A DNA stretch of 64,000 bases from an uncultured Synergistales bacterium (GTDB lineage: Bacteria; Synergistota; Synergistia; Synergistales; Aminobacteriaceae): the NCBI GenBank assembly GCA_905234075.1, contig CAJOGI010000004.1, positions 186,001 to 250,000 of the forward strand, read 5' to 3'. The notes beneath the pieces are model-generated. The model was not told the origin of the DNA and ran no database searches. It saw only the letters and a list, made by a program, of their open reading frames with translations. This document shows positions 1 to 64,000 of this stretch, one piece after another. The position numbers were made by a program, and so were the translations under genes. How positions within the stretch are numbered: position 1 is the first letter of the stretch; every line of letters begins with the position of its first letter.

Positions 1-1
1 C

Positions 2-934
2 ACGCAGGACTATATGAGAATAATTTTAATAGGCACTCCGTTTATGACCTCGCAGATTGTAATTAATAATCAGCTCCGTTTTCAGGGCAGTGCTTTTTAT
101 GCGATGATAGGGCTTGTAAGCGGCGCAATATTAAATATTTTTCTTGACCCCTTATTTATTTTTACGTTCGGTCTCGGGGTGGGCGGCGCGGCTCTTGCTA
201 CTATATTGAGCCAGCTTGTGAGCTTTTTTATTTTGTTTTACGGCTCAACTAAAGGCGCAAATATCCGAATACATTTCAAAAATATAAGATTAAATGCTCA
301 TTATTTATTGCAGATAATTAACGGCGGATCCCCTTCGCTTGCCCGCAACGCTTTAATAAGTATCTCAAGCATTTTATTAAACAGGACAGCCGGAGAAATT
401 GCAGGCCACGCGGCTATTGCAGGAATGTCGGTCGTAAACCGCGTAATGATGTTCGCAAATTCCGCGTTAATAGGCTTCGGTCAGGGTTATCAGCCCGTGT
501 GCAGTTATAACTACGGCGCAAAACTTTACGGCCGCGTCAAAGAAGGCTATAAATTCTGCGCAGCTTACGGAACTTTATTTTTAATATGCCTCGCAATAAT
601 CAGCGAATTTTTTTCGGCAGAGATTATAAAATTTTTCAGAGACGATATTGAAGTTATTTTAGTTGGAAGCGTCGCGCTGCGCTGGCAGATGTTCACGATG
701 CCTCTAAACGCCACGATAGTTATTTCAAACATGATGCTTCAGTCAATCGGGAAAGGAATACGCGCAACAATAACGGCTTCAGCGCGGTCAGGAATATTTT
801 TCATTCCGTCGATCTTAATCCTTTCAAAATTTTACGGTCTTTTCGGTGTCGAGATTGCCCAGCCCGTCGCGGACGTGTTCGCTTTTACTCTTGTTATTCC
901 TTTGACTTTTTCAGTGTGGCGGGAAATGAATTAG
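2..934 (+). CDS. MATE family multidrug/toxin efflux transporter, 5'-truncated by the window edge
   Basis: The frame is open from base 2, so the gene starts outside the window; about 310 residues remain of a family usually near 450. The visible part is strongly hydrophobic with regularly spaced membrane helices. It carries family-like segments such as YMRIILIGTPF, NNQLRFQGSA and GFGQGYQPVCSYNYGA, the last resembling the MATE motif that opens the second six-helix bundle. MATE proteins export cationic drugs or metabolites in exchange for Na+ or H+ at the inner membrane. The substrate cannot be read from sequence. The stop codon TAG at 932-934 lies inside a TTAGGAG heptamer repeat. The next gene is convergent. 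Confidence 0.85.
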   Translation, partial: TQDYMRIILIGTPFMTSQIVINNQLRFQGSAFYAMIGLVSGAILNIFLDPLFIFTFGLGVGGAALATILSQLVSFFILFYGSTKGANIRIHFKNIRLNAHYLLQIINGGSPSLARNALISISSILLNRTAGEIAGHAAIAGMSVVNRVMMFANSALIGFGQGYQPVCSYNYGAKLYGRVKEGYKFCAAYGTLFLICLAIISEFFSAEIIKFFRDDIEVILVGSVALRWQMFTMPLNATIVISNMMLQSIGKGIRATITASARSGIFFIPSILILSKFYGLFGVEIAQPVADVFAFTLVIPLTFSVWREMN

Positions 935-945
935 GAGTTAGGAAT
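932..945 (+). repeat. heptamer repeat, 2 units (TTAGGAG TTAGGAA)
   Basis: Two adjacent 7-bp units follow the MATE gene and provide its stop codon. They belong to the dispersed heptamer family found throughout the window and run into a T tract. Confidence 0.7.
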
Positions 946-952
946 TTTTTTC

Positions 953-2353
953 TTAAATCTTAAAACTTCCTGTGATTTTTGTGCCTTGTCCGGGTGCTGA
1001 TTTAATTTTCAAATTTCCGCCCATTAAAGACATTCGCTCGGTCATGCTTGCAAGTCCGCGATGGCCTTCGATTCTTAAAGCCTCGTGATTAATTTTTTCG
1101 GACTCGAAGCCGTTTCCGTTGTCAATAATTTCAAGCGTTATGTTATTTTCGCTGTCCTTGCTTAATTGAATGTGAACTTCGCTGGCTTCTCCGTGCCGCA
1201 CGGCATTTGAGACAGCTTCTTGAACAATTCTCAAGAGCGATAAAGATTTTTCGTTTTCAATGTCAATTTCTCTAGCTTCGTCATCAAAATCAAAATCCGC
1301 GCTTACTTGAATATCATAAACCTGCGAGAGTCTTTCGGCTAATTCCGTTAGAGCTTCAACAAGGCCGAGATCCATCCACGGCGGAGCAAGTTCATCGCAT
1401 AACGCTCTCAACTCCCGGACGACGCTTTTAGCTATTGTCTCAGTTAATTTAATCCGTGCAACGTCGCTGTGATTTTCGTCGTCTATTGCCATGTGAAGCT
1501 GTTGAACGAGAGCCGTTATATCCTGTAATGGTCCGTCATGAATTTCTCTTGCCATGTCGACTCTTTCGCGCTCCTGCGCCTGAACGACATCACGGACATA
1601 GCGGTTTCTTAAATTATCGCGTTCGACCGCTGCTTGGGCAAAACGCTTTAACGCATTATGAACGCTGTCAATCTCTTTTATTGCGTCTTTATTAGGATTT
1701 TCCGGGACATCTTCGCCGAGCGTCATGTTGTCAATTTCAGCGACCAGAGATTTTAACGGAATAACTAACCTGCTCCATAATAATTTTATTCCGACAAAAC
1801 TGCTCAACGCAATAATGACAAGTAATATCGGCCATATTCTGACGACTCCGACAAGCCCTCCCAGTAACTGCGCCCACGATACTGCCGCGACGACGTAGCC
1901 TCCGCCAGCGCGTTTAACCGGATAAATTGCAAGAGTGTACTGTGCGCCCTCTCTGTCCTCAACTTTTACGGCCTTGCCTACAGGAAGATCGCTCCGCCAT
2001 ATTGCCGCAATATTAATTGTGCCGGGCGAAGCTATAATTATTCTTCCGCTGTTGTCGATTAGGGCGACCCAGCCGGGAATTGACGGCCCCCACGAAAAAA
2101 ACGGGAAGCGCGAAAAATCCCTCAGCATTGAAAAATTCCAAACGTCAGTGTCCGTGCTTAAATGATATGACATACTTTCGGCCAAGTCCTGAACGTAAGA
2201 ACTGACTGCGGCCTCCATTGCACGCTCCTGACTTACCATTCCTGCAACTGCAACGAGCAAGACCGCGACAGTCGGCAAAATCAAAGCACACAATAAAAAG
2301 GCCAAAAAATGTGCTCTTGGCCTTGCAAAAAAATTTCTTACTTTAGAAATCAA
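953..2353 (-). CDS. NarL/DegS-type sensor histidine kinase
   Basis: A 466-residue membrane sensor kinase. A first membrane helix (about residues 15-39) and a second (about 172-194) bracket an extracytoplasmic sensor region of about 130 residues; a HAMP-like linker follows. The HisKA_3 dimerisation box is seen as REIHDGPLQDITALVQQL, with the phospho-accepting His in REIHDGP. The HATPase domain has the N box in QEAVSNAVRHGEA, the G1 box in IDNGNGF and a G2-like GHRGLASM. This architecture autophosphorylates and passes phosphate to a LuxR-type regulator. The partner is almost certainly the gene at 2389-3030, immediately upstream on the same strand, separated only by heptamer repeats. The stimulus is unknown. 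Confidence 0.93.
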   Translation of the reverse strand: MISKVRNFFARPRAHFLAFLLCALILPTVAVLLVAVAGMVSQERAMEAAVSSYVQDLAESMSYHLSTDTDVWNFSMLRDFSRFPFFSWGPSIPGWVALIDNSGRIIIASPGTINIAAIWRSDLPVGKAVKVEDREGAQYTLAIYPVKRAGGGYVVAAVSWAQLLGGLVGVVRIWPILLVIIALSSFVGIKLLWSRLVIPLKSLVAEIDNMTLGEDVPENPNKDAIKEIDSVHNALKRFAQAAVERDNLRNRYVRDVVQAQERERVDMAREIHDGPLQDITALVQQLHMAIDDENHSDVARIKLTETIAKSVVRELRALCDELAPPWMDLGLVEALTELAERLSQVYDIQVSADFDFDDEAREIDIENEKSLSLLRIVQEAVSNAVRHGEASEVHIQLSKDSENNITLEIIDNGNGFESEKINHEALRIEGHRGLASMTERMSLMGGNLKIKSAPGQGTKITGSFKI

Positions 2354-2355
2354 AA

Positions 2356-2384
2356 TTCCTAACTCCTAATTCCTAACTTCTGCC
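2356..2384. repeat. heptamer repeat array, about 4 units (TTCCTAA/CTCCTAA)
   Basis: Units read TTCCTAA, CTCCTAA, TTCCTAA, CTTCTGC in the gap between the response regulator and its kinase. Both genes appear cotranscribed across it. Confidence 0.75.
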
Positions 2385-2388
2385 TAAA

Positions 2389-3030
2389 TTAATTGTCCTC
2401 CAAAAGTTCTTCCAGAGTAACAACTCCGTATTTAAGAGCGAGCAGTAATGCTTCAGTTTTGTTGCGCGAGCCCAGCTTGTCATAAATCGAAGCTAAATGC
2501 GTCTGCACCGTTCTTTCGCTTATGAAAAGCCTGCGTGCAACTTCTTTGCTTGAAAGCCCCTGAGCGGCTAACAAAAGTACTTCGCGCTCTCTTGCTGAAA
2601 GAGGTTCCGGCGAAAAATCGTCCATGCCCATAACAGAAGCGACTTCAGGGTCAAGATACAGACAGCCCTTAGCTACGGTGGTTATTGCTGTTGTCAATTC
2701 TTTCGGGCTGACGGTCTTTAGGACAAAGCCGCGTGCGCCTGCACGAAGAGAGGCTATAACATACTGCTGAGCATCATATGAAGTCAGCATTATAATAGCC
2801 GTGTTAAGTCCCTCAGCCTTGACTTTTTGAGCTACTTCCACTCCGTTCATTTCAGGCATACGAATATCAAGCAGAACGACATCAGGCCGAAGAGTTTTGA
2901 TTAAATTCCAAGCCTCTACGCCGTCTTCAGCTTCTGCAATAAGTTCAAAATTTGGCTCTCGCCTGACAAACTCCGCAATTCCTGAACGTGTCAGCGGGTG
3001 ATCGTCAGCAAGTAAAATTCTTATAGCCAT
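2389..3030 (-). CDS. NarL/FixJ family response regulator with LuxR-type HTH
   Basis: 213 residues. The N-terminal receiver domain shows the acidic pair in LLADDHPLT, the phosphoacceptor Asp in VVLLDIRMPEMNG, a Thr in MLTSYDA and a conserved Lys in FVLKTVSPKEL. The C-terminal LuxR helix-turn-helix (about 145-205) starts LSAREREVLLLAAQGLSS and contains ISERTVQTHLASIYDKLG. Such proteins bind DNA as dimers when phosphorylated. It precedes the sensor kinase at 953-2353 on the same strand, so the two form a two-component pair. Target genes are not identifiable here. Confidence 0.95.
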   Translation of the reverse strand: MAIRILLADDHPLTRSGIAEFVRREPNFELIAEAEDGVEAWNLIKTLRPDVVLLDIRMPEMNGVEVAQKVKAEGLNTAIIMLTSYDAQQYVIASLRAGARGFVLKTVSPKELTTAITTVAKGCLYLDPEVASVMGMDDFSPEPLSAREREVLLLAAQGLSSKEVARRLFISERTVQTHLASIYDKLGSRNKTEALLLALKYGVVTLEELLEDN

Positions 3031-3085
3031 CTTAAATTAATCATCTCCAAATAATTTTTAGCTTGCTCAAAGGAATATTTTAGCA

Positions 3086-3652
3086 TTACATTCCTATTAA
3101 TTTTTCAACGGGCCTGAGGGCCTTTATAGTCTCGTTGATTACATCATCGAGCGGCATGTTCATTTTTTCCGCGCCCTGCTTTATGATTTCGCGGTTCACT
3201 CCACGCGCAAAGGCCTTGTCTTTCCATTTTTTCTTGACTGATTTTAATTCCAAGTCGGCCAAAGATTTTGAAGGCCTCACAAGCCCGGCCGTAATTATTA
3301 AGCCCGTAAGCTCATCAACTGCGAATAAAGTTCTCTCAAGATTATTTGAAGGCTCAACGTCCGAACATATCCCGAAGCCGTGAGACTGCACGGCATGAAT
3401 AATATCTTCATCGACTCCGGCTTCTCTTAAAAGCTCCGGCGCAACGTGGCAATGTTTTTCGGGCGTTTCCGTCGTCATCTCCCAGTCGATGTCGTGAAGA
3501 AGTCCGACAACTCCCCATAAATCCGGGTCCTCGTTAAAAATTTCTGCAAAGTGCCTCATCGTGCTTTCAACGGCTATCGCGTGATGAATGTGAGACTCTT
3601 CTTTGTTGTATTTTTTCACAAGCTCCATAGCCTGCTCTCTCGTAGGTATCAA
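3086..3652 (-). CDS. HD domain-containing metal-dependent hydrolase
   Basis: 188 residues. The HD signature is complete: an early His pair in ESHIHHAIAVE, the HD dyad in VVGLLHDIDWEM, downstream His residues in EKHCHVAPELL and a final HAVQSHGFG. HD proteins of this size are phosphohydrolases, often acting on nucleotides, but the substrate is not evident. The start overlaps the stop of the upstream DUF1622 gene (3649-3652), which implies translational coupling. No other domain is seen. Confidence 0.85.
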   Translation of the reverse strand: MIPTREQAMELVKKYNKEESHIHHAIAVESTMRHFAEIFNEDPDLWGVVGLLHDIDWEMTTETPEKHCHVAPELLREAGVDEDIIHAVQSHGFGICSDVEPSNNLERTLFAVDELTGLIITAGLVRPSKSLADLELKSVKKKWKDKAFARGVNREIIKQGAEKMNMPLDDVINETIKALRPVEKLIGM

Positions 3653-3978
3653 TCTAAATTTGCCTCCTCTGTTTTAATTTCCCAGTGTATTAAAAGCGTC
3701 AGAGCTCCCCTCAAAAGTATAATTGCTCCCAAAATTGCAAGCTCGCTCCATTCTCTGACTATGACAGTGCGTAAAACCTCGCCGCCTAACTTAAATTCAA
3801 GAGCTAGTGCAATTCCCTTTGCAAGTGTCAACCTGACTTTAGGATCTCTGTGAATACAGCTCCATATAGTTTTCAGCGTTGTTATCAGCAACGTTGCAAC
3901 GCCCGTGCATTCGAGGCTAAGCACACCCCATTGAACTACGAGCTGAAAAATTTTTTCAACATGATGCAAAAGTTCCAT
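3649..3978 (-). CDS. DUF1622 family membrane protein
   Basis: 109 residues with three hydrophobic segments (around 13-32, 62-75 and 77-95) and charged loops such as HRDPKVRLTLAKGIALALEF. This matches the small DUF1622 integral membrane family, whose function is unknown. The LAKGIALALEFKLGGEVLRT stretch is the recognisable core. It is encoded between an M48 protease and an HD hydrolase with gaps of only a few bases, so the three probably form one transcription unit. Confidence 0.75.
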   Translation of the reverse strand: MELLHHVEKIFQLVVQWGVLSLECTGVATLLITTLKTIWSCIHRDPKVRLTLAKGIALALEFKLGGEVLRTVIVREWSELAILGAIILLRGALTLLIHWEIKTEEANLD

Positions 3979-3981
3979 TAT

Positions 3982-4623
3982 TTATTCCTTCAGCGATTTT
4001 GCTTTGTCCATTAAGTGCTTTAATCTTCTCGCAGTCGGCGGATGAGAATTAAAGCCGCTTGGGCTTGTTACGTAGTTATTATCTTGAAAGGCTTTCATGG
4101 CTCTGTATAAGCCGTAGGGGTCGTAGCCGGCTTTCTTTAATAATTCCGTGCCGTAGTCGTCGGCTTCAACCTCTTGGCCGCGACTGAAACCGCTCTCGGC
4201 TAAATTCATTCCTACGCTTCCAACGGCCTGCGCGACTTTTCCTGCATTTCCTCCGATTTTGCTGAGCCCCAGCCCTGCAATATTCCAGAGCACATTGCGC
4301 CCTACACCTTTGTTATAGTGTCCTAGCCTTACGTGTCCAATCTCGTGGCCTAAGACTCCGGCTATTTGTTCTTCGGTGTCAAGAATTTTCATCAAGCCCT
4401 GAGTTACATGGACGCTGAAATCTTTTTCGGATTTGAATTTTACCCAAGCGTTAGGCGAGTCGTCCTTCTCGTAATTTATTTGTACGACTTCAAAGCCGTC
4501 CGCTTCGGCAATTCTTTTCCAAGCCGCGTTGACGACATCGCTGCTGATTGCCCCCCAAGCGCACGAAGAAAAAACGGATAAAATCAAACAAAGAATTAAA
4601 CAAGAAAAAATTTTTTGCTTCAT
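3982..4623 (-). CDS. M48 family metallopeptidase, exported
   Basis: 213 residues. An N-terminal hydrophobic segment ending near SSCAWGA acts as a signal peptide; a lipoprotein Cys is possible but the box FSSC is not canonical. The zinc-protease motif HEIGH is in GVLGHEIGHVRLGHY, and the third zinc ligand Glu is probably in GQEVEADDYGTELL, with a closing NSHPPTARRLKHL. This is the compact periplasmic M48 form (Loi/YcaL/BepA-like catalytic core without TPR repeats), expected to degrade misfolded envelope proteins. It is the first gene of a three-gene unit and diverges from the large secreted-protein gene at 5020. Confidence 0.9.
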   Translation of the reverse strand: MKQKIFSCLILCLILSVFSSCAWGAISSDVVNAAWKRIAEADGFEVVQINYEKDDSPNAWVKFKSEKDFSVHVTQGLMKILDTEEQIAGVLGHEIGHVRLGHYNKGVGRNVLWNIAGLGLSKIGGNAGKVAQAVGSVGMNLAESGFSRGQEVEADDYGTELLKKAGYDPYGLYRAMKAFQDNNYVTSPSGFNSHPPTARRLKHLMDKAKSLKE

Positions 4624-5019
4624 GATAAAAATATCCCTCCCTTAGAAATTTTTATTTTCATTAAAATTAAATAATTATACGCGAAAAATGTCAACGGAAA
4701 AAAATTCGACTTATTCAACATAGGTGCTATAATAAAACAAATTTGTTATCTTAAATTTTAGAAAGGAAGTTATAAAAATTCAAAGTCAATCGGCTCTCCT
4801 CAAAAAAATCTCGCGTATTAATCTCTTGATGAGGGTCAAGTTCGTGCGCACAATATTATTTCAGATTTTGGACTTCGGACAAGGCACTATTACCCCCTCC
4901 CCCAGTTTTCATAAGATAAAAAATAAAAAGAAAAATTAGTGTATTTATTCGATGTCATTTTCGTGTACACCGCTTGTGTTTGTTTGTTTAATTTAATTTT
5001 TTAGGAGGTATCTTCTCTA
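4624..5019. other. 396-bp divergent intergenic region with long leader
   Basis: AT-rich region between the M48 gene and the large secreted protein. It holds one good plus-strand promoter (4705-4733), implying a leader of roughly 280 nt. An AGGAGG ribosome site at 5003-5008 precedes the ATG at 5020. A short open frame inside the leader lacks a convincing start. No repeat copy is seen. Confidence 0.6.
4705..4733 (+). promoter_or_regulatory. sigma70-type promoter candidate for the secreted-protein gene
   Basis: TTCGAC at 4705-4710 and a consensus TATAAT at 4728-4733, separated by 17 bp. Confidence 0.55.
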
Positions 5020-8000
5020 ATGATGAACAAATACACAATGAAATTTTTAATTTTTGTATCTCTCGCTTTTGTAATTTCGGGAGCATGTTCAGCTTTTGCC
5101 GCTAAAATTGGTAATCAGCCAATGACAACGGTTGATGACGTTGTTGCGGCTACAGGCGTTAATCCTGCACTGAAAAAAGATTCGTTATTGTATGTTCTAC
5201 ATGATAAAAGCAGCGGCAATGTTGAATTTAGATACGTCCGCTTCGGTGATAAATACGCTCTTGAAACTGAGAAAGATGGCAAAACCATTTTCAAGACACA
5301 GACATCGGATAAAAATCACAAACTCAGCGGACTATATCCGGCAGTCTCGAAAAATTACACAAATTCAACCCTTCCGCCCGCTGTCGTAATGGCCGGGCCT
5401 CTTACAGAAGGAAGTTCAACGTACAACTTAAATCTCTATCAGGTATCTAAAAGCGGTAATACTGTTTCAGTAACGGAAAAAAATCCCGTAAAAACAGGAA
5501 ATACATACGTAACGTATGGCGCAGGCTCAGAGAAAGACATCAGCGCACTAAAAGGCGGAATTTTTGCCAACGGAAGCACCCGTGAAATTTTTGCGGCTCT
5601 CCAATGGAATGAAGCAATTAATGGAAGTAATTTTGTAAATCTTGATTTTTTCAGCGTTGCTCAGGGCGGTACTGATATGAAATGGGAAAAGACCCAGACT
5701 ATAGCTGCCAGTCCCTCGCTCTCTTTGGGAAATTCCGCTTCAAAAATGGCTGTAGGCGATTTTAACGGCGACGGTTATGCGAACGAGATTGCAGTCGTTA
5801 CTAACATTCCAGACCAATGGAAATATTATCTCTATGTTTATCAGGTAAACTGGAAGGGAGCTGCTCTTGAAGTTACTACTCTTGTAAATGCTAAGGAAGT
5901 TTATTCACATGCCGTTGATTGGAGTTATGATGGTAATACCCGCCGTGATATTTGGTTCTTAAAGGCCGCCTGCGATGTCGCAATGGCTGACTTCAACGGA
6001 GACGGAAGAAATGAAATTGCCGTCATCTACAAAGGCTACAATGAAGACCTGCCGAGCGGTTTAGATTCAGCTCTGCCGAACACTATGGGCCCCGTTTACG
6101 TCAAGCTCTATCAATACAGCGCAACGAGGAATGACAGACTCATCGAAAGTAAATCAACAGGGAAAAAGAGTTTCAGTTCTTTGGGCAGTTGGAACGGCGA
6201 TAAACGCAAAATCAGCGATATTGGAGATTTGAAAGCCGTTGCTGCCGACGTTGACGGCGACGGAAAGTCAGAGCTTGCAATGCTCGGGATAAGTTGGGAA
6301 TCTGAGTTTGAGAAAAACACTTTTACACGCAACACAATGACGATGGGCGAATGGTCAACGCATTTGCATTTATGGCGGTATGATGCTCCCTCATCAGGTA
6401 CTGCGATAACCGATATTCCCGCGACTTTGAATATGAAGTACGACAAAAAGATTGCAGATTTGGGAAAGATATACAGCAGCACAAAGGAAATCAGAGTTGC
6501 TTATCTGAATGCCGATACTGATAATAACGTTGGCGGTTACCGTGCTTGGGTAGAGAAAAGAACTTTCACGGAACCGGCCTGTCAAATTATTTCGGGCGTT
6601 TTTTCAGGAACATCGACAGCCCAAAAACCCTGCGAGGATATTATTGTCAATTTTGCAAGGGGAAGCGTTCGTCTCGAAGCATTCTGCCCCGTGCTTGACA
6701 ATGACGGCAAATTCAAAGAATTTAAGAAGGTCAGTATTGCTAATTTTACCTATGGAAGTTATACGACTGTCGGACTTGCGGCCGGAGATTTTGTCGGCGA
6801 CGGAGTCCTTCTGAAAAATCCGTATCATATTTATCACGACGGCCGAAGCATTTTAACTTCAGTAATTCAGGCTCTTCCTTATCATGTCGATTATATTCCG
6901 CTCCCTTGGGAAAAGGACGGAAAGCCGAAGCTCGCTAATTTCACTTATGTCCCGGGCGGTGAAGTCTCTTACGTCAGAACAACCGAAACGAAGAACAAAA
7001 ACAGCGTTAAAACTGTTTCAAGTTCAACTTACGAAATGAAAACAAAACTGGGTGCTTCGATTTCTTATTCTCCGACGGATTTGATACCTTTTGTGCCTGA
7101 CCCTAACGATAAATTTTCCCCCAGACAAAGTTTTCTGTTTGAGGGACGGGCAAATTACACGGGCAAGGACACGAGAGACAAATTAGAGGCTTCAACGGAG
7201 ACAGTCAAGACAACAGAGACCGTTAAATCAAGCGCAGTTGACAGCGTTATGGCTTACAGCGTCAGGCATCACACATGGCGTTATCCGATTGACCCTGTGC
7301 CTGAATGGTATAAATCACGCTCGAAAGACATACCGGCTGACGGGAAATTTGCCTACACCGTAACAATGACCGAAGCTCCCAAAGCACACAAAGGACGCAT
7401 AGGTTATAACGCACGTCATGAAGAAGGTAATTTATTTTCATACCCGACAAAAATTGAAAATATCAATGACTTTACGAACGCTAAGACAAAAGTTTTGACT
7501 GAACCTGTAGATTATCTGCTTGAACCCGGCGAATATAAGAAAGAAGTCGAGATTACAGCCTCAAAAGAAACTGAAAATAGCATAACGGCTGAATATACAT
7601 GGCAGGCAGGCTTTAATTTTCAGTACATGTTCGGAAATTACGGAATAGGCAAGAGCGGAGTTAAAGTCGATACGGATCACCAATGGAGCTGGAACGGTCT
7701 CAGAAATAACGTTTTGAACAGCACATTTACGAAGGGCGACAAACTTTCCGTGAGTTTTGCTGACCCCTCGAAGGCTTCAGGAATGACGGGGCTTGTCAAT
7801 AACGTTGCATTTTTAACGACATATCAGGCCTATATTAATCCAAGCGGACTAATGAAAATGGGATTTGCCGTAAATTTACAGGGCGGCGGCTCTCCAACAC
7901 CTTTATTGTGGCGAGAAAGCGTTTATAACGTCAGTGCGGACCCGTCTTTCGTGCTTCCGAACAAATTTGTAATAAAAGACAAAACCGTAGCTGTAAATCC

Positions 8001-9072
8001 TGACAAACTCAGCGCAACTTCTGTCAGAGGTGTTGAACTTTATGCAATGTACGAGGGCAAGCAGCTAATTCTGCCCGCTCCTTTCTTTGCTAAGGGGTCA
8101 ACTTATGTCCTGTCATTCCCGATTTATAACGCGAGTTTCGTTGACGCTCCTTCGTTCAAAGTGAAGCTCTCTTACGCGCCTTACAAGTACAGAAATGACA
8201 CGTCAAAGTTCACGAAAATTGACGAGGTTACTATTTCAACGCTCAAGGGCTGGACACAGGGCAGTGAAGCTAACAAGACATATGCTAATTTCACGTTTAC
8301 AGTTCCGAGTGATGCGGCATTCGGCGACCATGTATTTTTGGCAGAGATTGACCCGGAGAACGCGATAAAAGAAGTCCACGAGGAATGGAGCGAAAAAATA
8401 CCGGGAGGAAATAATACAGGAATTTTTATATTCCCGATTATGGACGCTGACGGACAGAGCACAAGCAATAATTCAAAACGCATTGCGGCTTCTGATGTTA
8501 AAGCAACCGTTAAAGTCGGCAAAAAATCAGGCGTAAAAACTTCAGCAGAAAATGAAGATTATGTGCCTCTTGAATGGGTTGATTACGAAGCGGGCAAAAA
8601 TCTTTATGATTACATAATGAGCCAAAGCGACCCCGTAGAAATTACCGTTAATCTTGATTATCTCGCAGATGCGGAAACGGGATTAACTTTATTCGAGATT
8701 GTTCAGGAAGTTGAAGAAGACGGCGAAAGTTTTGACGAAGTTTATGACGAAGATACTTATTATGTAACAGCAGACGCAGATAACACAATCGATTACAGCT
8801 TCTATTTTGTCATTTCATCTGAAGATATTAAGGACGCAAGAGCTGTCAGGCTTGACATCACAGACCTTGACGATTTAACTTCAGATGACGAGACATTCGC
8901 GGTGTCAGTTCCTTTAATTTTTGCGACCTCGCAGGATAAAGGAAATAACAACGGCGGCGAAACTTTAAGCAGTTCGGGCGGCGGCTGCGGAGTTATGAGA
9001 AATTATTTAATTTTCTTATTGCTTGGCTTTATGTTGTTATCAGTAAAGTTTAACCTGCCGAAAGCAGGCTAA
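5020..9072 (+). CDS. large secreted FG-GAP/VCBS-repeat protein with Synergist-CTERM sorting signal
   Basis: 1350 residues. An N-terminal signal peptide ends near CSAFAA. Four FG-GAP-like calcium-binding blades are visible: GDFNGDGYANEIAVV (about 245), ADFNGDGRNEIAVI (about 323), ADVDGDGKSELAML (about 409) and a weaker AAGDFVGDGV (about 588), suggesting an integrin-like propeller. A CARDB-like beta domain sits near 1020-1150, followed by an acidic segment (about 1180-1310). The end has SSSGGGCG, a hydrophobic helix and a short polar tail, fitting the phylum-specific sorting signal in which the protein is processed or anchored at the cell surface. A surface-exposed adhesin or binding role is likely; no catalytic domain is recognised. 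The last codons (NLPKAG) fall in a hairpin-heptamer repeat. Confidence 0.8.
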   Translation: MMNKYTMKFLIFVSLAFVISGACSAFAAKIGNQPMTTVDDVVAATGVNPALKKDSLLYVLHDKSSGNVEFRYVRFGDKYALETEKDGKTIFKTQTSDKNHKLSGLYPAVSKNYTNSTLPPAVVMAGPLTEGSSTYNLNLYQVSKSGNTVSVTEKNPVKTGNTYVTYGAGSEKDISALKGGIFANGSTREIFAALQWNEAINGSNFVNLDFFSVAQGGTDMKWEKTQTIAASPSLSLGNSASKMAVGDFNGDGYANEIAVVTNIPDQWKYYLYVYQVNWKGAALEVTTLVNAKEVYSHAVDWSYDGNTRRDIWFLKAACDVAMADFNGDGRNEIAVIYKGYNEDLPSGLDSALPNTMGPVYVKLYQYSATRNDRLIESKSTGKKSFSSLGSWNGDKRKISDIGDLKAVAADVDGDGKSELAMLGISWESEFEKNTFTRNTMTMGEWSTHLHLWRYDAPSSGTAITDIPATLNMKYDKKIADLGKIYSSTKEIRVAYLNADTDNNVGGYRAWVEKRTFTEPACQIISGVFSGTSTAQKPCEDIIVNFARGSVRLEAFCPVLDNDGKFKEFKKVSIANFTYGSYTTVGLAAGDFVGDGVLLKNPYHIYHDGRSILTSVIQALPYHVDYIPLPWEKDGKPKLANFTYVPGGEVSYVRTTETKNKNSVKTVSSSTYEMKTKLGASISYSPTDLIPFVPDPNDKFSPRQSFLFEGRANYTGKDTRDKLEASTETVKTTETVKSSAVDSVMAYSVRHHTWRYPIDPVPEWYKSRSKDIPADGKFAYTVTMTEAPKAHKGRIGYNARHEEGNLFSYPTKIENINDFTNAKTKVLTEPVDYLLEPGEYKKEVEITASKETENSITAEYTWQAGFNFQYMFGNYGIGKSGVKVDTDHQWSWNGLRNNVLNSTFTKGDKLSVSFADPSKASGMTGLVNNVAFLTTYQAYINPSGLMKMGFAVNLQGGGSPTPLLWRESVYNVSADPSFVLPNKFVIKDKTVAVNPDKLSATSVRGVELYAMYEGKQLILPAPFFAKGSTYVLSFPIYNASFVDAPSFKVKLSYAPYKYRNDTSKFTKIDEVTISTLKGWTQGSEANKTYANFTFTVPSDAAFGDHVFLAEIDPENAIKEVHEEWSEKIPGGNNTGIFIFPIMDADGQSTSNNSKRIAASDVKATVKVGKKSGVKTSAENEDYVPLEWVDYEAGKNLYDYIMSQSDPVEITVNLDYLADAETGLTLFEIVQEVEEDGESFDEVYDEDTYYVTADADNTIDYSFYFVISSEDIKDARAVRLDITDLDDLTSDDETFAVSVPLIFATSQDKGNNNGGETLSSSGGGCGVMRNYLIFLLLGFMLLSVKFNLPKAG

Positions 9073-9094
9073 CTTCTCACCCCTAACTCCTAAA
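9055..9094 (+). repeat. composite repeat: CCTGCC hairpin plus 3 heptamers
   Basis: TTTAACCTGCC-gaaa-GCAGGCTAACTTC followed by CTTCTCA CCCCTAA CTCCTAA. The same layout occurs at 29163-29212. The hairpin encodes the last residues and stop of the preceding gene. Confidence 0.6.
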
Positions 9095-9118
9095 TTTAAT
9101 TAAAAAGAAGGTATTTAA

Positions 9119-10900
9119 TTGAACATTAACAAATTCACAAAAGTATTTTTATTTTTTGCGCTTATTCTTTGCCTCATTCAGTCATCAGCACAGGCTTATA
9201 ACACTGAGATAGTTAAAGACGGTTATACGACTGGTAAGAAATACGACCTTATAAAAGGCGTTTTCAAGTTCCCTGCGGTGGACGCAATCAACGGTAAATT
9301 TATTGATATGCCTGCGCGTTTCTTTTATTCTGACGGATTTTTTGAAGAAGATCCGTACAGATATAATCCGAGCATAGCGACGGCTTCTATTTGTATGGCT
9401 ATGGCAGGCTTCTATTCAAACGAGGGAGGAACGGGCAAGAACGCGAATTATTCAAATAAATCTCAAAATATCGTTGACTACATGAAAGATATTGGCGTTG
9501 CTGAAAAAAATATTTATCGCAATGCTTATAACAGAATGAGACCTCAGACTGACAGTATAGGCGTAACAATAGGCATGAAAAAATTATCCAATGGCCGTAC
9601 ACTTATTCCTGTTTCGATACGAGGCGCAAATTATGAGCGTGAATGGACAAGCAACGTAACTTTAGGCAAAGAAGAAAACGGAGAAGCCAAAGGATTTGCA
9701 ACAGCCGCGAATATAGCTTTTTCAGAAATTAAGAAATATATAACACAGTCAGATGATTTAGTTACTGAAATAAATAACGGCAAAGTTAATTTCTGGATTT
9801 CAGGCTATTCACGCGCAGGAGCTACAACGAATTTAACGGCAAAGCGTCTTGTTGATGAATATGTTTCAAAGGGCAATCAGGTTTTCGCTTATTGCAACGA
9901 AGCACCAATGGGAGGCGTGGAGACTGCAAAAACTTCAGGCGCAAATTATAATTGTATTCACAGCGTAATCAACCGCAATGACCTTGTACCGAGAGTTGCA
10001 CCCAAGAAAATGAACTTCATTCGCTACGGCGTTGACCACTATATACCGGGTACTGAGGCAGGAACTGTCGCAAAAGGAACTGACGGAAATCAATACGACA
10101 ACACTTTTTATACTGCCTCATCAAGTGAATATGCCGCCGTCAAAACGGAGATGTTAAAACATCTTGCGGCTGTAAATTCTTACATTACGTTCAATGATAA
10201 ATTCACGCCTAAAGGATTGAAGAAAGTAATTTTGATACCTCCTGTAGAAGGCAATGCAACTCTCATGAATGTTTATTTAGATGATTTACTTGATAATTTA
10301 TGCAATTTAACCAATCTTAATCGTGCCGTTTACACAGGCGGGCATAATATAACGTCGGACAAATTTACAATTTACGGCGATATTCAAACGGCCTTGCGCA
10401 ATTATATGACAATGTATTTCGGTTCTCCCAAGACAGAGACTGATGAATTTAAGAAGCGTCTTCTGTCAATTTATAAAGAAAGCTCATGGAAAGAATTATT
10501 TGACATGGTTTGGAACGCTCTGCGCAAATGGGACGATCCCGGCTTCAAGTATAAAGCCCACTATATAACAAAGGTTCTAAAATGGTTCAAGGATAAAAAA
10601 TGCTTTGACGCTTTAGAGAGCTTGACAGATATTGAGAAAAATAAGCTAATGGCAGTTGATTTACCTATTATCTTGAATTTATTGCTGACTTATGCCTCAA
10701 ACGATTATTGGAAGAAAAGCCCTCAATACGGAACAAACGGACTGGCGCAGATTTTGACATTGATTTCAAATATCGAGAATATCGGCATGAACCACAATCC
10801 CGAAGTTACGCTGGCATGGCTCCGCGCTCAGGATACGCTCTATAAAAATGAGACAGCGGCCGTAACTGCTTCCTCAGTTATAAATTTGAGCAATGTTTGA
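9119..10900 (+). CDS. secreted lipase-like alpha/beta-hydrolase (N-terminal part of a split gene)
   Basis: 593 residues starting at TTG (9119) with an AGAAGG ribosome site a few bases upstream. The signal peptide ends near SSAQAYN. The nucleophile elbow is seen as FWISGYSRAGATTN (GYSRAG, a GxSxG/A variant as in class 3 lipases). The pattern RNDLVPRVAP after a beta strand is the usual position of the catalytic Asp, and VDHYIPG offers a His. The likely activity is hydrolysis of an ester outside the cytoplasm; the substrate is unknown. The protein has no surface-anchoring tail; that tail lies in the overlapping frame at 10893-12020. The two are probably one gene separated by a +1 frame change. 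Confidence 0.7.
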   Translation: MNINKFTKVFLFFALILCLIQSSAQAYNTEIVKDGYTTGKKYDLIKGVFKFPAVDAINGKFIDMPARFFYSDGFFEEDPYRYNPSIATASICMAMAGFYSNEGGTGKNANYSNKSQNIVDYMKDIGVAEKNIYRNAYNRMRPQTDSIGVTIGMKKLSNGRTLIPVSIRGANYEREWTSNVTLGKEENGEAKGFATAANIAFSEIKKYITQSDDLVTEINNGKVNFWISGYSRAGATTNLTAKRLVDEYVSKGNQVFAYCNEAPMGGVETAKTSGANYNCIHSVINRNDLVPRVAPKKMNFIRYGVDHYIPGTEAGTVAKGTDGNQYDNTFYTASSSEYAAVKTEMLKHLAAVNSYITFNDKFTPKGLKKVILIPPVEGNATLMNVYLDDLLDNLCNLTNLNRAVYTGGHNITSDKFTIYGDIQTALRNYMTMYFGSPKTETDEFKKRLLSIYKESSWKELFDMVWNALRKWDDPGFKYKAHYITKVLKWFKDKKCFDALESLTDIEKNKLMAVDLPIILNLLLTYASNDYWKKSPQYGTNGLAQILTLISNIENIGMNHNPEVTLAWLRAQDTLYKNETAAVTASSVINLSNV

Positions 10901-12020
10901 AAACGCAGTCATTGTTGCCATTGAAGAGATACCCGATGTATATCTTGAACATGGAGCAACAAATGTAAAGGCCGGACTTCCTAACGCTACAGCTTGGGAC
11001 AGTGAAGGAAATTCGTATAAGTTAAGCGTAACATGGAACGACCCCGTTTGGTATGTTTTCAATGACACTGCCGCTATAAGCGAGGATCTTTGGAAAAAAA
11101 TTGATGAAAGCAAGCTGTCAGAAACTGCTAAAGCACTAATGGCGGACTTTAGCGGCACCGTTCAAACAAACGGTAAAAAACTTGAAGAAGGCATCAGCAC
11201 TGATATAACGGCAAAAGTATATATAGCGGGACTTCCGCAGCTTGAAATGCCTAAATCGTCATTGCCCGAAGGAGAGTATGACGGGCCGCAGAAAATTATT
11301 TTGAGCCGTGAAATTAACGACGGCAGCGGTGATATTGAATACCGTATCTCTCAATTTATTCAATATGACGACGGAGGCACAGGCGGCGAAGGAACTTGGA
11401 TAAATACTAAGTACACGGGGCCCATAACGCTTGGCGAGGGACTTACTTCGAGCATTGAGTACGCGCTTCTTGCAAAAGTTAAAAGCAATACGACGACAAA
11501 TGCCGACAGTGAAGAAATGATATGGTATTACAAAATAAATCCTGCAAAGAGCGATGACGGAAGCGGCGATACTGTTCAAACAACTTTCTCAAAAGTTTTT
11601 ACGCTTTCAAATGACATTGCCGTTTGCTGGAGCATAGATATTGCAAACATAGCTGTTAATACTTCAAGCGTTATGACTTCGGCTGTTTCCGACAGTTTAG
11701 ATGTTACTTTAAGTCCTTCAAACGCTGATACAACGGCAACAGAAGAAATCAACGTAACAGTCATCGCAACGGCAGGAACAACCATCAGAGGAACTTATAC
11801 AATCCCTGTTAAGACTTCAACGGACGGCGGACTGACTTGGACAACGGACGCGACAAAAACAATTAAATTTAGCACGTCCGAAGCGACAACAGCAATCCTG
11901 CCTGCTGCAAGTTCAAGCGGCTGCAATGCCGGACTTACCTCCTGCGGAATTGTTTTTCTGCTCGCGTTTGCTTTTATCAAATTCGCAAGAAGACTCCCAC
12001 TAAAAAAAATCAGGAGCTAG
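10893..12020 (+). CDS. Ig-like domain protein with Synergist-CTERM tail (C-terminal part of the split gene)
   Basis: 375 residues if started at the ATG at 10893, which overlaps the previous stop by 8 bases. It begins exactly at a bacterial Ig-like (Big_4-type) domain: IEEIPDVYLEHGATNVKAGLP and later LSVTWNDPVW. A second beta-rich segment (about 110-220) and a third with VTVIATAGTTIRGTYTIP follow. The end has AASSSGCNAG, a hydrophobic helix and KFARRLPLKKIRS, a textbook sorting tail. It has no signal peptide and no clear ribosome site, so as a separate protein it could not be exported. I infer that it continues the hydrolase at 9119. The last two codons and TAG (AGGAGCTAG) match a heptamer repeat. 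Confidence 0.65.
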   Translation: MFENAVIVAIEEIPDVYLEHGATNVKAGLPNATAWDSEGNSYKLSVTWNDPVWYVFNDTAAISEDLWKKIDESKLSETAKALMADFSGTVQTNGKKLEEGISTDITAKVYIAGLPQLEMPKSSLPEGEYDGPQKIILSREINDGSGDIEYRISQFIQYDDGGTGGEGTWINTKYTGPITLGEGLTSSIEYALLAKVKSNTTTNADSEEMIWYYKINPAKSDDGSGDTVQTTFSKVFTLSNDIAVCWSIDIANIAVNTSSVMTSAVSDSLDVTLSPSNADTTATEEINVTVIATAGTTIRGTYTIPVKTSTDGGLTWTTDATKTIKFSTSEATTAILPAASSSGCNAGLTSCGIVFLLAFAFIKFARRLPLKKIRS

Positions 12021-12058
12021 GGCTTTTAACCTCCTAACTCCTGATTCCTAACTTCTAA
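12013..12058. repeat. heptamer repeat array with inverted partner
   Basis: AGGAGCTAGGG at the end of the preceding gene, then CTCCTAA CTCCTGA TTCCTAA CTTCTAA (12031-12058). The inverted halves could form an imperfect hairpin and serve as a two-way terminator between the convergent genes. Confidence 0.7.
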
Positions 12059-12063
12059 TTAAA

Positions 12064-14397
12064 TTACAATGGCGTAACTCCGAGCGCGATACACGCAACA
12101 ATTGAAAGAATACTTACGCCCCAAATCCATAAAAGCGAATATTTAATATGTTCGCCGACGTCAATTTCAAGAAGGCCAAGCCCTAAATACATCGCAGGCG
12201 ATAACGGCGAAATCATAACGCCGACGTTCTCCGCAACTAAGAGAACGCACGCAACGTCCAGCGGGTTTACGCCGAACTGTGAAGCTATACCGACAACAAC
12301 AGGCAATAAGCCGAAATAGAAGCTGTCAGTTCCCAAGCACATGATCAACGGCACCGCGAAGCACGCCACGATGAAGTGAGTATATCTGCCAAGTTCCGGC
12401 GGTATGAATGTAACTGCCGTCGAGGCCATAGCGTTTAACATTCCTGTTCCGTTCAAAACGCCCGTGAAAATTCCTGCCGCAAATAACGTAACTACCATTG
12501 ACATTGCCGCCACGCCGTAATTCTTTAATTTAGCGTTCTGCTCTTTCAAAGATTTAATGTTGAACGGCAGCGAAATAGCAAGCGCAATCATAAACACGTA
12601 AGCAGGATTGAATTTGCCGTACATTAACGCCGCAACGACAGCAATAACAAGAATGAAGTTATAAGCCTGCAACGCTCCTGAAACTTTCGGGCCTTTCTCT
12701 TCGGCTTTTGCTTCTTCAAGTGCCTCGTCAGCAGTGAGACCGAGCTTTCTAATTCTTCTCTTCTGAACACCGCTCAATAAGAACGCAACAAGGAACGTAA
12801 CGACAAGCATTGTCCCCTGAACAGGGAGCAGTCTCTGCCATAAAATGTTCGGATCTGTCTCGAGAACTGTTGCCGCTCTAATCGTCGGGCCTCCCCACGG
12901 GCACACGTTCATAACTCCGATAGCAACGCAGATTAAAAGCATTAATGCCCTGTTGTCCATTTTCAATTTCTTGAACATCGGAAGCATTGCCGTAATCGTA
13001 ATAACGAACGTCGTCGCGCCGCTGCCGTCAAGGTGTCCGATAATTCCGACCGCCGCTGTGGCTAATAATACGAGGGTTACGCTCGTTCCGGCCTTCTTGA
13101 TTAAGAAATTGACTATCGGGTCAAAAACTCCCTGCTCGCTCATCAGTGAGAAGAACGAAATCGAGAACACGAACAGAGAAACCGTCGAGACCATTTTTGA
13201 AATTCCCGAAGCCGCAAATTTATTAATCGCAAACGGGTCAAAACCGGCAACAAGCGCGGCAATAGTCGGAAGCAAAATAAACGCAACAGGAGGAATTACA
13301 ACCTTCTTGATTAAGCAGAAAATCAAAATTAAAACCATTACGAAGCCGATAACTGCGAGCTTCATTGACGGAGCAGCGGCGGCCTTCTTGTCGGGAGCCT
13401 TCGCAGGTTTTAATATACTCGTGAAAGCTTTATACTCGTCAGCAAGAATTTTTGAATACTCTTCGCTGTTCGCGTAGCCCGGTCTTTCGTCATAAGTTCC
13501 TTCTTCAAGAAATGTTTTCCACTCTTCAGTGTTCACGGCTCTTTCAATCGCGGCGGCCATTGCGTCAAGAGCTTCCTGCGGCGTGCCCTTCTTCGCAAAA
13601 ATTCCTCTCTCAGGCCCAAGAACTGAATTAATGCCGAGCTCTTTTGAGCTTTGAACGTTTGGGTATCTCCTCATTCTTTTCTCTGAAAGCGAGAGCAGCG
13701 GAACGATATTGCCATCTGAAAGTAATTCATCTACCTCGTCCATTCCCGTTATCATGAGGTCAATTTGTCCATCTGTAAGAGCGAGGGTCGGCCCTGAGCC
13801 TGTAGGATAAGTAACTTCGAGAATATTAAGCCCCTCAAAAGTCTGCCTTATCGCCATTCCGTCAATGCCGGTGAGCGTGAGCATACCTATGCTTATACTT
13901 GACGGGTGGTCTTTAATGAATTTCTGAAGCTCTGAGAAATTGCTGTAGCCTCTTTCTTCCATTGTCTTGCGTGAAGCGGCGATTACGTTAATGGCGTTCA
14001 CGAGCCTTGCAACGGGGACAAACTCATCAAGGAACTTGAACTTCATATCGCCGATGATGTCCTGAACTAAAAGGCTCTGGGTGCCGAGCAAATATGTGTA
14101 GCCGTCAGCTTCATGCTCTTTTGTGTAAGTAGCACCGTTCACTCCGCCGTTGCCGGTAACGTTGAGGACTTCAACTTTCTGGCCTAATTCTTTTTCGAGA
14201 AGAGGAATGAAAGCGCGAATAGTTGAATCAGATCCGCCGCCTGCGCCCCACGGGCAGACGATAACAATTTTCTTGTCGAACTTGAAGCCACCGGGAGCAG
14301 CTGCCGAATCGCTCGATACGTCTGCGGCTGAAAGCACAGAAGCACACAGCGAAAGCGCAAGAACTACAGTGAGAAAAATACATAAAAATTTTTTCAC
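12064..14397 (-). CDS. fusion of TctC-type solute-binding protein and CitMHS-family carrier
   Basis: 777 residues in one uninterrupted frame. Residues 1-25 form a signal sequence or anchor. Residues about 35-325 are a Bug/TctC binding protein (IVCPWGAGGGSDSTIRAFIP, VTGNGGVNGATY, YPTGSGPTLALTDGQIDLMI). An Ala/Pro/Lys linker (KPAKAPDKKAAAAPS) leads to about 440 residues of a 10-12-helix carrier. That part resembles the CitMHS divalent-metal-citrate symporters: GHLDGSGATTFVIT, VCPWGGPTIRAATVLETDP and GTDSFYFGLLPVV. TctC proteins normally serve TctAB, which is absent here. A single-chain, binding-protein-dependent secondary importer of citrate-like carboxylates is inferred. A copy of the 102-bp upstream element lies at 14473-14574. 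Confidence 0.8.
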   Translation of the reverse strand: MKKFLCIFLTVVLALSLCASVLSAADVSSDSAAAPGGFKFDKKIVIVCPWGAGGGSDSTIRAFIPLLEKELGQKVEVLNVTGNGGVNGATYTKEHEADGYTYLLGTQSLLVQDIIGDMKFKFLDEFVPVARLVNAINVIAASRKTMEERGYSNFSELQKFIKDHPSSISIGMLTLTGIDGMAIRQTFEGLNILEVTYPTGSGPTLALTDGQIDLMITGMDEVDELLSDGNIVPLLSLSEKRMRRYPNVQSSKELGINSVLGPERGIFAKKGTPQEALDAMAAAIERAVNTEEWKTFLEEGTYDERPGYANSEEYSKILADEYKAFTSILKPAKAPDKKAAAAPSMKLAVIGFVMVLILIFCLIKKVVIPPVAFILLPTIAALVAGFDPFAINKFAASGISKMVSTVSLFVFSISFFSLMSEQGVFDPIVNFLIKKAGTSVTLVLLATAAVGIIGHLDGSGATTFVITITAMLPMFKKLKMDNRALMLLICVAIGVMNVCPWGGPTIRAATVLETDPNILWQRLLPVQGTMLVVTFLVAFLLSGVQKRRIRKLGLTADEALEEAKAEEKGPKVSGALQAYNFILVIAVVAALMYGKFNPAYVFMIALAISLPFNIKSLKEQNAKLKNYGVAAMSMVVTLFAAGIFTGVLNGTGMLNAMASTAVTFIPPELGRYTHFIVACFAVPLIMCLGTDSFYFGLLPVVVGIASQFGVNPLDVACVLLVAENVGVMISPLSPAMYLGLGLLEIDVGEHIKYSLLWIWGVSILSIVACIALGVTPL

Positions 14398-14472
14398 TTT
14401 GAAACTTACCTCCTGAAATAAAATTTTATTTGGGTGTTGAAATTTAAGTTAATTATAACTGAATGAGGGCAA

Positions 14473-14574
14473 GAAAAAAAATTTTTGATTCTATTTTTTT
14501 AATTTGCCTTGCGAAATTTTATGAGCTCTTAAAATTTTTAAGATTTTTGTAGGTGTAAATGTAGTTGCAAAAAA
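14473..14574 (-). repeat. 102-bp promoter-proximal element, copy 1
   Basis: Read on the minus strand, towards the TctC-CitMHS gene 76 bases away. Contains GCAACTACATTTACACCTAC at its upstream end and TAGAAT (plus-strand 14488-14493) near its downstream end. It aligns without gaps of note to copies at 38030, 43717 and 54920. Confidence 0.85.
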
Positions 14575-14605
14575 GACAGCCCCGTTAAAATTTCGAGACT
14601 GTCTT
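14569..14605 (-). terminator. Rho-independent terminator of ftsH operon
   Basis: Minus-strand stem AAGACAG...CTGTCTT (14599-14605 with 14573-14579) followed by a T run that merges with the start of the 102-bp element. Confidence 0.75.
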
Positions 14606-14634
14606 AAATTTAATTCATTATAGCATTTTTTCGG

Positions 14635-16530
14635 CTATGCTGAAATTTTCTGCTCGTCCTTTTCTTTTTCAACGAACGCTTGAATTTCCTCGTTGTTAAT
14701 GACTTCTTTTTCCTGTAAAGTTTTCGCGACCTCATGCAAAACTTTTTCATGTTCCTTCAAAATTTTCAGTGCACAGTCCTGAGCTTCCGTTACAAGTTTT
14801 TTAATTTCTTCGTCGATAACCACTGCCGTAGCGTCGCCGGTGTCATCTCTAATCTGCGTGGCTCCTCCCAGATACATCATGGCCGGAGCAGCATATCGAA
14901 CAGGGCCGAGAACTGATGACATTCCGAACTCAATAACCATTCGCCGGGCCGTCTCCGTTGCACGTTCTAAGTCGTTCGATGCGCCTGTCGAGGCTTCGTT
15001 GAAGATCAAAAGTTCCGCCGCCCGCCCTCCTAACATTACGGCCATTTTATTTTTCAATTCGCTCTCGCTGATTAAATACTGATCTTCAGTCGGCATCTGC
15101 ATCGTATAGCCTAACGCGCCTTTAGTCGTCGGAATTATGCTGACTTTGTGAACGGGGTCAGAGCCGGGCAGATAGCAGGCAACTAGAGCGTGGCCGGTCT
15201 CATGATAAGCGACTTTCTTGCGGACTTCGGGTGTCAGCGGCGTTTTTCTTTGAAGTCCAGCGATGACGCGCTCAATAGCTAAATCAAAATCATTCGTCGA
15301 AACTTTTTCAGCCTTGCGCCGTGCCGCTAATAACGCTGCTTCGTTGGCTATATTCGCAATGTCGGCTCCCGAAAATCCCGGAGTAACTTTAGCTATTGCC
15401 CTTAAATCAATTTCGGGAGCTAAAGGAATTTTTTTTGTATGTATCTTCAAAATTTCCTCGCGCCCTTCTTCCGTCGGCAGGACGACCTGAATTTGACGAT
15501 CAAAGCGTCCCGGCCTCATTAACGCCTGATCTAAAATTTCCGGCCTGTTCGTTGCGCCCATGATTACTACGCCGTTGTTGTCCTCAAAGCCGTCCATCTC
15601 TGCTAGTAATTGATTTAGCGTGTTTTCCTGCTCTGAATTACTGTTAAACGTGTTCATTCTCGACTGGCCTATAGCGTCAATCTCATCGACAAAGATAATA
15701 CAGGGAGCTTTCTTTTTAGCTTGGTCAAATAAATCACGGACACGAGCCGCGCCGACTCCGACAAACATCTCGACAAAACTTGAGCCTGTTATAAAAAAGA
15801 ACGGCACTCCTGCTTCACCGGCAGTAGCTTTTGCGAGCAGAGTTTTTCCCGTACCGGGAGGCCCTACGAGCAGAACACCGCGAGGCAATTTTGCTCCGAA
15901 CTTGTCAAATCTCTTAGGCTCTTTCAAAAAGTCGATTATCTCGCGCAATTCTACTTCTGCTTCTCCAGCTCCGCCTATGTCGCTGAAGTGTACGCCGGTC
16001 ATCTCGCCCTGTAATTCTTTTGCACGGCTTCTGGCGAATGAAAAAATCCCGCCTATTCCGCCTCCTGAGCCTGAGCCTCCAATATTTCTAAAAAGAAAAT
16101 ACCAAATTATAAGCAGCGGCAATAACGGCAGCATTATTCCCATAATTAAATCGAGTATCGTATCGCGCTGAGCAATTCCGCCGAATTTAATATCAGTGTG
16201 GGCCAGCCTGTCAATTAATAGCGGGTCTGTAACGCGCACGACGCTTTTTATGCTTTCAGGATTTTTAGCTTTTTTCTTTGAGGAAAAAATTACGCCGCCG
16301 ATTATCGGTCTTTTATCGGGGCTTGCGCTTTCTTTAAGAGTGTATGTAATTCTATTTTCTGTGATGTCAACGGTCTCGATGGATTTGTTTTCAAGGTCCG
16401 CGAGAAATTCACTGTAAGGCACCTCGCCCTTGCTCTCGGCATAGGGTTTATAAATATACTCGGCGAAAAGCCATGCTAACACCACCGCAATAAAAAAATA
16501 CCATACTGAAAATTTTTGTCCTTTGTCCAT
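14635..16530 (-). CDS. ftsH: ATP-dependent zinc metalloprotease FtsH
   Basis: 631 residues, normal length. A first helix (about 8-27) and a second (about 128-148) bracket an extracytoplasmic domain, followed by a Gly/Ser-rich linker ([11 protein letters not shown]). The AAA+ module has Walker A GPPGTGKT, Walker [13 protein letters not shown], and the second region of homology [19 protein letters not shown]. The protease has HETGH with a downstream zinc-ligand Asp in [15 protein letters not shown]. It degrades membrane and regulatory proteins from the cytoplasmic face. It is the last gene of a housekeeping operon running from 21420, and ends at a clear terminator. Confidence 0.98.
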
Positions 16531-16542
16531 TTTGATTTTTAT

Positions 16543-16992
16543 TTATAACCTCGCACTTCTTAAAATTGCCCGTCCGCTCTCGTTGCGTCTGGTTCTGTTT
16601 TTGAGGCGGTCAAATTCTTCGTTAATCTCCTCTCTTTCTGTTTTATCGACCGGCATTAAATCTAAAAAATTATTTAATTTATTTTCAAGCTGTTCGATTT
16701 CCTTTGTGCCGGGCGGAACTGTACGCCCGATATTTTTCAGGCTCATCACGGCTATATCTGCAATTAATACGGCCAAGTCGTGAAGGTCCTTGTCATTCTC
16801 TAAATCTTTTTCGCCTGTTTCATCGCCTTCATTATTTTTTATTCTCGTGGCAAAGCATAGAAACCCCACCGCAGCCGCCAGCCACGCAGCACCCGCCGCA
16901 ATATTATCGATATAAAACATATAGCCTGCAAAAATGCTCGTGATTATTCCGGCACAGAATAGAGCCCAGCGAAAAATTTTATCAAAATTCAT
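16543..16992 (-). CDS. uncharacterised membrane protein
   Basis: 149 residues, no family recognised. Two hydrophobic segments (about 7-27 and 32-48, ending FLCFATRIKNN) are followed by an acidic linker and a mainly helical, charged tail (VPPGTKEIEQLENKLNNFLD). The N-terminal hairpin puts the tail in the cytoplasm by the positive-inside rule. It lies 4 bases after gmk and 12 bases before ftsH, so it is cotranscribed with both. Confidence 0.7.
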   Translation of the reverse strand: MNFDKIFRWALFCAGIITSIFAGYMFYIDNIAAGAAWLAAAVGFLCFATRIKNNEGDETGEKDLENDKDLHDLAVLIADIAVMSLKNIGRTVPPGTKEIEQLENKLNNFLDLMPVDKTEREEINEEFDRLKNRTRRNESGRAILRSARL

Positions 16993-16995
16993 TCT

Positions 16996-17565
16996 TCAAA
17001 TTTGACTCTCAATTAATTTTCTAAGTTCTGCTGCGGCGCGTTCTAAATCGTCATTAATAATTATGAAATCATATCCATCTTTTAATTCAAGCTCTTTTGC
17101 AGCGTTATTCAGCCTTATTTTCAAAGCCTCTTCGCTCTCCGTGTGCCTGTTGCGCAGTCTTTTTTCAAGCTCTTCAATTGACGGCGGAGCGATAAAAATT
17201 AACACGGCATCAAAAATTTTCTTACGCACCTGCAAAGCTCCCTGAACGTCAATCTCTAATAAAACGTTATTGCCCACGTTTAATTCTCTTATAACGTCGG
17301 CTTTCAAAGTCCCGTAAAAATCCGAATGAACATGAGCATATTCGAGAAATAAATTTTTTTCTATGTCCTCTTTGAATTTTTCATGAGTTATAAATCTGTA
17401 TTGAACGCCATCAACTTCGCCCTCTCTGGGTTTGCGCGTAGTGCATGAGATTGAATAAACTAAATTTTTTATGTCATTCAGTGCTTTTTCTCTAAGCGTT
17501 CCTTTTCCTGCGCCGCTTGGCCCGGATATTACAAACAATTTTCCTTTTTTATTTTCATTCAACAT
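16996..17565 (-). CDS. gmk: guanylate kinase
   Basis: 189 residues from the ATG at 17565; a TTG at 17592 would add 9 residues, and neither has a strong ribosome site. The P-loop is ISGPSGAGKGT. The GMP-binding region has SCTTRKPREGEVDGVQYRF and EYAHVHSDFYGT, and the lid contains RLRNRHTESEEAL. It converts GMP and ATP to GDP and ADP in the cytoplasm. The start lies inside the end of the upstream yicC gene (stop at 17555), a coupling often seen for yicC-gmk. Confidence 0.96.
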   Translation of the reverse strand: MLNENKKGKLFVISGPSGAGKGTLREKALNDIKNLVYSISCTTRKPREGEVDGVQYRFITHEKFKEDIEKNLFLEYAHVHSDFYGTLKADVIRELNVGNNVLLEIDVQGALQVRKKIFDAVLIFIAPPSIEELEKRLRNRHTESEEALKIRLNNAAKELELKDGYDFIIINDDLERAAAELRKLIESQI

Positions 17566-18442
17566 TTTGTATTTGTTCACGTATTCTTTCAATGCAGGTT
17601 TTTGCTTCGACTACGAGCCATCTAAAGTCCGCGTCGGCAACTTTTGAGCCCATTGTATTAACTTCCCTGTTCATCTCTTGAATTAAAAAATCTAATTTTT
17701 TTCCTGAAGCCTCTTGAGCGTCCATAACCTGCCAAAATTTTTCCGTGTGTGCTTCCATTCTCGTAATCTCTTCGGAAATATCCCAGCGGTCAGCCGCGAG
17801 CGAAACTTCTTCAGCTATTCTGGCCTCATCGAGTTCAAGATTATAATGCTCAAGAACGCTCTCTATTCTCGTTTTTATAATGTTGAGTGCCGCATTGCGA
17901 GCAGCTTTCCAGCGTTCCTTCATTTTTTCAAGAAAATCCTCAAGAAGTTTCAAATCCTCTTCAATTTTTAATTTCAATTTTTCGCCCTCAGATTTTTTCA
18001 TTTCCATGAGAGCGTCAATAGCTTCGCGGGCAAGCCTGTCCCAGATTTCCGGATTTTTTACGACCTCTTGAGCCGCTAAATTATTATTCTCGCTGAAAAG
18101 TCCGGGAATTAATAAAAGATTTGTTATGTCGTTCGGGCAGTCTAAATTATTTTTTTTTGTGAATTTTCGTATCTGATTGAATAAATTTATCAGCCCCTCC
18201 TCGTCAAGCTGAGGGACTTCCGCGCCCGGAGTCCACGTTATGGAGGCCGAGAGCTTCACTCTTCCGCGTCCGATTGAAGAGCGCATGATGTTTAACATTC
18301 TATTTTCAAGTGCTGATAATTCCGGCGGAAGTTTGACTAGAAAATCCTGAAATTTATGATTTATTGAGCTTAATTCAAAAACGACAGTGCCCCACGAAAA
18401 ATCGTAAGACTTACTGCCGAAGCCAGTCATGCTTAAAAACAT
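17555..18442 (-). CDS. YicC/YloC family endoribonuclease
   Basis: 295 residues, the usual family length. The N-terminus has MLSMTGFG-like MFLSMTGFGSKSYDF and ELSSINHKFQDFLVKLP. The C-terminal DUF1732 part ends with SGKKLDFLIQEMNREVNTMGSK and WLVVEAKTCIERIREQIQNVE, both highly typical. Members are metal-dependent RNases linked to RNA turnover. It is directly upstream of gmk, overlapping its start, as in many bacteria. Confidence 0.95.
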   Translation of the reverse strand: MFLSMTGFGSKSYDFSWGTVVFELSSINHKFQDFLVKLPPELSALENRMLNIMRSSIGRGRVKLSASITWTPGAEVPQLDEEGLINLFNQIRKFTKKNNLDCPNDITNLLLIPGLFSENNNLAAQEVVKNPEIWDRLAREAIDALMEMKKSEGEKLKLKIEEDLKLLEDFLEKMKERWKAARNAALNIIKTRIESVLEHYNLELDEARIAEEVSLAADRWDISEEITRMEAHTEKFWQVMDAQEASGKKLDFLIQEMNREVNTMGSKVADADFRWLVVEAKTCIERIREQIQNVE

Positions 18443-18457
18443 TTTATAAATTTCTCC

Positions 18458-19084
18458 TTAGTTGAGAGCGTCAAGTTCTTTCATGGCCTTTTCAAGTTCC
18501 GCCATGATAATGTTACGGCCCTCTTTGCTTTTATAAACTTCTTCTGAAAATTTCAGCGGTTTCCCGAAAGTAATTTTTATCTTTTTCGGCTTTACTAATG
18601 TCGCGCCCGTCGGCATAGCCTCGTAAGAGCCGTGAATAAATGCCGGTATTATCGGTGCTTGAGTTCTTGCAGCTATCAAAGCCACGCCCCCTTCAAGAGG
18701 CTGTAATTTTCCGTCAAGACTTCTTCCGCCCTCCGGAAAAATTAAAACGTCGCTGCCCTCCTGATAAAGTTTCATGAAACCGCGCAAAGCTCCGGCTGCC
18801 GAAGCGTTATTATCGCGTGAGACCGGCACGGCACCTAAAGCTCTTATGCACGCGCCGAAAAGTTTGTTATGGAATAATTCTTCTTTTGCAAAATATTTTA
18901 ATCTTCGCGGAAAAAAGCAGCCGACTATTAACGGGTCTAAATTGCTCAAGTGATTGCAGGCCACTATAAATTTTTCATCAGGATTGAATTTTTCGAGCCA
19001 TTTTATTGAACATCTGTTATAAATTTTCAGCAAGAACGCAAAAAAATATTTGACGATTGCGTAAAAAATTTTATTCTGCTTCAT
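18458..19084 (-). CDS. plsC: 1-acyl-sn-glycerol-3-phosphate acyltransferase
   Basis: 208 residues. An N-terminal hydrophobic stretch is followed by the HX4D active site in ACNHLSNLDPLIVG, then the phosphate-binding FPEGGRSLDG and a later IIPAFIHGSYEAMP. It acylates lysophosphatidate to phosphatidate at the membrane. Its start overlaps the end of cmk by four bases. A cmk-plsC pairing is common in anaerobes. Confidence 0.92.
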   Translation of the reverse strand: MKQNKIFYAIVKYFFAFLLKIYNRCSIKWLEKFNPDEKFIVACNHLSNLDPLIVGCFFPRRLKYFAKEELFHNKLFGACIRALGAVPVSRDNNASAAGALRGFMKLYQEGSDVLIFPEGGRSLDGKLQPLEGGVALIAARTQAPIIPAFIHGSYEAMPTGATLVKPKKIKITFGKPLKFSEEVYKSKEGRNIIMAELEKAMKELDALN

Positions 19085-19749
19085 TTTGACAAAGCCTCTT
19101 TTACATGATTAATTATGAAATTTATGACTTCATCTTCAGTCATGTCTGAAGTATCTAAATATACCGCGCCGTCAGGGACGCTCAAGGGTGCGAGTTCCCG
19201 TGTCGAGTCGTTAATGTCGCGCTGTTTGATTGAATTTAATATTTCATCGTAATCGGCTTCCTTGCCCTTTGAAATTCTTTCAAGATAACGGCGTTTCGCT
19301 CTGGCCTCCGGGCTTGCGGTCAAAAAAAATTTTACTTTAGCATCGGGGAAGACGACGCTTCCAACGTCCCGGCCCTCTGCAACAAGCGAGCCGTAATTTT
19401 CCTGCTCCTTCTGCAAGCCTAAAAGGGCCTCGCGCACAGCAGGAACAGCTGAATAAATTGACGCAAGCTCATCAACTTCGGGGGTGCGTATCTCGCCGCT
19501 TACGTCAAAGCCGTTGACAAGCACGGAATTTTCCCGTAATTCGATTTTAATTTCGCTCAAAGCCTCGCGCAAAAATTCTTCACTGTCGGGTCTTATTTCC
19601 GACTTTGCCAAAATCAAAGCGATTGCGCGGTAAATTGCTCCCGTGTCAAGATATTTTATTCCCAGCTCATGAGCCGCACGCTTAGCAACAGTACTTTTCC
19701 CTGCACCTGCCGGACCGTCTATCGTTACAACATAGGAAGGATTTATCAT
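19081..19749 (-). CDS. cmk: (d)CMP kinase
   Basis: 222 residues. P-loop in IDGPAGAGKSTVAKR, nucleotide-binding YLDTGAIYRA, a VAEGRDVGSVVFPDAKVKFF segment and the lid RAKRRYLE. It phosphorylates CMP and dCMP with ATP. Located between the HDOD gene and plsC; heptamer repeats fill the 39-bp gap upstream. Confidence 0.96.
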   Translation of the reverse strand: MINPSYVVTIDGPAGAGKSTVAKRAAHELGIKYLDTGAIYRAIALILAKSEIRPDSEEFLREALSEIKIELRENSVLVNGFDVSGEIRTPEVDELASIYSAVPAVREALLGLQKEQENYGSLVAEGRDVGSVVFPDAKVKFFLTASPEARAKRRYLERISKGKEADYDEILNSIKQRDINDSTRELAPLSVPDGAVYLDTSDMTEDEVINFIINHVKEALSK

Positions 19750-19755
19750 CTTTAA

Positions 19756-19790
19756 CTCCTAACTCCTGCCTCCTAACTCCTACCTGAATT
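19756..19790. repeat. heptamer repeat array, 4-5 units
   Basis: CTCCTAA CTCCTGC CTCCTAA CTCCTAC CTGAATT between cmk and the HDOD gene; it abuts the HDOD stop codon. Confidence 0.8.
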
Positions 19791-20685
19791 AAAGCCCCGT
19801 CATGTCGCCCATATCGGAAGCAACGTTAGCGGCAAAGTCAATCATTTCCGCTAAAAGGCTTTCAAAGTTTGTTATGCCGAGTCTTTCAAGAGGCTCCGGG
19901 AATATATAAGCCTGAAGGCCGTCAGCTCCGAGACCGATACCGAGCATTAAGCAGATTGTATTCGCAACCGTAACGACGTCGAGCAGCGGTTGAAATTCTT
20001 TTTTATCTTCGGGAAGTTCGTTAGGCTTATGATGATATGCAACGGCAACCCGATACGCTTCCGGCATTCCCCAGCGTTCAACTAAAATTTCGCCTATCAT
20101 AGCGTGATCAAAGCCAAGCACTTTTAATTCAGCGTCAGTAAAGGGAATATGTTTTTCTTCGACCATCTTTACTATAATTCCGTAGCCGAAGCGGACGTAA
20201 TCATTCAAAATTACTTTGCCGATGTCATGAAGCAGGCCGCCGACGTAAGCGTCCTCCGTCGGAACTTTTCCCGTTATGCCGGCCAAGTAACGCGAAGTGT
20301 AAGCGACCATTAAGGAATGCCGCCAAAGTTCGCCCCTGTCGAGAGCGTAACCCGACAACCCCTTGTCCATAGCTGAATAAACAGTCGCGGCTAAAACTAT
20401 ATTGCTTACGCTTTTATAACCTAAAATCGAGATAGCTTCGGAAATATTTGAAATTTTGCGCGTGAACCCGTAGGCCGCAGAATTTGCAAGCTTTAAGATA
20501 CGAAGCACAAGCCCTTCATCACGTGAAAGGCTCTTTGCAACGTCAGAGGCATTGCTCTCCGGGTCATTTAATTTTCTCATCGTCTCCATTACGAATTGAG
20601 GAAACGATTTTATATCTTTCATTTTGCTGATTATTTTCGTCTTTATTATTTCTCTGGACTTCTCGTCTATCTCACTCACGGACAT
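19789..20685 (-). CDS. HDOD domain signalling protein
   Basis: 298 residues. The HDOD core runs from about 20 to 215: FPQFVMETMRKLNDPESNASD, LRILKLANSAAYGF and a retained HD dyad in VGGLLHDIGKVILNDY, with later His residues in GFDHAMIGEIL and VAYHHKPNE. HDOD proteins usually act as signalling or scaffold modules; here the metal-binding residues seem kept, so phosphohydrolase activity is possible. It lies in a housekeeping operon between the pseudouridine synthase gene and cmk. Confidence 0.88.
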   Translation of the reverse strand: MSVSEIDEKSREIIKTKIISKMKDIKSFPQFVMETMRKLNDPESNASDVAKSLSRDEGLVLRILKLANSAAYGFTRKISNISEAISILGYKSVSNIVLAATVYSAMDKGLSGYALDRGELWRHSLMVAYTSRYLAGITGKVPTEDAYVGGLLHDIGKVILNDYVRFGYGIIVKMVEEKHIPFTDAELKVLGFDHAMIGEILVERWGMPEAYRVAVAYHHKPNELPEDKKEFQPLLDVVTVANTICLMLGIGLGADGLQAYIFPEPLERLGITNFESLLAEMIDFAANVASDMGDMTGL

Positions 20686-20703
20686 TACCCCCTTTGTGAA
20701 AAA

Positions 20704-21420
20704 TTAAACTATTCCGCCATTGAATATTTTAGAGTACAGCTCTGAAAAAGACAAATTAATAAATTCTCCTGGCCCTAATTTTTCCAGTGTCATAGCTCCG
20801 AATTTGCGCCTTATTAGTCTTTGAACGTTAAAGCCTGCCTGTTTTGCCATTAATCTAATTTCGCGCTTGAGGCCCTCTGCAATCGTTATGCTTACCCATT
20901 GATTAACGGGCTCCCTGTTCATAACTTCTATATTTATCGGCGCAACGTGCCTGCCCTCGACAATCTCAAAGCCTTTTCGCCATCGTTCAATCTGTTTTTT
21001 ATTTATGGGAATGTTCAACAGAGCCTCGTATTCTTTGAAAATTTTTTTTGACGGGTGCAGAACGCTCTGCGTAAAATTTCCATCGTTCGTCAAAATTAAA
21101 AGCCCCTCGCTCTCACGGTCAAGCCGTCCGACAGGATAAAGCCTCCCTTTATCTTCCGGTATTAAATCTATAATTACGGGGTCGTATTTATCGCTCACAG
21201 CGCAGACGTAACCGACGGGTTTATTAATTACGTAATAAACATGTTCGGAAATTTTTAGAATTTTTTTGTCAAGCGTAACAGTATCGTTTTCCGTGTCAAC
21301 CTGAAAGAACGGAGCAAGTACAATTTTTCCGTTCACTTGAACTCTTCCTTCAAGAATAATTTTTTCTGATTTACGTCTTGAGGCAACACCGCAAGATGAT
21401 AAAAAAGCATTGAGTCTCAA
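20704..21420 (-). CDS. RluB/RsuA-type pseudouridine synthase
   Basis: 238 residues. An N-terminal S4 RNA-binding domain (MRLNAFLSSCGVASRRKSEKI) precedes the catalytic domain with the signature GRLDRESEGLLILTNDG, whose Asp is the nucleophile, and INKPVGYVC. The tail has EGLKREIRLMAKQAGF. It isomerises a specific uridine of rRNA; the length and motifs favour the RluB (23S) or RsuA (16S) group without deciding. First gene of the operon that ends with ftsH. Confidence 0.93.
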   Translation of the reverse strand: MRLNAFLSSCGVASRRKSEKIILEGRVQVNGKIVLAPFFQVDTENDTVTLDKKILKISEHVYYVINKPVGYVCAVSDKYDPVIIDLIPEDKGRLYPVGRLDRESEGLLILTNDGNFTQSVLHPSKKIFKEYEALLNIPINKKQIERWRKGFEIVEGRHVAPINIEVMNREPVNQWVSITIAEGLKREIRLMAKQAGFNVQRLIRRKFGAMTLEKLGPGEFINLSFSELYSKIFNGGIV

Positions 21421-21502
21421 AATTTATTTTCCTTTCCTTAATTCTTTGTTGATAGTGATTATATGCTAGAATGTAAAAAATTTTTAGGAAGGCGGACAAA
21501 TT

Positions 21503-21928
21503 ATGAAAGATAAAAATTGTGCCTATTGTATGCGCGGCGAACTTTTGGAGCAGTTCGGGATTTACATTTGCGATCTCAGCGTAAGCTCTCTGATTTTGTT
21601 CAAAGAGCAGAGCCACAAGGGACGCTGCATTGTTGCTTACAAAGAACATGTCAGCGAGATTGTTGACATCACCGACGAAGAGAGAAATTTATTTTTTACG
21701 GACGTCAGCAAAGCGGCAAAGGCAATCCATGCGGCATTCAGCCCCGATAAAGTCAATTACGGTGCTTACGGCGACACGGGACATCACTTACACGTTCATC
21801 TAGTGCCGAAATATAAGGACGGTTTTGAATGGGGCGGGGTCTTTGAAATGAACCCGAAGAAAATATTTCTGTCTGAAGCGGAGTACAGCGAGATAATCGA
21901 AAAAATAAAGAAAGAGCTTAGGAGTTAG
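21503..21928 (+). CDS. HIT family nucleotide-binding hydrolase
   Basis: 141 residues. The histidine triad is in GHHLHVHLVPKYKDG. The N-terminal CAYCMRGE Cys pair suggests a bound zinc. HIT proteins hydrolyse or transfer nucleoside phosphoramidates and dinucleotides. A GGAAGGCGG-type ribosome site precedes the ATG. It diverges from the rluB-type gene. The last residues RS and the TAG stop are supplied by a heptamer repeat (CTT AGG AGT TAG). Confidence 0.92.
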   Translation: MKDKNCAYCMRGELLEQFGIYICDLSVSSLILFKEQSHKGRCIVAYKEHVSEIVDITDEERNLFFTDVSKAAKAIHAAFSPDKVNYGAYGDTGHHLHVHLVPKYKDGFEWGGVFEMNPKKIFLSEAEYSEIIEKIKKELRS

Positions 21929-21931
21929 GAA
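21918..21931 (+). repeat. heptamer repeat, 2 units at a gene end
   Basis: TTAGGAG TTAGGAA, overlapping the last two codons and stop of the HIT gene. Confidence 0.75.
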
Positions 21932-21951
21932 AAAAGTTTTTTAGGGTATAT

Positions 21952-21983
21952 CCCCCTCCCGTTTTTGGGAAAATGCGGGGGGG
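21952..21983. terminator. GC-rich hairpin between convergent genes
   Basis: CCCCCTCCCG (21952-21961) pairs with CGGGGGGG (21976-21983). It lacks a good T run on either side, so termination strength is uncertain. Confidence 0.45.
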
Positions 21984-22047
21984 CACAGATTATATGCTCT
22001 ATAGTCCTCCCAGCCTAAAATGAGATTATATTTGTGGGGATAATAAT

Positions 22048-22305
22048 TTATGAAAATTTCATGCGTGCAGGGTCTCCCGCTTCGCCGTCAAAAAATTTCA
22101 AGACTTTTATATTATTATTAGAAATAAAATTCGTGATTGCTTCTTTATCATCTTCGTTATAGTACAGCACGCAGACACCGCAGCATTTATCAGCTTCTCT
22201 GGGCGTGGGAGCAAAAGTGCATCTAATGCCCCCAGCCTTGAGAATATCATAAAGTTTTTGAGCGTTCGTTACGTCAGGAAATAAAACGTAGTGTCTCGCG
22301 CTCAA
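22048..22305 (-). CDS. DUF3343 small protein (putative Se/S carrier-like)
   Basis: 85 residues matching the DUF3343 layout: YVLFPDVTNAQKLYDILKAGG, then a TPREADKCCGVCVLYYN segment with three Cys in CCGVC. Family members are usually encoded beside YedF and HgdB-like reductases, as here, and have been proposed to carry sulfur or selenium; this is not proved. Last gene of the operon, overlapping the upstream gene by 4 bases. Confidence 0.8.
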   Translation of the reverse strand: MSARHYVLFPDVTNAQKLYDILKAGGIRCTFAPTPREADKCCGVCVLYYNEDDKEAITNFISNNNIKVLKFFDGEAGDPARMKFS

Positions 22306-23579
22306 TTTCCTAACATCTCCAAGAATGCTCCGATACGGGTCTTTAACTGCTCCGCGTCTTGATCCGTGTAATCCGTTTCAATGCCCAGCACCGGTATTCC
22401 GGCATTGTTGAGCTCGCGTTCAACGAAATAGCCTTCAGTGTCATAGATATTGCAGAACTTGAGGTTGACATCGATAACTCCGTCAGCCTTATACTCTTTT
22501 GCAAGGCGTTTTATGTCGTCGATTCGCTCAAAGTTCGGAGTAAAGCAGGCGCAGTGAATTGCTCCCATGTAACGTTCCGTCAGGTTGTGTATCATTTCGT
22601 CAATCGTTGAGCCGCTTTCATCTACGCATTTTTCGTAATAGCGAATGCCCGTGCACATTTCCTCGCAGACAACAGCTCCGCCGAGTGTTTCAATTATATG
22701 ATGGACTTTCCAGTTAGGAATTGAAAGAGGTGTGCCCGTCAATAAAATTCTTTTCGCGCTCTTCGGAAAGACGGAGACGTTATTTTTTGCGCGTTCGTCA
22801 AGCTCGTCGCATAACTTGTTAATCATTGCCGTTATTCTTGCAGGATCGTCATAGAACGCTATCTGCGTAATCAATAAAACGTCCTTGCCGCTTATGGGAA
22901 CGTTGTCGAGCTTGCGAAATTCCGCTAGCCTTTGAAGAGCTTTGCGCTTCTTATTAAGCAGGATAATAGCCTCGCGCAGTTTTGCAGGGGTTACCTTGTT
23001 GCCGGTCAGCTCCTCGCACTTTTTCAGATAGCCGTGAATTTCATCTTCCCAATGCGCGTAATCTTTTGGCCTCTTCATTTGCGGAATGTCCATTATATAC
23101 ATGGGGGCATCTTCAGCTAAAATTTCCCAAGCCTTTTTCTTTCCGTCGCATGTATTTTCGCCGACAAACATATCAGCAAGCCTAAAGAACGGGCATGTTC
23201 TGTCAAATCTTGCTCCCAAGCTGGCCTTAATTAAAGGACAGGTCGCAGCAGGTAATTTTTTCTCGCCTCCTGGAACCCAGAACTGCGAGCCCGAACATAA
23301 CCCCGTCGCAATAGCTCCGGCCGCAACGGGAATTTCATCAGGAACATGAATGCAGAACGTGCCGACAACTTTTCCGCCGTTCTTTTTATGCTCGACGAGT
23401 TCAGCAGGTCTGATGCCGTGAATTTCAGCCACAACCATGTTGAAGTAGTCCATGCCTTCAGGTCTGTTTTCCTGTGATAAATAAACGTCCCCGAAAGCTC
23501 CCGGTAATGCCTCGCACAATAAATCATGGGTCTTAACGTCCATTCCTAACGCTTCCCACATTTTGTGATAATCTGCCAT
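22302..23579 (-). CDS. 2-hydroxyacyl-CoA dehydratase family / double-cubane cluster reductase
   Basis: 425 residues of the HgdB/FldC family. The cysteine pattern is full: TFCIHVPDEIPVAAGAIATGLC, CPLIKASLGARFDRTCPFFRLADMF and a TTC-like ENTCDGKKK. A second half has GTPLSIPNWKVHHIIETLGG and CACFTPNFERIDDI. This resembles double-cubane [8Fe-9S] proteins, reductases acting with an ATP-driven activase and not true dehydratase pairs. The activase is at 24271-25026 in the same operon. The small-molecule substrate is unknown. It overlaps its neighbours by 1-4 bases. Confidence 0.85.
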   Translation of the reverse strand: MADYHKMWEALGMDVKTHDLLCEALPGAFGDVYLSQENRPEGMDYFNMVVAEIHGIRPAELVEHKKNGGKVVGTFCIHVPDEIPVAAGAIATGLCSGSQFWVPGGEKKLPAATCPLIKASLGARFDRTCPFFRLADMFVGENTCDGKKKAWEILAEDAPMYIMDIPQMKRPKDYAHWEDEIHGYLKKCEELTGNKVTPAKLREAIILLNKKRKALQRLAEFRKLDNVPISGKDVLLITQIAFYDDPARITAMINKLCDELDERAKNNVSVFPKSAKRILLTGTPLSIPNWKVHHIIETLGGAVVCEEMCTGIRYYEKCVDESGSTIDEMIHNLTERYMGAIHCACFTPNFERIDDIKRLAKEYKADGVIDVNLKFCNIYDTEGYFVERELNNAGIPVLGIETDYTDQDAEQLKTRIGAFLEMLGN

Positions 23580-24280
23580 TAAAAATCTTCCTCCTTAAAT
23601 ATCCCGTCAAGGGACAAATAATCGCCTTTACATAGGCCGCAATGATGAATAAGGTTTACGAATTTATTTCTCGAAAACGATTTTTCTTCGTTCAATTTTT
23701 CTGAAAGTCCATTGAGAAATTTCATTCGCTCGTCAATATCTAAAAAATTTATGAAATATTTGATAGTAAATTTTTCATCGTGCGTAATCAAAAAGTTCTG
23801 ACGGTGTAAAGTTTCAATGTAATCAGAAATTTCATCTAACTTTTGACGGATTGAATATAAAATTTCGCCGTAAAATTTATCAAAGCTGTAAAATTTTTTT
23901 AGTTCCGAGATTAAATTTTCTTCGTTATCGTAAACATAAATATTTTTATCTTTTAATTCTTGAAGTGCCTGCTTCATTGCCGGGCATGTCTTACCGATAA
24001 CGATTAACTTAGAGCTGTGAATCAACGGGCACTTATCCGTTTTTGCATAAGTTACCGTAGCATCGATTAGTGGACAGATATTTTTTTCTACTGAAAAATT
24101 TAATATTTCTCTGTCAATTCCATAAACAGGGTATGGAGTTAAATTTGCGGCGTGAAAAATCTCAACAGGCAAATCTTCGCCGACATAACCTATAACGTTA
24201 TCAAATTCGGCTTTTCTAATAACGGCCCTGACATATGCTTCACGCCTTAAATTTTCGAGAGTTTCTAAAATCATTTCCAC
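23579..24280 (-). CDS. short HgdB-like protein
   Basis: 233 residues, about half the length of a normal HgdB-type subunit. It keeps the N-terminal lobe features: IGYVGEDLPVEIFHAANLTPY, ICPLIDATVTYAKTDKCPLIH and GKTCPAMKQAL. It then turns into a helical, Lys/Asp-rich C-terminal part ending in HHCGLCKGDYLSLDG. The Cys count suggests it may still hold an iron-sulfur cluster. It overlaps the activase gene by 10 bases and the 425-residue paralogue by one, so it is probably a partner subunit. It is less GC-rich in third positions than its neighbours. Confidence 0.65.
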   Translation of the reverse strand: MEMILETLENLRREAYVRAVIRKAEFDNVIGYVGEDLPVEIFHAANLTPYPVYGIDREILNFSVEKNICPLIDATVTYAKTDKCPLIHSSKLIVIGKTCPAMKQALQELKDKNIYVYDNEENLISELKKFYSFDKFYGEILYSIRQKLDEISDYIETLHRQNFLITHDEKFTIKYFINFLDIDERMKFLNGLSEKLNEEKSFSRNKFVNLIHHCGLCKGDYLSLDGIFKEEDF

Positions 24281-25026
24281 AGCAGCGCAGCTCCTATGGC
24301 ACCTGCAAATCTCGCATCAGGCACTGTTTTAACTTCAGAGCCTAAAACTTCCGACAGCTTACGAATTAAAAGTGCACTCTCACAAAATCCGCCGGTTAAA
24401 AAATAATTTTCAGTATGATTTTTTCGGCTGATGAGTGTAGCAACTTTTGCAACAACCGACCCGACAGCTCCGCAGGCTATATCTTCGCGTGGCGTTCCAA
24501 GTCCCATGAGGCTTACAATTTCACTTTCAGCGAAAACAGTACACATTGACGAAATTTTTATGTCGCGTCCTTTTTCAGCAAGCGTAAAAAACTCAGACAG
24601 CGTCAATCCCATTCGATTAGCCATGACTTCAAGAAATTTTCCCGTCCCTGCTGAACATTTATCATTCATTACGAAATCAATAACACGGCCGTTTTTCAGC
24701 AAAATAACTTTAGTGTCCTGTCCGCCGATGTCAATCACCGTTAAATCATTGCCGCCCAAGAACGACGCGCCTTTTCCATGACAAGTTATTTCAGTTAAAG
24801 TGCTGTCAGCATACGGAACAGAAACTCGCCCGTAACCTGTAGCAACTATTTTTAATTCATCTTTTGAATATCCAAGCGACAACAGCCACGTCAAAATATC
24901 TTCCGCAGTTTCTTTACTGTTCCAGCCTGAGGGCATCAGACTGCGAGCTAAAATTTTGTTTCTCTCTTCGTTTAACAAAACAGCTTTTGCAGCCGTTGAC
25001 CCAATATCAATTCCGGCGTACAGCAT
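24271..25026 (-). CDS. acyl-CoA dehydratase activase (HgdC/BadFG type ATPase)
   Basis: 251 residues. The actin-like ATPase fold shows AGIDIGSTAAKAVLL (phosphate 1), TVIDIGGQDTKVILL (phosphate 2) and YFLTGGFCESALLIR (adenosine). The single [4Fe-4S] bridging the dimer would be held by Cys in NDKCSAGTGKFLEVMA and SMCTVFAESEI, both typical. It uses ATP hydrolysis to push a low-potential electron into an HgdB-like partner; three candidates flank it. It lies 3 bases after yedF. Confidence 0.93.
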   Translation of the reverse strand: MLYAGIDIGSTAAKAVLLNEERNKILARSLMPSGWNSKETAEDILTWLLSLGYSKDELKIVATGYGRVSVPYADSTLTEITCHGKGASFLGGNDLTVIDIGGQDTKVILLKNGRVIDFVMNDKCSAGTGKFLEVMANRMGLTLSEFFTLAEKGRDIKISSMCTVFAESEIVSLMGLGTPREDIACGAVGSVVAKVATLISRKNHTENYFLTGGFCESALLIRKLSEVLGSEVKTVPDARFAGAIGAALLWK

Positions 25027-25029
25027 TTA

Positions 25030-25611
25030 CTAAAATATTAACGTGTTGTCGGCCCCCGTAATCATCTCCATTATTTCAAACATGTTCGAGATAGTTCCGA
25101 CAGCAATTTTATCCGTAATGTTAAAGTGGGTTGTGCATGTTCCGCAGACTAAAATCTTTGTCCCGGCCTTTTCAAGCTCTTTAATGTATTCACAAGCTGA
25201 TGACTCCGGCAAAACGAGCTTAACGCCCTCGTTCATGAACGCCATAACAGCAGGTTTGTGCGATAATTTCGAGATACAGCCAAGAAAAGCCTTCATTAAT
25301 ACTTCGCCAAGCTCTTTATCATTGCCGCCTAAAATATCATGAGCGACAAGGATAGCTAATAATTTTTCTCTGGGAGCCGACGTTGAAGCCATTGCCCCCG
25401 AAGCTGTCTTCTTAGCTGTAATTTTGCGCTCGTTCTCTTTGCGTGAAAGCTCGACGCTGAAGCCCCTGCCCTCAAGCAAGCGCGTAACGTTTGAAACTGC
25501 GATGTCGTTATCGACAAGCACTTCAAGCTCTGCCGCGCCCTTTTCAATTTCCGCTTTAGTCATAATAACCGGCTCAGGGCATAATTTACCCATCGCATTA
25601 ACTGTAATCAT
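25030..25611 (-). CDS. yedF: YedF family sulfurtransferase-like selenium metabolism protein
   Basis: 193 residues. The N-terminal TusA/SirA-like domain has MGKLCPEPVIMTKAEI with the active-site Cys; the C-terminal domain is DsrE/F-like (LAILVAHDILGGNDKELGEVL) with a Cys in FLGCIS and KILVCGTCTTHF. The family is associated with selenium use in many anaerobes, but its role is unproved. No selA, selB, selD or tRNA-Sec is present in this window. It sits between two HgdB-like genes in an apparent five-enzyme operon. Confidence 0.9.
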   Translation of the reverse strand: MITVNAMGKLCPEPVIMTKAEIEKGAAELEVLVDNDIAVSNVTRLLEGRGFSVELSRKENERKITAKKTASGAMASTSAPREKLLAILVAHDILGGNDKELGEVLMKAFLGCISKLSHKPAVMAFMNEGVKLVLPESSACEYIKELEKAGTKILVCGTCTTHFNITDKIAVGTISNMFEIMEMITGADNTLIF

Positions 25612-25634
25612 AAAACGACCTCCTGATAAATTTT

Positions 25635-26780
25635 TTACGCAGCCGTCATCATTTCGATGAAAGCTCCCAATCTTGTTTCAATCTGTCCGCTGTCTGACTG
25701 CGAGAAATCAGTGTCAAGCCTCATATACGGCAAGGCTAATTCATTTTGAACTATATTCATTGTCGTATAAGCCTCAACGGCAAACGTATGACAGCCGTGA
25801 AGAACAATCTCGATAACTCCGTCAACCTGATATTCTTGAATTAACGCTTTTATATCGTCAAAGCGTGCTGTGTTCGGTGTCATGACGGAGCAGTTAATTT
25901 TGAGATAGCGTTCGGCTATTGCCCTGTAAGGCTCTGAATTTTCGTCAATCATAAATTTCTGTGTTCTCGGCCCTGCGCAATTATCCGCACAAACATAATC
26001 GGCCCCTAATTCTTCAAGACGCTTGATAATTTTGTCGCGCACTCCTGCATTAGGACAGCCCGTAATTAATACTCGCGGCCTGCCGGCACCATCGCTGCGT
26101 ATGCGCTGCTTAAATTCCTTCGTGGTTCTTTCAATTTTTGAAACTAAATCATCATCTGTAAAATGAAAGTCCGCGCTCTCTGCAACGGTGCTAATCTCAT
26201 AGCCTGATACCGGCGACGGCTTTAACTTTGCAACCTCGTATAAATCAACAATGGCTTTTCTTACACGGTTGCGGTAAACAATAGCGTCATGTAATTTTTC
26301 TTCCGTGATTTTTACGTTCAACAAGTTCTCAAGAAATTTTGCGGCCCTCTTTACTTCTTCGGTCCACGAGTCAAGAGCAAGTGCCTGATCTCGTCCCTGC
26401 GGCAAATTCATGACGTGGACGGGCTTCAAAAAATTCATGAGCTCGTACATTTTCTTTTTTCCGTCGCAGGTAGTCTCGGCTAATATTCCGTCAGAAAAAT
26501 AAAAAAACGGACACTGCTCAGTCAACGCCATTCCGTAGCTTGCTTTTATAAGCGGACATAACGTCTTCGGCAAATGTGCTTCAGCTTCTGTAATTCCTTG
26601 CTCCGATTTTCCGCATAAGCCGACAGAAACGGCCCCTGCTGCATAAATTATTTCAACCGGAGTATATGAACAAAAAGTGCCTATAATTTTTTTGCCCTGC
26701 TCTTTAGCGTTATACAGAGCCATAAAAGACTTCCTGCGTGCCTCATTAAAGCTCTCAAAATTTTTAGGCAGCGACAACAT
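25635..26780 (-). CDS. 2-hydroxyacyl-CoA dehydratase family / double-cubane cluster reductase
   Basis: 381 residues, paralogue of the 425-residue protein at 22302. It keeps the same Cys set: GTFCSYTPVEIIYAAGAVSVGLC, CPLIKASYGMALTEQCPFFYF and AETTCDGKKKMYE. The second lobe has ITGCPNAGVRDKIIKRLEELG, CADNCAGPRT and LHGCHTFAVEAY. It is the first gene of the operon. It follows a promoter at 26964-26992 and a leader with a short reading frame. The reaction is likely an activase-driven reduction or dehydration, substrate unknown. Confidence 0.85.
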   Translation of the reverse strand: MLSLPKNFESFNEARRKSFMALYNAKEQGKKIIGTFCSYTPVEIIYAAGAVSVGLCGKSEQGITEAEAHLPKTLCPLIKASYGMALTEQCPFFYFSDGILAETTCDGKKKMYELMNFLKPVHVMNLPQGRDQALALDSWTEEVKRAAKFLENLLNVKITEEKLHDAIVYRNRVRKAIVDLYEVAKLKPSPVSGYEISTVAESADFHFTDDDLVSKIERTTKEFKQRIRSDGAGRPRVLITGCPNAGVRDKIIKRLEELGADYVCADNCAGPRTQKFMIDENSEPYRAIAERYLKINCSVMTPNTARFDDIKALIQEYQVDGVIEIVLHGCHTFAVEAYTTMNIVQNELALPYMRLDTDFSQSDSGQIETRLGAFIEMMTAA

Positions 26781-26858
26781 AAAAGCGTCCCCCTCTTTAT
26801 GATTTATAAATTAATATAGTGAACTGTTGCCCGGTTCGGGCGTTTTGAAGTGTCGAGA

Positions 26859-26930
26859 TTATGCCATTACAAAGCAACAGAGTGCATCACGTGCAGTTAA
26901 AATTTCCTGTCATGTAAATTCTCTGTGCAT
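26859..26930 (-). other. leader reading frame with in-frame UGA (possible leader peptide or selenopeptide)
   Basis: ATG at 26930 has a strong AAGGAG ribosome site nine bases upstream. The frame reads MHREFT, then TGA (26912-26910), then QEILTARDALCCFVMA and TAA. Read normally it gives a 6-residue leader peptide; read through, 23 residues including a CC pair. A GCCCG-AAC-CGGGC hairpin follows the frame. Translation is an inference. Confidence 0.3.
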
Positions 26931-26963
26931 GGCTTTAATCTCCTTTCTTAAAATTTTTATGTT

Positions 26964-26992
26964 ATATTACAAAATTTTTTGACGTTAAGCAA
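26964..26992 (-). promoter_or_regulatory. promoter of the HgdB/YedF operon
   Basis: Minus-strand TTGCTT (26987-26992) and TAATAT (26964-26969) with a 17-bp spacer. It would give a leader of about 175 nt before the first large gene. Confidence 0.5.
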
Positions 26993-27016
26993 GAAGTGAA
27001 AATGAAAGTGAAAATT

Positions 27017-27030
27017 TTAGGAGTTAGGGA
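27017..27030 (+). repeat. heptamer repeat, 2 units
   Basis: TTAGGAG TTAGGGA just past the 3' end of the TRAP permease gene. Confidence 0.65.
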
Positions 27031-27041
27031 AAAAATTTTTT

Positions 27042-29132
27042 CTAAATATCGCGCTTCATGTACTGAACAGTAAAGACAAAGCCCACAAGCATTAAGCCTA
27101 TTAAATCCGTAACGATGCCTGGAATTAACATGCTCAAGCCGCCGGCGCATATAATCACGCGGAAAATCGGATTTATGGGCTTGAATAAAAAACCGTTGAG
27201 AGACGCAGCAACTCCGAAAATTCCAAGCAGAGCCGTTGCGCAGATTAAAATTATTTCAAGAATGACTAAAATTTGAGTCAAGACCGGCCCGGCATTCGCA
27301 ATTTCTATAATCGGCCTCACGTTCTCGAATAACATTGCCGGAGTGAACGCGAATATATACGGGACTATGAAAGCTCCGATAGCTAATTTCGTGGCGTTAA
27401 AAGCCGTCCTCATCGGAGGAGCCTTAGCAATCGCTGAACCTGCATAAGCCGCTAATGCTACGGGGGGCGTTATGTCCGCAACAATTCCGAAATAAAATAC
27501 AAAGAAATGAGCGCAGATTTTTTCAATTCCTATAGCAGGAGCCATCAAAATCGGTGCGCATGTTGCCGCCATTATGCAGTAATTCGCCGTCGTTGGAACT
27601 CCCATTCCCAAAACTATGCAGCATATCATTGTCAGCACTAACGCTATAAACGTATGACCGCCGGAGACGTTTACGACCATCGTAATTAATTCTGAGGCTA
27701 AGCCCGTTGAAGTTATACAGCCTGCGACAAGTCCTGCCATTGCACACGCAACAGCTACGGTGATTGTCCCACGTCCGCCTGCTTCAAGAGCGTCAATAAT
27801 TTTTTTCGGCGTAATTCTTTCATCGCTGTTAAAAATTCCTACGAGTATAGCAATACCGATTGCTATGGCTGCCGCAAACTGCATAGTGTACATGTTAGTT
27901 GAGACCATATAGACAAGAATTATTAACGGCAGTAATAAATAAATTTTCGGCAGAAGTTTTAATATTCTCGGCAGCTCTTCTTTAGGAATACCCTTTAAGC
28001 CCAATTTTTTAGCCTCAAGATGAACAGCGATATAAATTCCCGCAAAATATAAGACCGCCGGAAGAATTGCTTTCAATGCAACCTGCGAATAGGGTATGCC
28101 CATATACTCGGCCATTAAAAACGCCGCTGCGCCCATAATCGGAGGCATTATCTGACCGCCCGTTGACGCTGCCGCCTCGACAGCCCCTGCAAATTCCGGG
28201 TTATATCCTGTTTTTTTCATCATAGGGATAGTTACCGAGCCTGTTGTTACGGTATTGCCGACTGACGAGCCTGAGACCATTCCGCACAAAGCCGAAGAAA
28301 TGACCGCGACTTTTGCCGGGCCTCCTGCCGAAGCTCCTGCGATTGCGTTTGCAAGATTTATAAAAAATGTAGAAATTCCCGTGCGTTCGAGAAACGCTCC
28401 GAAAATTATGAACACTACGATATATTTTGCACAGACTTCAATCGGAACGCTTCTCAGTCCGTCGCCCGTCGAGTAAAATAAATCGTAAATAACTTTTCCA
28501 AACCTCACCGTCGAAAAAGCATAGAGCATCAGCGCGCCGACGACGCACAAAATCGGAATACCCACGCAGCGGCGGCAGAGTTCCATTAACGACAAAATCG
28601 CAACGACTGCCATTGATGTCATTAGATAATAATTCGGATTTCGCGGACTTGTTACACGGAGGGCGAGTTTAATAATGCTCTCGGCGTTTAATGCAAAATA
28701 AAAGAACGGCAGTACCCCTGCCAGCATGATTAAAATATCATAGAAAGGGATTGAATTTGCTCGCGGCTTTGTGTCGAAAGCTAAAGAAATTGAAACTGAA
28801 TCGCTCAAGCCGGGCGAAATATAGCCATGAGATTTTTTTATGGGATAATGCAAATATCCAATAATTAATATAAGCGCAAGAAAAATATTTAATCTCACTT
28901 CGGGCATTGCCGTACTGAAAAGAGTAACGTAAATGCAGTACAGCGAGAAAGCCGCCGACAGAAATTTTATAAAAACTGCCGCATTTCCTGTCCAAAGCCG
29001 TGTATTAGACTCACGGTCATATTTTTTCATGACTTTTTCAAGCTCGTCTTTTTGCGAATGGCTTTCTATAAGAGCGTCAATATGACTGTCAAGTTCTTCA
29101 AGGTGCTGCGGTGAAAAATTGCTTTCACTCAT
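27042..29132 (-). CDS. TRAP transporter permease, fused small and large subunits (DctQM)
   Basis: 696 residues with about 16-18 membrane helices. The N-terminal region (about 1-160) includes a charged cytoplasmic start and four helices, corresponding to the small subunit. The remainder is the large DctM subunit, with SALCGMVSGSSVGNTVTTGS, MKKTGYNPEFAGAVEAAASTGG and GMGVPTTANYCI. This 4TM/12TM fusion class pairs with TAXI binding proteins and imports organic acids or amino acids with Na+ or H+. The TAXI gene at 29204 is directly upstream on the same strand. Confidence 0.95.
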   Translation of the reverse strand: MSESNFSPQHLEELDSHIDALIESHSQKDELEKVMKKYDRESNTRLWTGNAAVFIKFLSAAFSLYCIYVTLFSTAMPEVRLNIFLALILIIGYLHYPIKKSHGYISPGLSDSVSISLAFDTKPRANSIPFYDILIMLAGVLPFFYFALNAESIIKLALRVTSPRNPNYYLMTSMAVVAILSLMELCRRCVGIPILCVVGALMLYAFSTVRFGKVIYDLFYSTGDGLRSVPIEVCAKYIVVFIIFGAFLERTGISTFFINLANAIAGASAGGPAKVAVISSALCGMVSGSSVGNTVTTGSVTIPMMKKTGYNPEFAGAVEAAASTGGQIMPPIMGAAAFLMAEYMGIPYSQVALKAILPAVLYFAGIYIAVHLEAKKLGLKGIPKEELPRILKLLPKIYLLLPLIILVYMVSTNMYTMQFAAAIAIGIAILVGIFNSDERITPKKIIDALEAGGRGTITVAVACAMAGLVAGCITSTGLASELITMVVNVSGGHTFIALVLTMICCIVLGMGVPTTANYCIMAATCAPILMAPAIGIEKICAHFFVFYFGIVADITPPVALAAYAGSAIAKAPPMRTAFNATKLAIGAFIVPYIFAFTPAMLFENVRPIIEIANAGPVLTQILVILEIILICATALLGIFGVAASLNGFLFKPINPIFRVIICAGGLSMLIPGIVTDLIGLMLVGFVFTVQYMKRDI

Positions 29133-29162
29133 AAAATTTTTTCCTCCTTCATTAAAAAAATT

Positions 29163-29212
29163 AACCTGCCTATCCGGCAGGCTAACTTCCTACTTCCTAA
29201 TTCCTACTTTCC
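29163..29212. repeat. composite repeat: CCTGCC hairpin plus heptamers
   Basis: AACCTGCC-tatc-CGGCAGGCTAACTTC followed by CTTCCTA CTTCCTA ATTCCTA. It closely resembles the element at 9055-9094. The TAG stop of the TAXI gene (29204-29206) lies inside it. Confidence 0.65.
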
Positions 29213-30163
29213 GGAAACTTTTATGCCTTTTTCGCTGAAATATTTAACTGCGCCCTTGTGATAGGGAACGGCCGTATATGAAGCGGCAAAGCCGAGATTT
29301 AACTCCGCGCCTTTTGCATGAGCTGCCGTGATTTCGTCAAGGTTCTCAAAAATTCCGTAGAGGAAGTTATAAACGTCCGTCTCTGAAACGTCATCGTTTG
29401 CAATGACAACCGCGCCGACCGCTACTGTTGTAACGTCGTCATCAGTTCCGTAAACGCTTTTTTCGATTACGTTCTTGCTGTAATACGGTGATTCAGTTAT
29501 TAACTTCATGATATGCTCATCATCGAAGCCGACGAGATAAACTTTTTTCGTAGCTGCGAGTGAAGTTACTGCTGTCGTGGGTGCGCCGGCAACTATGAAA
29601 GCCGCATCGATTTTTCCGTCCTGCAATGCCTCAACACTGTCGCCGAATGACTGATAAGTCGGCTTGATGTCCTTGTCGATGTCAAGCCCGTAAGCCTTGA
29701 GAGCGTCAACTGCATTGAAATACGTTCCTGAACCAGCCGCGCCGACTGAAACATTTTTATCCTTGAGGTCTGCAACTGTTTTAATTGACGGATCGAGCGT
29801 TACAATCTGCACCTGCTCCATATAAAGGTTAGCAACTGTCGAGAAGGTTGTTACTTTCTCATCAAAAAGTCTCGTGCCTCTGTAAGCATACGCGCCCACG
29901 TCCGACTGCGTGAAGCCTAACTGAGCATCGCCGTCCTGCATTGCTTCGATGTTGGCCTTTGAACCGCCCGAAGTGATAGCCGTAACTGTCGTGCTTGTTT
30001 TTTCTCCGACTTTGCCTGAAAGAACTCCGCCGAAGCCGTAATATGTTCCCTGCGCTCCGCCGGTCGTGAAAATTAATTTTGTTCCGCCGGGAAGTCCGTC
30101 AGCAAACGCCGAGCAGGCAAGGACTAACACCAGAACCATAGCAAGAGAAATAATTTTTTTCAT
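29204..30163 (-). CDS. TAXI family TRAP transporter solute-binding protein
   Basis: 319 residues. The signal peptide ends near ACSAFADG. Typical segments are LIFTTGGAQGTYYGFGGVLSG, VTAITSGGSKANIEAMQDGDAQLGFTQSD, VSVGAAGSGTYFNAVDAL and DGKIDAAFIVAGAPTTAV. TAXI proteins capture the ligand outside the cytoplasmic membrane and deliver it to the fused permease encoded just downstream. A TTACCTCC-type ribosome site precedes the ATG. The stop codon falls in a heptamer repeat. Confidence 0.95.
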   Translation of the reverse strand: MKKIISLAMVLVLVLACSAFADGLPGGTKLIFTTGGAQGTYYGFGGVLSGKVGEKTSTTVTAITSGGSKANIEAMQDGDAQLGFTQSDVGAYAYRGTRLFDEKVTTFSTVANLYMEQVQIVTLDPSIKTVADLKDKNVSVGAAGSGTYFNAVDALKAYGLDIDKDIKPTYQSFGDSVEALQDGKIDAAFIVAGAPTTAVTSLAATKKVYLVGFDDEHIMKLITESPYYSKNVIEKSVYGTDDDVTTVAVGAVVIANDDVSETDVYNFLYGIFENLDEITAAHAKGAELNLGFAASYTAVPYHKGAVKYFSEKGIKVSGK

Positions 30164-30280
30164 TTCGTAATTACCTCCTGAAAAATTTTTTAGTTACAAA
30201 AATATTTTATCATGATGATATTTAATTTAGAAATTGCTAAAATTTTAATTAATAATTTTATTTTTGAGGAGAGAATTTTT

Positions 30281-31087
30281 TTGCATATCACAATGCTTGG
30301 AACGGGCAACGCTCTTGTAACTGAATGTTATAACACCTGCTTTGTTATCAGCGATGAAAATGAAAAAAATAATTTTCTTGTTGACGGCGGCGGAGGCAAC
30401 GGAGTTTTACATCAATTAAAACACGCGGGCTTTGAGCTTCAGGACATTCAAAATATTTTCGTAACTCATCAGCACATAGACCACCTGCTCGGAATAATCT
30501 GGATAATCAGAATATCAGCGCAGTTAATGAATAAAAATAAATTTTGCGGCAGCTTAAATATTTATTCTCATGACGAAGTGATAAATTTGCTTTATGACAT
30601 CACAAAAAAATTATTGCTTCCTTATCAGCTTGATTTTATAGGCAGACAGATTTTTTTGAAAACCGCCAATGATAAAGAAGAATTAAAAATTATGGATCAT
30701 GACGTAAAATTTTTTGATATTCATTCCGACCGTACCAAGCAATACGGATTTTTAATGGAACTTGACGGCGGAAAAAAATTAACATGCTGCGGCGACGAAC
30801 CATGCTCACTAGAGTGTGAAAGCTATGTGCGAAAAAGCGATTGGCTTTTGCATGAGGCATTTTGTTTACATTCGCAGGCTGAATTTTTTTTGCCTTATGA
30901 AAAACATCACTCGACAGTAAAAGATACATGCGAACTTGCAGAGAGGCTCGAAGTGAAAAATTTGCTGCTTTATCACACTGAAGATCATAATCTCAAAAAT
31001 CGAAAAGAACTTTATGAAGACGAAGGCAGAAAATATTTTTCAGGAAATATTTTTATTCCGAATGACTTAGAAAAAATCGAATTGTGA
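30281..31087 (+). CDS. MBL-fold metallo-hydrolase, RNase Z-like
   Basis: 268 residues from TTG at 30281, chosen because GAGGAGAG ends seven bases upstream and the family start HITMLGTGNA follows at once; an upstream ATG at 30212 would add 23 unrelated residues. Metal-binding motif THQHIDHLLG, further ligand CCGDEP, and late His in HHSTVKD and YHTEDH. The layout recalls the RNase Z / arylsulfatase-type branch, but the substrate is open. It diverges from the TAXI gene and is followed by a zinc-ribbon gene. Confidence 0.85.
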   Translation: MHITMLGTGNALVTECYNTCFVISDENEKNNFLVDGGGGNGVLHQLKHAGFELQDIQNIFVTHQHIDHLLGIIWIIRISAQLMNKNKFCGSLNIYSHDEVINLLYDITKKLLLPYQLDFIGRQIFLKTANDKEELKIMDHDVKFFDIHSDRTKQYGFLMELDGGKKLTCCGDEPCSLECESYVRKSDWLLHEAFCLHSQAEFFLPYEKHHSTVKDTCELAERLEVKNLLLYHTEDHNLKNRKELYEDEGRKYFSGNIFIPNDLEKIEL

Positions 31088-31130
31088 TAATATTTTTCAA
31101 AACAAAAAAATAAAACAGGGAGGAAGTTTT

Positions 31131-31547
31131 ATGGGATTAGTAAGATGTCGGCTTTGCGGATTATTATACGAGGCAGGAGGAAGGAACCAGCGGATCTGCC
31201 GGAACTGTCTGCAAAGGCTCGAAGAACTTTACGGGCGCGTTCATGAATACATGCGCGACAATGAAGACGAAAATTTTGATATTTATACTCTTGCCGACGC
31301 TCTGGACATAAGCACGGCGGACGTGCAGGCACTCGTTGATCTAGGATACATTGAGCGCGATTTACAGACTTACGGCAAAAATAAAAAGGGCACACGCGAG
31401 GAACTTGCGGAAAAGATAAGCGGCGAACTCGAAAAAATGAAACGCCCCCCGACGACCTACGGCGGAGTAATTTATTCACGCGATAAAGATAAAAAAAGCG
31501 ATGAACGCCGATACGTTTTCGACAGTCAAAAATCTTCAAAAAGATAA
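31131..31547 (+). CDS. zinc-ribbon and HTH protein, YvyF/flagellar-operon-protein-like
   Basis: 138 residues. A four-Cys zinc ribbon (CRLCGLLYEAGGRNQRICRNC) is followed by a helix-turn-helix-like segment (TLADALDISTADVQALVDLGYI) and a Lys-rich tail. This resembles the small proteins labelled flagellar operon protein TIGR03826/YvyF in Firmicutes, which have a similar ribbon and helices. A GGGAGG ribosome site precedes it. It lies 9 bases before a prepilin peptidase gene, so a link to surface-filament expression is possible. No flagellar genes are nearby. Confidence 0.65.
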   Translation: MGLVRCRLCGLLYEAGGRNQRICRNCLQRLEELYGRVHEYMRDNEDENFDIYTLADALDISTADVQALVDLGYIERDLQTYGKNKKGTREELAEKISGELEKMKRPPTTYGGVIYSRDKDKKSDERRYVFDSQKSSKR

Positions 31548-31556
31548 GAAAGAAAA

Positions 31557-32408
31557 ATGCAGGGATATTTTTTATTTGTTGCAGGAATTTTAGGCGCGTG
31601 CTTCGGCTCGTTCTTAAACGTCGTTGCTCACAGAAGCGTCAATAACCGCTCGTGGTGGGGCAGTGAGCGTTCAGTCTGTGAAAATTGCGGACATGTCTTG
31701 GGATTTTTTGAATTAATCCCTATTTTTTCGTGGCTGTTCTTAAAAGGAAAATGCAGGAACTGCGGAGCAAAAATTTCCGTCAGATATATTTTAATTGAAA
31801 TAATCTGCGCGGCTATGGCCGTTTTAATTTTTCATAAATTTAATTTTTCGTGGGCGTGTCTTCTTGTCAGCGTGGGCTCCTGCGGTCTTGTCATAAATTC
31901 ATTAACCGACTTTGAAGCCGGAGATGTCTTTGATGTTTTTGCTATCGCTCCGGGCGTTCTTGGCCTTTTAATTAGAATTGCCGGAGGCAGTGAAGCAATT
32001 TTAGACGGCATTGAAGGTGCGGCGGCAGGCTGGGGAATTTTTGCTCTGATTATATTTTTATCGCGAGGCGGAATGGGCTGGGGCGATGCGTCATTTATGG
32101 GCGGAATGGGGGCGGTGCTGGGCCTGAAATTTATTTTAGCGTCGCTTTATATCGGAATAATGACCGGCGGTGCATTCGCTTTAATTTTGCTCTTAATCGG
32201 GAAATTCAAATGGGGCCGTCATGACACAATGCCTCTTGTGCCGTTCTTGGCCTTAGGCTGTTTCATAATGATGATATACGGAGCTGAAATTTTCGCGCTG
32301 CTTGAGCATAGATTTTTTTATTCAGCTCCTGATTTATTTTCTCCTGCGTGGCCTTATGCAAGATCTCTGCTTGCGACAATATCGACATCAGTTCCGCAGA
32401 CGTTGTGA
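31557..32408 (+). CDS. prepilin peptidase (A24 family leader peptidase/methylase)
   Basis: 283 residues, about eight helices. The N-terminal cytoplasmic loop has two CxxC pairs in CENCGHVL and CRNCGAKISVRYILIE, the usual methylase zinc ribbon. The catalytic Asp pair is probably in NSLTDFEAGDVFD and GWGDASFMGG (GxGD). It cleaves and N-methylates type IV pilin-like precursors at the inner membrane. No pilin gene is in the window. The last 55 bases overlap the convergent DUF1667 gene. Confidence 0.92.
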   Translation: MQGYFLFVAGILGACFGSFLNVVAHRSVNNRSWWGSERSVCENCGHVLGFFELIPIFSWLFLKGKCRNCGAKISVRYILIEIICAAMAVLIFHKFNFSWACLLVSVGSCGLVINSLTDFEAGDVFDVFAIAPGVLGLLIRIAGGSEAILDGIEGAAAGWGIFALIIFLSRGGMGWGDASFMGGMGAVLGLKFILASLYIGIMTGGAFALILLLIGKFKWGRHDTMPLVPFLALGCFIMMIYGAEIFALLEHRFFYSAPDLFSPAWPYARSLLATISTSVPQTL

Positions 32409-32728
32409 ATTAAAACCTGACCGATTTTTATTGGGGCTTTGACGTTTAATTCAGCTACAGCTCTTGCAATTTCTTTTAGTTTTCCTTTAGGAGCTGGAGT
32501 CTTGCTGCGCACCGGGCAGACCGGCAGCTTTCCGCCTTTAACTCTCACAGTAGAAGCAAAAACTCTGCGAGGGTCTTTAACTTCCGTCTTAGCATAAGCC
32601 ATTCCGCGTGGGCATGAATTGCCGGTTACGCTTGCCACTTCGCCTTTATCGTCAAGTATGACATTCAAGCCGCAGCCAAGAGGACATGACACGCAGATAA
32701 ATTTTCTTTCTTCCATTGAAATTTTCAC
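32354..32728 (-). CDS. DUF1667 family iron-sulfur/zinc protein of the glycerol operon
   Basis: 124 residues with the family signature KFICVSCPLGCGLNV and GNSCPRGMAYAKTE; a third Cys site is CPVRSKTPAPKG. DUF1667 proteins accompany GlpA-like and NADH-type FAD oxidoreductases and may pass electrons through a cluster. It lies 5 bases after the FAD oxidoreductase gene. Its 3' end overlaps the convergent prepilin peptidase gene by 55 bases, so both C-termini are encoded by the same DNA. Confidence 0.85.
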   Translation of the reverse strand: MKISMEERKFICVSCPLGCGLNVILDDKGEVASVTGNSCPRGMAYAKTEVKDPRRVFASTVRVKGGKLPVCPVRSKTPAPKGKLKEIARAVAELNVKAPIKIGQVLIHNVCGTDVDIVASRDLA

Positions 32729-32733
32729 TCCTT

Positions 32734-34014
32734 CTATATCGGCTGAACATCTACAATAATTTCTTTCAGGTTCGGATTAGCTTTAACTGCACTTGCTTTA
32801 ATCCTAGCCTCATTCATTTCGCCCGGCCTCGCGTAGCGTAATCTCTGCGTGTAAAGTCCCGGCTCGGCGGTAACTTTGCAGGCCCCTTCGATCGGGTGGG
32901 TAACGCGCATATAAATTATTGTGTCTTTCTCTCCTGTTATAAGCTGCGGAGAAAATAATCTGACGTTCTGACCGCCCTTGACAGGAATTTTTTTAATGTC
33001 GGTAGAAATTTTTCCGGCCGCAAATTTTGCCGCGTTAGCTCCTGCGATTAATCCCTCGTCGCTCACGTTGTCAACAAGGTCATAAACTATTACAACATTT
33101 CCGGCAGCAAAGACAGCAGGGTTTGAGGTCTGCAATAAATCATTAACGACAGGGCCGCCCGTTACCGGGTGAATTTCAATCCCGGCCATGCGTGAAAGTT
33201 CGTTCTCTGGGATTAATCCGATAGCTAATAAAAGCGTGTCGCACTCAATAAATCTTTCAGTGCCTTTAATCGGAGTCATCTTGTCATCAACTTCAGCGAC
33301 GGTAACGCCCTCAAGCCTGTCAGCCCCGTGAATTTTTGTTACGGTCGTCTTTAAGTGGAAAGGTATTCCGTAATCGTCAAGGCACTGCGCAATATTTCTC
33401 CTCAATCCGCCCGGCCAAGACATAACTTCATAAACTCCCTCGACTTCCGCGCCCTCCCATATCATTCGGCGAGCCATTATTAATCCTATATCGCCTGAGC
33501 CTAAAATTACGGCGCGTTTGCCGGGCATGTAGCCCTCCATGTTCACAAAGCGTTGAGCCGTTCCGGCCGTATAAATTCCTGAAGGACGGGTGCCGGGTAT
33601 GCGTATCGCTCCTAAAGGTCTTTCGCGGCAGCCCATAGTTAAAACGATTGACTTCGGGTTAAGGCACTTAATGCCGCGCTCTTTGTTCATCGTCCAGACT
33701 GTGTTATTTTCTTTGTCAATCTGAAAGACCATTGTGTTAGTCCTGAACTCTACGCCGACCTCGTGAGCCTCTTTAATAAATCTGTGCATGTACTCCGGGC
33801 CGGTTAATTCTTCTCTGAAAGTTCTAAGGCCGAAGCCCGGGTGGATACACTGCTGCAAAATTCCGCCCAAGTCCCAATCGCGCTCAAGGACTACAACATT
33901 TTCCGCGCCCTCTTTCTTTGCTCCGATACCTGCGGCGACACCTGCGGGGCCTGCTCCGATTATGAGAACGTCCTGCCTGCCGTCAGGCGTGGCAATATTT
34001 TTATTATTGCTCAT
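32734..34014 (-). CDS. NAD(P)/FAD-dependent oxidoreductase of the glycerol operon
   Basis: 426 residues. FAD-binding LIIGAGPAGVAAGIG at the N-terminus, a CIHPGFGLRTF segment, NAD-binding VILGSGDIGLIMARRM (about 175) and a second FAD motif NPAVFAAGNVVIVYD. It is of the two-dinucleotide disulfide-oxidoreductase fold without an obvious CxxC redox pair. In anaerobes this protein follows a GlpA-like dehydrogenase and a DUF1667 protein, likely forming a complex that links glycerol-3-phosphate oxidation to NAD(P). It is 3 bases after the glpA-like gene. Confidence 0.88.
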   Translation of the reverse strand: MSNNKNIATPDGRQDVLIIGAGPAGVAAGIGAKKEGAENVVVLERDWDLGGILQQCIHPGFGLRTFREELTGPEYMHRFIKEAHEVGVEFRTNTMVFQIDKENNTVWTMNKERGIKCLNPKSIVLTMGCRERPLGAIRIPGTRPSGIYTAGTAQRFVNMEGYMPGKRAVILGSGDIGLIMARRMIWEGAEVEGVYEVMSWPGGLRRNIAQCLDDYGIPFHLKTTVTKIHGADRLEGVTVAEVDDKMTPIKGTERFIECDTLLLAIGLIPENELSRMAGIEIHPVTGGPVVNDLLQTSNPAVFAAGNVVIVYDLVDNVSDEGLIAGANAAKFAAGKISTDIKKIPVKGGQNVRLFSPQLITGEKDTIIYMRVTHPIEGACKVTAEPGLYTQRLRYARPGEMNEARIKASAVKANPNLKEIIVDVQPI

Positions 34015-34017
34015 GAT

Positions 34018-35487
34018 TTACTCAGCCCCTTTCTCAAGCAAAAACTCTTTTGTTTTTCCGACAAGCAATTTTGAATTTCCGCCGTGCCGTGTAATTTCAT
34101 CGAGAGGAATATTTAACTCACGCGATAAAATTTCAGCGACACGCGGACAACAGAAACCGCCCTGACATCTTCCCGTCCCTGCACGGGTCATCATCTTAAC
34201 GGCTGATATAGTTCTTGCTCCGCGCCTGATAGCTTCAAGCACTTGGCCTTCCGTTACAGTTTCACAGCGGCAGACTATTTGAGCATAGGCCGGATCATTT
34301 TTCGCAAGCTCTTTTCTTTTTTCCATGTCGAGATATAAAAATCTCGGAATATTTTTGCGCTCGGGAATAAATTTTTCATTAGGAATTAATTTTATTCTGT
34401 CGGCTAGTTCCTCTTTGAGAAGCTCCGCGACATATTCAGCTATTGCCGGCGAGGACGTAAAGCCCGGTGATTTAATCCCTGCAACGTTGACGAAGCCGCG
34501 AGGATTTTTTAACGCGCCTATCTCAAAATCTCCTGACTCGGTGTTCGCCCGAACGCCCGCGAACGTCGTTATATTTAATCTAATCGGGAAGTCGGGAACT
34601 AAACGCCGCGCTCCCTTCAAAACTTCGGCTAATCCTTCGGGAGTTGTCGATCTGTCTTCGGGGTCTTCCTGCTCCGTTGCCGTTGGGCCTGACATTAAAT
34701 TTCCTTCGGCTGTCTGCAAAACTGTAACGCCCTTGCCTGCTTTTGAGGGACATGAAAATAAAAAGCTGTGAATAAATCCCTGCGTCGTTCGGTCAAGTAA
34801 AAAATATTCGCCCTTCGTCGGAATGATTTTGAAACTCGTATCGCCTGCCCACTCTGCAATCTCTTGAGCATGAACGCCGCCGGCATTAATTACAACGGGA
34901 GCAATAAAATCGCCTTTGTTAGTCGCTACGCCGCGAATGTTATTTTTTTCGTCGAATAACAAGCCCGTTGCTGAAGTCTCTAAAAATAATTCAGCCCCGT
35001 TAATTTTCGCGCTCTCGATTAACGCATTGACGGCCTCAAAATTATTTATAATAGCTGCTTCGGGAGACCATAAGGCCGCGACGATTTCGCTTGAAACGTT
35101 AGGTTCTTTCTCACGTAATTTAACGCCCGAAATTATTTCAAGACCGGGCGCACCGTTAGCCTTGCCCTGCTCTAATAATTCCTCGAGGTGCTTTGTCTCT
35201 TTGTCATTAAACGCGCAGACATACGAGCCGCACTCATTCAGATGAACGTCTAACTCGTCTTTTAACTTGTGCCATAACTTGTTGCCCGGCACGCAGAATT
35301 TTGCTTTAACAGTTCCGGGTTTGTCATCAAAGCCCCCGTGAATCATTGAGCTGTTTGCGCGGCTTGCACCTGACGGAAGCTCTGAGGCTTTATCGAGGAC
35401 GGCAATTTTTAATTTATATTTAGAGAGTTCTCTGGCGATGCCGGCACCCGTTACGCCCGAGCCGATAATAATTACATCGTAGTTCAT
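34018..35487 (-). CDS. GlpA-like anaerobic glycerol-3-phosphate dehydrogenase
   Basis: 489 residues. The N-terminal FAD motif is IIIGSGVTGAGIARELSKY, with the DAO-fold SMIHGGFDDKPGTVKAKFC and VAGIKSPGFTSSPAIAEYVA. The C-terminal BFD-like [2Fe-2S] domain (about 400-460) has CRCETVTEGQVLEAIRRG and GTGRCQGGFCCPRV. This is the form found with glpK, an NAD-type oxidoreductase and DUF1667. It oxidises glycerol-3-phosphate to dihydroxyacetone phosphate; a related substrate such as 2-hydroxyglutarate cannot be excluded by sequence alone. Context strongly favours glycerol use. Confidence 0.9.
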   Translation of the reverse strand: MNYDVIIIGSGVTGAGIARELSKYKLKIAVLDKASELPSGASRANSSMIHGGFDDKPGTVKAKFCVPGNKLWHKLKDELDVHLNECGSYVCAFNDKETKHLEELLEQGKANGAPGLEIISGVKLREKEPNVSSEIVAALWSPEAAIINNFEAVNALIESAKINGAELFLETSATGLLFDEKNNIRGVATNKGDFIAPVVINAGGVHAQEIAEWAGDTSFKIIPTKGEYFLLDRTTQGFIHSFLFSCPSKAGKGVTVLQTAEGNLMSGPTATEQEDPEDRSTTPEGLAEVLKGARRLVPDFPIRLNITTFAGVRANTESGDFEIGALKNPRGFVNVAGIKSPGFTSSPAIAEYVAELLKEELADRIKLIPNEKFIPERKNIPRFLYLDMEKRKELAKNDPAYAQIVCRCETVTEGQVLEAIRRGARTISAVKMMTRAGTGRCQGGFCCPRVAEILSRELNIPLDEITRHGGNSKLLVGKTKEFLLEKGAE

Positions 35488-35515
35488 GAAATATTAATTT
35501 CCCCCTTAAAAAAAT

Positions 35516-35564
35516 TAGGAGCCGGAGAACGAATAACTCCTAACTCCTAACTCCTAATTCCTAA
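35516..35564. repeat. heptamer repeat array, 4 units plus inverted unit
   Basis: TTAGGAG at 35516-35522, then CTCCTAA x3 and TTCCTAA (35537-35564). The inverted unit can pair with the first CTCCTAA. Located between glpK and the glpA-like gene, near the glpK stop. Confidence 0.85.
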
Positions 35565-35571
35565 CTGAAAA

Positions 35572-37104
35572 TTAATCAGTCCAGCCTCTTGATTTTTCGA
35601 TAGCTTTCTTCCAGCCTGCGTAGGCCGTTTCGCGTTCGTCAGCGGCAAGCTCCGGCGTGAATTTATGATCCTGTGCCCAGTTCGCGCGAATGTCGCCTTC
35701 ATCTTTCCAGAAGCCCACAGCAAGTCCGGCAGCGTATGAAGCTCCGAGTGCCGTTGTCTCATTCACGACAGGGCGGACAACATCTGCGCCGAGAATGTCA
35801 GCCTGAAGCTGCATGAGCAGGTTATTAACGACCGCGCCGCCGTCAACCTTCAGAGCGGTTAATTTCTTTCCGCTGTCCTTCTCCATTGCCTCAATGACAT
35901 CGCGGGTCTGATAGCAAAGGCTCTCAAGCGTCGCCCTGATAATATGCTCTTTGCGGACGTAGCGTGTTAATCCGACGATCGCGCCTCTTGCGGTCATGTC
36001 CCAGTAAGGAGCGAACAGGCCGGAGAACGCCGGGACAAAATAAATTCCTGCGGAGTCCTTAATTTTTCCTGCGTAGTACTCGCTGACTGGGGCATCGTCA
36101 ATCATCTTCAAGTTATCGCGCAACCACTGAATGGCCGCGCCTGCGATTGCGATTGAACCTTCAAGAGCGTAGTAGCATTTACCCGGCTCGCGTGAATAAA
36201 ACGCCGTCGTCAATAATCCATTCTTTGAAGGTATAGGCTTGTCGCCGATGTTCATGAGCATGAAGCAGCCTGTGCCGTAAGTGTTCTTGGCCTCTCCCTC
36301 GCTCAAACATGCCTGACCGAACAAAGCCGCCTGCTGGTCGCCCAAGTCTCCTGCAACGGGAATTTCACCGCCGAACGGGCCGTCTTTCGTTGTCTTTCCG
36401 TAAACGTAGCTTGACGGCATAATCTTCGGAAGCATTGAGGCCGGGACCTTTAACTCATTGAGCATTTCTTTGTCCCACTCAAGCGTCTTGATGTTCATTA
36501 GGAGAGTTCTTGAAGCGTTCGACACGTCCGTTACATGTACACCGCCATGAACGCCGCCGGTCAAGTTCCAGATGAGCCAAGTATCAGTGTTGCCGAAGAG
36601 TAATTCGCCGCGCTCGGCCTTCTCTCTTGCGCCCTCAACGTTGTCTAAAATCCAGCGGATCTTCGTTCCTGAAAAATAAGGGTTAATTAAAAGCCCTGTG
36701 ATGTCTTTAACTTTTCCTTCGCCCTTTTCGTTCTGACCCCAGCCGGGTTTTTTGAGCCATTCCGAGCAAAAGTCCTGAGTCCTCGTACACTGCCAGACTA
36801 TTGCGTTATAAATCGGCTTGCCCGTAGCTTTCTCCCATACGACTGTAGTCTCGCGCTGGTTAGTAATTCCGACTGCGGCAATTTCTTCGGGGGCTGCCTT
36901 TGCCTGAGCCAATGCTCCGCGAATAACGTCCTGCGTCCTGCTCCAGATTTCCATCGCGTTATGTTCGACCCAGCCCGGGTGCGGGAAAATCTGCTCGTGT
37001 TCCATTTGATACGATGCCGCCGGACGGCCGTCCTTCGTGAACAACATGCAGCGTGTACTCGTTGTTCCCTGATCAATAGCGGCTACATATTTTTTCTCTG
37101 CCAT
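35572..37104 (-). CDS. glpK: glycerol kinase
   Basis: 510 residues from the ATG at 37104, chosen because AAGGAGA lies 8 bases upstream and the family start [15 protein letters not shown] follows; an upstream in-frame codon at 37167 would add 21 unrelated residues. Other FGGY features are [54 protein letters not shown] and [10 protein letters not shown]. It phosphorylates glycerol in the cytoplasm. Preceded by glpF (26-bp gap) and followed by the glpA-like gene. Confidence 0.97.
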
Positions 37105-37129
37105 TGAAAATTTCTCCTTCCTAAAAAAT

Positions 37130-37882
37130 TTACATAATTCCGAAAGCTCTGCAGAAGAAGAAAGCAATGACTGCTCCGACTACCGGGCCAAGTGTACCGA
37201 CCCATGAATAGCCCCAATCAGAGCCGCCCTTGCCGGGTATCGGAAGAATGAAGTGAGCTATGCGGGGGCCTAAATCTCTGGCAGGGTTCATTGAATAACC
37301 TGTAGGTCCGCCAAGTGCCGCGCCGCAGCCATAGATTACACCGCCGACCATGAAAGTGCCAAGCCCCGGAGTAAATCCTGCGTCAGTGGCAACACCCTTT
37401 GAGAATACGCACATAATCATGGTAACAAGGAAGAACGTAGCAATGATTTCAGTTATGAAGTTGCAGCAATAATTTCTGCGCGCCGGAGCTGTCGAAAAAA
37501 CGCCGAGCTGTGAAGCGGGGTCAGTGCCTTCCCAGTGGTTGAGATAAGCAAGCCACACGATAACGCCTCCGCAGATACCGCCGATCATCTGTGCAATCAT
37601 GACGGGAATTGCCTCGCCCCATGACGAATAAGTTCCGGCAAGAGTTTTTGCAATTGTTACTGCGGGGTTAAGGTCGCCCTGAGGAGAGCCCATAGCGTTG
37701 GCCGCGAAAGCTCCGAGTACGACTGCCCAAGCCCAGCCCCAGCAGATATGAACCCAGCCTGCTCCGCTGCCTTTTGAATCTTTGAGAGAAGCCGCCGCTA
37801 CGTTACCGTCTCCGAAAACGACAAGCACAAGCGTACCGAAGAACTCACCAAATACCGGTCCCGGTGTTAAAAATGAACACAT
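37130..37882 (-). CDS. glpF: glycerol facilitator (MIP/aquaglyceroporin)
   Basis: 250 residues with six helices and both NPA boxes: [13 protein letters not shown] and [12 protein letters not shown]. The Asp after the second NPA-R (NPARD) is the marker of glycerol-conducting members. It allows glycerol diffusion across the inner membrane. First gene of the glpF-glpK-glpA-FAD-DUF1667 operon; a copy of the 102-bp element lies 148 bases upstream. Confidence 0.96.
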
Positions 37883-38187
37883 AAAAAATCCTCCTTACAA
37901 AAATAAAAAGTAATTTTTTAATGATTAATGAAATTAATAAAATTTTGTGATTGAATTAAAATTTATTTTAATAGAGATATTTTTTTTGTCATGAGAAATT
38001 TTGCGGTATTTATAAAAATAATTTTACGCGAAAAAAATTTGCGATTCTATTTTTTGAATCAGCTCCGTGAATTTTTATGAACGTTAAAATTTTTGAAAGT
38101 TTTTGTAGGTGTAAATGTAGTTGCAAAAATATTTTTTTAGGATTTTTTTGGAAAGGTCTGAAAAAAATATTGTATCACAAAAAATTT
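37883..38187. other. 305-bp intergenic region upstream of glpF
   Basis: Very AT-rich. It holds copy 2 of the dispersed element (38030-38130). A GGAGGA ribosome site precedes glpF. No reading frame or hairpin terminator for the hxlR gene is clear. Confidence 0.6.
38030..38130 (-). repeat. 102-bp promoter-proximal element, copy 2
   Basis: Oriented towards glpF. It keeps GCAACTACATTTACACCTAC and TAGAAT (plus-strand 38044-38049); the middle is the most divergent of the four copies. Confidence 0.85.
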
Positions 38188-38544
38188 TTAGAGCATACTG
38201 CACTCGCTGCAATGAGCCTGCAAACTTTCAACGTCCATTTCTTTTAGTGCCCATTCAGCCGCTGCTGTGATAAACTCTAAAGTTCCTTCGCCCCGTTTTG
38301 TTAAAGAATATTCGACATGCGTAGGGACTTCGTTATATTGCGTCCGTGTTATTAAACCGTCGGCCTCGAGTTCTTTGAGAGACTGCGAGAGCATCATGTT
38401 CGTTATGTCTCCGAGCTTGCGTTTTATCGTGCTGTAACGCTGGGGCTGTTTGCTCGATAGAATACAAATTATAGGCATCTTCCATTTGCCGCCAAAGGTC
38501 TTCATTAAATATTTCAACGGGCATATATTTTTTTCGTCAGTCAT
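38188..38544 (-). CDS. HxlR family winged-helix transcriptional regulator
   Basis: 118 residues. The family core is CPLKYLMKTFGGKWKMPIICIL, RYSTIKRKLGDITNMMLSQSLKELEADGLI and HVEYSLTKRGEGTLEF. A Cys near the start and a CSECSML tail could sense redox or electrophiles, as in some relatives; this is inference. It diverges from the MBL hydrolase at 38664, which it may control. Confidence 0.93.
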   Translation of the reverse strand: MTDEKNICPLKYLMKTFGGKWKMPIICILSSKQPQRYSTIKRKLGDITNMMLSQSLKELEADGLITRTQYNEVPTHVEYSLTKRGEGTLEFITAAAEWALKEMDVESLQAHCSECSML

Positions 38545-38663
38545 AAAAATTGCTCCCTGAGTATGAGTTTTTATGTATGGTATGAAAAAACTGCGTACTT
38601 GTCAAAAAATTACTGTCAAATAAAATATTAATTAATTTCATTGTTTTTAGGGAGGAAATAAAA

Positions 38664-39392
38664 ATGCAGGTCAAAGTTGTAAAACTTTATGACGGAGGAG
38701 AATTTGCCGGAGATTTCCTTTTCGGCGGCGAGAACAAAGCGGACGGAAGCAAAGATGAAAAATTTGCCGCGAGCCTTCAGAATTTTTTAATCGACATGGG
38801 CAATGGCGAAGTAATTTTAGTTGACACAGGGCTTTCACCTGAGACACCGTTCAAAGGCTACACAAAAGTCAATGACTACATGGACGCTTTCAAGGCACTC
38901 GGATATAAACCCGAACAGGTTACAAAAATTCTCGTAACTCACAAGCACCCGGACCACACCGGCGAGCTTAAAGAATTTCCGAACGCAAAAGTTTATATCG
39001 GCCCTGAAGATGCTGACGCTTTGAAATTGACCGGCGAAAATATTATCCGCTGCGAATACACCGACGGACCCTATAAAAATTTTGAACACTCTCAGAAAAT
39101 TGCTGACGGCGTTTATTTCATCAAGGCACGCGGCCACACGAAGGGCAACAGCATTGTTATAGTCGAAGGCGACGACGGAGTTTATTACATGCTTCACGGC
39201 GATGTTACTTATAACGACACGGCATTGAGAAGAAACAAGCTCTCGATCGTTTTCGAGGACTTAGAAGCCGCCCGCGACACTCTCAACAGAGTACGCGACT
39301 TCGTCAAAAATAACCCGACTGTTTATCTTTCAACGCACACGCCCGAAGGTTACAAGAACCTCGAAGAAAAAGTTATTATGAAGCTGGATTAA
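38664..39392 (+). CDS. MBL-fold hydrolase, N-acyl homoserine lactonase-like
   Basis: 242 residues. Metal motif THKHPDHTGEL, third His in KARGHTKGNSIV, Asp bridge in LHGDVTYND and last His in STHTPEGY. This order is typical of the AttM/AiiA branch, which opens lactones, but many members have other substrates. A GGGAGG ribosome site precedes it. Divergent HxlR gene upstream suggests inducible expression. Confidence 0.87.
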   Translation: MQVKVVKLYDGGEFAGDFLFGGENKADGSKDEKFAASLQNFLIDMGNGEVILVDTGLSPETPFKGYTKVNDYMDAFKALGYKPEQVTKILVTHKHPDHTGELKEFPNAKVYIGPEDADALKLTGENIIRCEYTDGPYKNFEHSQKIADGVYFIKARGHTKGNSIVIVEGDDGVYYMLHGDVTYNDTALRRNKLSIVFEDLEAARDTLNRVRDFVKNNPTVYLSTHTPEGYKNLEEKVIMKLD

Positions 39393-39543
39393 TTTATCAT
39401 GGATTTTCAAGTGAAATAATTTTGAGTCGGTAGCAAATTTTTGTTGGCGGTTTCTTTTCAGAGAGATTACGGAAATTTTTAGATAAATGATAATAATTAT
39501 GATAATATTATCGGGATTATTAATAATTATCGGAGGCTTTAAC

Positions 39544-40401
39544 ATGAAAAAAATTCTGATTTCTCTTCTTTTGCTTTTAGCAGTTGTCGGCGCGGCTTCT
39601 GCGGCTATCCGTGAGGGACATATCTCGTATGCTAACATGGACAATGAAGAATACAGTCATTTTATCTCTAACATACCTGATAAAGATTATAAATCTTGGT
39701 GGATTTACTATAAGATTGACCGCCCTGAATACGCACCGTACATAACAAGTGAGGTAGAATATAAATCTTTTGGATCTTTGGCAAGAATGTTAATGGCACT
39801 TGAAGCAGGTAAGATTGACCGCATGGAAGTTGATCTGCCTGTCGCCGAATATTTTTTCAAGCTGAAAGGGAACAGCAACAAATATGTGCCGTACATAATT
39901 ACTAAGGGCGTTAATTATTATCTATCTATGGGTTTCAAAGACGGCAGTAAATGGTTTGAACCTTTCAACAAAACTATAAAAGCAATGGCAAAAGATGATA
40001 CTCTTCTGCGCTTAAAAGCAAAATATATTATAGACGCTAACGAAAATGTTAAACCGATAAAATTTGAGAAATTTCCAAAAGCTGAAACAGTGAAGATAGC
40101 AGTTACCGGAGATATGCCGCTGATTGATTACGTAGCACCTGACGGAACGCCGGCCGGCTTTAATACTGCTATGCTCGCAGAAATAGCGCGCCGTCTTAAA
40201 ATTAATATCGCACTCGTGAACACCAGCTCCGAGTCAAGAGCTGCCGCTTTAGCTTCAGGCAGAGCCGACGGTATTTTTTGGTTTTTGTATGAAAAAACGA
40301 CGGATATGCGGAGTTTTGATAAGCTGGACGGAATATCATTAACTGAGCCGTATTATTCTTGGGATACGCTTGTAACCATAGGGAGAAAACTGCACAAATA
40401 A
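39544..40401 (+). CDS. secreted solute-binding-like protein with apparently permuted SBP_bac_3 halves
   Basis: 285 residues from the ATG at 39544 (CGGAGG nine bases upstream); signal peptide ends near GAASAA. The first half (about 55-150) looks like the second half of an amino-acid binding protein: YKSFGSLARMLMALEAGKIDRM and AMAKDDTLLRLKAKYI. The second half looks like the first: TVKIAVTGDMPLIDYVAPDGTPAGFNTAMLAEI. The protein stops where the usual second lobe would begin. Either this is a circular permutation or two truncated domains. No permease gene is adjacent. Function unknown; a periplasmic sensor or binding role is likely. Confidence 0.65.
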   Translation: MKKILISLLLLLAVVGAASAAIREGHISYANMDNEEYSHFISNIPDKDYKSWWIYYKIDRPEYAPYITSEVEYKSFGSLARMLMALEAGKIDRMEVDLPVAEYFFKLKGNSNKYVPYIITKGVNYYLSMGFKDGSKWFEPFNKTIKAMAKDDTLLRLKAKYIIDANENVKPIKFEKFPKAETVKIAVTGDMPLIDYVAPDGTPAGFNTAMLAEIARRLKINIALVNTSSESRAAALASGRADGIFWFLYEKTTDMRSFDKLDGISLTEPYYSWDTLVTIGRKLHK

Positions 40402-40430
40402 AAAATTTAGAGAGTAGATTATGATACAAA

Positions 40431-41261
40431 ATGGCAAACGAAATTAAGAAATTACATCTCGTTTACTTTAGTCCGAGCGGCTCAACTGAAAAAATAGTCA
40501 AGACTGCCGCGTCAGAAATCAAAGGGCTTGAAGTTGAGACGCACGACCTTTTGACTTCAGCAAGCCGCAAGAAAAAATATATTTTCGGGAAAAATGATTT
40601 AGTTATATTCGGCTGCATGACCGCCGGAAAACTTTTCACGCTTTCAGATGAAATGTTTGAATGTTTAGAGGCTGACGGAACGCCGTTCATAGGTCTTGTA
40701 ACTTTCGGCAATACTTATTACGGAATAGCTTTAACTGAAATGTTAAAGAGGGCAGAGAACAGCGGCTTCAAAGTCACCGCGCTCGGAGCATTCGTAGCCC
40801 GTCATTCGATTGACCCGACATTCGCGGCCGAACGTCCCGACGATAAGGACAAAGAAATCATTAAAGACTTTGCCCGAAGAGCTTACGAAAAAATTTTAAG
40901 CGGCGATTTAACTCTTCACACGCTGCCTAAAACTAACTGGTCGGCTTGGGAAATGGGCAACAAAGTTATCGCTTACCGCGAAGAACACCCGGACGAAGCA
41001 TACGCCCTTCCGCCGTCATACAAGACAAAAGAAATGAGCGACGCTTGCATTAAATGCGGAACATGTGCGAAGCATTGCCCGGTTAATGCGATCAACATTG
41101 CGAAAAAAACTTTTGACCTCGATAAATGTATAGGCTGCTGGGCATGTATAAACCGCTGCCCTGTTCATGCAATTAAATCAACCAGCAAAGAAATGGCTGA
41201 TATAATGAAAAGCATATCGGCTTCAGCGTCAGCACGTTTAGAGCCGGAATTATTTTTATAA
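40431..41261 (+). CDS. EFR1-type flavodoxin-ferredoxin fusion
   Basis: 276 residues. The N-terminal flavodoxin fold starts LHLVYFSPSGSTEKIVKTAA with a loop GNTYYGIAL. The C-terminal part has two [4Fe-4S] sites: CIKCGTCAKHCPVNAI and CIGCWACINRCPVHAI. It carries low-potential electrons in the cytoplasm; partners are unknown. No strong ribosome site is seen just before the ATG. It is followed 25 bases later by a ferritin-like gene. Confidence 0.9.
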   Translation: MANEIKKLHLVYFSPSGSTEKIVKTAASEIKGLEVETHDLLTSASRKKKYIFGKNDLVIFGCMTAGKLFTLSDEMFECLEADGTPFIGLVTFGNTYYGIALTEMLKRAENSGFKVTALGAFVARHSIDPTFAAERPDDKDKEIIKDFARRAYEKILSGDLTLHTLPKTNWSAWEMGNKVIAYREEHPDEAYALPPSYKTKEMSDACIKCGTCAKHCPVNAINIAKKTFDLDKCIGCWACINRCPVHAIKSTSKEMADIMKSISASASARLEPELFL

Positions 41262-41286
41262 AAATTTTTAAGAAGGAAATTTTTTT

Positions 41287-41745
41287 ATGTCAGATAAAGC
41301 AAAAATCGTTGAGGGACTTCAGAAAATCGTAACCGACCTTTCACAGCAGGCCGACGGACATGCAATTCAGTCGAGAATTTTCGCGGCTCAGGGTTTTAAC
41401 AAACTTGCGGACAAATACGCCGAGCACGCCGATGAAGAACGCGGCTATGTGAAGCAGTGCATTGACAGAATAATTGACTTAGGCTGCGATGTAAAACTTG
41501 AGGCCAAGAAAGAAGCACCCGTCTGCAAAGACGCACTTGACTTCGTGAAGTATGACCTTCAGGTTTCAAAGGACGGCCTTGCGTGGCTTACAAGTCTTAT
41601 TGAGTGCGCGAAAGATGACTTAACAACCTTCGGCATTCTCAGCGATTATTACAAGGACGAAGAAAGCGACATGTACTGGGGCGAGCAGCAGCTAGAACTA
41701 ATAAATTTAATCGGGAAAGAAAACTGGTACGCTTCGTTGATGTAA
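41287..41745 (+). CDS. ferritin-like/bacterioferritin-like protein
   Basis: 152 residues predicted as a four-helix bundle. Helix 2 has GFNKLADKYAEHADEERGYV and helix 4 SDYYKDEESDMYWGEQQLELI, offering the E-xx-H and E-xx-x ligands of a di-iron site. The family is ferritin-like with a role in iron storage or oxygen/peroxide defence. An AAGGAAA ribosome site precedes it. Ends at a bidirectional terminator. Confidence 0.75.
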   Translation: MSDKAKIVEGLQKIVTDLSQQADGHAIQSRIFAAQGFNKLADKYAEHADEERGYVKQCIDRIIDLGCDVKLEAKKEAPVCKDALDFVKYDLQVSKDGLAWLTSLIECAKDDLTTFGILSDYYKDEESDMYWGEQQLELINLIGKENWYASLM

Positions 41746-41755
41746 AAAAATTCAC

Positions 41756-41790
41756 GCCCTGCTGAAATCCGGCAGGGCATTTATATTTAT
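41756..41790. terminator. bidirectional terminator
   Basis: GCCCTGC (41756-41762) pairs with GCAGGGC (41772-41778) between the convergent ferritin-like gene and gdhA; T-rich on the plus side and A-rich before it. Confidence 0.8.
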
Positions 41791-41798
41791 TCTTAATT

Positions 41799-43097
41799 CT
41801 ACAGATAAACTCCGCGCAGCGCAACAATATCAGAAACTCTCTTAATAGCCGCGATATACGCCGCACGCCTCATCGTTACTTTTTTATCCTGTGAATACGC
41901 CCAGACTTTATTAAAATTCTCCGTCATTAAATCAACAAGACGCTTGTTATATTCTTCTTCGGTCCACGTGAAGCCCTGCAAGTTCTGCGCCCATTCAAAG
42001 TATGAACCGATAACGCCGCCTGCGTTCGCTAAAAAGTCCGGGACAACAACCGCGCCGGCATCGTTTAATATTTCTTCGCCTTCGGGAGTCGTCGGGCTGT
42101 TCGCTCCCTCGATGATGTAACGCGCTTTGACTTTGCCTGCCGTGTTTTCGTTGATTACTCCCTGTAAAGCGCAAGGGAAAAGGAAATCGCAGTCAACCGA
42201 CAAAACATCTTCGATAGAAATTTTTTCGCAGCCTTCTTTTTCAAAGCCTTCGAGCTTGCGTCCTCTCTTGTCGGGGTTAGTGTTCATGTACTCGAACGCT
42301 TTTTCAACGTTAATCCCTTTAGGATTATAATAGCCGCCTGTCGTGTCGCTGATTGCCACGATCGTCGCGCCTGCTTCTTTTAATAACAACGCCGTATAGC
42401 TTCCGACATTACCAAAACCCTGAACGGAAATTTTCATTTTCGACGGGTCGAGATTTTTTGCCTTCATTAATTCTAGTCCGCATGTTGAAGTTCCGCGTCC
42501 CGTCGCTTCTGTGCGTCCTCTGGCTCCCCAGTAATCAACCGGCTTTCCAGTGAGCATTGCCGGCTCAAAATGCCCTAGCATCTTGCAAATCGTGTCCATT
42601 ATCCAGACCATTTCCTGACCGCCCGTGTACATGTCAGGCGCAGGAATATCGCTCCAGCGTCCGATGATGGGTGCGATACGAGCTCCGTAAGTCCTCGACA
42701 TTCTTTCTTTTTCTCGTCGTGTTAAACTAGTAGGGTCGCAGCAAATTCCGCCCTTGCCTCCGCCGTAGGGAATGCCGGCTAATGAACATTTCCACGTCAT
42801 TAACATTGCAAGCCCTTCGCACTCCGCGCCGGTAACTTCTTTGCCGTAACGGATACCGCCCTTTGACGGCCCTAAAGCTGTAGAGTGCTGTACTCTGTAA
42901 CCCTTAAAGACTTTTACTTCTCCGTCTTCCATTTCGACCGGTACCGAAACATCGAGCCTGCGTTCCGGGTAACTCAACATTGAGATTAAACTCTCATTCA
43001 AGTGCATTTCGTCAGCCGCACCGTAAAAATCGCGCAACGCTGTATCAAGTAATAGATCGTCCGATCTTCTTCTGCCGTTTACTATTCTGTCGGCCAT
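41799..43097 (-). CDS. gdhA: Glu/Leu/Phe/Val family dehydrogenase, glutamate dehydrogenase
   Basis: 432 residues, the length of hexameric bacterial and archaeal NAD-type enzymes. Substrate-binding GYRVQHSTALGPSKGGIRY, catalytic Lys in GGGKGGI, the Asp in PAPDMYTGGQEM, and the dinucleotide fold VQGFGNVGSYTALLL. It interconverts glutamate and 2-oxoglutarate plus ammonia, central to amino-acid fermentation. Stands alone on the minus strand; upstream is an AT-rich gap with heptamers. Confidence 0.94.
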   Translation of the reverse strand: MADRIVNGRRRSDDLLLDTALRDFYGAADEMHLNESLISMLSYPERRLDVSVPVEMEDGEVKVFKGYRVQHSTALGPSKGGIRYGKEVTGAECEGLAMLMTWKCSLAGIPYGGGKGGICCDPTSLTRREKERMSRTYGARIAPIIGRWSDIPAPDMYTGGQEMVWIMDTICKMLGHFEPAMLTGKPVDYWGARGRTEATGRGTSTCGLELMKAKNLDPSKMKISVQGFGNVGSYTALLLKEAGATIVAISDTTGGYYNPKGINVEKAFEYMNTNPDKRGRKLEGFEKEGCEKISIEDVLSVDCDFLFPCALQGVINENTAGKVKARYIIEGANSPTTPEGEEILNDAGAVVVPDFLANAGGVIGSYFEWAQNLQGFTWTEEEYNKRLVDLMTENFNKVWAYSQDKKVTMRRAAYIAAIKRVSDIVALRGVYL

Positions 43098-43215
43098 GTA
43101 TTAACACCTTCAAAAGTATAAATATTAAATATTTAGTCAATTTATAATTTTCTTTCAACGGGGCGAAATTTTACTCGTGAGTTTTTATTTTGTCAAATTA
43201 ATGCGTATAATTCAA

Positions 43216-43236
43216 TTAGGAGTTAGGAGTTAGGAA
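43216..43236 (+). repeat. heptamer repeat array, 3 units
   Basis: TTAGGAG TTAGGAG TTAGGAA followed by a T tract, in the divergent gap between gdhA and the thioesterase gene. Confidence 0.85.
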
Positions 43237-43263
43237 TTTTTTATTTTAAGGAGAGATTTTTTC

Positions 43264-43671
43264 GTGTCAGAAGAATTTGAAGTCAAAGTAAATTATGAGG
43301 CACTCAATAAATTAAAAAATGACATTGAATGTAAAACGGGATTCCGCTTTATAAAAATCGAGGACGGCATCGCAGTCAGTGAGTTAGAACTTCACGATGA
43401 GCATTTCAACCCTTACGGTATTCCTTACGGCGGAGTTTTATTCACGATGGCGAACGACACGTCGGGCGTTGCATTTTTAAGCGCGGGCGGAAACGGCGTA
43501 ACTGTCAACGGACATGTTGATTATCTGCGCGGCTCTAGGGACGCTCAAAAATTAATATGCACGGCAAAAGTCAGGAAGGCCGGCCGAAGAATTTTTTATA
43601 TCGACGCGGACATCGTAAACGAAAAAGGATTAGACCTCTGCCGATTCAAATTCGTTTTCATAAATTTATGA
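43264..43671 (+). CDS. PaaI family hotdog-fold thioesterase
   Basis: 135 residues starting with GTG; AAGGAGAG ends ten bases upstream. The hotdog signature is HDEHFNPYGIPYGGVLFTMANDTSG, followed by VNGHVDYLRGS and RRIFYIDADIVNE. It hydrolyses acyl-CoA thioesters, probably aromatic or short-chain; the substrate is not evident. A terminator follows and merges with copy 3 of the 102-bp element. Confidence 0.9.
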   Translation: MSEEFEVKVNYEALNKLKNDIECKTGFRFIKIEDGIAVSELELHDEHFNPYGIPYGGVLFTMANDTSGVAFLSAGGNGVTVNGHVDYLRGSRDAQKLICTAKVRKAGRRIFYIDADIVNEKGLDLCRFKFVFINL

Positions 43672-43686
43672 TAGAATATTTTTTCA

Positions 43687-43723
43687 AGCAGCTCTTAAAA
43701 ATTTTTTAGGAGCTGTATTTTTT
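43687..43723 (+). terminator. terminator of the thioesterase gene
   Basis: CAGCTC (43689-43694) pairs with GAGCTG (43710-43715), then TATTTTTTT. Confidence 0.75.
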
Positions 43724-43818
43724 ACCACTACGTTTACACCTACAAAAATCTTAAAATTTTTTAGTTCTTAAAATTTTTTACGAAGGCAATTAAAAAATTA
43801 GAATCAAAAATTTTTTGA
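43717..43818 (+). repeat. 102-bp promoter-proximal element, copy 3
   Basis: Plus orientation, 88 bases before fhs. The first half-site is altered (ACCACTACGTTTACACCTAC) while TAGAAT is kept at 43799-43804. It starts in the T run of the previous terminator, as copy 1 does. Confidence 0.85.
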
Positions 43819-43906
43819 GCGTTCTTTCGGAAGTATCGCGAAGATTATTTCTCAAGAGAAAAAATTTCTGTAGAATATAAAAAATTTTTTGAAGGGAGTT
43901 TTTTTT

Positions 43907-45580
43907 ATGTCAGTACCAAGCGATATAGAAATTTCTCAGGCCGCAAAGCCCGAATATATTGTCAACGTTGCGGCAAAATTAGGAATTAAGGAAGAAGATT
44001 TAGAGCTTTACGGAAGATACAAGGCAAAAATTTCTCCGTCAGTCCTAAAAAATCTTAAAGACAAGCCCGACGGAAAATTAATACTCGTTACGGCGATAAC
44101 TCCGACACCGGCAGGCGAGGGAAAAACTACTGTAAGCGTCGGACTTACTGACGGTTTGAACAAAATCGGAAAGAAAGCCTGCGCCGCCTTGCGTGAGCCT
44201 TCGTTAGGGCCCAGCTTCGGAATGAAGGGAGGAGCGGCCGGAGGCGGTTATGCTCAAGTTGTCCCGATGGAAGATATTAATCTGCACTTCACAGGAGACT
44301 TTCACGCCATAACAACGGCTAATAATCTTTGCGCCGCTATGCTTGACAATCACATTCAACAGGGCAATGAATTAAATATTGATCCTCGCAGGATAGTTCT
44401 CCGCCGCGTCCTTGACATCAACGACAGAGCTTTAAGAGATATTGTCATCGGTCTTGGCGGCACAGCGAACGGTGTACCGCGTGAAAGCGGCTTTGATATT
44501 ACAGTAGCGTCAGAAGTCATGGCGGTGTTCTGCCTCTCTATGGACATAACGGATCTGAAAGAACGTTTAGGGCGAATGATAGTGGCTTACACTTACGACA
44601 ACAAGCCTGTAACGATAAAAGACATTAACGCGGCAGGAGCTATGGCTGCGCTGCTGAAGGACGCAATAAAACCGAACTTGGCCCAGACTCTTGAAAATAA
44701 TCCGGCGTTCATTCACGGAGGGCCCTTTGCAAACATCGCGCACGGCTGTAACAGCGTACAGGCAACGAGGCTCGGTCTTAAATGCGCTGACTATCTTGTT
44801 ACAGAGGCCGGCTTCGGCGCGGACTTGGGAGCGGAAAAATTCCTTGACATTAAATGCAGAATGGCAGGGCTGAAACCTTCGGCTGTCGTCGTTGTTGCGA
44901 CAGTAAAGGCTTTGAAAATGCACGGCGGCTTAGCGAAGACTGAACTAGCAAGAGAAGACCTTAACGCGCTTGAATTAGGCATACCGAATTTATTAAAGCA
45001 CATTGAGAATATTCAACAGTACGGGCTGCCCGTCGTCGTCGCTATAAATAAATTTACGAACGACACAGAAAGAGAATTAAAATTTGTCGAGCAGAAGTGT
45101 GAAGAGCTTGGCGCATCGTTCGCTTTAACTGAAGTGTGGGAGAAAGGCGGCGAGGGCGGAAAAGAGCTTGCGAAAAAAGTTGTCGAAGCCTGCGAAAAAC
45201 CTTCGGACTTCAAATTTATTTATGACGAGGCGATGACCCCGAAGGAAAAGATTAACGCGATTGCAACAAAAATTTACGGAGCTGACGGAGTTGATTTCAC
45301 GCCGCAGGCTGAGAAGGACTTGAAATTAATTCACGAGGTCGGCAAAGATAATCTGCTTGTGTGCATGGCCAAGACACAATATTCGCTCAGTGATGACCCG
45401 TCAAAACTCGGAAGGCCGAAAAATTTTAGAATTACCGTTCGCGAAGTCCGGCTCTCTGCCGGTGCGGGCTTCCTTGTTGCTATAACTGGAACAATTCTGA
45501 CTATGCCGGGACTGCCGAAAAAACCGGCGGCCTTTAATATCGACGTTGACGCTGACGGAAAAATTTCGGGCCTGTTTTAG
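43907..45580 (+). CDS. fhs: formate-tetrahydrofolate ligase
   Basis: 557 residues from ATG at 43907, with GAAGGGAG twelve to sixteen bases upstream. Key segments are [20 protein letters not shown] (P-loop), [36 protein letters not shown] and [20 protein letters not shown]. It makes 10-formyl-THF from formate, THF and ATP, or works in reverse to give ATP. In this organism it would feed one-carbon and purine metabolism. Monocistronic, ending at a strong hairpin. Confidence 0.98.
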
Positions 45581-45587
45581 TTTTTGC

Positions 45588-45619
45588 TTAGGGTTAGGGA
45601 TTTTTTCCCTAATCCCTAT
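45588..45619 (+). terminator. terminator of fhs made from heptamer-like units
   Basis: TAGGGTTAGGGA (45589-45600) pairs with TCCCTAATCCCTA (45606-45618) around a T loop. The arms resemble TTAGGAG units. Confidence 0.65.
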
Positions 45620-45645
45620 ATTGCAAGGGAAGCAAAATTTAATTC

Positions 45646-46203
45646 ATGTATGAAAAAGAGAAAGAAAAATTTTTTGAAAGTCTGAAAACTTTTACTGACA
45701 GCTTAAGCAGTAAATTAATTCACGATAATCAATGGACAATACGCGGTTTTATAGATATTTTTAAAAATATTTATTCGCTTACGACGGATTCAAAAGTGCT
45801 TTCAAAAATTTTGGAACTTCATTTACTTCCTGAGCTATTGTCTTTTTCTGAAGTAATTGATTATAAAATTGAACCGGCTGAAAAACAAAACTGGTACCCT
45901 GATTTTACGTTCATATCAAATAAAAATAATGACATAAAATTTGCAGTTGACTTGAAGACTACATACCGAAATGAGAAACGCCCCGATTTTTGCAATGGGT
46001 TTACATTGGGATCACACGGCGAATATTTTTCAAATCGAAACAGCGCGAAAAATATTCAATATCCGTACAGTCATTATTTCTGCATAGGGATAATTTATTC
46101 GAGAAATATTTTGCAGTCTTATGACGTAAAGACTTACAGCATAGATAGTATTGAAAATATCCCCGCTATAGGGGACTTCCTGAAACGCTTAATAATTCTG
46201 TGA
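45646..46203 (+). CDS. EcoRV-like type II restriction endonuclease, C-terminally truncated
   Basis: 185 residues; EcoRV has 245. The similarity is direct: KVLSKILELHLLPELL, EPAEKQNWYPDFTF, VDLKTTYRN, FTLGSHGEYFSNRNSAKNI and YPYSHYFCIGIIYSR all have EcoRV counterparts. The catalytic set D-x(n)-DxK is kept (YPDFT and VDLKT). The Q-loop-like KQN is present, but the chain stops at FLKRLIIL, before the region of EcoRV holding the R-loop and the C-terminal subdomain that complete DNA recognition. The methylase starts 7 bases later, so no remnant is left. The gene is AT-rich compared with its neighbours. It may be inactive or minimal. Confidence 0.82.
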   Translation: MYEKEKEKFFESLKTFTDSLSSKLIHDNQWTIRGFIDIFKNIYSLTTDSKVLSKILELHLLPELLSFSEVIDYKIEPAEKQNWYPDFTFISNKNNDIKFAVDLKTTYRNEKRPDFCNGFTLGSHGEYFSNRNSAKNIQYPYSHYFCIGIIYSRNILQSYDVKTYSIDSIENIPAIGDFLKRLIIL

Positions 46204-46210
46204 AATAAAA

Positions 46211-47035
46211 ATGGCTGAAAAAATTTATATTCCTCCCATAAAAATACAAGGTATAAAAACAAAACTTGCCCCGGCTATAAAGCAAAATATTTCCTTTAAT
46301 GAAAAAAATTTATGGCTAGAACTTTTTATGGGATCCGGCGTTGTAGGCTTTAATGTAAGGCCGGCGCGGGCGATATTTGCTGATATAAATCCCCACATAA
46401 TTAATTTTTATAATTCAATTAAATCAGGCAAAATTAATTCAGATATTGTCAGGGTATTTCTTTATGAAAATGGCGAAAAACTCGAAAAAGACGGCGAAAA
46501 ATTTTATTATCTCATGCTCGACAGGTTTAACGAGAAACATGCGCCGCTGGATTTTTTATTCTTGAACAGGTCTTGTTTTAACGGCATGATACGCTTTAAT
46601 AGGGATTATAAATTTAATGTTCCTTACGGTCATAAGCCTGAAAGGTTTTCGCGTCCATACATAACGAAAATTATCAATCAAGTCCGTTACATTGAAGAGT
46701 GCTTAAAAATGTTCGACTGGAATTTTATTTGCCAGTCTTTTGAAAAATCTATAGCGATGGCTGATTCTGAAACATTTATTTATTGCGATCCGCCATATAT
46801 AGGCCGCCACGTTGATTATTATGATTCATGGGACGAGAAAGCAGAAAGAGAACTTTGTTTTCTTCTGAAAAATTCAGACGCAAAATTTCTGCTCTCTACT
46901 TGGGATTATAATGACTACAGAAATAACAGTTATATCAATGAAATATGGAACTTCTGCCATAAAGTTGATTACGAGCATTTTTATCACGTAGGTGCAAAAG
47001 AGGCTAACCGTCATTCAATGACAGAAGCTCTTTGA
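46211..47035 (+). CDS. adenine-specific DNA methyltransferase, Dam/M.EcoRV class
   Basis: 274 residues of the D12 class. The SAM motif is LELFMGSGVVGFN, the catalytic motif IYCDPPYIGRHVDY, and the region between has NRSCFNGMIRFNRDYKFNVPYG. It should methylate adenine in the target of its partner; by analogy with EcoRV the site is GATATC, which is inference. The chain stops at RHSMTEAL, and the same frame continues MNYPAKNSRH after the TGA, which resembles the family C-terminus (EALxMNY). A nonsense mutation removing the tail is possible. Confidence 0.87.
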   Translation: MAEKIYIPPIKIQGIKTKLAPAIKQNISFNEKNLWLELFMGSGVVGFNVRPARAIFADINPHIINFYNSIKSGKINSDIVRVFLYENGEKLEKDGEKFYYLMLDRFNEKHAPLDFLFLNRSCFNGMIRFNRDYKFNVPYGHKPERFSRPYITKIINQVRYIEECLKMFDWNFICQSFEKSIAMADSETFIYCDPPYIGRHVDYYDSWDEKAERELCFLLKNSDAKFLLSTWDYNDYRNNSYINEIWNFCHKVDYEHFYHVGAKEANRHSMTEAL

Positions 47036-47127
47036 ATGAATTATCCGGCAAAAAACTCACGACATTAAAAATTTTCGTGTTATTATAAGCAAAAAACTAT
47101 ATATATTATATTAAGGAGCCACTAACT

Positions 47128-48324
47128 TTGGAGCGAAAAATTTTTGAATCTTTCGTTGGGAAACAGGTTGAAGTCTTTTTAGTCCCTGATACTCCTCAAA
47201 CTTCCGGCGTGGTTTTGAGCTGTGAAGACGATTATTTAGTCATAGGCGAGGAGCTTTGGGCATATCCGGCGGTCTTGGGAATAAGACCGTTAAAAAAATC
47301 AAACAGAAATGCGTACGTTAATCCCCCTGCCGTCCAAAGGACAGAGACAGTTACTTACTCAGACGAAATAAATTCTGAAGCGGAAAAAAAAGCGGTTCTG
47401 CCTAAAAAGGAAAAAACGGCTGAGCAGGTTAAACACAAAAAGCAGGAAGAAATAAAAGAAGAAAAAAAATCAGACGAGCCGGATATTTCTAAAGAGGTCA
47501 AAGAAGTTTCGGATATCGGGGAAGTAACTGCGGCTGCTGAAAATAAAATCGAAGAGCAGAATGTTTTAGTGTCCGCTGACGCGCAGGAAGAGACTAAGCC
47601 TTCGGAACAGGAAGCAGAAGAAAAGCCGGAAAAGCCTCAAGCTGAAGAAACTGAAACTGAAAAAGAAAATAAGACAGAAATTGATTTAGCAGGGCGCGAA
47701 TTTGAAGGAACAATAGTCGCGTTTTATTATGAGCGCGGCTATTGGGGCTTTATTGAGTCCCAAGAGATAAAAGACTTGGGCATTCCTTTGCGCGACGGAG
47801 AGAGAGTATTTGTCCACATAAATCAAATTTCGGACGAGATACTCCGCAATAAGCTCAAGCATGATAAAAAGCGTTCGCCCATGATTGACGTAGTTTTCAA
47901 ACTTGGGAAGAATAAGCACGGCGCAGTCGCAGATGATGTTCGTGAAAAGGCTAATATAAACCTGCCGAAACTTCCTGAAAATGTGCTGAAAGTAGACATG
48001 CTCTCTGCCGTTTACGAAGAAGGCGAGATAGATTATTTCAGACGCTACGACGGAATACCTCACGGAGAAATCAGAGTTAAAGGCAATGTGCTCTACCGAT
48101 TTGAAGAAAGCGACGTTGTCGATCCTGTCCTTTCCGTGTTCTTAGAGTGTTCGCCGTCGGCTGAGGGGCAGAAGGTCCGCTTCGTAAAGGTAATGGGCAA
48201 ACGCGGAAAGATGCAGGCGACTCAGGTCTCCGCCGCAGAGCCGTTCCCTGAAGAAAAATTAAAGGACTGGGAAAAATCCGGACTCATTCAAAAAGCTAAA
48301 GAACGAATGGGAATTAAAGAATAA
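47128..48324 (+). CDS. Sm-like plus cold-shock-domain protein of unknown function
   Basis: 398 residues from TTG at 47128 (AAGGAG ten bases upstream). The first 55 residues look like a small Sm/Hfq-type barrel: FVGKQVEVFLVPDTP, GVVLSCEDDYLVIG. A long Glu/Lys-rich linker (about 75-190) follows. Residues about 190-275 resemble a cold-shock/S1-like domain: FEGTIVAFYYERGYWGFIES, ERVFVHINQISDE, DVVFKLGKNKHGAVADDV. The last 100 residues are unrecognised (IDYFRRYDGIPHGEIRVKG). RNA binding is a reasonable inference. I do not recognise the whole architecture. Transcribed alone, ending at a shared terminator. Confidence 0.7.
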   Translation: MERKIFESFVGKQVEVFLVPDTPQTSGVVLSCEDDYLVIGEELWAYPAVLGIRPLKKSNRNAYVNPPAVQRTETVTYSDEINSEAEKKAVLPKKEKTAEQVKHKKQEEIKEEKKSDEPDISKEVKEVSDIGEVTAAAENKIEEQNVLVSADAQEETKPSEQEAEEKPEKPQAEETETEKENKTEIDLAGREFEGTIVAFYYERGYWGFIESQEIKDLGIPLRDGERVFVHINQISDEILRNKLKHDKKRSPMIDVVFKLGKNKHGAVADDVREKANINLPKLPENVLKVDMLSAVYEEGEIDYFRRYDGIPHGEIRVKGNVLYRFEESDVVDPVLSVFLECSPSAEGQKVRFVKVMGKRGKMQATQVSAAEPFPEEKLKDWEKSGLIQKAKERMGIKE

Positions 48325-48334
48325 GAATAATGAA

Positions 48335-48371
48335 GAGTGAGGAGAAGGGAAAAAAATCCGACTCCTCATTC
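48335..48371. terminator. bidirectional terminator
   Basis: GAGTGAGGAG (48335-48344) pairs with CTCCTCATTC (48362-48371) between two convergent genes. The arms resemble the heptamer family. Confidence 0.7.
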
Positions 48372-49997
48372 TGTTACTTCGGCATTTCTGAAGAGCAGGA
48401 CACCGCGCGGAGATTTATAAATATTTTTCACGCGCTTGCTTTGCAGTGAACCCGACGAATAAAAATAAATCGGCAGCACCGGCAAATCTTCCATTAAGAT
48501 TTTTTCTGCCTCGTGCATGAAATTTATTCGCTTTGTGTTGTCCATTTCGACAGCAGCATTTTTCATTAACTCATCAAATTTTTCACTGCTGTAGCCCGTA
48601 GCATTTTGCGGAGAAGCCGACATTAAAGTTTCAAGCAAGTTCGCAGCGTCGTTGAAGTCCAATATCCACGCCTCGCGAGCTATATCAAAATCGCCTTTCT
48701 GACGTGTCTCGATAAAAACTTTCCATTCTTCGTTCAAAAGTTCGACTTCAATTCCTAAATTTTTTTTCCACATTCCCTGCAAAACTTCAGCTAAAATTTT
48801 ATTTCCGGGATTTGAATTATATTTATAGGCGACCTTAGGAAAATTTTTTCCGCCGGGATAACCTGCTTCGGCTAAAAGTTTTCGAGCCTCTTCAACGTCT
48901 GCGCGTTCGGGCAAAAATTCTCCGCCTTCGGTCCTAAAATCTTTTTCGTTTGTCGTGCCGGGCACTAAATCACAAACAAACCCCGTTGCAGGACGCGGCC
49001 CCGACATTAAAATTTTATCAACGATTATTTTTCTGTCGATTGCAAGCGTGAATGCCCTGCGGACCCGAACATCATCAAAAGGTTTTCTGTTGACGTTGAA
49101 ACTACAATAGCCGACACCGAGCGCAGGCTTGGGGATAATTTCTCCGCGTTTGATTAACAAGGGAAGCATTTGCATCGGCACGCCGCTCGTTAAATCAAGT
49201 TTTCCTGCTCTGAAAGCAGCTAATGAAGTGTTAGGGTCGTTAATGTTTACAAATCTTAATCTGTCAATTTTTACGTTGTCAGCGTCCCAGTAATTAGGAT
49301 TTTTCACGAGAGTTATTTCGCCGCCGTCGCCGTGCTTCCAGCTTTCGATCTTAAAAGCCCCGTTTGAAATATAAGTTTCAGGTTTCGCGGCCCAAGCGTT
49401 TTGATACTCGTTGATAATATCCATTCGCGCCGGGGCGAACGTCGGGAAGGACATATAATCAAGCATTAAAGGATTTTTATATTCGAGATTGATCTCTAAA
49501 GTTTTTTCGTCTATGGCTTTTATTCCGACCTCTTCAGAGTTTGCCGTGCCGTTATAAAATTTTTCGGCGTTCTTGATAAAAAATCCGTAGCTTGCATATG
49601 GTGCGCCTGTCTCAGGATTAACAATCCTCATGAAGCCGTCTTTGAAGTGCTGCGCGGTTAATTTTTCGCCGTCAGACCATTTCAAATTATCGCGCAGATG
49701 AAAAGTCCACGTCAGTCCGTCGTCAGAAATTTCCCAGCTTTCAGCGCAGGCAGGTTCGCCCCTGTCATCAGAGCCGACTCTCAATAATCCGTCAAAAGTA
49801 TTCATGATAACGACAGCTCCGTCGCTGGCATAGTTCAACACAGGGTCAATGGTTCGCGGATCCGCGCCGAGATTGAAAATAATTTCTTTTATTCCTGTAT
49901 CTGAATTAACTTCAGAATTTTTCTGACGGTTTGAAAATATAAAGACACATATCAAAAAAATAAAAAGTACTGCTAAAAAAATTTTCTTCATTTTCAC
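48366..49997 (-). CDS. oligopeptide ABC transporter substrate-binding protein (SBP_bac_5)
   Basis: 543 residues. An N-terminal membrane segment (about 4-22) precedes a polar tail without a lipobox Cys, so it may remain anchored by its signal. Family features: LGADPRTIDPVLNYASDGAVV, WTFHLRDNLKWSDGEKLTAQHF, GYCSFNVNRKPFDDVRVRRAFTLAI. It binds peptides outside the membrane for the permease at 53009-54851. It is the last gene of the operon and the only binding protein. Confidence 0.93.
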   Translation of the reverse strand: MKMKKIFLAVLFIFLICVFIFSNRQKNSEVNSDTGIKEIIFNLGADPRTIDPVLNYASDGAVVIMNTFDGLLRVGSDDRGEPACAESWEISDDGLTWTFHLRDNLKWSDGEKLTAQHFKDGFMRIVNPETGAPYASYGFFIKNAEKFYNGTANSEEVGIKAIDEKTLEINLEYKNPLMLDYMSFPTFAPARMDIINEYQNAWAAKPETYISNGAFKIESWKHGDGGEITLVKNPNYWDADNVKIDRLRFVNINDPNTSLAAFRAGKLDLTSGVPMQMLPLLIKRGEIIPKPALGVGYCSFNVNRKPFDDVRVRRAFTLAIDRKIIVDKILMSGPRPATGFVCDLVPGTTNEKDFRTEGGEFLPERADVEEARKLLAEAGYPGGKNFPKVAYKYNSNPGNKILAEVLQGMWKKNLGIEVELLNEEWKVFIETRQKGDFDIAREAWILDFNDAANLLETLMSASPQNATGYSSEKFDELMKNAAVEMDNTKRINFMHEAEKILMEDLPVLPIYFYSSGSLQSKRVKNIYKSPRGVLLFRNAEVTE

Positions 49998-50031
49998 TTC
50001 CTACCTCCTACCTCCTAACTCCTACCTGAAT
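49997..50031. repeat. heptamer repeat array, 4-5 units
   Basis: CTTCCTA CCTCCTA CCTCCTA ACTCCTA CCTGAAT between the two last dpp genes. The TAG stop of the dppF-like gene (50015-50017) and its last residues RS are encoded here. Confidence 0.85.
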
Positions 50032-50965
50032 ATGGGCACGCGCAAAAATGATTATTGCCCTTGTCATTCAAAACCGCATTGAGATTTTTACATTCGGGCT
50101 TGGCCTTCGGGCAGCGTGTGTGAAAGTTACAGCCTGACGGGGGATTTAACGCGCTCGGAATTTCACCCTCAAGAGCGACAGGAATTTTTTTGTCAGATTT
50201 ATCGGGGTCGGGAACAGGAATTGAAGACAATAAAGAAACCGTATAAGGGTGCAGGGGACGCGAATATAATTCATCGCTGGCGGCAATCTCAACAATTTTC
50301 CCAAGATACATGACCGCAACACGGGAGCTTATATGCCTTACCATTGATAAATCATGAGCAATGAATAAATATGTCAGCCCTAAATCTTTCTGCAGATCTT
50401 CGAGCATGTTCACGATTTGCGCCTGTATCGAAACGTCGAGAGCCGAAATAGGTTCGTCGCAGATTATTAACTCCGGCTCGACGGCCAACGCACGTGCAAT
50501 TCCTATTCTTTGACGCTGACCGCCCGAAAATTCATGAGGATAACGCCCGGCCTGTTCGCTGTTAAGTCCGACAAGTTTTAATAATTTATTCACTCTGTCC
50601 TCGTGTTCGTCCTTCGGGAATTTGTGAATAATCATTGGCTCGCGGACAATATCGCCGACCGTCATTCGCGGATTTAACGAGGCGTAAGGATCTTGAAAAA
50701 TCATTTGAATTCTTTTTCTGAACGGCAGCATTTTTTTCGGCGTTACTCTAGTTATGTCGTGGCCGTCAAAAATTATTTTCCCGTCGTCGGGCTCGTAGAG
50801 TTTTATTATCGTCCGTCCCGTCGTCGTTTTTCCGCAGCCTGACTCTCCGACAAGGCCAAGCGTCTCGCCTCTTTCAATATTAAAGCTGACATCATCGACC
50901 GAATGAACTTTTCCGGCAGGAGTGTCAAAATATTTTTTAAGATTTTTTATTTCTAACAAAGGCAT
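50015..50965 (-). CDS. oligopeptide ABC transporter ATP-binding protein, DppF/OppF type
   Basis: 316 residues from ATG at 50965, which begins one base after the cupin stop; an ATG at 50992 would add 9 residues. Walker A GESGCGKTTTGR, signature SGGQRQRIGIARAL, Walker B LIICDEPISALDVS, and the oligopeptide-specific C-terminal cluster region PPSGCNFHTRCPKAKPEC. It powers peptide import as a heterodimer with the protein at 51464. The C-terminus ends SGRS from a heptamer repeat. Confidence 0.95.
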   Translation of the reverse strand: MPLLEIKNLKKYFDTPAGKVHSVDDVSFNIERGETLGLVGESGCGKTTTGRTIIKLYEPDDGKIIFDGHDITRVTPKKMLPFRKRIQMIFQDPYASLNPRMTVGDIVREPMIIHKFPKDEHEDRVNKLLKLVGLNSEQAGRYPHEFSGGQRQRIGIARALAVEPELIICDEPISALDVSIQAQIVNMLEDLQKDLGLTYLFIAHDLSMVRHISSRVAVMYLGKIVEIAASDELYSRPLHPYTVSLLSSIPVPDPDKSDKKIPVALEGEIPSALNPPSGCNFHTRCPKAKPECKNLNAVLNDKGNNHFCACPYSGRS

Positions 50966-50966
50966 T

Positions 50967-51467
50967 TTAATTTTCACTTCCAAACTCTTCATACGCCAAA
51001 TAATCTATCTCATCAGCAATATTCGGATATTTATTTCTGATTTCATTTTTTGCGACTAAACGAAAACCGTCATAAATAAATTTTGGTGTTGTTACACATG
51101 AAATTAAAGTAAAGCTGTCTTTATCAAGATTTTCAGCAGCAAATATCGCTCCCTTCGGAATTACTGCCATGTGTCTTTCGCCGTTTTCAAAATTACCGCC
51201 TAAAAAATATTCGCTCTCGCCATGCTCTGTCAAAACAGTAATTTTAAGGCCGCAGCCTTCATGATAAAACCAAATTTCGTCGCAGTCTATTTGATGAAAA
51301 TGAGAGATTTCGTTTTCGTCTAACAAAAAATATATGCTTCCGACTAAAGCTCTGCCGTTAATTCTAAATGGAGCTGTATAAATCTCCGCGAACCAACCGC
51401 CTTCAGAATGTTTTTCTAATTTGTATGTTTCTTTTAAAATCGCTGCGCGTGAGTTTTTTTTATTCAT
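50967..51467 (-). CDS. DUF985 (cupin_5) family protein
   Basis: 166 residues with the DUF985 cupin layout: LEKHSEGGWFAEIYTAP, SIYFLLDENEISHFHQIDCDEIWFYHEG, GERHMAVIPKGAIFAAE and FTLISCVTTPKF. The His in SHFHQI and a Glu offer a metal site. Family function is poorly known; epimerase-like and sugar-related roles have been suggested. It overlaps the dppD gene by 4 bases and abuts dppF, so it sits inside the peptide transporter operon. Confidence 0.85.
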   Translation of the reverse strand: MNKKNSRAAILKETYKLEKHSEGGWFAEIYTAPFRINGRALVGSIYFLLDENEISHFHQIDCDEIWFYHEGCGLKITVLTEHGESEYFLGGNFENGERHMAVIPKGAIFAAENLDKDSFTLISCVTTPKFIYDGFRLVAKNEIRNKYPNIADEIDYLAYEEFGSEN

Positions 51468-52438
51468 TGTAAATATCCTTTTTTATTTTGTTCAGAACGC
51501 CAGCAGGAATAAAAATGACTTTCTGAAATTTTGCAGGGCTCAGGCTCATGCTCGAGGCAAACTTTCATGGCTTGCGGGCATCTTTGAACATACGGGCAGC
51601 CCTTCGGAGGATTTAATAAGTCGGGCGGCTGTCCCTCAATCGGAATTAAACGCTCCTTAGGTTTTTCGGGATTAGGCACGGATTTTAATAGGCCCTTAGT
51701 GTAGGGGTGGGCGGTGCTGTAAAAAATTTCGCGCCTCGTTCCCTGTTCCATTATTTTTCCGCCGTACATTATTAAAATTCTGTCGGCAGTCCCGGCGATT
51801 ACGCCTAAGTCGTGAGTGATTAAGATTATCGACATTTTAGTTTCGCGCTGTAAATCTTTCATTAACTTCAAAATCTGCGCCTGTACTGTAACGTCAAGAG
51901 CCGTTGTCGGTTCATCGGCGATCAATAAATCCGGCTTGCATATCATAGCCATAGCAATCATTATTCTTTGACGCTGGCCGCCTGAAAATTCGTGAGGGTA
52001 TTGTTTAATTCGTTCAACGGCCGGGACAATTCCGACACGCTCAAGCATTTCGAGAGAACGTTCGCGGATATTGCCCTGCCATTTATGACGCTTGAGGCTT
52101 TCTTCGAGCTGATAGCCGATAGACAAGACGGGATTTAAGCTCGTCATAGGGTCTTGAAAAATCATAGAAATTTTTTTACCGCGAATTTCGTTCATGTTCA
52201 GAGTACTAATGTCGTGGCCGTCAAAAATAATTTCGCCGGATTTAATTTTTCCGTTTGCGCCCTGAAGGCCAATTATTGATAACATCGCCGTACTTTTGCC
52301 GCTCCCCGACTCGCCGACGATGCCGAGAATTTCGCCGCGTTTTACGTTAAACGAGACACCGTTGACGGCTTTGACCTCGCCTGCCGAAGTATAAAATGAC
52401 ATGTGCAAGTCCTGCACGCTTAAAATATTTTCGCTCAT
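51464..52438 (-). CDS. oligopeptide ABC transporter ATP-binding protein, DppD/OppD type
   Basis: 324 residues. Walker A GESGSGKSTAMLS, signature SGGQRQRIMIAMAMICKP, Walker B LLIADEPTTALDVT, switch His in ILITHDLGVIAG, and C-terminal PPKGCPYVQRCPQAMKVC. It is the second ATPase of the peptide importer. Its start is 7 bases from the antitoxin gene. Confidence 0.95.
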   Translation of the reverse strand: MSENILSVQDLHMSFYTSAGEVKAVNGVSFNVKRGEILGIVGESGSGKSTAMLSIIGLQGANGKIKSGEIIFDGHDISTLNMNEIRGKKISMIFQDPMTSLNPVLSIGYQLEESLKRHKWQGNIRERSLEMLERVGIVPAVERIKQYPHEFSGGQRQRIMIAMAMICKPDLLIADEPTTALDVTVQAQILKLMKDLQRETKMSIILITHDLGVIAGTADRILIMYGGKIMEQGTRREIFYSTAHPYTKGLLKSVPNPEKPKERLIPIEGQPPDLLNPPKGCPYVQRCPQAMKVCLEHEPEPCKISESHFYSCWRSEQNKKGYLQ

Positions 52439-52444
52439 GATTTT

Positions 52445-52672
52445 TTATGCGGATACGGCCTCTAATTTTTCATTTTCAGTGCTCAAAGATTGAGAGGCTT
52501 TTCGCTTTTTAGCTTCCTGAATACGGTGCCATACTGTGCGAATTTCATCAATGTCGCCTTCTTTTATTGCGTCATTTAACATTATTTCTCCAAGTTCAGG
52601 ATCTTCCGCAAAATGATTAATTACGGATTCTTCATAGCTGCAACAATTTTTCAATTCTGTTATATCAATCAT
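52445..52672 (-). CDS. HigA-like antitoxin, apparently lacking a full HTH
   Basis: 75 residues. The N-terminal half follows the addiction-module antidote pattern (VINHFAEDPELGEIMLNDAIKEGDIDEI), but the region after about 50 is a short Lys/Ser tail instead of the usual helix-turn-helix. It starts on the last base of the toxin gene. It could neutralise the toxin without repressing the operon; this is inference. Confidence 0.6.
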   Translation of the reverse strand: MIDITELKNCCSYEESVINHFAEDPELGEIMLNDAIKEGDIDEIRTVWHRIQEAKKRKASQSLSTENEKLEAVSA

Positions 52673-53001
52673 TATTTATTACTCTCCTTAAATTTTTGAA
52701 AATATTTAACAGCCTTAGAGATGTCTTTATTTTGCGTGCGTTTTGTTCCTGCACACAACAATAAAACTAAAACATCTCCGACCATCGAATAATAAACACG
52801 ATAACCCGGTCCATAATCAATAATAATTTCCCAAACACCATCGCGACAGTAATGATTATTACCTAAATTTCCCTGCTGTAATCGGTCAATTATTCTATAT
52901 ATTGCGGCTTGCGCTTTTTTATCTTTCAACGATTTCAGCCAATCATCAAAAATATTTTTACCGTCATCAATATAATTGACTATTGTATATTTTCGCGTCA
53001 T
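52672..53001 (-). CDS. RelE/HigB-type toxin (addiction module killer protein)
   Basis: 109 residues. Recognisable parts are FDDWLKSLKDKKAQAAIYRIIDRLQQGNLG, GVWEIIIDYGPGYRVYYSMVG and LLLCAGTKRTQNKDISKAVKYF, as in the TIGR02683-like family. Such toxins cleave mRNA on the ribosome. The toxin gene precedes the antitoxin gene (toxin-first, as in HigBA). It lies 7 bases after dppC, inside the transporter operon. Confidence 0.85.
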   Translation of the reverse strand: MTRKYTIVNYIDDGKNIFDDWLKSLKDKKAQAAIYRIIDRLQQGNLGNNHYCRDGVWEIIIDYGPGYRVYYSMVGDVLVLLLCAGTKRTQNKDISKAVKYFQKFKESNK

Positions 53002-53008
53002 TCCTACC

Positions 53009-53923
53009 TCACTTCCTTAACTTCGGGTCGAGCGCGTCTCTTAATCCGTCGCCTAAAAAATTAAACGCAAGTATCGTAATCGAAATTGCTGCCGCCGGGA
53101 AAAATAATTGATACGGATATATTGCTAGCGAGCCTATAGCGTCATTGCAGAGAACTCCCCAGCTTGCCATCGGCGCACTGACTCCGAGCCCTACGAAACT
53201 TAAAAAAGCCTCCGTGAAAATTGCGCCCGGTATCGAGAAAGTTAATGTAACAAGTATCGGCCCCATTGCGTTAGGAATAAGATGACGCAGCAAAATTCTT
53301 TTCGATGACGCTCCGAGTACACGCGCTGCCAAGACAAATTCTTCATTTTTTAAGCGCATGACTTCGGCCCGGACTATTCGCGCCATAGGAGCCCAGTATG
53401 AAATTCCGAGCGTTATAAAAATGCTTTTCAGGCCCGGCCCGACAACGACCATTAACAAAATTACGTAAATCATAGCGGGCACGCTGTAAATTACATCAAC
53501 AATTCTCATCATGATATTATCGACCTGACCGCCCGCAAAGCCCGAAATGCCTCCGTAAATTACGCCTATAAATAAGCTTATTATGCTCGCTAAAAATCCT
53601 ACAGCTAATGAAATTCTTGCGCCGTATAAAACTCTTACAAAAATATCGCGCCCAAATAAATCAGTCCCGAATAAATGCTCAAGGCTCGGAGCTTCGTTTG
53701 AGACCATGTAATCCTGCTCGTCATATTCATAGCTTGAGAGCATCGGCCCGAAAACTGCCATAGCCAGCACTAAAATTATTATAATAAGGCCGACAACGGC
53801 TAACGGGTCTTTCTTCAGACGCGAGCGAACGTCCTGCCAATAACTTTTTGATGAGGCAGGAGGCAGGAAGTAGGAGGCAGGAGGTAAAGGCGAAAAATCT
53901 TTTTCAAAATTTATTTCGTTCAT
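53009..53923 (-). CDS. oligopeptide ABC transporter permease, DppC type
   Basis: 304 residues. A cytoplasmic N-terminus is followed by six helices; the typical start is LKKDPLAVVGLIIIILVL, with FGTDLFGRDIFVRVLYGARISL and the coupling loop LRLKNEEFVLAARVLGASS-like segment, then HLIPNAMGPILV. The first 25 residues contain the 7-residue duplication LPPASYF/LPPASSK, encoded by a heptamer repeat array. Pairs with the permease at 53931, 7 bases upstream. Confidence 0.95.
   Translation of the reverse strand: MNEINFEKDFSPLPPASYFLPPASSKSYWQDVRSRLKKDPLAVVGLIIIILVLAMAVFGPMLSSYEYDEQDYMVSNEAPSLEHLFGTDLFGRDIFVRVLYGARISLAVGFLASIISLFIGVIYGGISGFAGGQVDNIMMRIVDVIYSVPAMIYVILLMVVVGPGLKSIFITLGISYWAPMARIVRAEVMRLKNEEFVLAARVLGASSKRILLRHLIPNAMGPILVTLTFSIPGAIFTEAFLSFVGLGVSAPMASWGVLCNDAIGSLAIYPYQLFFPAAAISITILAFNFLGDGLRDALDPKLRK
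53855..53882 (-). repeat. heptamer array inside the dppC coding region, 4 units
   Basis: GGCAGGA GGCAGGA AGTAGGA GGCAGGA on the plus strand. Three DNA units (21 bp) equal seven codons, so the frame is kept and the protein shows a 7-residue repeat. Confidence 0.85.
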
Positions 53924-53930
53924 AAAAAAA

Positions 53931-54851
53931 TCACCTTAATTTTATTCTTGGGTCAATGAACGCTAGTATAACGTCCGTGATTAAGTTAAAGAAAACTAAA
54001 ATCGCGCTGTAAAAAATTGTTACGCCCATTATCGTTGTATAGTCGCGGTTTGTTATGCTCGTTACGAAAAAAGTTCCGAGCCCCGGCACTCCGTAGACCT
54101 GTTCAATAACAAAACTTCCCGTCAAAATTCCTGCCGTCAGGGGGCCAAGATAAGTTATTAAAGGAATAACGGCGTTCTTGAGTGCGTGAATGTAAATCAC
54201 TGCGCGTTCGCTCAAACCCTTTGAATAAGCTGTGCGGATATAATCCTGCCCTAAAATTTCTAACATGCTTGAACGAATTAAGCGCGATATAAAAGCAGCC
54301 GGGTATCCTGCTAAAGTTACAGCCGGTAATATTGCCGTCGAAATTCCTTCCCAAAATCCGACTGTAACCCAGCCTAACTGCCACGAGAAAATATAAACAA
54401 GTGCCGCAGCTATTACGAAATTAGGAACTGTAACGCCGAGAACTGATAAAATCATCGCGAGCCTGTCCTGCCATTTCCCGCGCCTCAAAGCTGAAATTAT
54501 TCCGGCCGGTATTCCGATTAGTAACGCAAGAATTAAAGCAATCGCTCCGACTTCAAAAGAAACAGGAAAACTATTCGCTATTAATTCATTCACCGTCATT
54601 CCCTCGTAACGGTACGAAGGGCCTAAATCGAGCCGCAGAATATTTAATAAATATCTTCCGTACTGAACATAAAGTGGGTCATTTAAGTGATAACGCTCCA
54701 TAATTTTTTCAAGCACGAAGGACGGAATGGCTTTCTCGTCTGTGAACGGGCCGCCGGGTATCGCACGCATCATGAAAAAAGTTATCGTTATGATTATAAA
54801 AAGCGTCAGGAGACTGGCAAGCACACGCCTAAAAATATATCTGCCTGTCAT
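53931..54851 (-). CDS. oligopeptide ABC transporter permease, DppB type
   Basis: 306 residues, six helices. The family start MTGRYIFRRVLASLLTLFII and FFMMRAIPGGPF are visible, then YHLNDPLYVQYGRYL, LRLDLGPSYRY and the coupling loop DYIRTAYSKGLSERAVIYIHAL. First gene of the order dppB-dppC-toxin-antitoxin-dppD-cupin-dppF-SBP. Copy 4 of the 102-bp element lies 68 bases upstream. Confidence 0.95.
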   Translation of the reverse strand: MTGRYIFRRVLASLLTLFIIITITFFMMRAIPGGPFTDEKAIPSFVLEKIMERYHLNDPLYVQYGRYLLNILRLDLGPSYRYEGMTVNELIANSFPVSFEVGAIALILALLIGIPAGIISALRRGKWQDRLAMILSVLGVTVPNFVIAAALVYIFSWQLGWVTVGFWEGISTAILPAVTLAGYPAAFISRLIRSSMLEILGQDYIRTAYSKGLSERAVIYIHALKNAVIPLITYLGPLTAGILTGSFVIEQVYGVPGLGTFFVTSITNRDYTTIMGVTIFYSAILVFFNLITDVILAFIDPRIKLR

Positions 54852-54919
54852 AAAAATTTTTACCCTCCCTAAAAAAATTTGCCTTGAAATTTTAGCACGG
54901 AGAATTTTTTAAGAGGCGC

Positions 54920-55020
54920 GAAAAAATTTTTGATTCTATTTTTTTTAATTGCCTCGTGAAAATTTATGAGCTCTGAAAAATTTTGAGATTTCTGTAGGTG
55001 TAAATGTAGTTGCAAGAAAA
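54920..55020 (-). repeat. 102-bp promoter-proximal element, copy 4
   Basis: Oriented towards dppB, in the divergent gap with the gene at 55099. GCAACTACATTTACACCTAC and TAGAAT (plus-strand 54933-54938) are intact. Very close to copy 1 over the whole length. Confidence 0.85.
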
Positions 55021-55098
55021 AATTTCTGCTGTTAAAAAATATTTAGAGTGTATTATTATATCATTGTATTTTTTTTAAGGAGCTGCGCAAAAAATTAA

Positions 55099-56133
55099 AT
55101 GAGCTTAAAATTTTCTAGCTTTTCCGAATTTCTTGAGACTACGGCGGACGACGACAGAGAATTTTTGAGGAATGGAGAATTTTCAAAAATTCCTGCTGCT
55201 GCATGTGCGCTTGCTAATTCTTCGGGCGGCTGGATAATCTTAGGCGCGGAACGAGACTGGGACGGCGAAATTAATATAACGGGTTTTGAAAATAAAAATG
55301 TAATTGTAAATGTCCCTATACCGCACGGAATTTCTTTCAGCTTTCAAAAATTTCTCAACATAATCATAATTTACATAGCTCCGCTTGAATGGCACAAAAG
55401 GCCGATTTTATTTGAAGGCATGTTCTACAGGCGCGTGGAGGGCGTAAATTTAACCTCGTCAGCAAAATCAGCCGCGATAATCGCATCGGACGCTCAGGAC
55501 TTTTCACGCGATGACGAACCAGCTATGAATTTTTTTATAAATCCCGACAGCCTTAATGATTTTTACGGCACTGTCTTAAAATTTCACGATGAATATAAAA
55601 ATTTTTCTGTGGGCGAATTTCTTTGCAGGAGTTTTATTTTTTCCGGGAAATATCTCACGCTCGCCGGTGCGCTGATGTTCGGCAACATTATAAAAATCAA
55701 AGCCGTTTTAGATTACAGCGGAGCTTATGCAGAACTCGAAGAAAATAACATATGGGACGCTTATAAAAATATTCTTCCGCGTCTCGTCAATAAACTTTCG
55801 TCGCGATGCTCGGAGGCGTTTCAGGAAATTTTTATTAACGCTCTCCTTCACGCAGATTATCACGCAGGCAATGTTATAACCGTCCGTATAACTTCAGACC
55901 CGCCGAAAGTTTTAATTAAAAATCCCGGAATAATCAGGGACGGCACGAGAAATCACAGGCTGAAAAAAATTTTTGAGCTCGCTAAAATTTCAAGAAAACG
56001 GCGCGGCCTCGAGACGATAAAAAAATACATGCCCTCGTTCAAACTTGAGCAGGACATGCTGAACTTTTGCGTAGCGTCTTCGCTCGAACTTGAAGGAATT
56101 GCAGAATTTTCCGGGCCGGCTAGAATTTTATAG
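55099..56133 (+). CDS. AlbA_2/Schlafen-like putative DNA/RNA-binding protein with HATPase_c_4-like tail
   Basis: 344 residues. N-terminal AlbA_2-like domain: EFLRNGEFSKIPAAACALANSSGGWIILGAE, with FYRRVEGVNLTSS. The C-terminal half has EAFQEIFINALLHADYHAG and VLIKNPGIIRDG, as in the C-terminal ATPase-like part of RecG-related AlbA proteins. Such proteins are often transcription regulators or defence accessory factors; the role here is unknown. The AAGGAG site is about 16 bases before the ATG, which is long. It ends 6 bases inside the convergent gene. Confidence 0.75.
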   Translation: MSLKFSSFSEFLETTADDDREFLRNGEFSKIPAAACALANSSGGWIILGAERDWDGEINITGFENKNVIVNVPIPHGISFSFQKFLNIIIIYIAPLEWHKRPILFEGMFYRRVEGVNLTSSAKSAAIIASDAQDFSRDDEPAMNFFINPDSLNDFYGTVLKFHDEYKNFSVGEFLCRSFIFSGKYLTLAGALMFGNIIKIKAVLDYSGAYAELEENNIWDAYKNILPRLVNKLSSRCSEAFQEIFINALLHADYHAGNVITVRITSDPPKVLIKNPGIIRDGTRNHRLKKIFELAKISRKRRGLETIKKYMPSFKLEQDMLNFCVASSLELEGIAEFSGPARIL

Positions 56134-56745
56134 GCTCCTGATTCTTATAATTCCGCCCTTGCGTTCGTTGTGCGTGTCGTAAAGATTTTTCAGGCTGAAC
56201 CACTTATACTCGGCATACGTAACCGTTAAGACGTTCACATCGTTTTCAATTTCTTCATAGCCGGCTAAATTAAACCAGTGCCATTCAAAGTCATCGAGTT
56301 TTATATCATGATGATTTAATAAAAGAAAAGGCACGGGAAAATTTCTGTCGATCTGATTAATTATCGTGCTCGAAAAAGTTTCGTAATCAACATTGCCGGA
56401 GATGCCCTCAAAAATGAGAGAATTATTTTTAACTTTTTTCATGTAGTCATAAAAACCGCAGATATAAGTTTCAAGAAAATCAATTCCATGATAGCGCGGA
56501 GTTAAAAAAGGCTTCATTACGGAAGCGAATTTCACAAAATCCGTGCGCGATAAATTTTTCGGGTCGAACGGGTAAAGGCTTAGAAACTTGTTATCATTCT
56601 CAAGCCGTGAAAGAAATATGCACGTGTCGCAGGCCGTAACAGCAGCACAGCCGCCCATGTTCATATCCCATTCCGGCAGCCATTCCTGATTTCCGCCGGG
56701 CGTTCCGTCTATCGTGAAGTAATCTAGAATTTTTTTGCGCGTCAA
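56128..56745 (-). CDS. C39-like cysteine-peptidase-fold protein, uncharacterised
   Basis: 205 residues without a signal peptide. NMGGCAAVTACDTCIFLSR places a Cys after paired Gly as in papain-like C39 families, and FPVPFLLLNHHD plus FEWHWFNLAGYEE gives a His in the HWxxxxGY context typical of these folds. These two sites suggest a papain-like catalytic pair; this is inference. I do not recognise a named family. It converges on, and overlaps by 6 bases, the AlbA_2-type gene. Confidence 0.55.
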   Translation of the reverse strand: MTRKKILDYFTIDGTPGGNQEWLPEWDMNMGGCAAVTACDTCIFLSRLENDNKFLSLYPFDPKNLSRTDFVKFASVMKPFLTPRYHGIDFLETYICGFYDYMKKVKNNSLIFEGISGNVDYETFSSTIINQIDRNFPVPFLLLNHHDIKLDDFEWHWFNLAGYEEIENDVNVLTVTYAEYKWFSLKNLYDTHNERKGGIIRIRSL

Positions 56746-56855
56746 ATTTTCACACAGCTTTCAAAAAAATAATTTTCAAATGGAATTATAAACCCGCCGC
56801 AAAAATGTGCTAAAATTATCGAAAAATAAATTACGATGTGAAAGGATCTTTTATA

Positions 56856-57005
56856 ATGGCCGACATAGTAGGACTTACATGCACTCAGTGCAAAAGGCGC
56901 AACTACACGACGACTGTAAATAAAAAGAAGCAGTCAAAAAAACTTGAGCTTAAAAAATTCTGCAAGTGGTGCAACGCTTCAGTAATTCATAAAGAATCAA
57001 AGTAG
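56856..57005 (+). CDS. rpmG: 50S ribosomal protein L33
   Basis: 49 residues (MADIVGLTCTQCKRRNYTTT onward). Both zinc pairs are present: CTQC and CKWC, so this is the zinc-binding form. The end IHKESK is typical. GAAAGGATC precedes the ATG. Start of the conserved rpmG-tRNA-Trp-secE-nusG run. Confidence 0.95.
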   Translation: MADIVGLTCTQCKRRNYTTTVNKKKQSKKLELKKFCKWCNASVIHKESK

Positions 57006-57034
57006 TTGCCAAAGATTAAAACCTGTTGTAAAAT
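57006..57034 (+). promoter_or_regulatory. promoter before tRNA-Trp and secE
   Basis: TTGCCA (57006-57011), 17-bp spacer, TAAAAT (57029-57034), ending about 20 bases before the tRNA. Confidence 0.55.
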
Positions 57035-57054
57035 TTAGAGCGTATTTTTCACGC

Positions 57055-57130
57055 AGGTCCGTGGCTCAATTGGCAGAGCACTGGTCTCCAAAACCGGGGG
57101 CTGCAGGTTCGAGTCCTGCCGGGCCTGCCA
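57055..57130 (+). tRNA. trnW: tRNA-Trp (anticodon CCA)
   Basis: Acceptor arm AGGTCCG pairs with CGGGCCT (one T-G pair), D arm GCTC/GAGC, anticodon arm CTGGT-CTCCAAA-ACCGG with CCA, T arm GCAGG-TTCGAGT-CCTGC, discriminator G, and an encoded CCA end. Confidence 0.97.
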
Positions 57131-57155
57131 TTTTTATGTACAAAGGACAAAGCAG

Positions 57156-57368
57156 ATGGCAAAGGCAACAGAAAAAACGACCAAGCTGTCTTCATTAATT
57201 GGCTTCATGCGTGAGGCTAAGGCCGAGTTAAAAAAAGTTACGTGGCCGACAAGAAGGCAGATGTGGTACTGGACATTAGTAGTAATAGTTTTTACGCTTT
57301 GTGTTTCGCTGTATCTCGGGTTGATTGATTTTCTTCTTGCGTGGCTCTTCAGCGCGTTGCTGGGGTAG
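57156..57368 (+). CDS. secE: preprotein translocase subunit SecE
   Basis: 70 residues. MREAKAELKKVTWPTRRQMW is the classic amphipathic segment, followed by one membrane helix (about 40-62). It clamps SecY in the Sec translocon. It lies 25 bases after the tRNA-Trp gene and 9 before nusG. Confidence 0.96.
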   Translation: MAKATEKTTKLSSLIGFMREAKAELKKVTWPTRRQMWYWTLVVIVFTLCVSLYLGLIDFLLAWLFSALLG

Positions 57369-57377
57369 GGACTAGAG

Positions 57378-57914
57378 ATGCCCGGCGATCGTAAATGGTA
57401 CGTTGTGCAGACGTATGCAAGCTACGAAAAAAGAGTAGAAGCTGACCTGAAACAGCGTATAGCGGCCATGAATATGCAGGATAAAATTTTTAACGTAATC
57501 GTGCCGACAGAGACGCACGTTGTCGCTAAAGACGGGAAGAGCCGTGAAGTTACCCGAAAACTTTATCCTAGTTATGTTATGGTCGAGATGATTCTTGACG
57601 AGCAGTCTTGGTACGCTGTCAGGCACACGCCCGGAGTAACGGGTTTTATAGGTGCAGGCACCCACCCGATACCGCTTTCGCAGGACGAAGTTGACAGAAT
57701 ACTGGCCGTAGTCAACAAGGAAGACAACAAAACACCCGTTGAAATTGACTTAAAGCCCGGAGATTTTGTCAGAGTTATCGCTGAAGGCGAAATGAAAGGC
57801 TTCACCGGCACGGTAGTTGATATAAACTTAAAGCGCAGCAAAGTTAAATTCAAAAGCGAAATGTTTAGCGGCGCAGAGTTTGAAACTGATTACAGTGCGA
57901 TAGAAAAGATATAA
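57378..57914 (+). CDS. nusG: transcription termination/antitermination factor NusG
   Basis: 178 residues. NGN domain: KWYVVQTYASYEKRVEADL, RKLYPSYVMVEMILDEQSWY, TPGVTGFIGAG. KOW domain: PGDFVRVIAEGEMKGFTGTVVDI. It binds RNA polymerase and links it to Rho or the ribosome. Usual place between secE and rplK. Confidence 0.97.
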   Translation: MPGDRKWYVVQTYASYEKRVEADLKQRIAAMNMQDKIFNVIVPTETHVVAKDGKSREVTRKLYPSYVMVEMILDEQSWYAVRHTPGVTGFIGAGTHPIPLSQDEVDRILAVVNKEDNKTPVEIDLKPGDFVRVIAEGEMKGFTGTVVDINLKRSKVKFKSEMFSGAEFETDYSAIEKI

Positions 57915-57996
57915 AACTACAGGCAATAAGTAATTTTTTTGCAGTAATAGATTTTTTGCAGTAACGTAACAGAACTGAACAGAAAGGAAAATTTTT

Positions 57997-58422
57997 ATGG
58001 CTAAAAAAGTTGTAGGGCAGATTAAATTACAGCTGCCAGCCGGTAAAGCGACGCCCGCGCCCCCTGTAGGCCCTGCGCTCGGTCAGCACGGCGTTAATAT
58101 TATGGAGTTTTGCAAGCAGTTTAACGCAAAGACTCAGGATCAGGCCGGTTTAGTAATTCCGGCGGTTATTACTGTTTACGCTGACAGAAGTTTCACGTTT
58201 GAGTTAAAGACCCCTCCGGCAGCCGTTTTATTAAAGAAGGCCGCAGGAATTGAATCAGGCTCAGGCGTTCCTAATAAGACTAAAGTAGGAAAATTAGCAC
58301 GTGCTAAAGTCCGCGAGATCGCTGAAATGAAAATGAAAGACCTCAACGCTAACGACGTAGATGCTGCTATGCGCATGATCGAGGGAACAGCACGCTCAAT
58401 GGGTCTTGAAATTACGGACTAA
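57997..58422 (+). CDS. rplK: 50S ribosomal protein L11
   Basis: 141 residues, standard length. [33 protein letters not shown] opens the N-terminal domain (quoted features: [20 protein letters not shown]). The C-terminal RNA-binding part has [21 protein letters not shown]-like sequence and ends RSMGLEITD. Part of the ribosomal stalk base. An AGAAAGGAAA ribosome site precedes it. Confidence 0.97.
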
Positions 58423-58429
58423 AAACAGA

Positions 58430-58464
58430 TAGGAGTTAGGAATTAGGAGGTAGGAGGTAGAAAT
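58430..58464 (+). repeat. heptamer repeat array, 5 units
   Basis: TAGGAGT TAGGAAT TAGGAGG TAGGAGG TAGAAAT between rplK and rplA. Confidence 0.85.
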
Positions 58465-58520
58465 CCTGCCTTAAAGACAAGCGGGAGAGCATAACTCGCA
58501 AGAACCGCAGGAGGTAAAAA

Positions 58521-59225
58521 ATGAAGAGAAGTAAGAGATATAAGGAAGCCGCCGCCAAAATCGAGGCTAATAAATTATATGGGCTTCGTGAGGCTGTAGA
58601 GCTTTTCAAGAGCATAGCGACGGCAAAATTCAACGAGAGCATTGAAGTTCACGTGCGTCTTGGAATTGACCCCAGACACGCCGACCAGCAGGTCAGAAGC
58701 ACGGTGAGCCTTCCTCACGGAACAGGCGTAACTAAAAAAGTTCTCGTTATCACTCAAGGCGAGAAAGTTAAAGAAGCTCAGGACGCAGGCGCGGATATCG
58801 TCGGCGGTGATGACATCGTACAGCAGATTCAGGGCGGTTTCATGGACTTTGATGCGGTAATCGCCACGCCGGACATGATGAAATCAGTAGGCCGTCTGGG
58901 AAAAGTTTTAGGCCCTCGCGGTTTAATGCCTAGTGCGAAGAGCGGCACGGTAACTTTTGAACTTGCAAGCGCAGTAAAAGAGATCAAGGCAGGCCGTGTT
59001 GAGTTCAGAGCCGACAAGACGGGAATTACCCACAATGCTGCAGGACGCAAAGAATTTTCAACCGATGACCTTTACGACAATGTAAAAGCCTTATTACAGG
59101 CGATTTATAAAGTCCGTCCGGCTTCCGTAAAAGGAACTTATGTTAAGAGCATCGCAATAGCTCCGACGATGGGACCGGGAATACCCGTTGATCCTTCATT
59201 GGCGCAGAAAGAATTAGCTTTATAA
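58521..59225 (+). CDS. rplA: 50S ribosomal protein L1
   Basis: 234 residues. Typical segments are [62 protein letters not shown]-like (quoted: [14 protein letters not shown]) and [27 protein letters not shown] precedes the ATG. It binds 23S rRNA at the exit site and may repress its own operon. Confidence 0.97.
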
Positions 59226-59323
59226 AAATTTTTCTTTCGTTTGAAGTTTAGAAATTAAAAAATTTTTTCCGAAGACAGCAGGGGCAGACGCTCAAAAATC
59301 CTGCTCAGGAGAGAGAACAAACA

Positions 59324-59358
59324 GGTAGAAGTTAGGAAGTAGAAGGTAGGAGGCAAAT
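59324..59358 (+). repeat. heptamer repeat array inside the L10 leader
   Basis: GGTAGAA GTTAGGA AGTAGAA GGTAGGA GGCAAAT, degenerate but in 7-bp register. Confidence 0.75.
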
Positions 59359-59402
59359 AAATCTTCTCGCTTCGTTTCCTAGTGTACTGCCGGAAAATAA
59401 CG

Positions 59403-59435
59403 CTCCTCCTGATATAATTCGGGAGGAGTTTTTTT
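59403..59435 (+). terminator. attenuator-like hairpin upstream of rplJ
   Basis: CTCCTCC...GGAGGAG followed by seven T residues, ending 28 bases before the rplJ start. It likely terminates transcription in response to the leader state. Confidence 0.7.
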
Positions 59436-59462
59436 AGGTTAATAAGGAGGTGAAAATAAAAC

Positions 59463-59999
59463 ATGCCGGCAAAAATTAAGTATGAGCTTGTCGATGCTTT
59501 GAAGGAAAAACTCAGCAGGACTAAGGCAGTTTTCGTCGCAGAATATCGCGGAATGACGGTTGCACAGAGTACGGCTCTGCGTAAGAAAGTCCGCGAGGCA
59601 GGCGGGGAGCTGAAAATTTCAAAAAATACGCTTTTAAGAATCGCAATGAAGGAAGCAGGACTTGCAGAGCTTCCCGAAGAAATGACGAAAGGCCCGAACA
59701 TTTACGCTCTTTGCTATGACGATCCCGTAGCAGTCGCGAAAGTTTTGAAAGAATATGCCAACGACAAAACACAGAAAGCTTTTATTCTTAAAGGCGGTCT
59801 GCTTGAAAGTCAGCAGCTCAATCTTGCTCAGCTCATGGCACTTGCAGAGCTTCCGTCAAAAGAAGTTCTGCGCGGTCAGGTTGTCAGAACCATTGCGGCT
59901 CCGTTATCGGGACTCGTCAACGTTCTTTCTGGCACTATGCGCAATCTCGTTACATGCCTCGCACAGATTCGGGACAAAAAAGAGGAAAGCGCAGCGTAA
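59463..59999 (+). CDS. rplJ: 50S ribosomal protein L10
   Basis: 178 residues. VDALKEKLSRTKAVFVAEYRG, MTVAQSTALRKKVREAGGE and KISKNTLLRIAMKE mark the RNA-binding part; the C-terminal helix binds L7/L12 dimers. AAGGAGGTG precedes the ATG. Confidence 0.97.
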   Translation: MPAKIKYELVDALKEKLSRTKAVFVAEYRGMTVAQSTALRKKVREAGGELKISKNTLLRIAMKEAGLAELPEEMTKGPNIYALCYDDPVAVAKVLKEYANDKTQKAFILKGGLLESQQLNLAQLMALAELPSKEVLRGQVVRTIAAPLSGLVNVLSGTMRNLVTCLAQIRDKKEESAA

Positions 60000-60047
60000 T
60001 TCAAATTTATATTATTTTTAATTATTTTTATGGAGGTAAAAATTATT

Positions 60048-60425
60048 ATGGCACACGAAGAAATTATTAAGGCTATTGAGGAAATGTCGGTACTTGAGCT
60101 CTCAGAGCTCGTGAAAGCACTTGAAGAGAAGTTCGGAGTTTCAGCATCAGCGGCTCCCATGATGATGGCAGCAATGCCCGGCGCAGCAGCACCCGCAGCA
60201 GCAGCTGAAGAGAAAACAGAGTTTGATGTCGTCTACAAAGCACCCGGCGCAAACAAAATCGCAGTAATTAAGGCAGTCCGCGAGATCACGTCGCTCGGCC
60301 TTAAAGAAGCAAAAGAGCTCGTTGATAATCCCCCGAAGAATATCAAAGAAGGCGTGTCAAAAGAGGAAGCCGAAGAGATTAAAAAGAAGCTCACCGAAGC
60401 CGGCGCAGAAGTCGAAGTTAAATAA
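60048..60425 (+). CDS. rplL: 50S ribosomal protein L7/L12
   Basis: 125 residues from ATG at 60048 (GGAGGT ten bases upstream). An N-terminal dimerisation helix ([20 protein letters not shown]), an Ala/Met hinge ([19 protein letters not shown]) and the C-terminal domain with [19 protein letters not shown] and [16 protein letters not shown]. It recruits translation factors. A terminator follows; rpoB is not downstream. Confidence 0.98.
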
Positions 60426-60441
60426 TTACCGTGAAAATTAC

Positions 60442-60474
60442 AGAGGCTCGAAAATTTTTGAAGCCTCTTTTTTT
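60442..60474 (+). terminator. terminator after rplL
   Basis: AGAGGCT (60442-60448) pairs with AGCCTCT (60462-60468), then TTTTTT. Confidence 0.85.
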
Positions 60475-60520
60475 CAATTTTTGTTCAATTTTCTTTCTTT
60501 AATTTACGGAGGTTTTTATC

Positions 60521-60871
60521 ATGTTTTCACTGAAAGACAAGAAAAAAACAATAATAATTGCCGCTGTCTGCATAATATTGCTGCTTAATATCATGTGGAC
60601 GGTTCTGCAGAGCAAATTTACTCCGAAACTTGACGAAGTAAAAGCCGGAATGGCAGCCCTTGAACAGAGAATAGCCAAGCTCGAACATGGAGGACTTTCC
60701 AACGTTGCGGACCTTAAAGAAGATTTCGCGGCTCTTAAAGCGGTTTCCGAAAATCTTTCACAGCGTCTCTCGCAGTCATTGAAAGCTGAAGAAGAACAGC
60801 TCGCCAGCTTAGAGGCTCAGGTCGCGGCTCAAAAAGCTCGCGTCGAAGCTCTCAAAAAAGCGACTAATTAA
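60521..60871 (+). CDS. membrane-anchored coiled-coil protein, uncharacterised
   Basis: 116 residues. A short basic start (FSLKDKKK) precedes one membrane helix (about 10-30), then a long heptad-rich region: LDEVKAGMAALEQRIAKLE and LASLEAQVAAQKARVEALKK. The positive start places the coiled coil outside the cytoplasm. No family recognised. ACGGAGG lies ten bases before the ATG. It has its own terminator. Confidence 0.75.
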   Translation: MFSLKDKKKTIIIAAVCIILLLNIMWTVLQSKFTPKLDEVKAGMAALEQRIAKLEHGGLSNVADLKEDFAALKAVSENLSQRLSQSLKAEEEQLASLEAQVAAQKARVEALKKATN

Positions 60872-60908
60872 CTCATAAATTTTTTCAAGATATAGAGTTT
60901 AATCCCTT

Positions 60909-60943
60909 ATCCCCGATGAAATTAAATTCGTCGGGGATTTTTT
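60909..60943 (+). terminator. terminator after the coiled-coil gene
   Basis: ATCCCCGA (60909-60916) pairs with TCGGGGAT (60931-60938), then TTTTT. Confidence 0.85.
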
Positions 60944-61008
60944 AATGCTTGTATTCATGAGCTTTTATGAAATAAAAAAATATTTATGATATTAAAATCA
61001 AAAAAGTC

Positions 61009-61036
61009 TTGACTTAAATCAAAAAAGATATATAAT
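61009..61036 (+). promoter_or_regulatory. promoter of the DUF1659/DUF2922 pair
   Basis: TTGACT (61009-61014), 16-bp spacer, TATAAT (61031-61036). Confidence 0.65.
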
Positions 61037-61105
61037 GCTCATTGTGTTCAGGAGGAGCACAGGCAGCCGGAAGCCGAAAATAAAAATTAAAGGAGGTGAA
61101 AGGCT

Positions 61106-61330
61106 ATGGCAGCAGTCAGCAGCTTGAGCAAGGTAACAGTCAATGTACAGCTCAACAACGGCACGGTAGACGGAAAAGTCAGGACTCTCAGTGTTTCATT
61201 AGGCGGTCTCGACCTCACGCACTACGAGGACACTAAGGCGATGAACATTGCGAATTTACTCGGCGAGTGTTTAGAAAAACCGATTTATCGTGTGCAGAAG
61301 GTAGCAGTCAGCACTTTGACTAACGAGTAG
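61106..61330 (+). CDS. DUF1659 family small protein
   Basis: 74 residues: LSKVTVNVQLNNGTVDGKVRT, LSVSLGGLDLTHYEDTKAMNIANLLGECL. This matches DUF1659, a short beta/alpha protein of unknown role found in Firmicutes and Synergistota, commonly next to DUF2922 as here. AGGAGGTGA ends six bases before the ATG, suggesting strong expression. Confidence 0.85.
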   Translation: MAAVSSLSKVTVNVQLNNGTVDGKVRTLSVSLGGLDLTHYEDTKAMNIANLLGECLEKPIYRVQKVAVSTLTNE

Positions 61331-61374
61331 CAGTAATTTTTTAGAAAGCGATTTTAGAAAGAGAGGTGATAAGC

Positions 61375-61593
61375 ATGGCAACTGTATCGAAATTAGCACT
61401 TACGTTCTTGAATGAGGACGGCGGCAAAGAAACCTTCAACTACAACTACGCCAACCCGAACGTTGAAAGCTCAACCGTAGAAGCACTCATGGACGGTATG
61501 ATAGCGAACGGGGCAATTTTCAGCACCCCGCCCGTTACCAAAAAAAGCGCGAAGATCATCACAACGCAGGAAACGTCAATAGATCTTAGCTAG
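61375..61593 (+). CDS. DUF2922 family small protein
   Basis: 72 residues from ATG at 61375 with GAGAGGTGAT upstream. LALTFLNEDGGKETFNYNYANPN and VEALMDGMIANGAIFSTP fit DUF2922, a companion of DUF1659. Function is unknown. A strong terminator follows. Confidence 0.85.
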   Translation: MATVSKLALTFLNEDGGKETFNYNYANPNVESSTVEALMDGMIANGAIFSTPPVTKKSAKIITTQETSIDLS

Positions 61594-61621
61594 TTTAGGA
61601 ATTTAGTTTAACTTCAATGTG

Positions 61622-61659
61622 AGCCCTTCGGACTGATCAGCCGGAGGGCTTTCTTCTTT
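61622..61659 (+). terminator. terminator after DUF2922
   Basis: AGCCCTTCGG (61622-61631) pairs with CCGGAGGGCT (61641-61650), then TTCTTCTTT. Confidence 0.85.
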
Positions 61660-61710
61660 ATTAATTATATCAGTTCAGTTAGAAATCATTTTTCATTAAA
61701 ATTGCAAAAG

Positions 61711-61739
61711 TTGACAGATTTATATAATTATCCTAGAAT
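61711..61739 (+). promoter_or_regulatory. promoter of glnN
   Basis: Consensus TTGACA (61711-61716), 17-bp spacer, TAGAAT (61734-61739). Confidence 0.7.
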
Positions 61740-61804
61740 ATTTTTAATTTAAGCAGATTTTTTAGAAAAATTTTTGCTTATTTTTGAAAGGAAGTTTGTT
61801 GAAA

Positions 61805-63928
61805 ATGTCAGAACACGAATATAAGCGAGTGCATGAAATTTTTGGCTCAATGATTTTTGATTTAAGAGTCATGAAAGAAAAATTAAACCCCGATATCTAC
61901 GAGCAGGTTATCGCAGCAATGGAAGGCCGGCAGAGATTAACGCCCGAAGCCGCCGACATAGTAGCCGCAGCGATGAAAGACTGGGCAATCTCAAAAGGCG
62001 CGACGCACTGGGCGCACTGGTTCCAGCCTCAAACGGAACTGACTGCCGAAAAACATCAAGCCTTCACAATAGCCGACGAGGCCGGAAACCCGATGGAGGT
62101 CTTTAGGGGGCATCACTTGGCACAGGGAGAACCGGACGCTTCGAGTTTTCCTTCAGCCGGAACGCGCTCAACTTTTGAGGCTCGCGGCTATTCAGCGTGG
62201 GACATCAGCAGCCCTGCCTTTATCGTAAAAAGTCCTAAGGGCGGAACTCTCTGCATTCCTTCGGTGTTCTTGTCTTTTGACGGCACTCCGCTGGATCTTA
62301 AAACGCCGCTGCTCCGGGCTCTTGACGCTGTAGAAAGCAGAGCGTTAAAACTCTTAAAAACTTTAGGACAGCGCGGAGTTAAAAGCGTAAAAATGACAGT
62401 AGGCGCGGAACAGGAATATTTTTTGCTCGACAGACCACGAGCGCAGTTGAGACCCGATATAAGATTTTGCGGAAGAACTTTAATCGGAGCACAGCCCGCG
62501 AAAGATCAGAAACTCGATCATCATTACTTCGGCGCAATTCCTCCGAGAGTCCTGCGCTATATGGAGGACGTTGAAAGAGATTTAGCACGCTTGGGAGTCT
62601 CCGTCATTGCACGTCATAACGAAGTCGCAAGGTGTCAATTTGAGTTCGCTCATTTATATTCCGACGCTAACAGGGCCTGCGACCAGAATCAAATTTTGAT
62701 GGAGACAATGAGAAAACTTGCCCGACAGCACGAATTAAGATTATTATTCCACGAAAAACCTTTTTACGGCATGAACGGCAGCGGCAAGCACACGAACATG
62801 TCTTTAGTTGACAGCGAGGGAAGAAATTTATTGAAGCCCTCACACAGCCACAGGCGCAATGTAATTTTCTTGACGTTCTTATCTGCCGCAGTCTTGGGCG
62901 TGTCAAAATTCCACAGTCTCCTTCAGGCCGCTATTGCAACGTCGGGAAATTTATTCAGGCTCGGAGGCCACGAAGCACCGCCCTCAATCATAAGCGTTTA
63001 TCTTGGCTCGGCGTTGACGGATTTAATACGCAGGCTCGATAATGCTGATGTCTCACTGCCGGAAAGAGGCGTTATGGACTTGGGCCTTGCAAAGCTGCCG
63101 GATATTATCCCGTTCGACTCCGACAGGAACAGGACATCGCCTGTAGCTTTCACCGGAGATAAATTTGAGTTCCGTGCTCCGGGCTCGTCGCAGTCAATAG
63201 CTCTCCCCGTTACAATGTTCGCTTCGTTATGGGCGTGGGGGATCGATGAGGTTATAAAAATGACCGAAGAAAAAATTTCAGGCGGGCGCGAAGCTATGGA
63301 CGCGGCATTAGAGGCAGCACGCGAAGCATTCAGACGCGGAAGCAGCATTTTATTTGAGGGCGACGCTTACACAAGCGAATGGCACGAGGAAGCAAAGAAG
63401 CGCGGACTAATCGAGGCCGAGACAATGCCCGACAGAATAGATTTATTACTGAAGCCGGAAAATAAAGAAATGCTCGGCAATTTAGGAGTTTATCGCGCTC
63501 ACGAGCTCGAAAATCTTCACGAGGTACGCATGGAAAGTTTTGCGACAGGACTCGAAGTTGAAGCGGCCGTGCTCTATGACATGTTATGGGAAGGAGTTTT
63601 GCCGGCCCTCTCGAAGCAGTTAATACTTGAGAAAAAATCTTTGAGCGGCTTCGACGGCATCGACTTCGGAGACTGCACCCCGTGGCGCGATTACGTAAAC
63701 GGTCTTGGCCGTGCTAAGAACGCTTTGATTAAAGACGCGGCAAATTTATTTGAGCTCAAGGGCAGACTCTCAAGCATGAACGCACGCGAACGTTCAGACC
63801 TGCTGACGGGGCAAATTATTCCGCTCATGGACTCAATAAGGGCAAAATGCGATGCCGCTGAATTGACAATCGCCGCAGATATTTGGCCCTATCCGATTTA
63901 TAGAAATCTCTTGTCGCTGTCGGCATAA
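61805..63928 (+). CDS. glnN: glutamine synthetase type III
   Basis: 707 residues from ATG at 61805, ten bases after AAGGAAG; a TTG at 61799 would add two residues. GSIII features are FGSMIFDLRVMKEKL, THWAHWFQPQTELTAEKHQAF, VGAEQEYFLLDR, RHNEVARCQFEFAHLYSDAN, NGSGKHTNMSL and RTSPVAFTGDKFEFRAPGSSQ. The long form is a double-ring ATP-dependent glutamine maker. It would assimilate ammonia beside gdhA. Followed by heptamer repeats at the window end. Confidence 0.97.
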   Translation: MSEHEYKRVHEIFGSMIFDLRVMKEKLNPDIYEQVIAAMEGRQRLTPEAADIVAAAMKDWAISKGATHWAHWFQPQTELTAEKHQAFTIADEAGNPMEVFRGHHLAQGEPDASSFPSAGTRSTFEARGYSAWDISSPAFIVKSPKGGTLCIPSVFLSFDGTPLDLKTPLLRALDAVESRALKLLKTLGQRGVKSVKMTVGAEQEYFLLDRPRAQLRPDIRFCGRTLIGAQPAKDQKLDHHYFGAIPPRVLRYMEDVERDLARLGVSVIARHNEVARCQFEFAHLYSDANRACDQNQILMETMRKLARQHELRLLFHEKPFYGMNGSGKHTNMSLVDSEGRNLLKPSHSHRRNVIFLTFLSAAVLGVSKFHSLLQAAIATSGNLFRLGGHEAPPSIISVYLGSALTDLIRRLDNADVSLPERGVMDLGLAKLPDIIPFDSDRNRTSPVAFTGDKFEFRAPGSSQSIALPVTMFASLWAWGIDEVIKMTEEKISGGREAMDAALEAAREAFRRGSSILFEGDAYTSEWHEEAKKRGLIEAETMPDRIDLLLKPENKEMLGNLGVYRAHELENLHEVRMESFATGLEVEAAVLYDMLWEGVLPALSKQLILEKKSLSGFDGIDFGDCTPWRDYVNGLGRAKNALIKDAANLFELKGRLSSMNARERSDLLTGQIIPLMDSIRAKCDAAELTIAADIWPYPIYRNLLSLSA

Positions 63929-63931
63929 ACA

Positions 63932-63958
63932 GTTAGGAATGAGGGAGTTAGGAGGTAT
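63932..63958 (+). repeat. heptamer repeat array after glnN
   Basis: TTAGGAA TGAGGGA GTTAGGA GGTATAG, degenerate, just after the glnN stop. Confidence 0.6.
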
Positions 63959-64000
63959 AGTAAACCAAGTTAATTTACAACAAAACCCCTCCGCTTCACT

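Follow-up and report, generated by a model that had tools for sequence, protein, structure and literature searches.

The preliminary description of this locus reported a TctC binding protein joined to a carrier of the CitMHS family, for which it knew of no receptor, in agreement with the open-access literature that we searched. The locus lies in the window, i.e. the whole stretch of 64,000 nucleotides that was analysed, and raises the question whether such a chain exists and what the receptor might do for the carrier.

A TctC receptor and a full-length CitMHS carrier in one chain

The frame had been described as uninterrupted over 777 residues, which was confirmed. Its parts are as follows:

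12064..14397, minus strand: TctC-CitMHS fusion gene, 777 aa, GTG start, no internal stop
14409..14414, minus strand: ribosome-binding site AGGAGG, 11 nt before the GTG, read by eye
14323..14397, minus strand: Sec signal peptide, about residues 1-25, from sequence and alignment
13411..14277, minus strand: TctC/Bug receptor domain, residues 41-329, from Pfam PF03401, phmmer and Foldseek
13366..13410, minus strand: Lys/Ala/Pro linker, residues 330-344, about 15 residues, from the alignment
12064..13365, minus strand: CitMHS carrier domain, residues 345-777 plus stop, about 12-13 hydrophobic segments

In line with the proposed joining of a Bug/TctC receptor to a carrier of a different family, both halves scored far over their Pfam cut-offs. 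TctC (PF03401) matched residues 67-330 with an E value of 6e-23 (82.2 bits versus a cut-off of 27), and CitMHS matched residues 362-722 with an E value of 3e-21. Moreover, the NCBIfam model TIGR00784 (citrate:proton symporter) aligned over positions 2-427 of its 431 with residues 347-774, narrowly passing the cut-off by about 3 bits (262.6 versus 259.7 bits). The linker, reported as rich in Ala, Pro and Lys, has this composition in the alignment as well. The preliminary description had also considered that the C-terminal half might belong to TctA; this candidate was ruled out, as the domain search returned CitMHS and no match to TctA (PF01970) in the 777-residue chain. No Pfam match to TctB was obtained within the chain, and no TctB-like frame was noticed in the scanned part of the neighbouring frames of the window. 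Likewise, neither TAXI and GltS nor DctP, the TAXI receptor and DctQ are among the Pfam matches of the chain.

The relatives display AxA-type signal cleavage sites. Since Cys18 of the signal peptide is not conserved in the alignment of relatives, the fused protein is probably no lipoprotein. The upstream gene, which is presumably FtsH-like, ends 237 bp from the fusion, and the next gene downstream is located on the opposite strand, suggesting that the fusion is transcribed alone.

Conservation of the fusion within one genus

Of 26 related loci detected in a scan with one genome per species, 25 carry the two halves in a single open frame, L006 and L021 among them being truncated by a contig end. 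All 25 stem from assemblies of Synergistaceae or Synergistales, and many assembly titles name the gut of goat, sheep, deer or reindeer. Identity at these loci amounts to 80-99.5% in the carrier and 60-97% in the receptor. When 185 Synergistota genomes were surveyed, the fusion was present in 32 of the 43 genomes of the window's Synergistaceae genus (the copies of G077 and G071 being cut by contig ends) and in none of the 142 others. Purifying selection acts on both halves, the median dN/dS being 0.14 in the receptor and 0.06 in the carrier; pairs with a dS of 0.2-2 were used, which left 85 and 186 of 300, respectively. The receptor is the faster-changing half, with a mean column identity of 0.79 versus 0.92 for the carrier.

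These data bear on the possibility, named in the preliminary description, that an error had joined two adjacent genes. Because the same single chain is found in 25 of the 26 relatives, a sequencing error is ruled out, and the conserved open frame likewise rules out a frame error between adjacent genes. With 25 loci in separate assemblies, each forming one frame, and with the low dN/dS, a sequencing or assembly artefact is hardly conceivable. Thus, the fusion of a TctC receptor with a full-length CitMHS carrier is real.

Searches outside the phylum yielded no further fusion. Among 504 plasmid records matched by tblastn, none covered 80% of the query; the longest partial match, on a Caballeronia plasmid, is a free CitMHS gene without a TctC frame, and the match on a Haladaptatus plasmid is annotated as a free symporter. 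The 398 sampled genomes of Pseudomonadota gave 49 carrier matches, none of them fused; one lies in a frame of 812 codons (L128), which contains no TctC. The viral contigs searched contained no fusion.

Two further features of the neighbourhoods were observed. A gene family with a match to M48 peptidases (e.g., L010 8409-9122) occurs in 16 of 26 neighbourhoods (those of the window and of the 25 loci), in most cases immediately downstream of the fusion; it is absent at the window's own locus. In the window, at 9119-12020, a Lipase_3-like protein overlaps the start of another frame, the end of which resembles a Cys-containing membrane sorting tail, and a similar sorting-like tail ends a frame of 1350 aa at 5020-9072.

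The receptor half resembles receptors of citrate lyase operons

The receptor matched the PDB entry 25hk in phmmer with an E value of 4.7e-29. Structure prediction, proposed as a check in the preliminary description, was successful in part: the modelled receptor matched TctC structures in Foldseek (best E 6.8e-15) and was the only part with useful matches in the PDB, but the carrier alone reached a mean pLDDT of 40.3 (54.7 for the whole chain).

At 52-57% identity, the nearest kin of the receptor are unfused TctC proteins encoded first in gene rows of the order TctC-TctB-TctA-CitD-CitE-CitF (L078 and others, with L077 showing the TctCBA part; domains were scanned in representatives). In the tree, fused and operon receptors are split by one branch with a support of 96/100, for which the bootstrap had not settled. 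A comparison of the invariant positions in 23 fused and 10 operon receptors revealed 64 that are identical between the groups and a single fixed difference. The presumed pocket-region loops, placed after Bug structures, are almost alike in both groups, and the two other TctC proteins of the window's genome are far off. The 64 shared positions together with the near-alike loops argue for the same ligand in fused and operon receptors, which would be citrate.

The same machine could serve a related substrate: isocitrate, aconitate, tricarballylate or some other tri- or dicarboxylate. Many dicarboxylates are ligands of TctC proteins (PMC5812351), a free CitMHS gene of genome G117 (42% identity) adjoins an aconitase-family gene (L061), and the cut-off of TIGR00784 was passed by 3 bits only. 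We nevertheless consider a substrate other than citrate distinctly unlikely, since the nearest receptors come from operons for citrate lyase and have their pocket-region loops in common with the fusion.

Additional receptors of this type were encountered in two genomes. A diverged second TctC of the citrate type lies near cit genes in G077 (L098 3612-4805) and G075 (L100 3402-4577); that of G075 directly precedes citDEF, without an adjoining TctB or TctA.

The receptor is attached to the native N-terminus of the carrier

The fused carriers form one clade (100/100), which joins the free CitMHS of genome G157 (56% identity; 100/99) in a tree rooted for drawing only. The preliminary description had regarded the topology as a puzzle, reasoning that a receptor outside the membrane requires either the number of helices or the orientation to differ from free CitMHS proteins. 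This expectation was not borne out. The fused carrier aligns with free CitMHS proteins from helix 1 on, with no helix gained or lost, and the N-terminus of the latter falls at the linker-helix junction (the L029 row was ignored in reading the linker). Each of the 26 carriers in the alignment, whether fused or free, has 1-2 Lys or Arg residues just after helix 1 and 3-11 in the central loop; the tail preceding helix 1 contains 0-3, some tails being read from stop to stop and thus past the likely start. Moreover, the carrier half matches the Pfam model of the TRAP subunit DctM over nearly the whole length (27.8 bits versus a cut-off of 23.8). The solved DctM-type subunit of PpSiaQM has both termini outside and 12 TM segments (PMC9971032).

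The charge pattern and the homology to DctM suggest that the N-terminus of the carrier lies outside. With the carrier's own N-terminus placed there, an external receptor fits the native topology, and the puzzle would dissolve, the receptor sitting where the carrier naturally begins. By its Pfam homology to DctM, the carrier half is a candidate for an elevator-type member of the IT superfamily, which would be built of scaffold and transport domains with inverted repeats. When solved structures were searched by profile for a relative of CitMHS, only designed proteins were returned, with E values above 1.

A second pairing of the same receptor type with CitMHS

Another member of the genus, G058, encodes CitMHS and a TctC of the citrate-operon kind as separate genes 15 bp apart, with CitMHS first (L059 5004-7307). 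The gap contains the motif GGGAGG, TctBA is not present there, and the gene order is the reverse of that in the fusion. The G058 carrier groups in a different supported clade (99/97) together with that of G103, where the free CitMHS gene directly follows citE-citF (L064). Because the G058 carrier belongs to a different clade, the pairing of receptor and CitMHS probably arose twice, with the same receptor type meeting two CitMHS lineages. Among 18 free CitMHS genes of Synergistota (18 of the 20 unfused matches above 90 bits, with some flanks shortened by contig ends) this is the only one with a TctC gene nearby. In Pseudomonadota, where 34 of the 398 sampled genomes had a match, TctC was found near one of 49 CitMHS genes, on the opposite strand.

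The rarity of such neighbours (1/18 and 1/49, respectively) would suit a tethered receptor that raises the concentration of citrate near the membrane or sharpens the affinity, leaving CitMHS to work alone without obligate docking. To our knowledge, no free CitMHS carrier depends on a receptor, and the carrier half retains the length and the start of the free carriers. We still hold such a concentrating role to be fairly unlikely: G058 shows the pairing again with two separate genes, so that a single-chain tether cannot be its purpose there, and the linker is short, with a similar length among the relatives.

The fusion as candidate citrate carrier

The window's genome has adjacent citD, citE and citF genes (L083) and lacks an operon-type TctCBA; citD and citF scored above the model cut-offs, and CitE below the citE equivalog cut-off. 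The fusion gene does not adjoin citDEF. An operon-type TctA, defined by at least 91% identity to TctA of L077, is present in 28 of the 43 genomes of the genus. As 24 of the 43 carry both this gene and the fusion (G077 among them without a CitF match), the fusion is no simple replacement of the operon TctCBA. Eight of the 43 combine the fusion with CitF and lack the operon-type TctA, seven of these genomes being at least 90% complete, and four (G044, G058, G074 and G082) possess CitF with neither of the two.

With regard to other carriers, the window's genome encodes two TctA genes, each with its own adjoining TctC, and gave no match to a DASS carrier. Its single 2HCT carrier gene is located between a malic enzyme gene and another carrier gene and scores below the citrate models; these neighbours suggest malate. 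The presence of the 2HCT gene weakens the notion that the fusion is the only citrate carrier. Given the lack of a DASS match, the position of 2HCT beside malic enzyme and the pairing of the other TctC proteins with TctA, the fusion is the likeliest citrate carrier of this genome, not a proven sole one. The CitMHS protein CitH of E. faecalis takes up metal-citrate with protons and serves a citrate lyase pathway (PMC3198936). By analogy, uptake of the CitH type would fit an anaerobic citrate fermenter.

Second citrate lyase rows in G059, G073, G053 and G047 (L093-L097) bear other carriers, namely 2HCT in L093 and MatC/CitMHS-like proteins in L094 and L095 (Pfam). Exchange of the carrier family thus seems frequent in the citrate lyase rows of this genus. 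In some rows, CitD and CitE are apparently fused in one frame (L094 4606-5820 and L096 4342-5556).

Proposed function

Based on these sequence comparisons, we consider it reasonably probable that the fused protein takes up citrate, either free or bound to metal, as a secondary transporter that is fed by its receptor within a single chain. Export via the signal peptide would place the TctC domain at the N-terminus in the periplasm, where it would close on citrate. The loaded receptor may then dock on its own carrier domain via the short linker and open, releasing citrate into the outward-facing site of the putatively elevator-type CitMHS carrier, which would import it, presumably with protons, for citrate lyase. 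The handover would resemble that in TRAP systems with a fixed receptor:carrier stoichiometry of 1:1. Both the receptor dependence of uptake and the substrate are thus predicted from sequence. The receptor might instead act as a sensor or regulatory lid without handing over substrate, comparable to BctC, which signals to BctE in Bordetella. TctC homologues can indeed signal (PMC5812351). A sensory role is very improbable here, as the fused partner is a carrier and no sensor kinase was recognised in the scanned part of the flanking frames of the window.

Discussion

Several known systems share components with the fusion. Like the TTT system TctCBA (TC 2.A.80), it employs a TctC receptor of the citrate-operon kind; unlike TctCBA it has neither TctA nor TctB, the carrier being CitMHS. 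With the citrate-metal:proton symporters CitM and CitH, which we take to be TC 2.A.11, it shares a full-length carrier over the TIGR00784 cut-off, but it bears a receptor at its N-terminus. The match to DctM over the Pfam cut-off relates it to TRAP systems (SiaPQM), which are binding-protein-fed elevator carriers, the type proposed for the fusion; in contrast to these, its receptor is TctC rather than DctP or TAXI, it lacks DctQ, and the receptor is fused.

Synergistaceae, the host family, are diderm. The nearest precedent in our best reading is TAXI-GltS, found fused in Lachnospiraceae and as two genes in Bordetella (BP0403/BP0402; PMC12344293, 2025). Both systems place an N-terminal binding protein and a C-terminal secondary carrier in one chain, occur in fused and separate-gene forms, and involve a carrier family that usually works alone. 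They differ in receptor (TctC), carrier (CitMHS) and the putative citrate-type substrate, so that TctC-CitMHS would be of the same functional kind with both families exchanged. The reason offered there for the Firmicutes fusions, namely that cells lacking a periplasm could not retain the receptor (PMC12344293), is inapplicable to a diderm host.

No account of a TctC-CitMHS protein came to light in our search of the open-access literature. The finding suggests that receptor-fed carriers evolved more often than known. The authors of the TAXI-GltS study ask why binding proteins are so rare among secondary carriers, and propose that elevator mechanics may be required, an idea that further classes would test (PMC12344293). 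TctC-CitMHS would add a class of this kind from a different carrier family. Its fused, two-gene and free forms within one phylum provide a natural comparison set, and the fixed 1:1 stoichiometry of the single chain would be convenient for structural and kinetic work. Finally, the fusion is a warning that 'orphan' TctC receptors may serve carriers besides TctAB.
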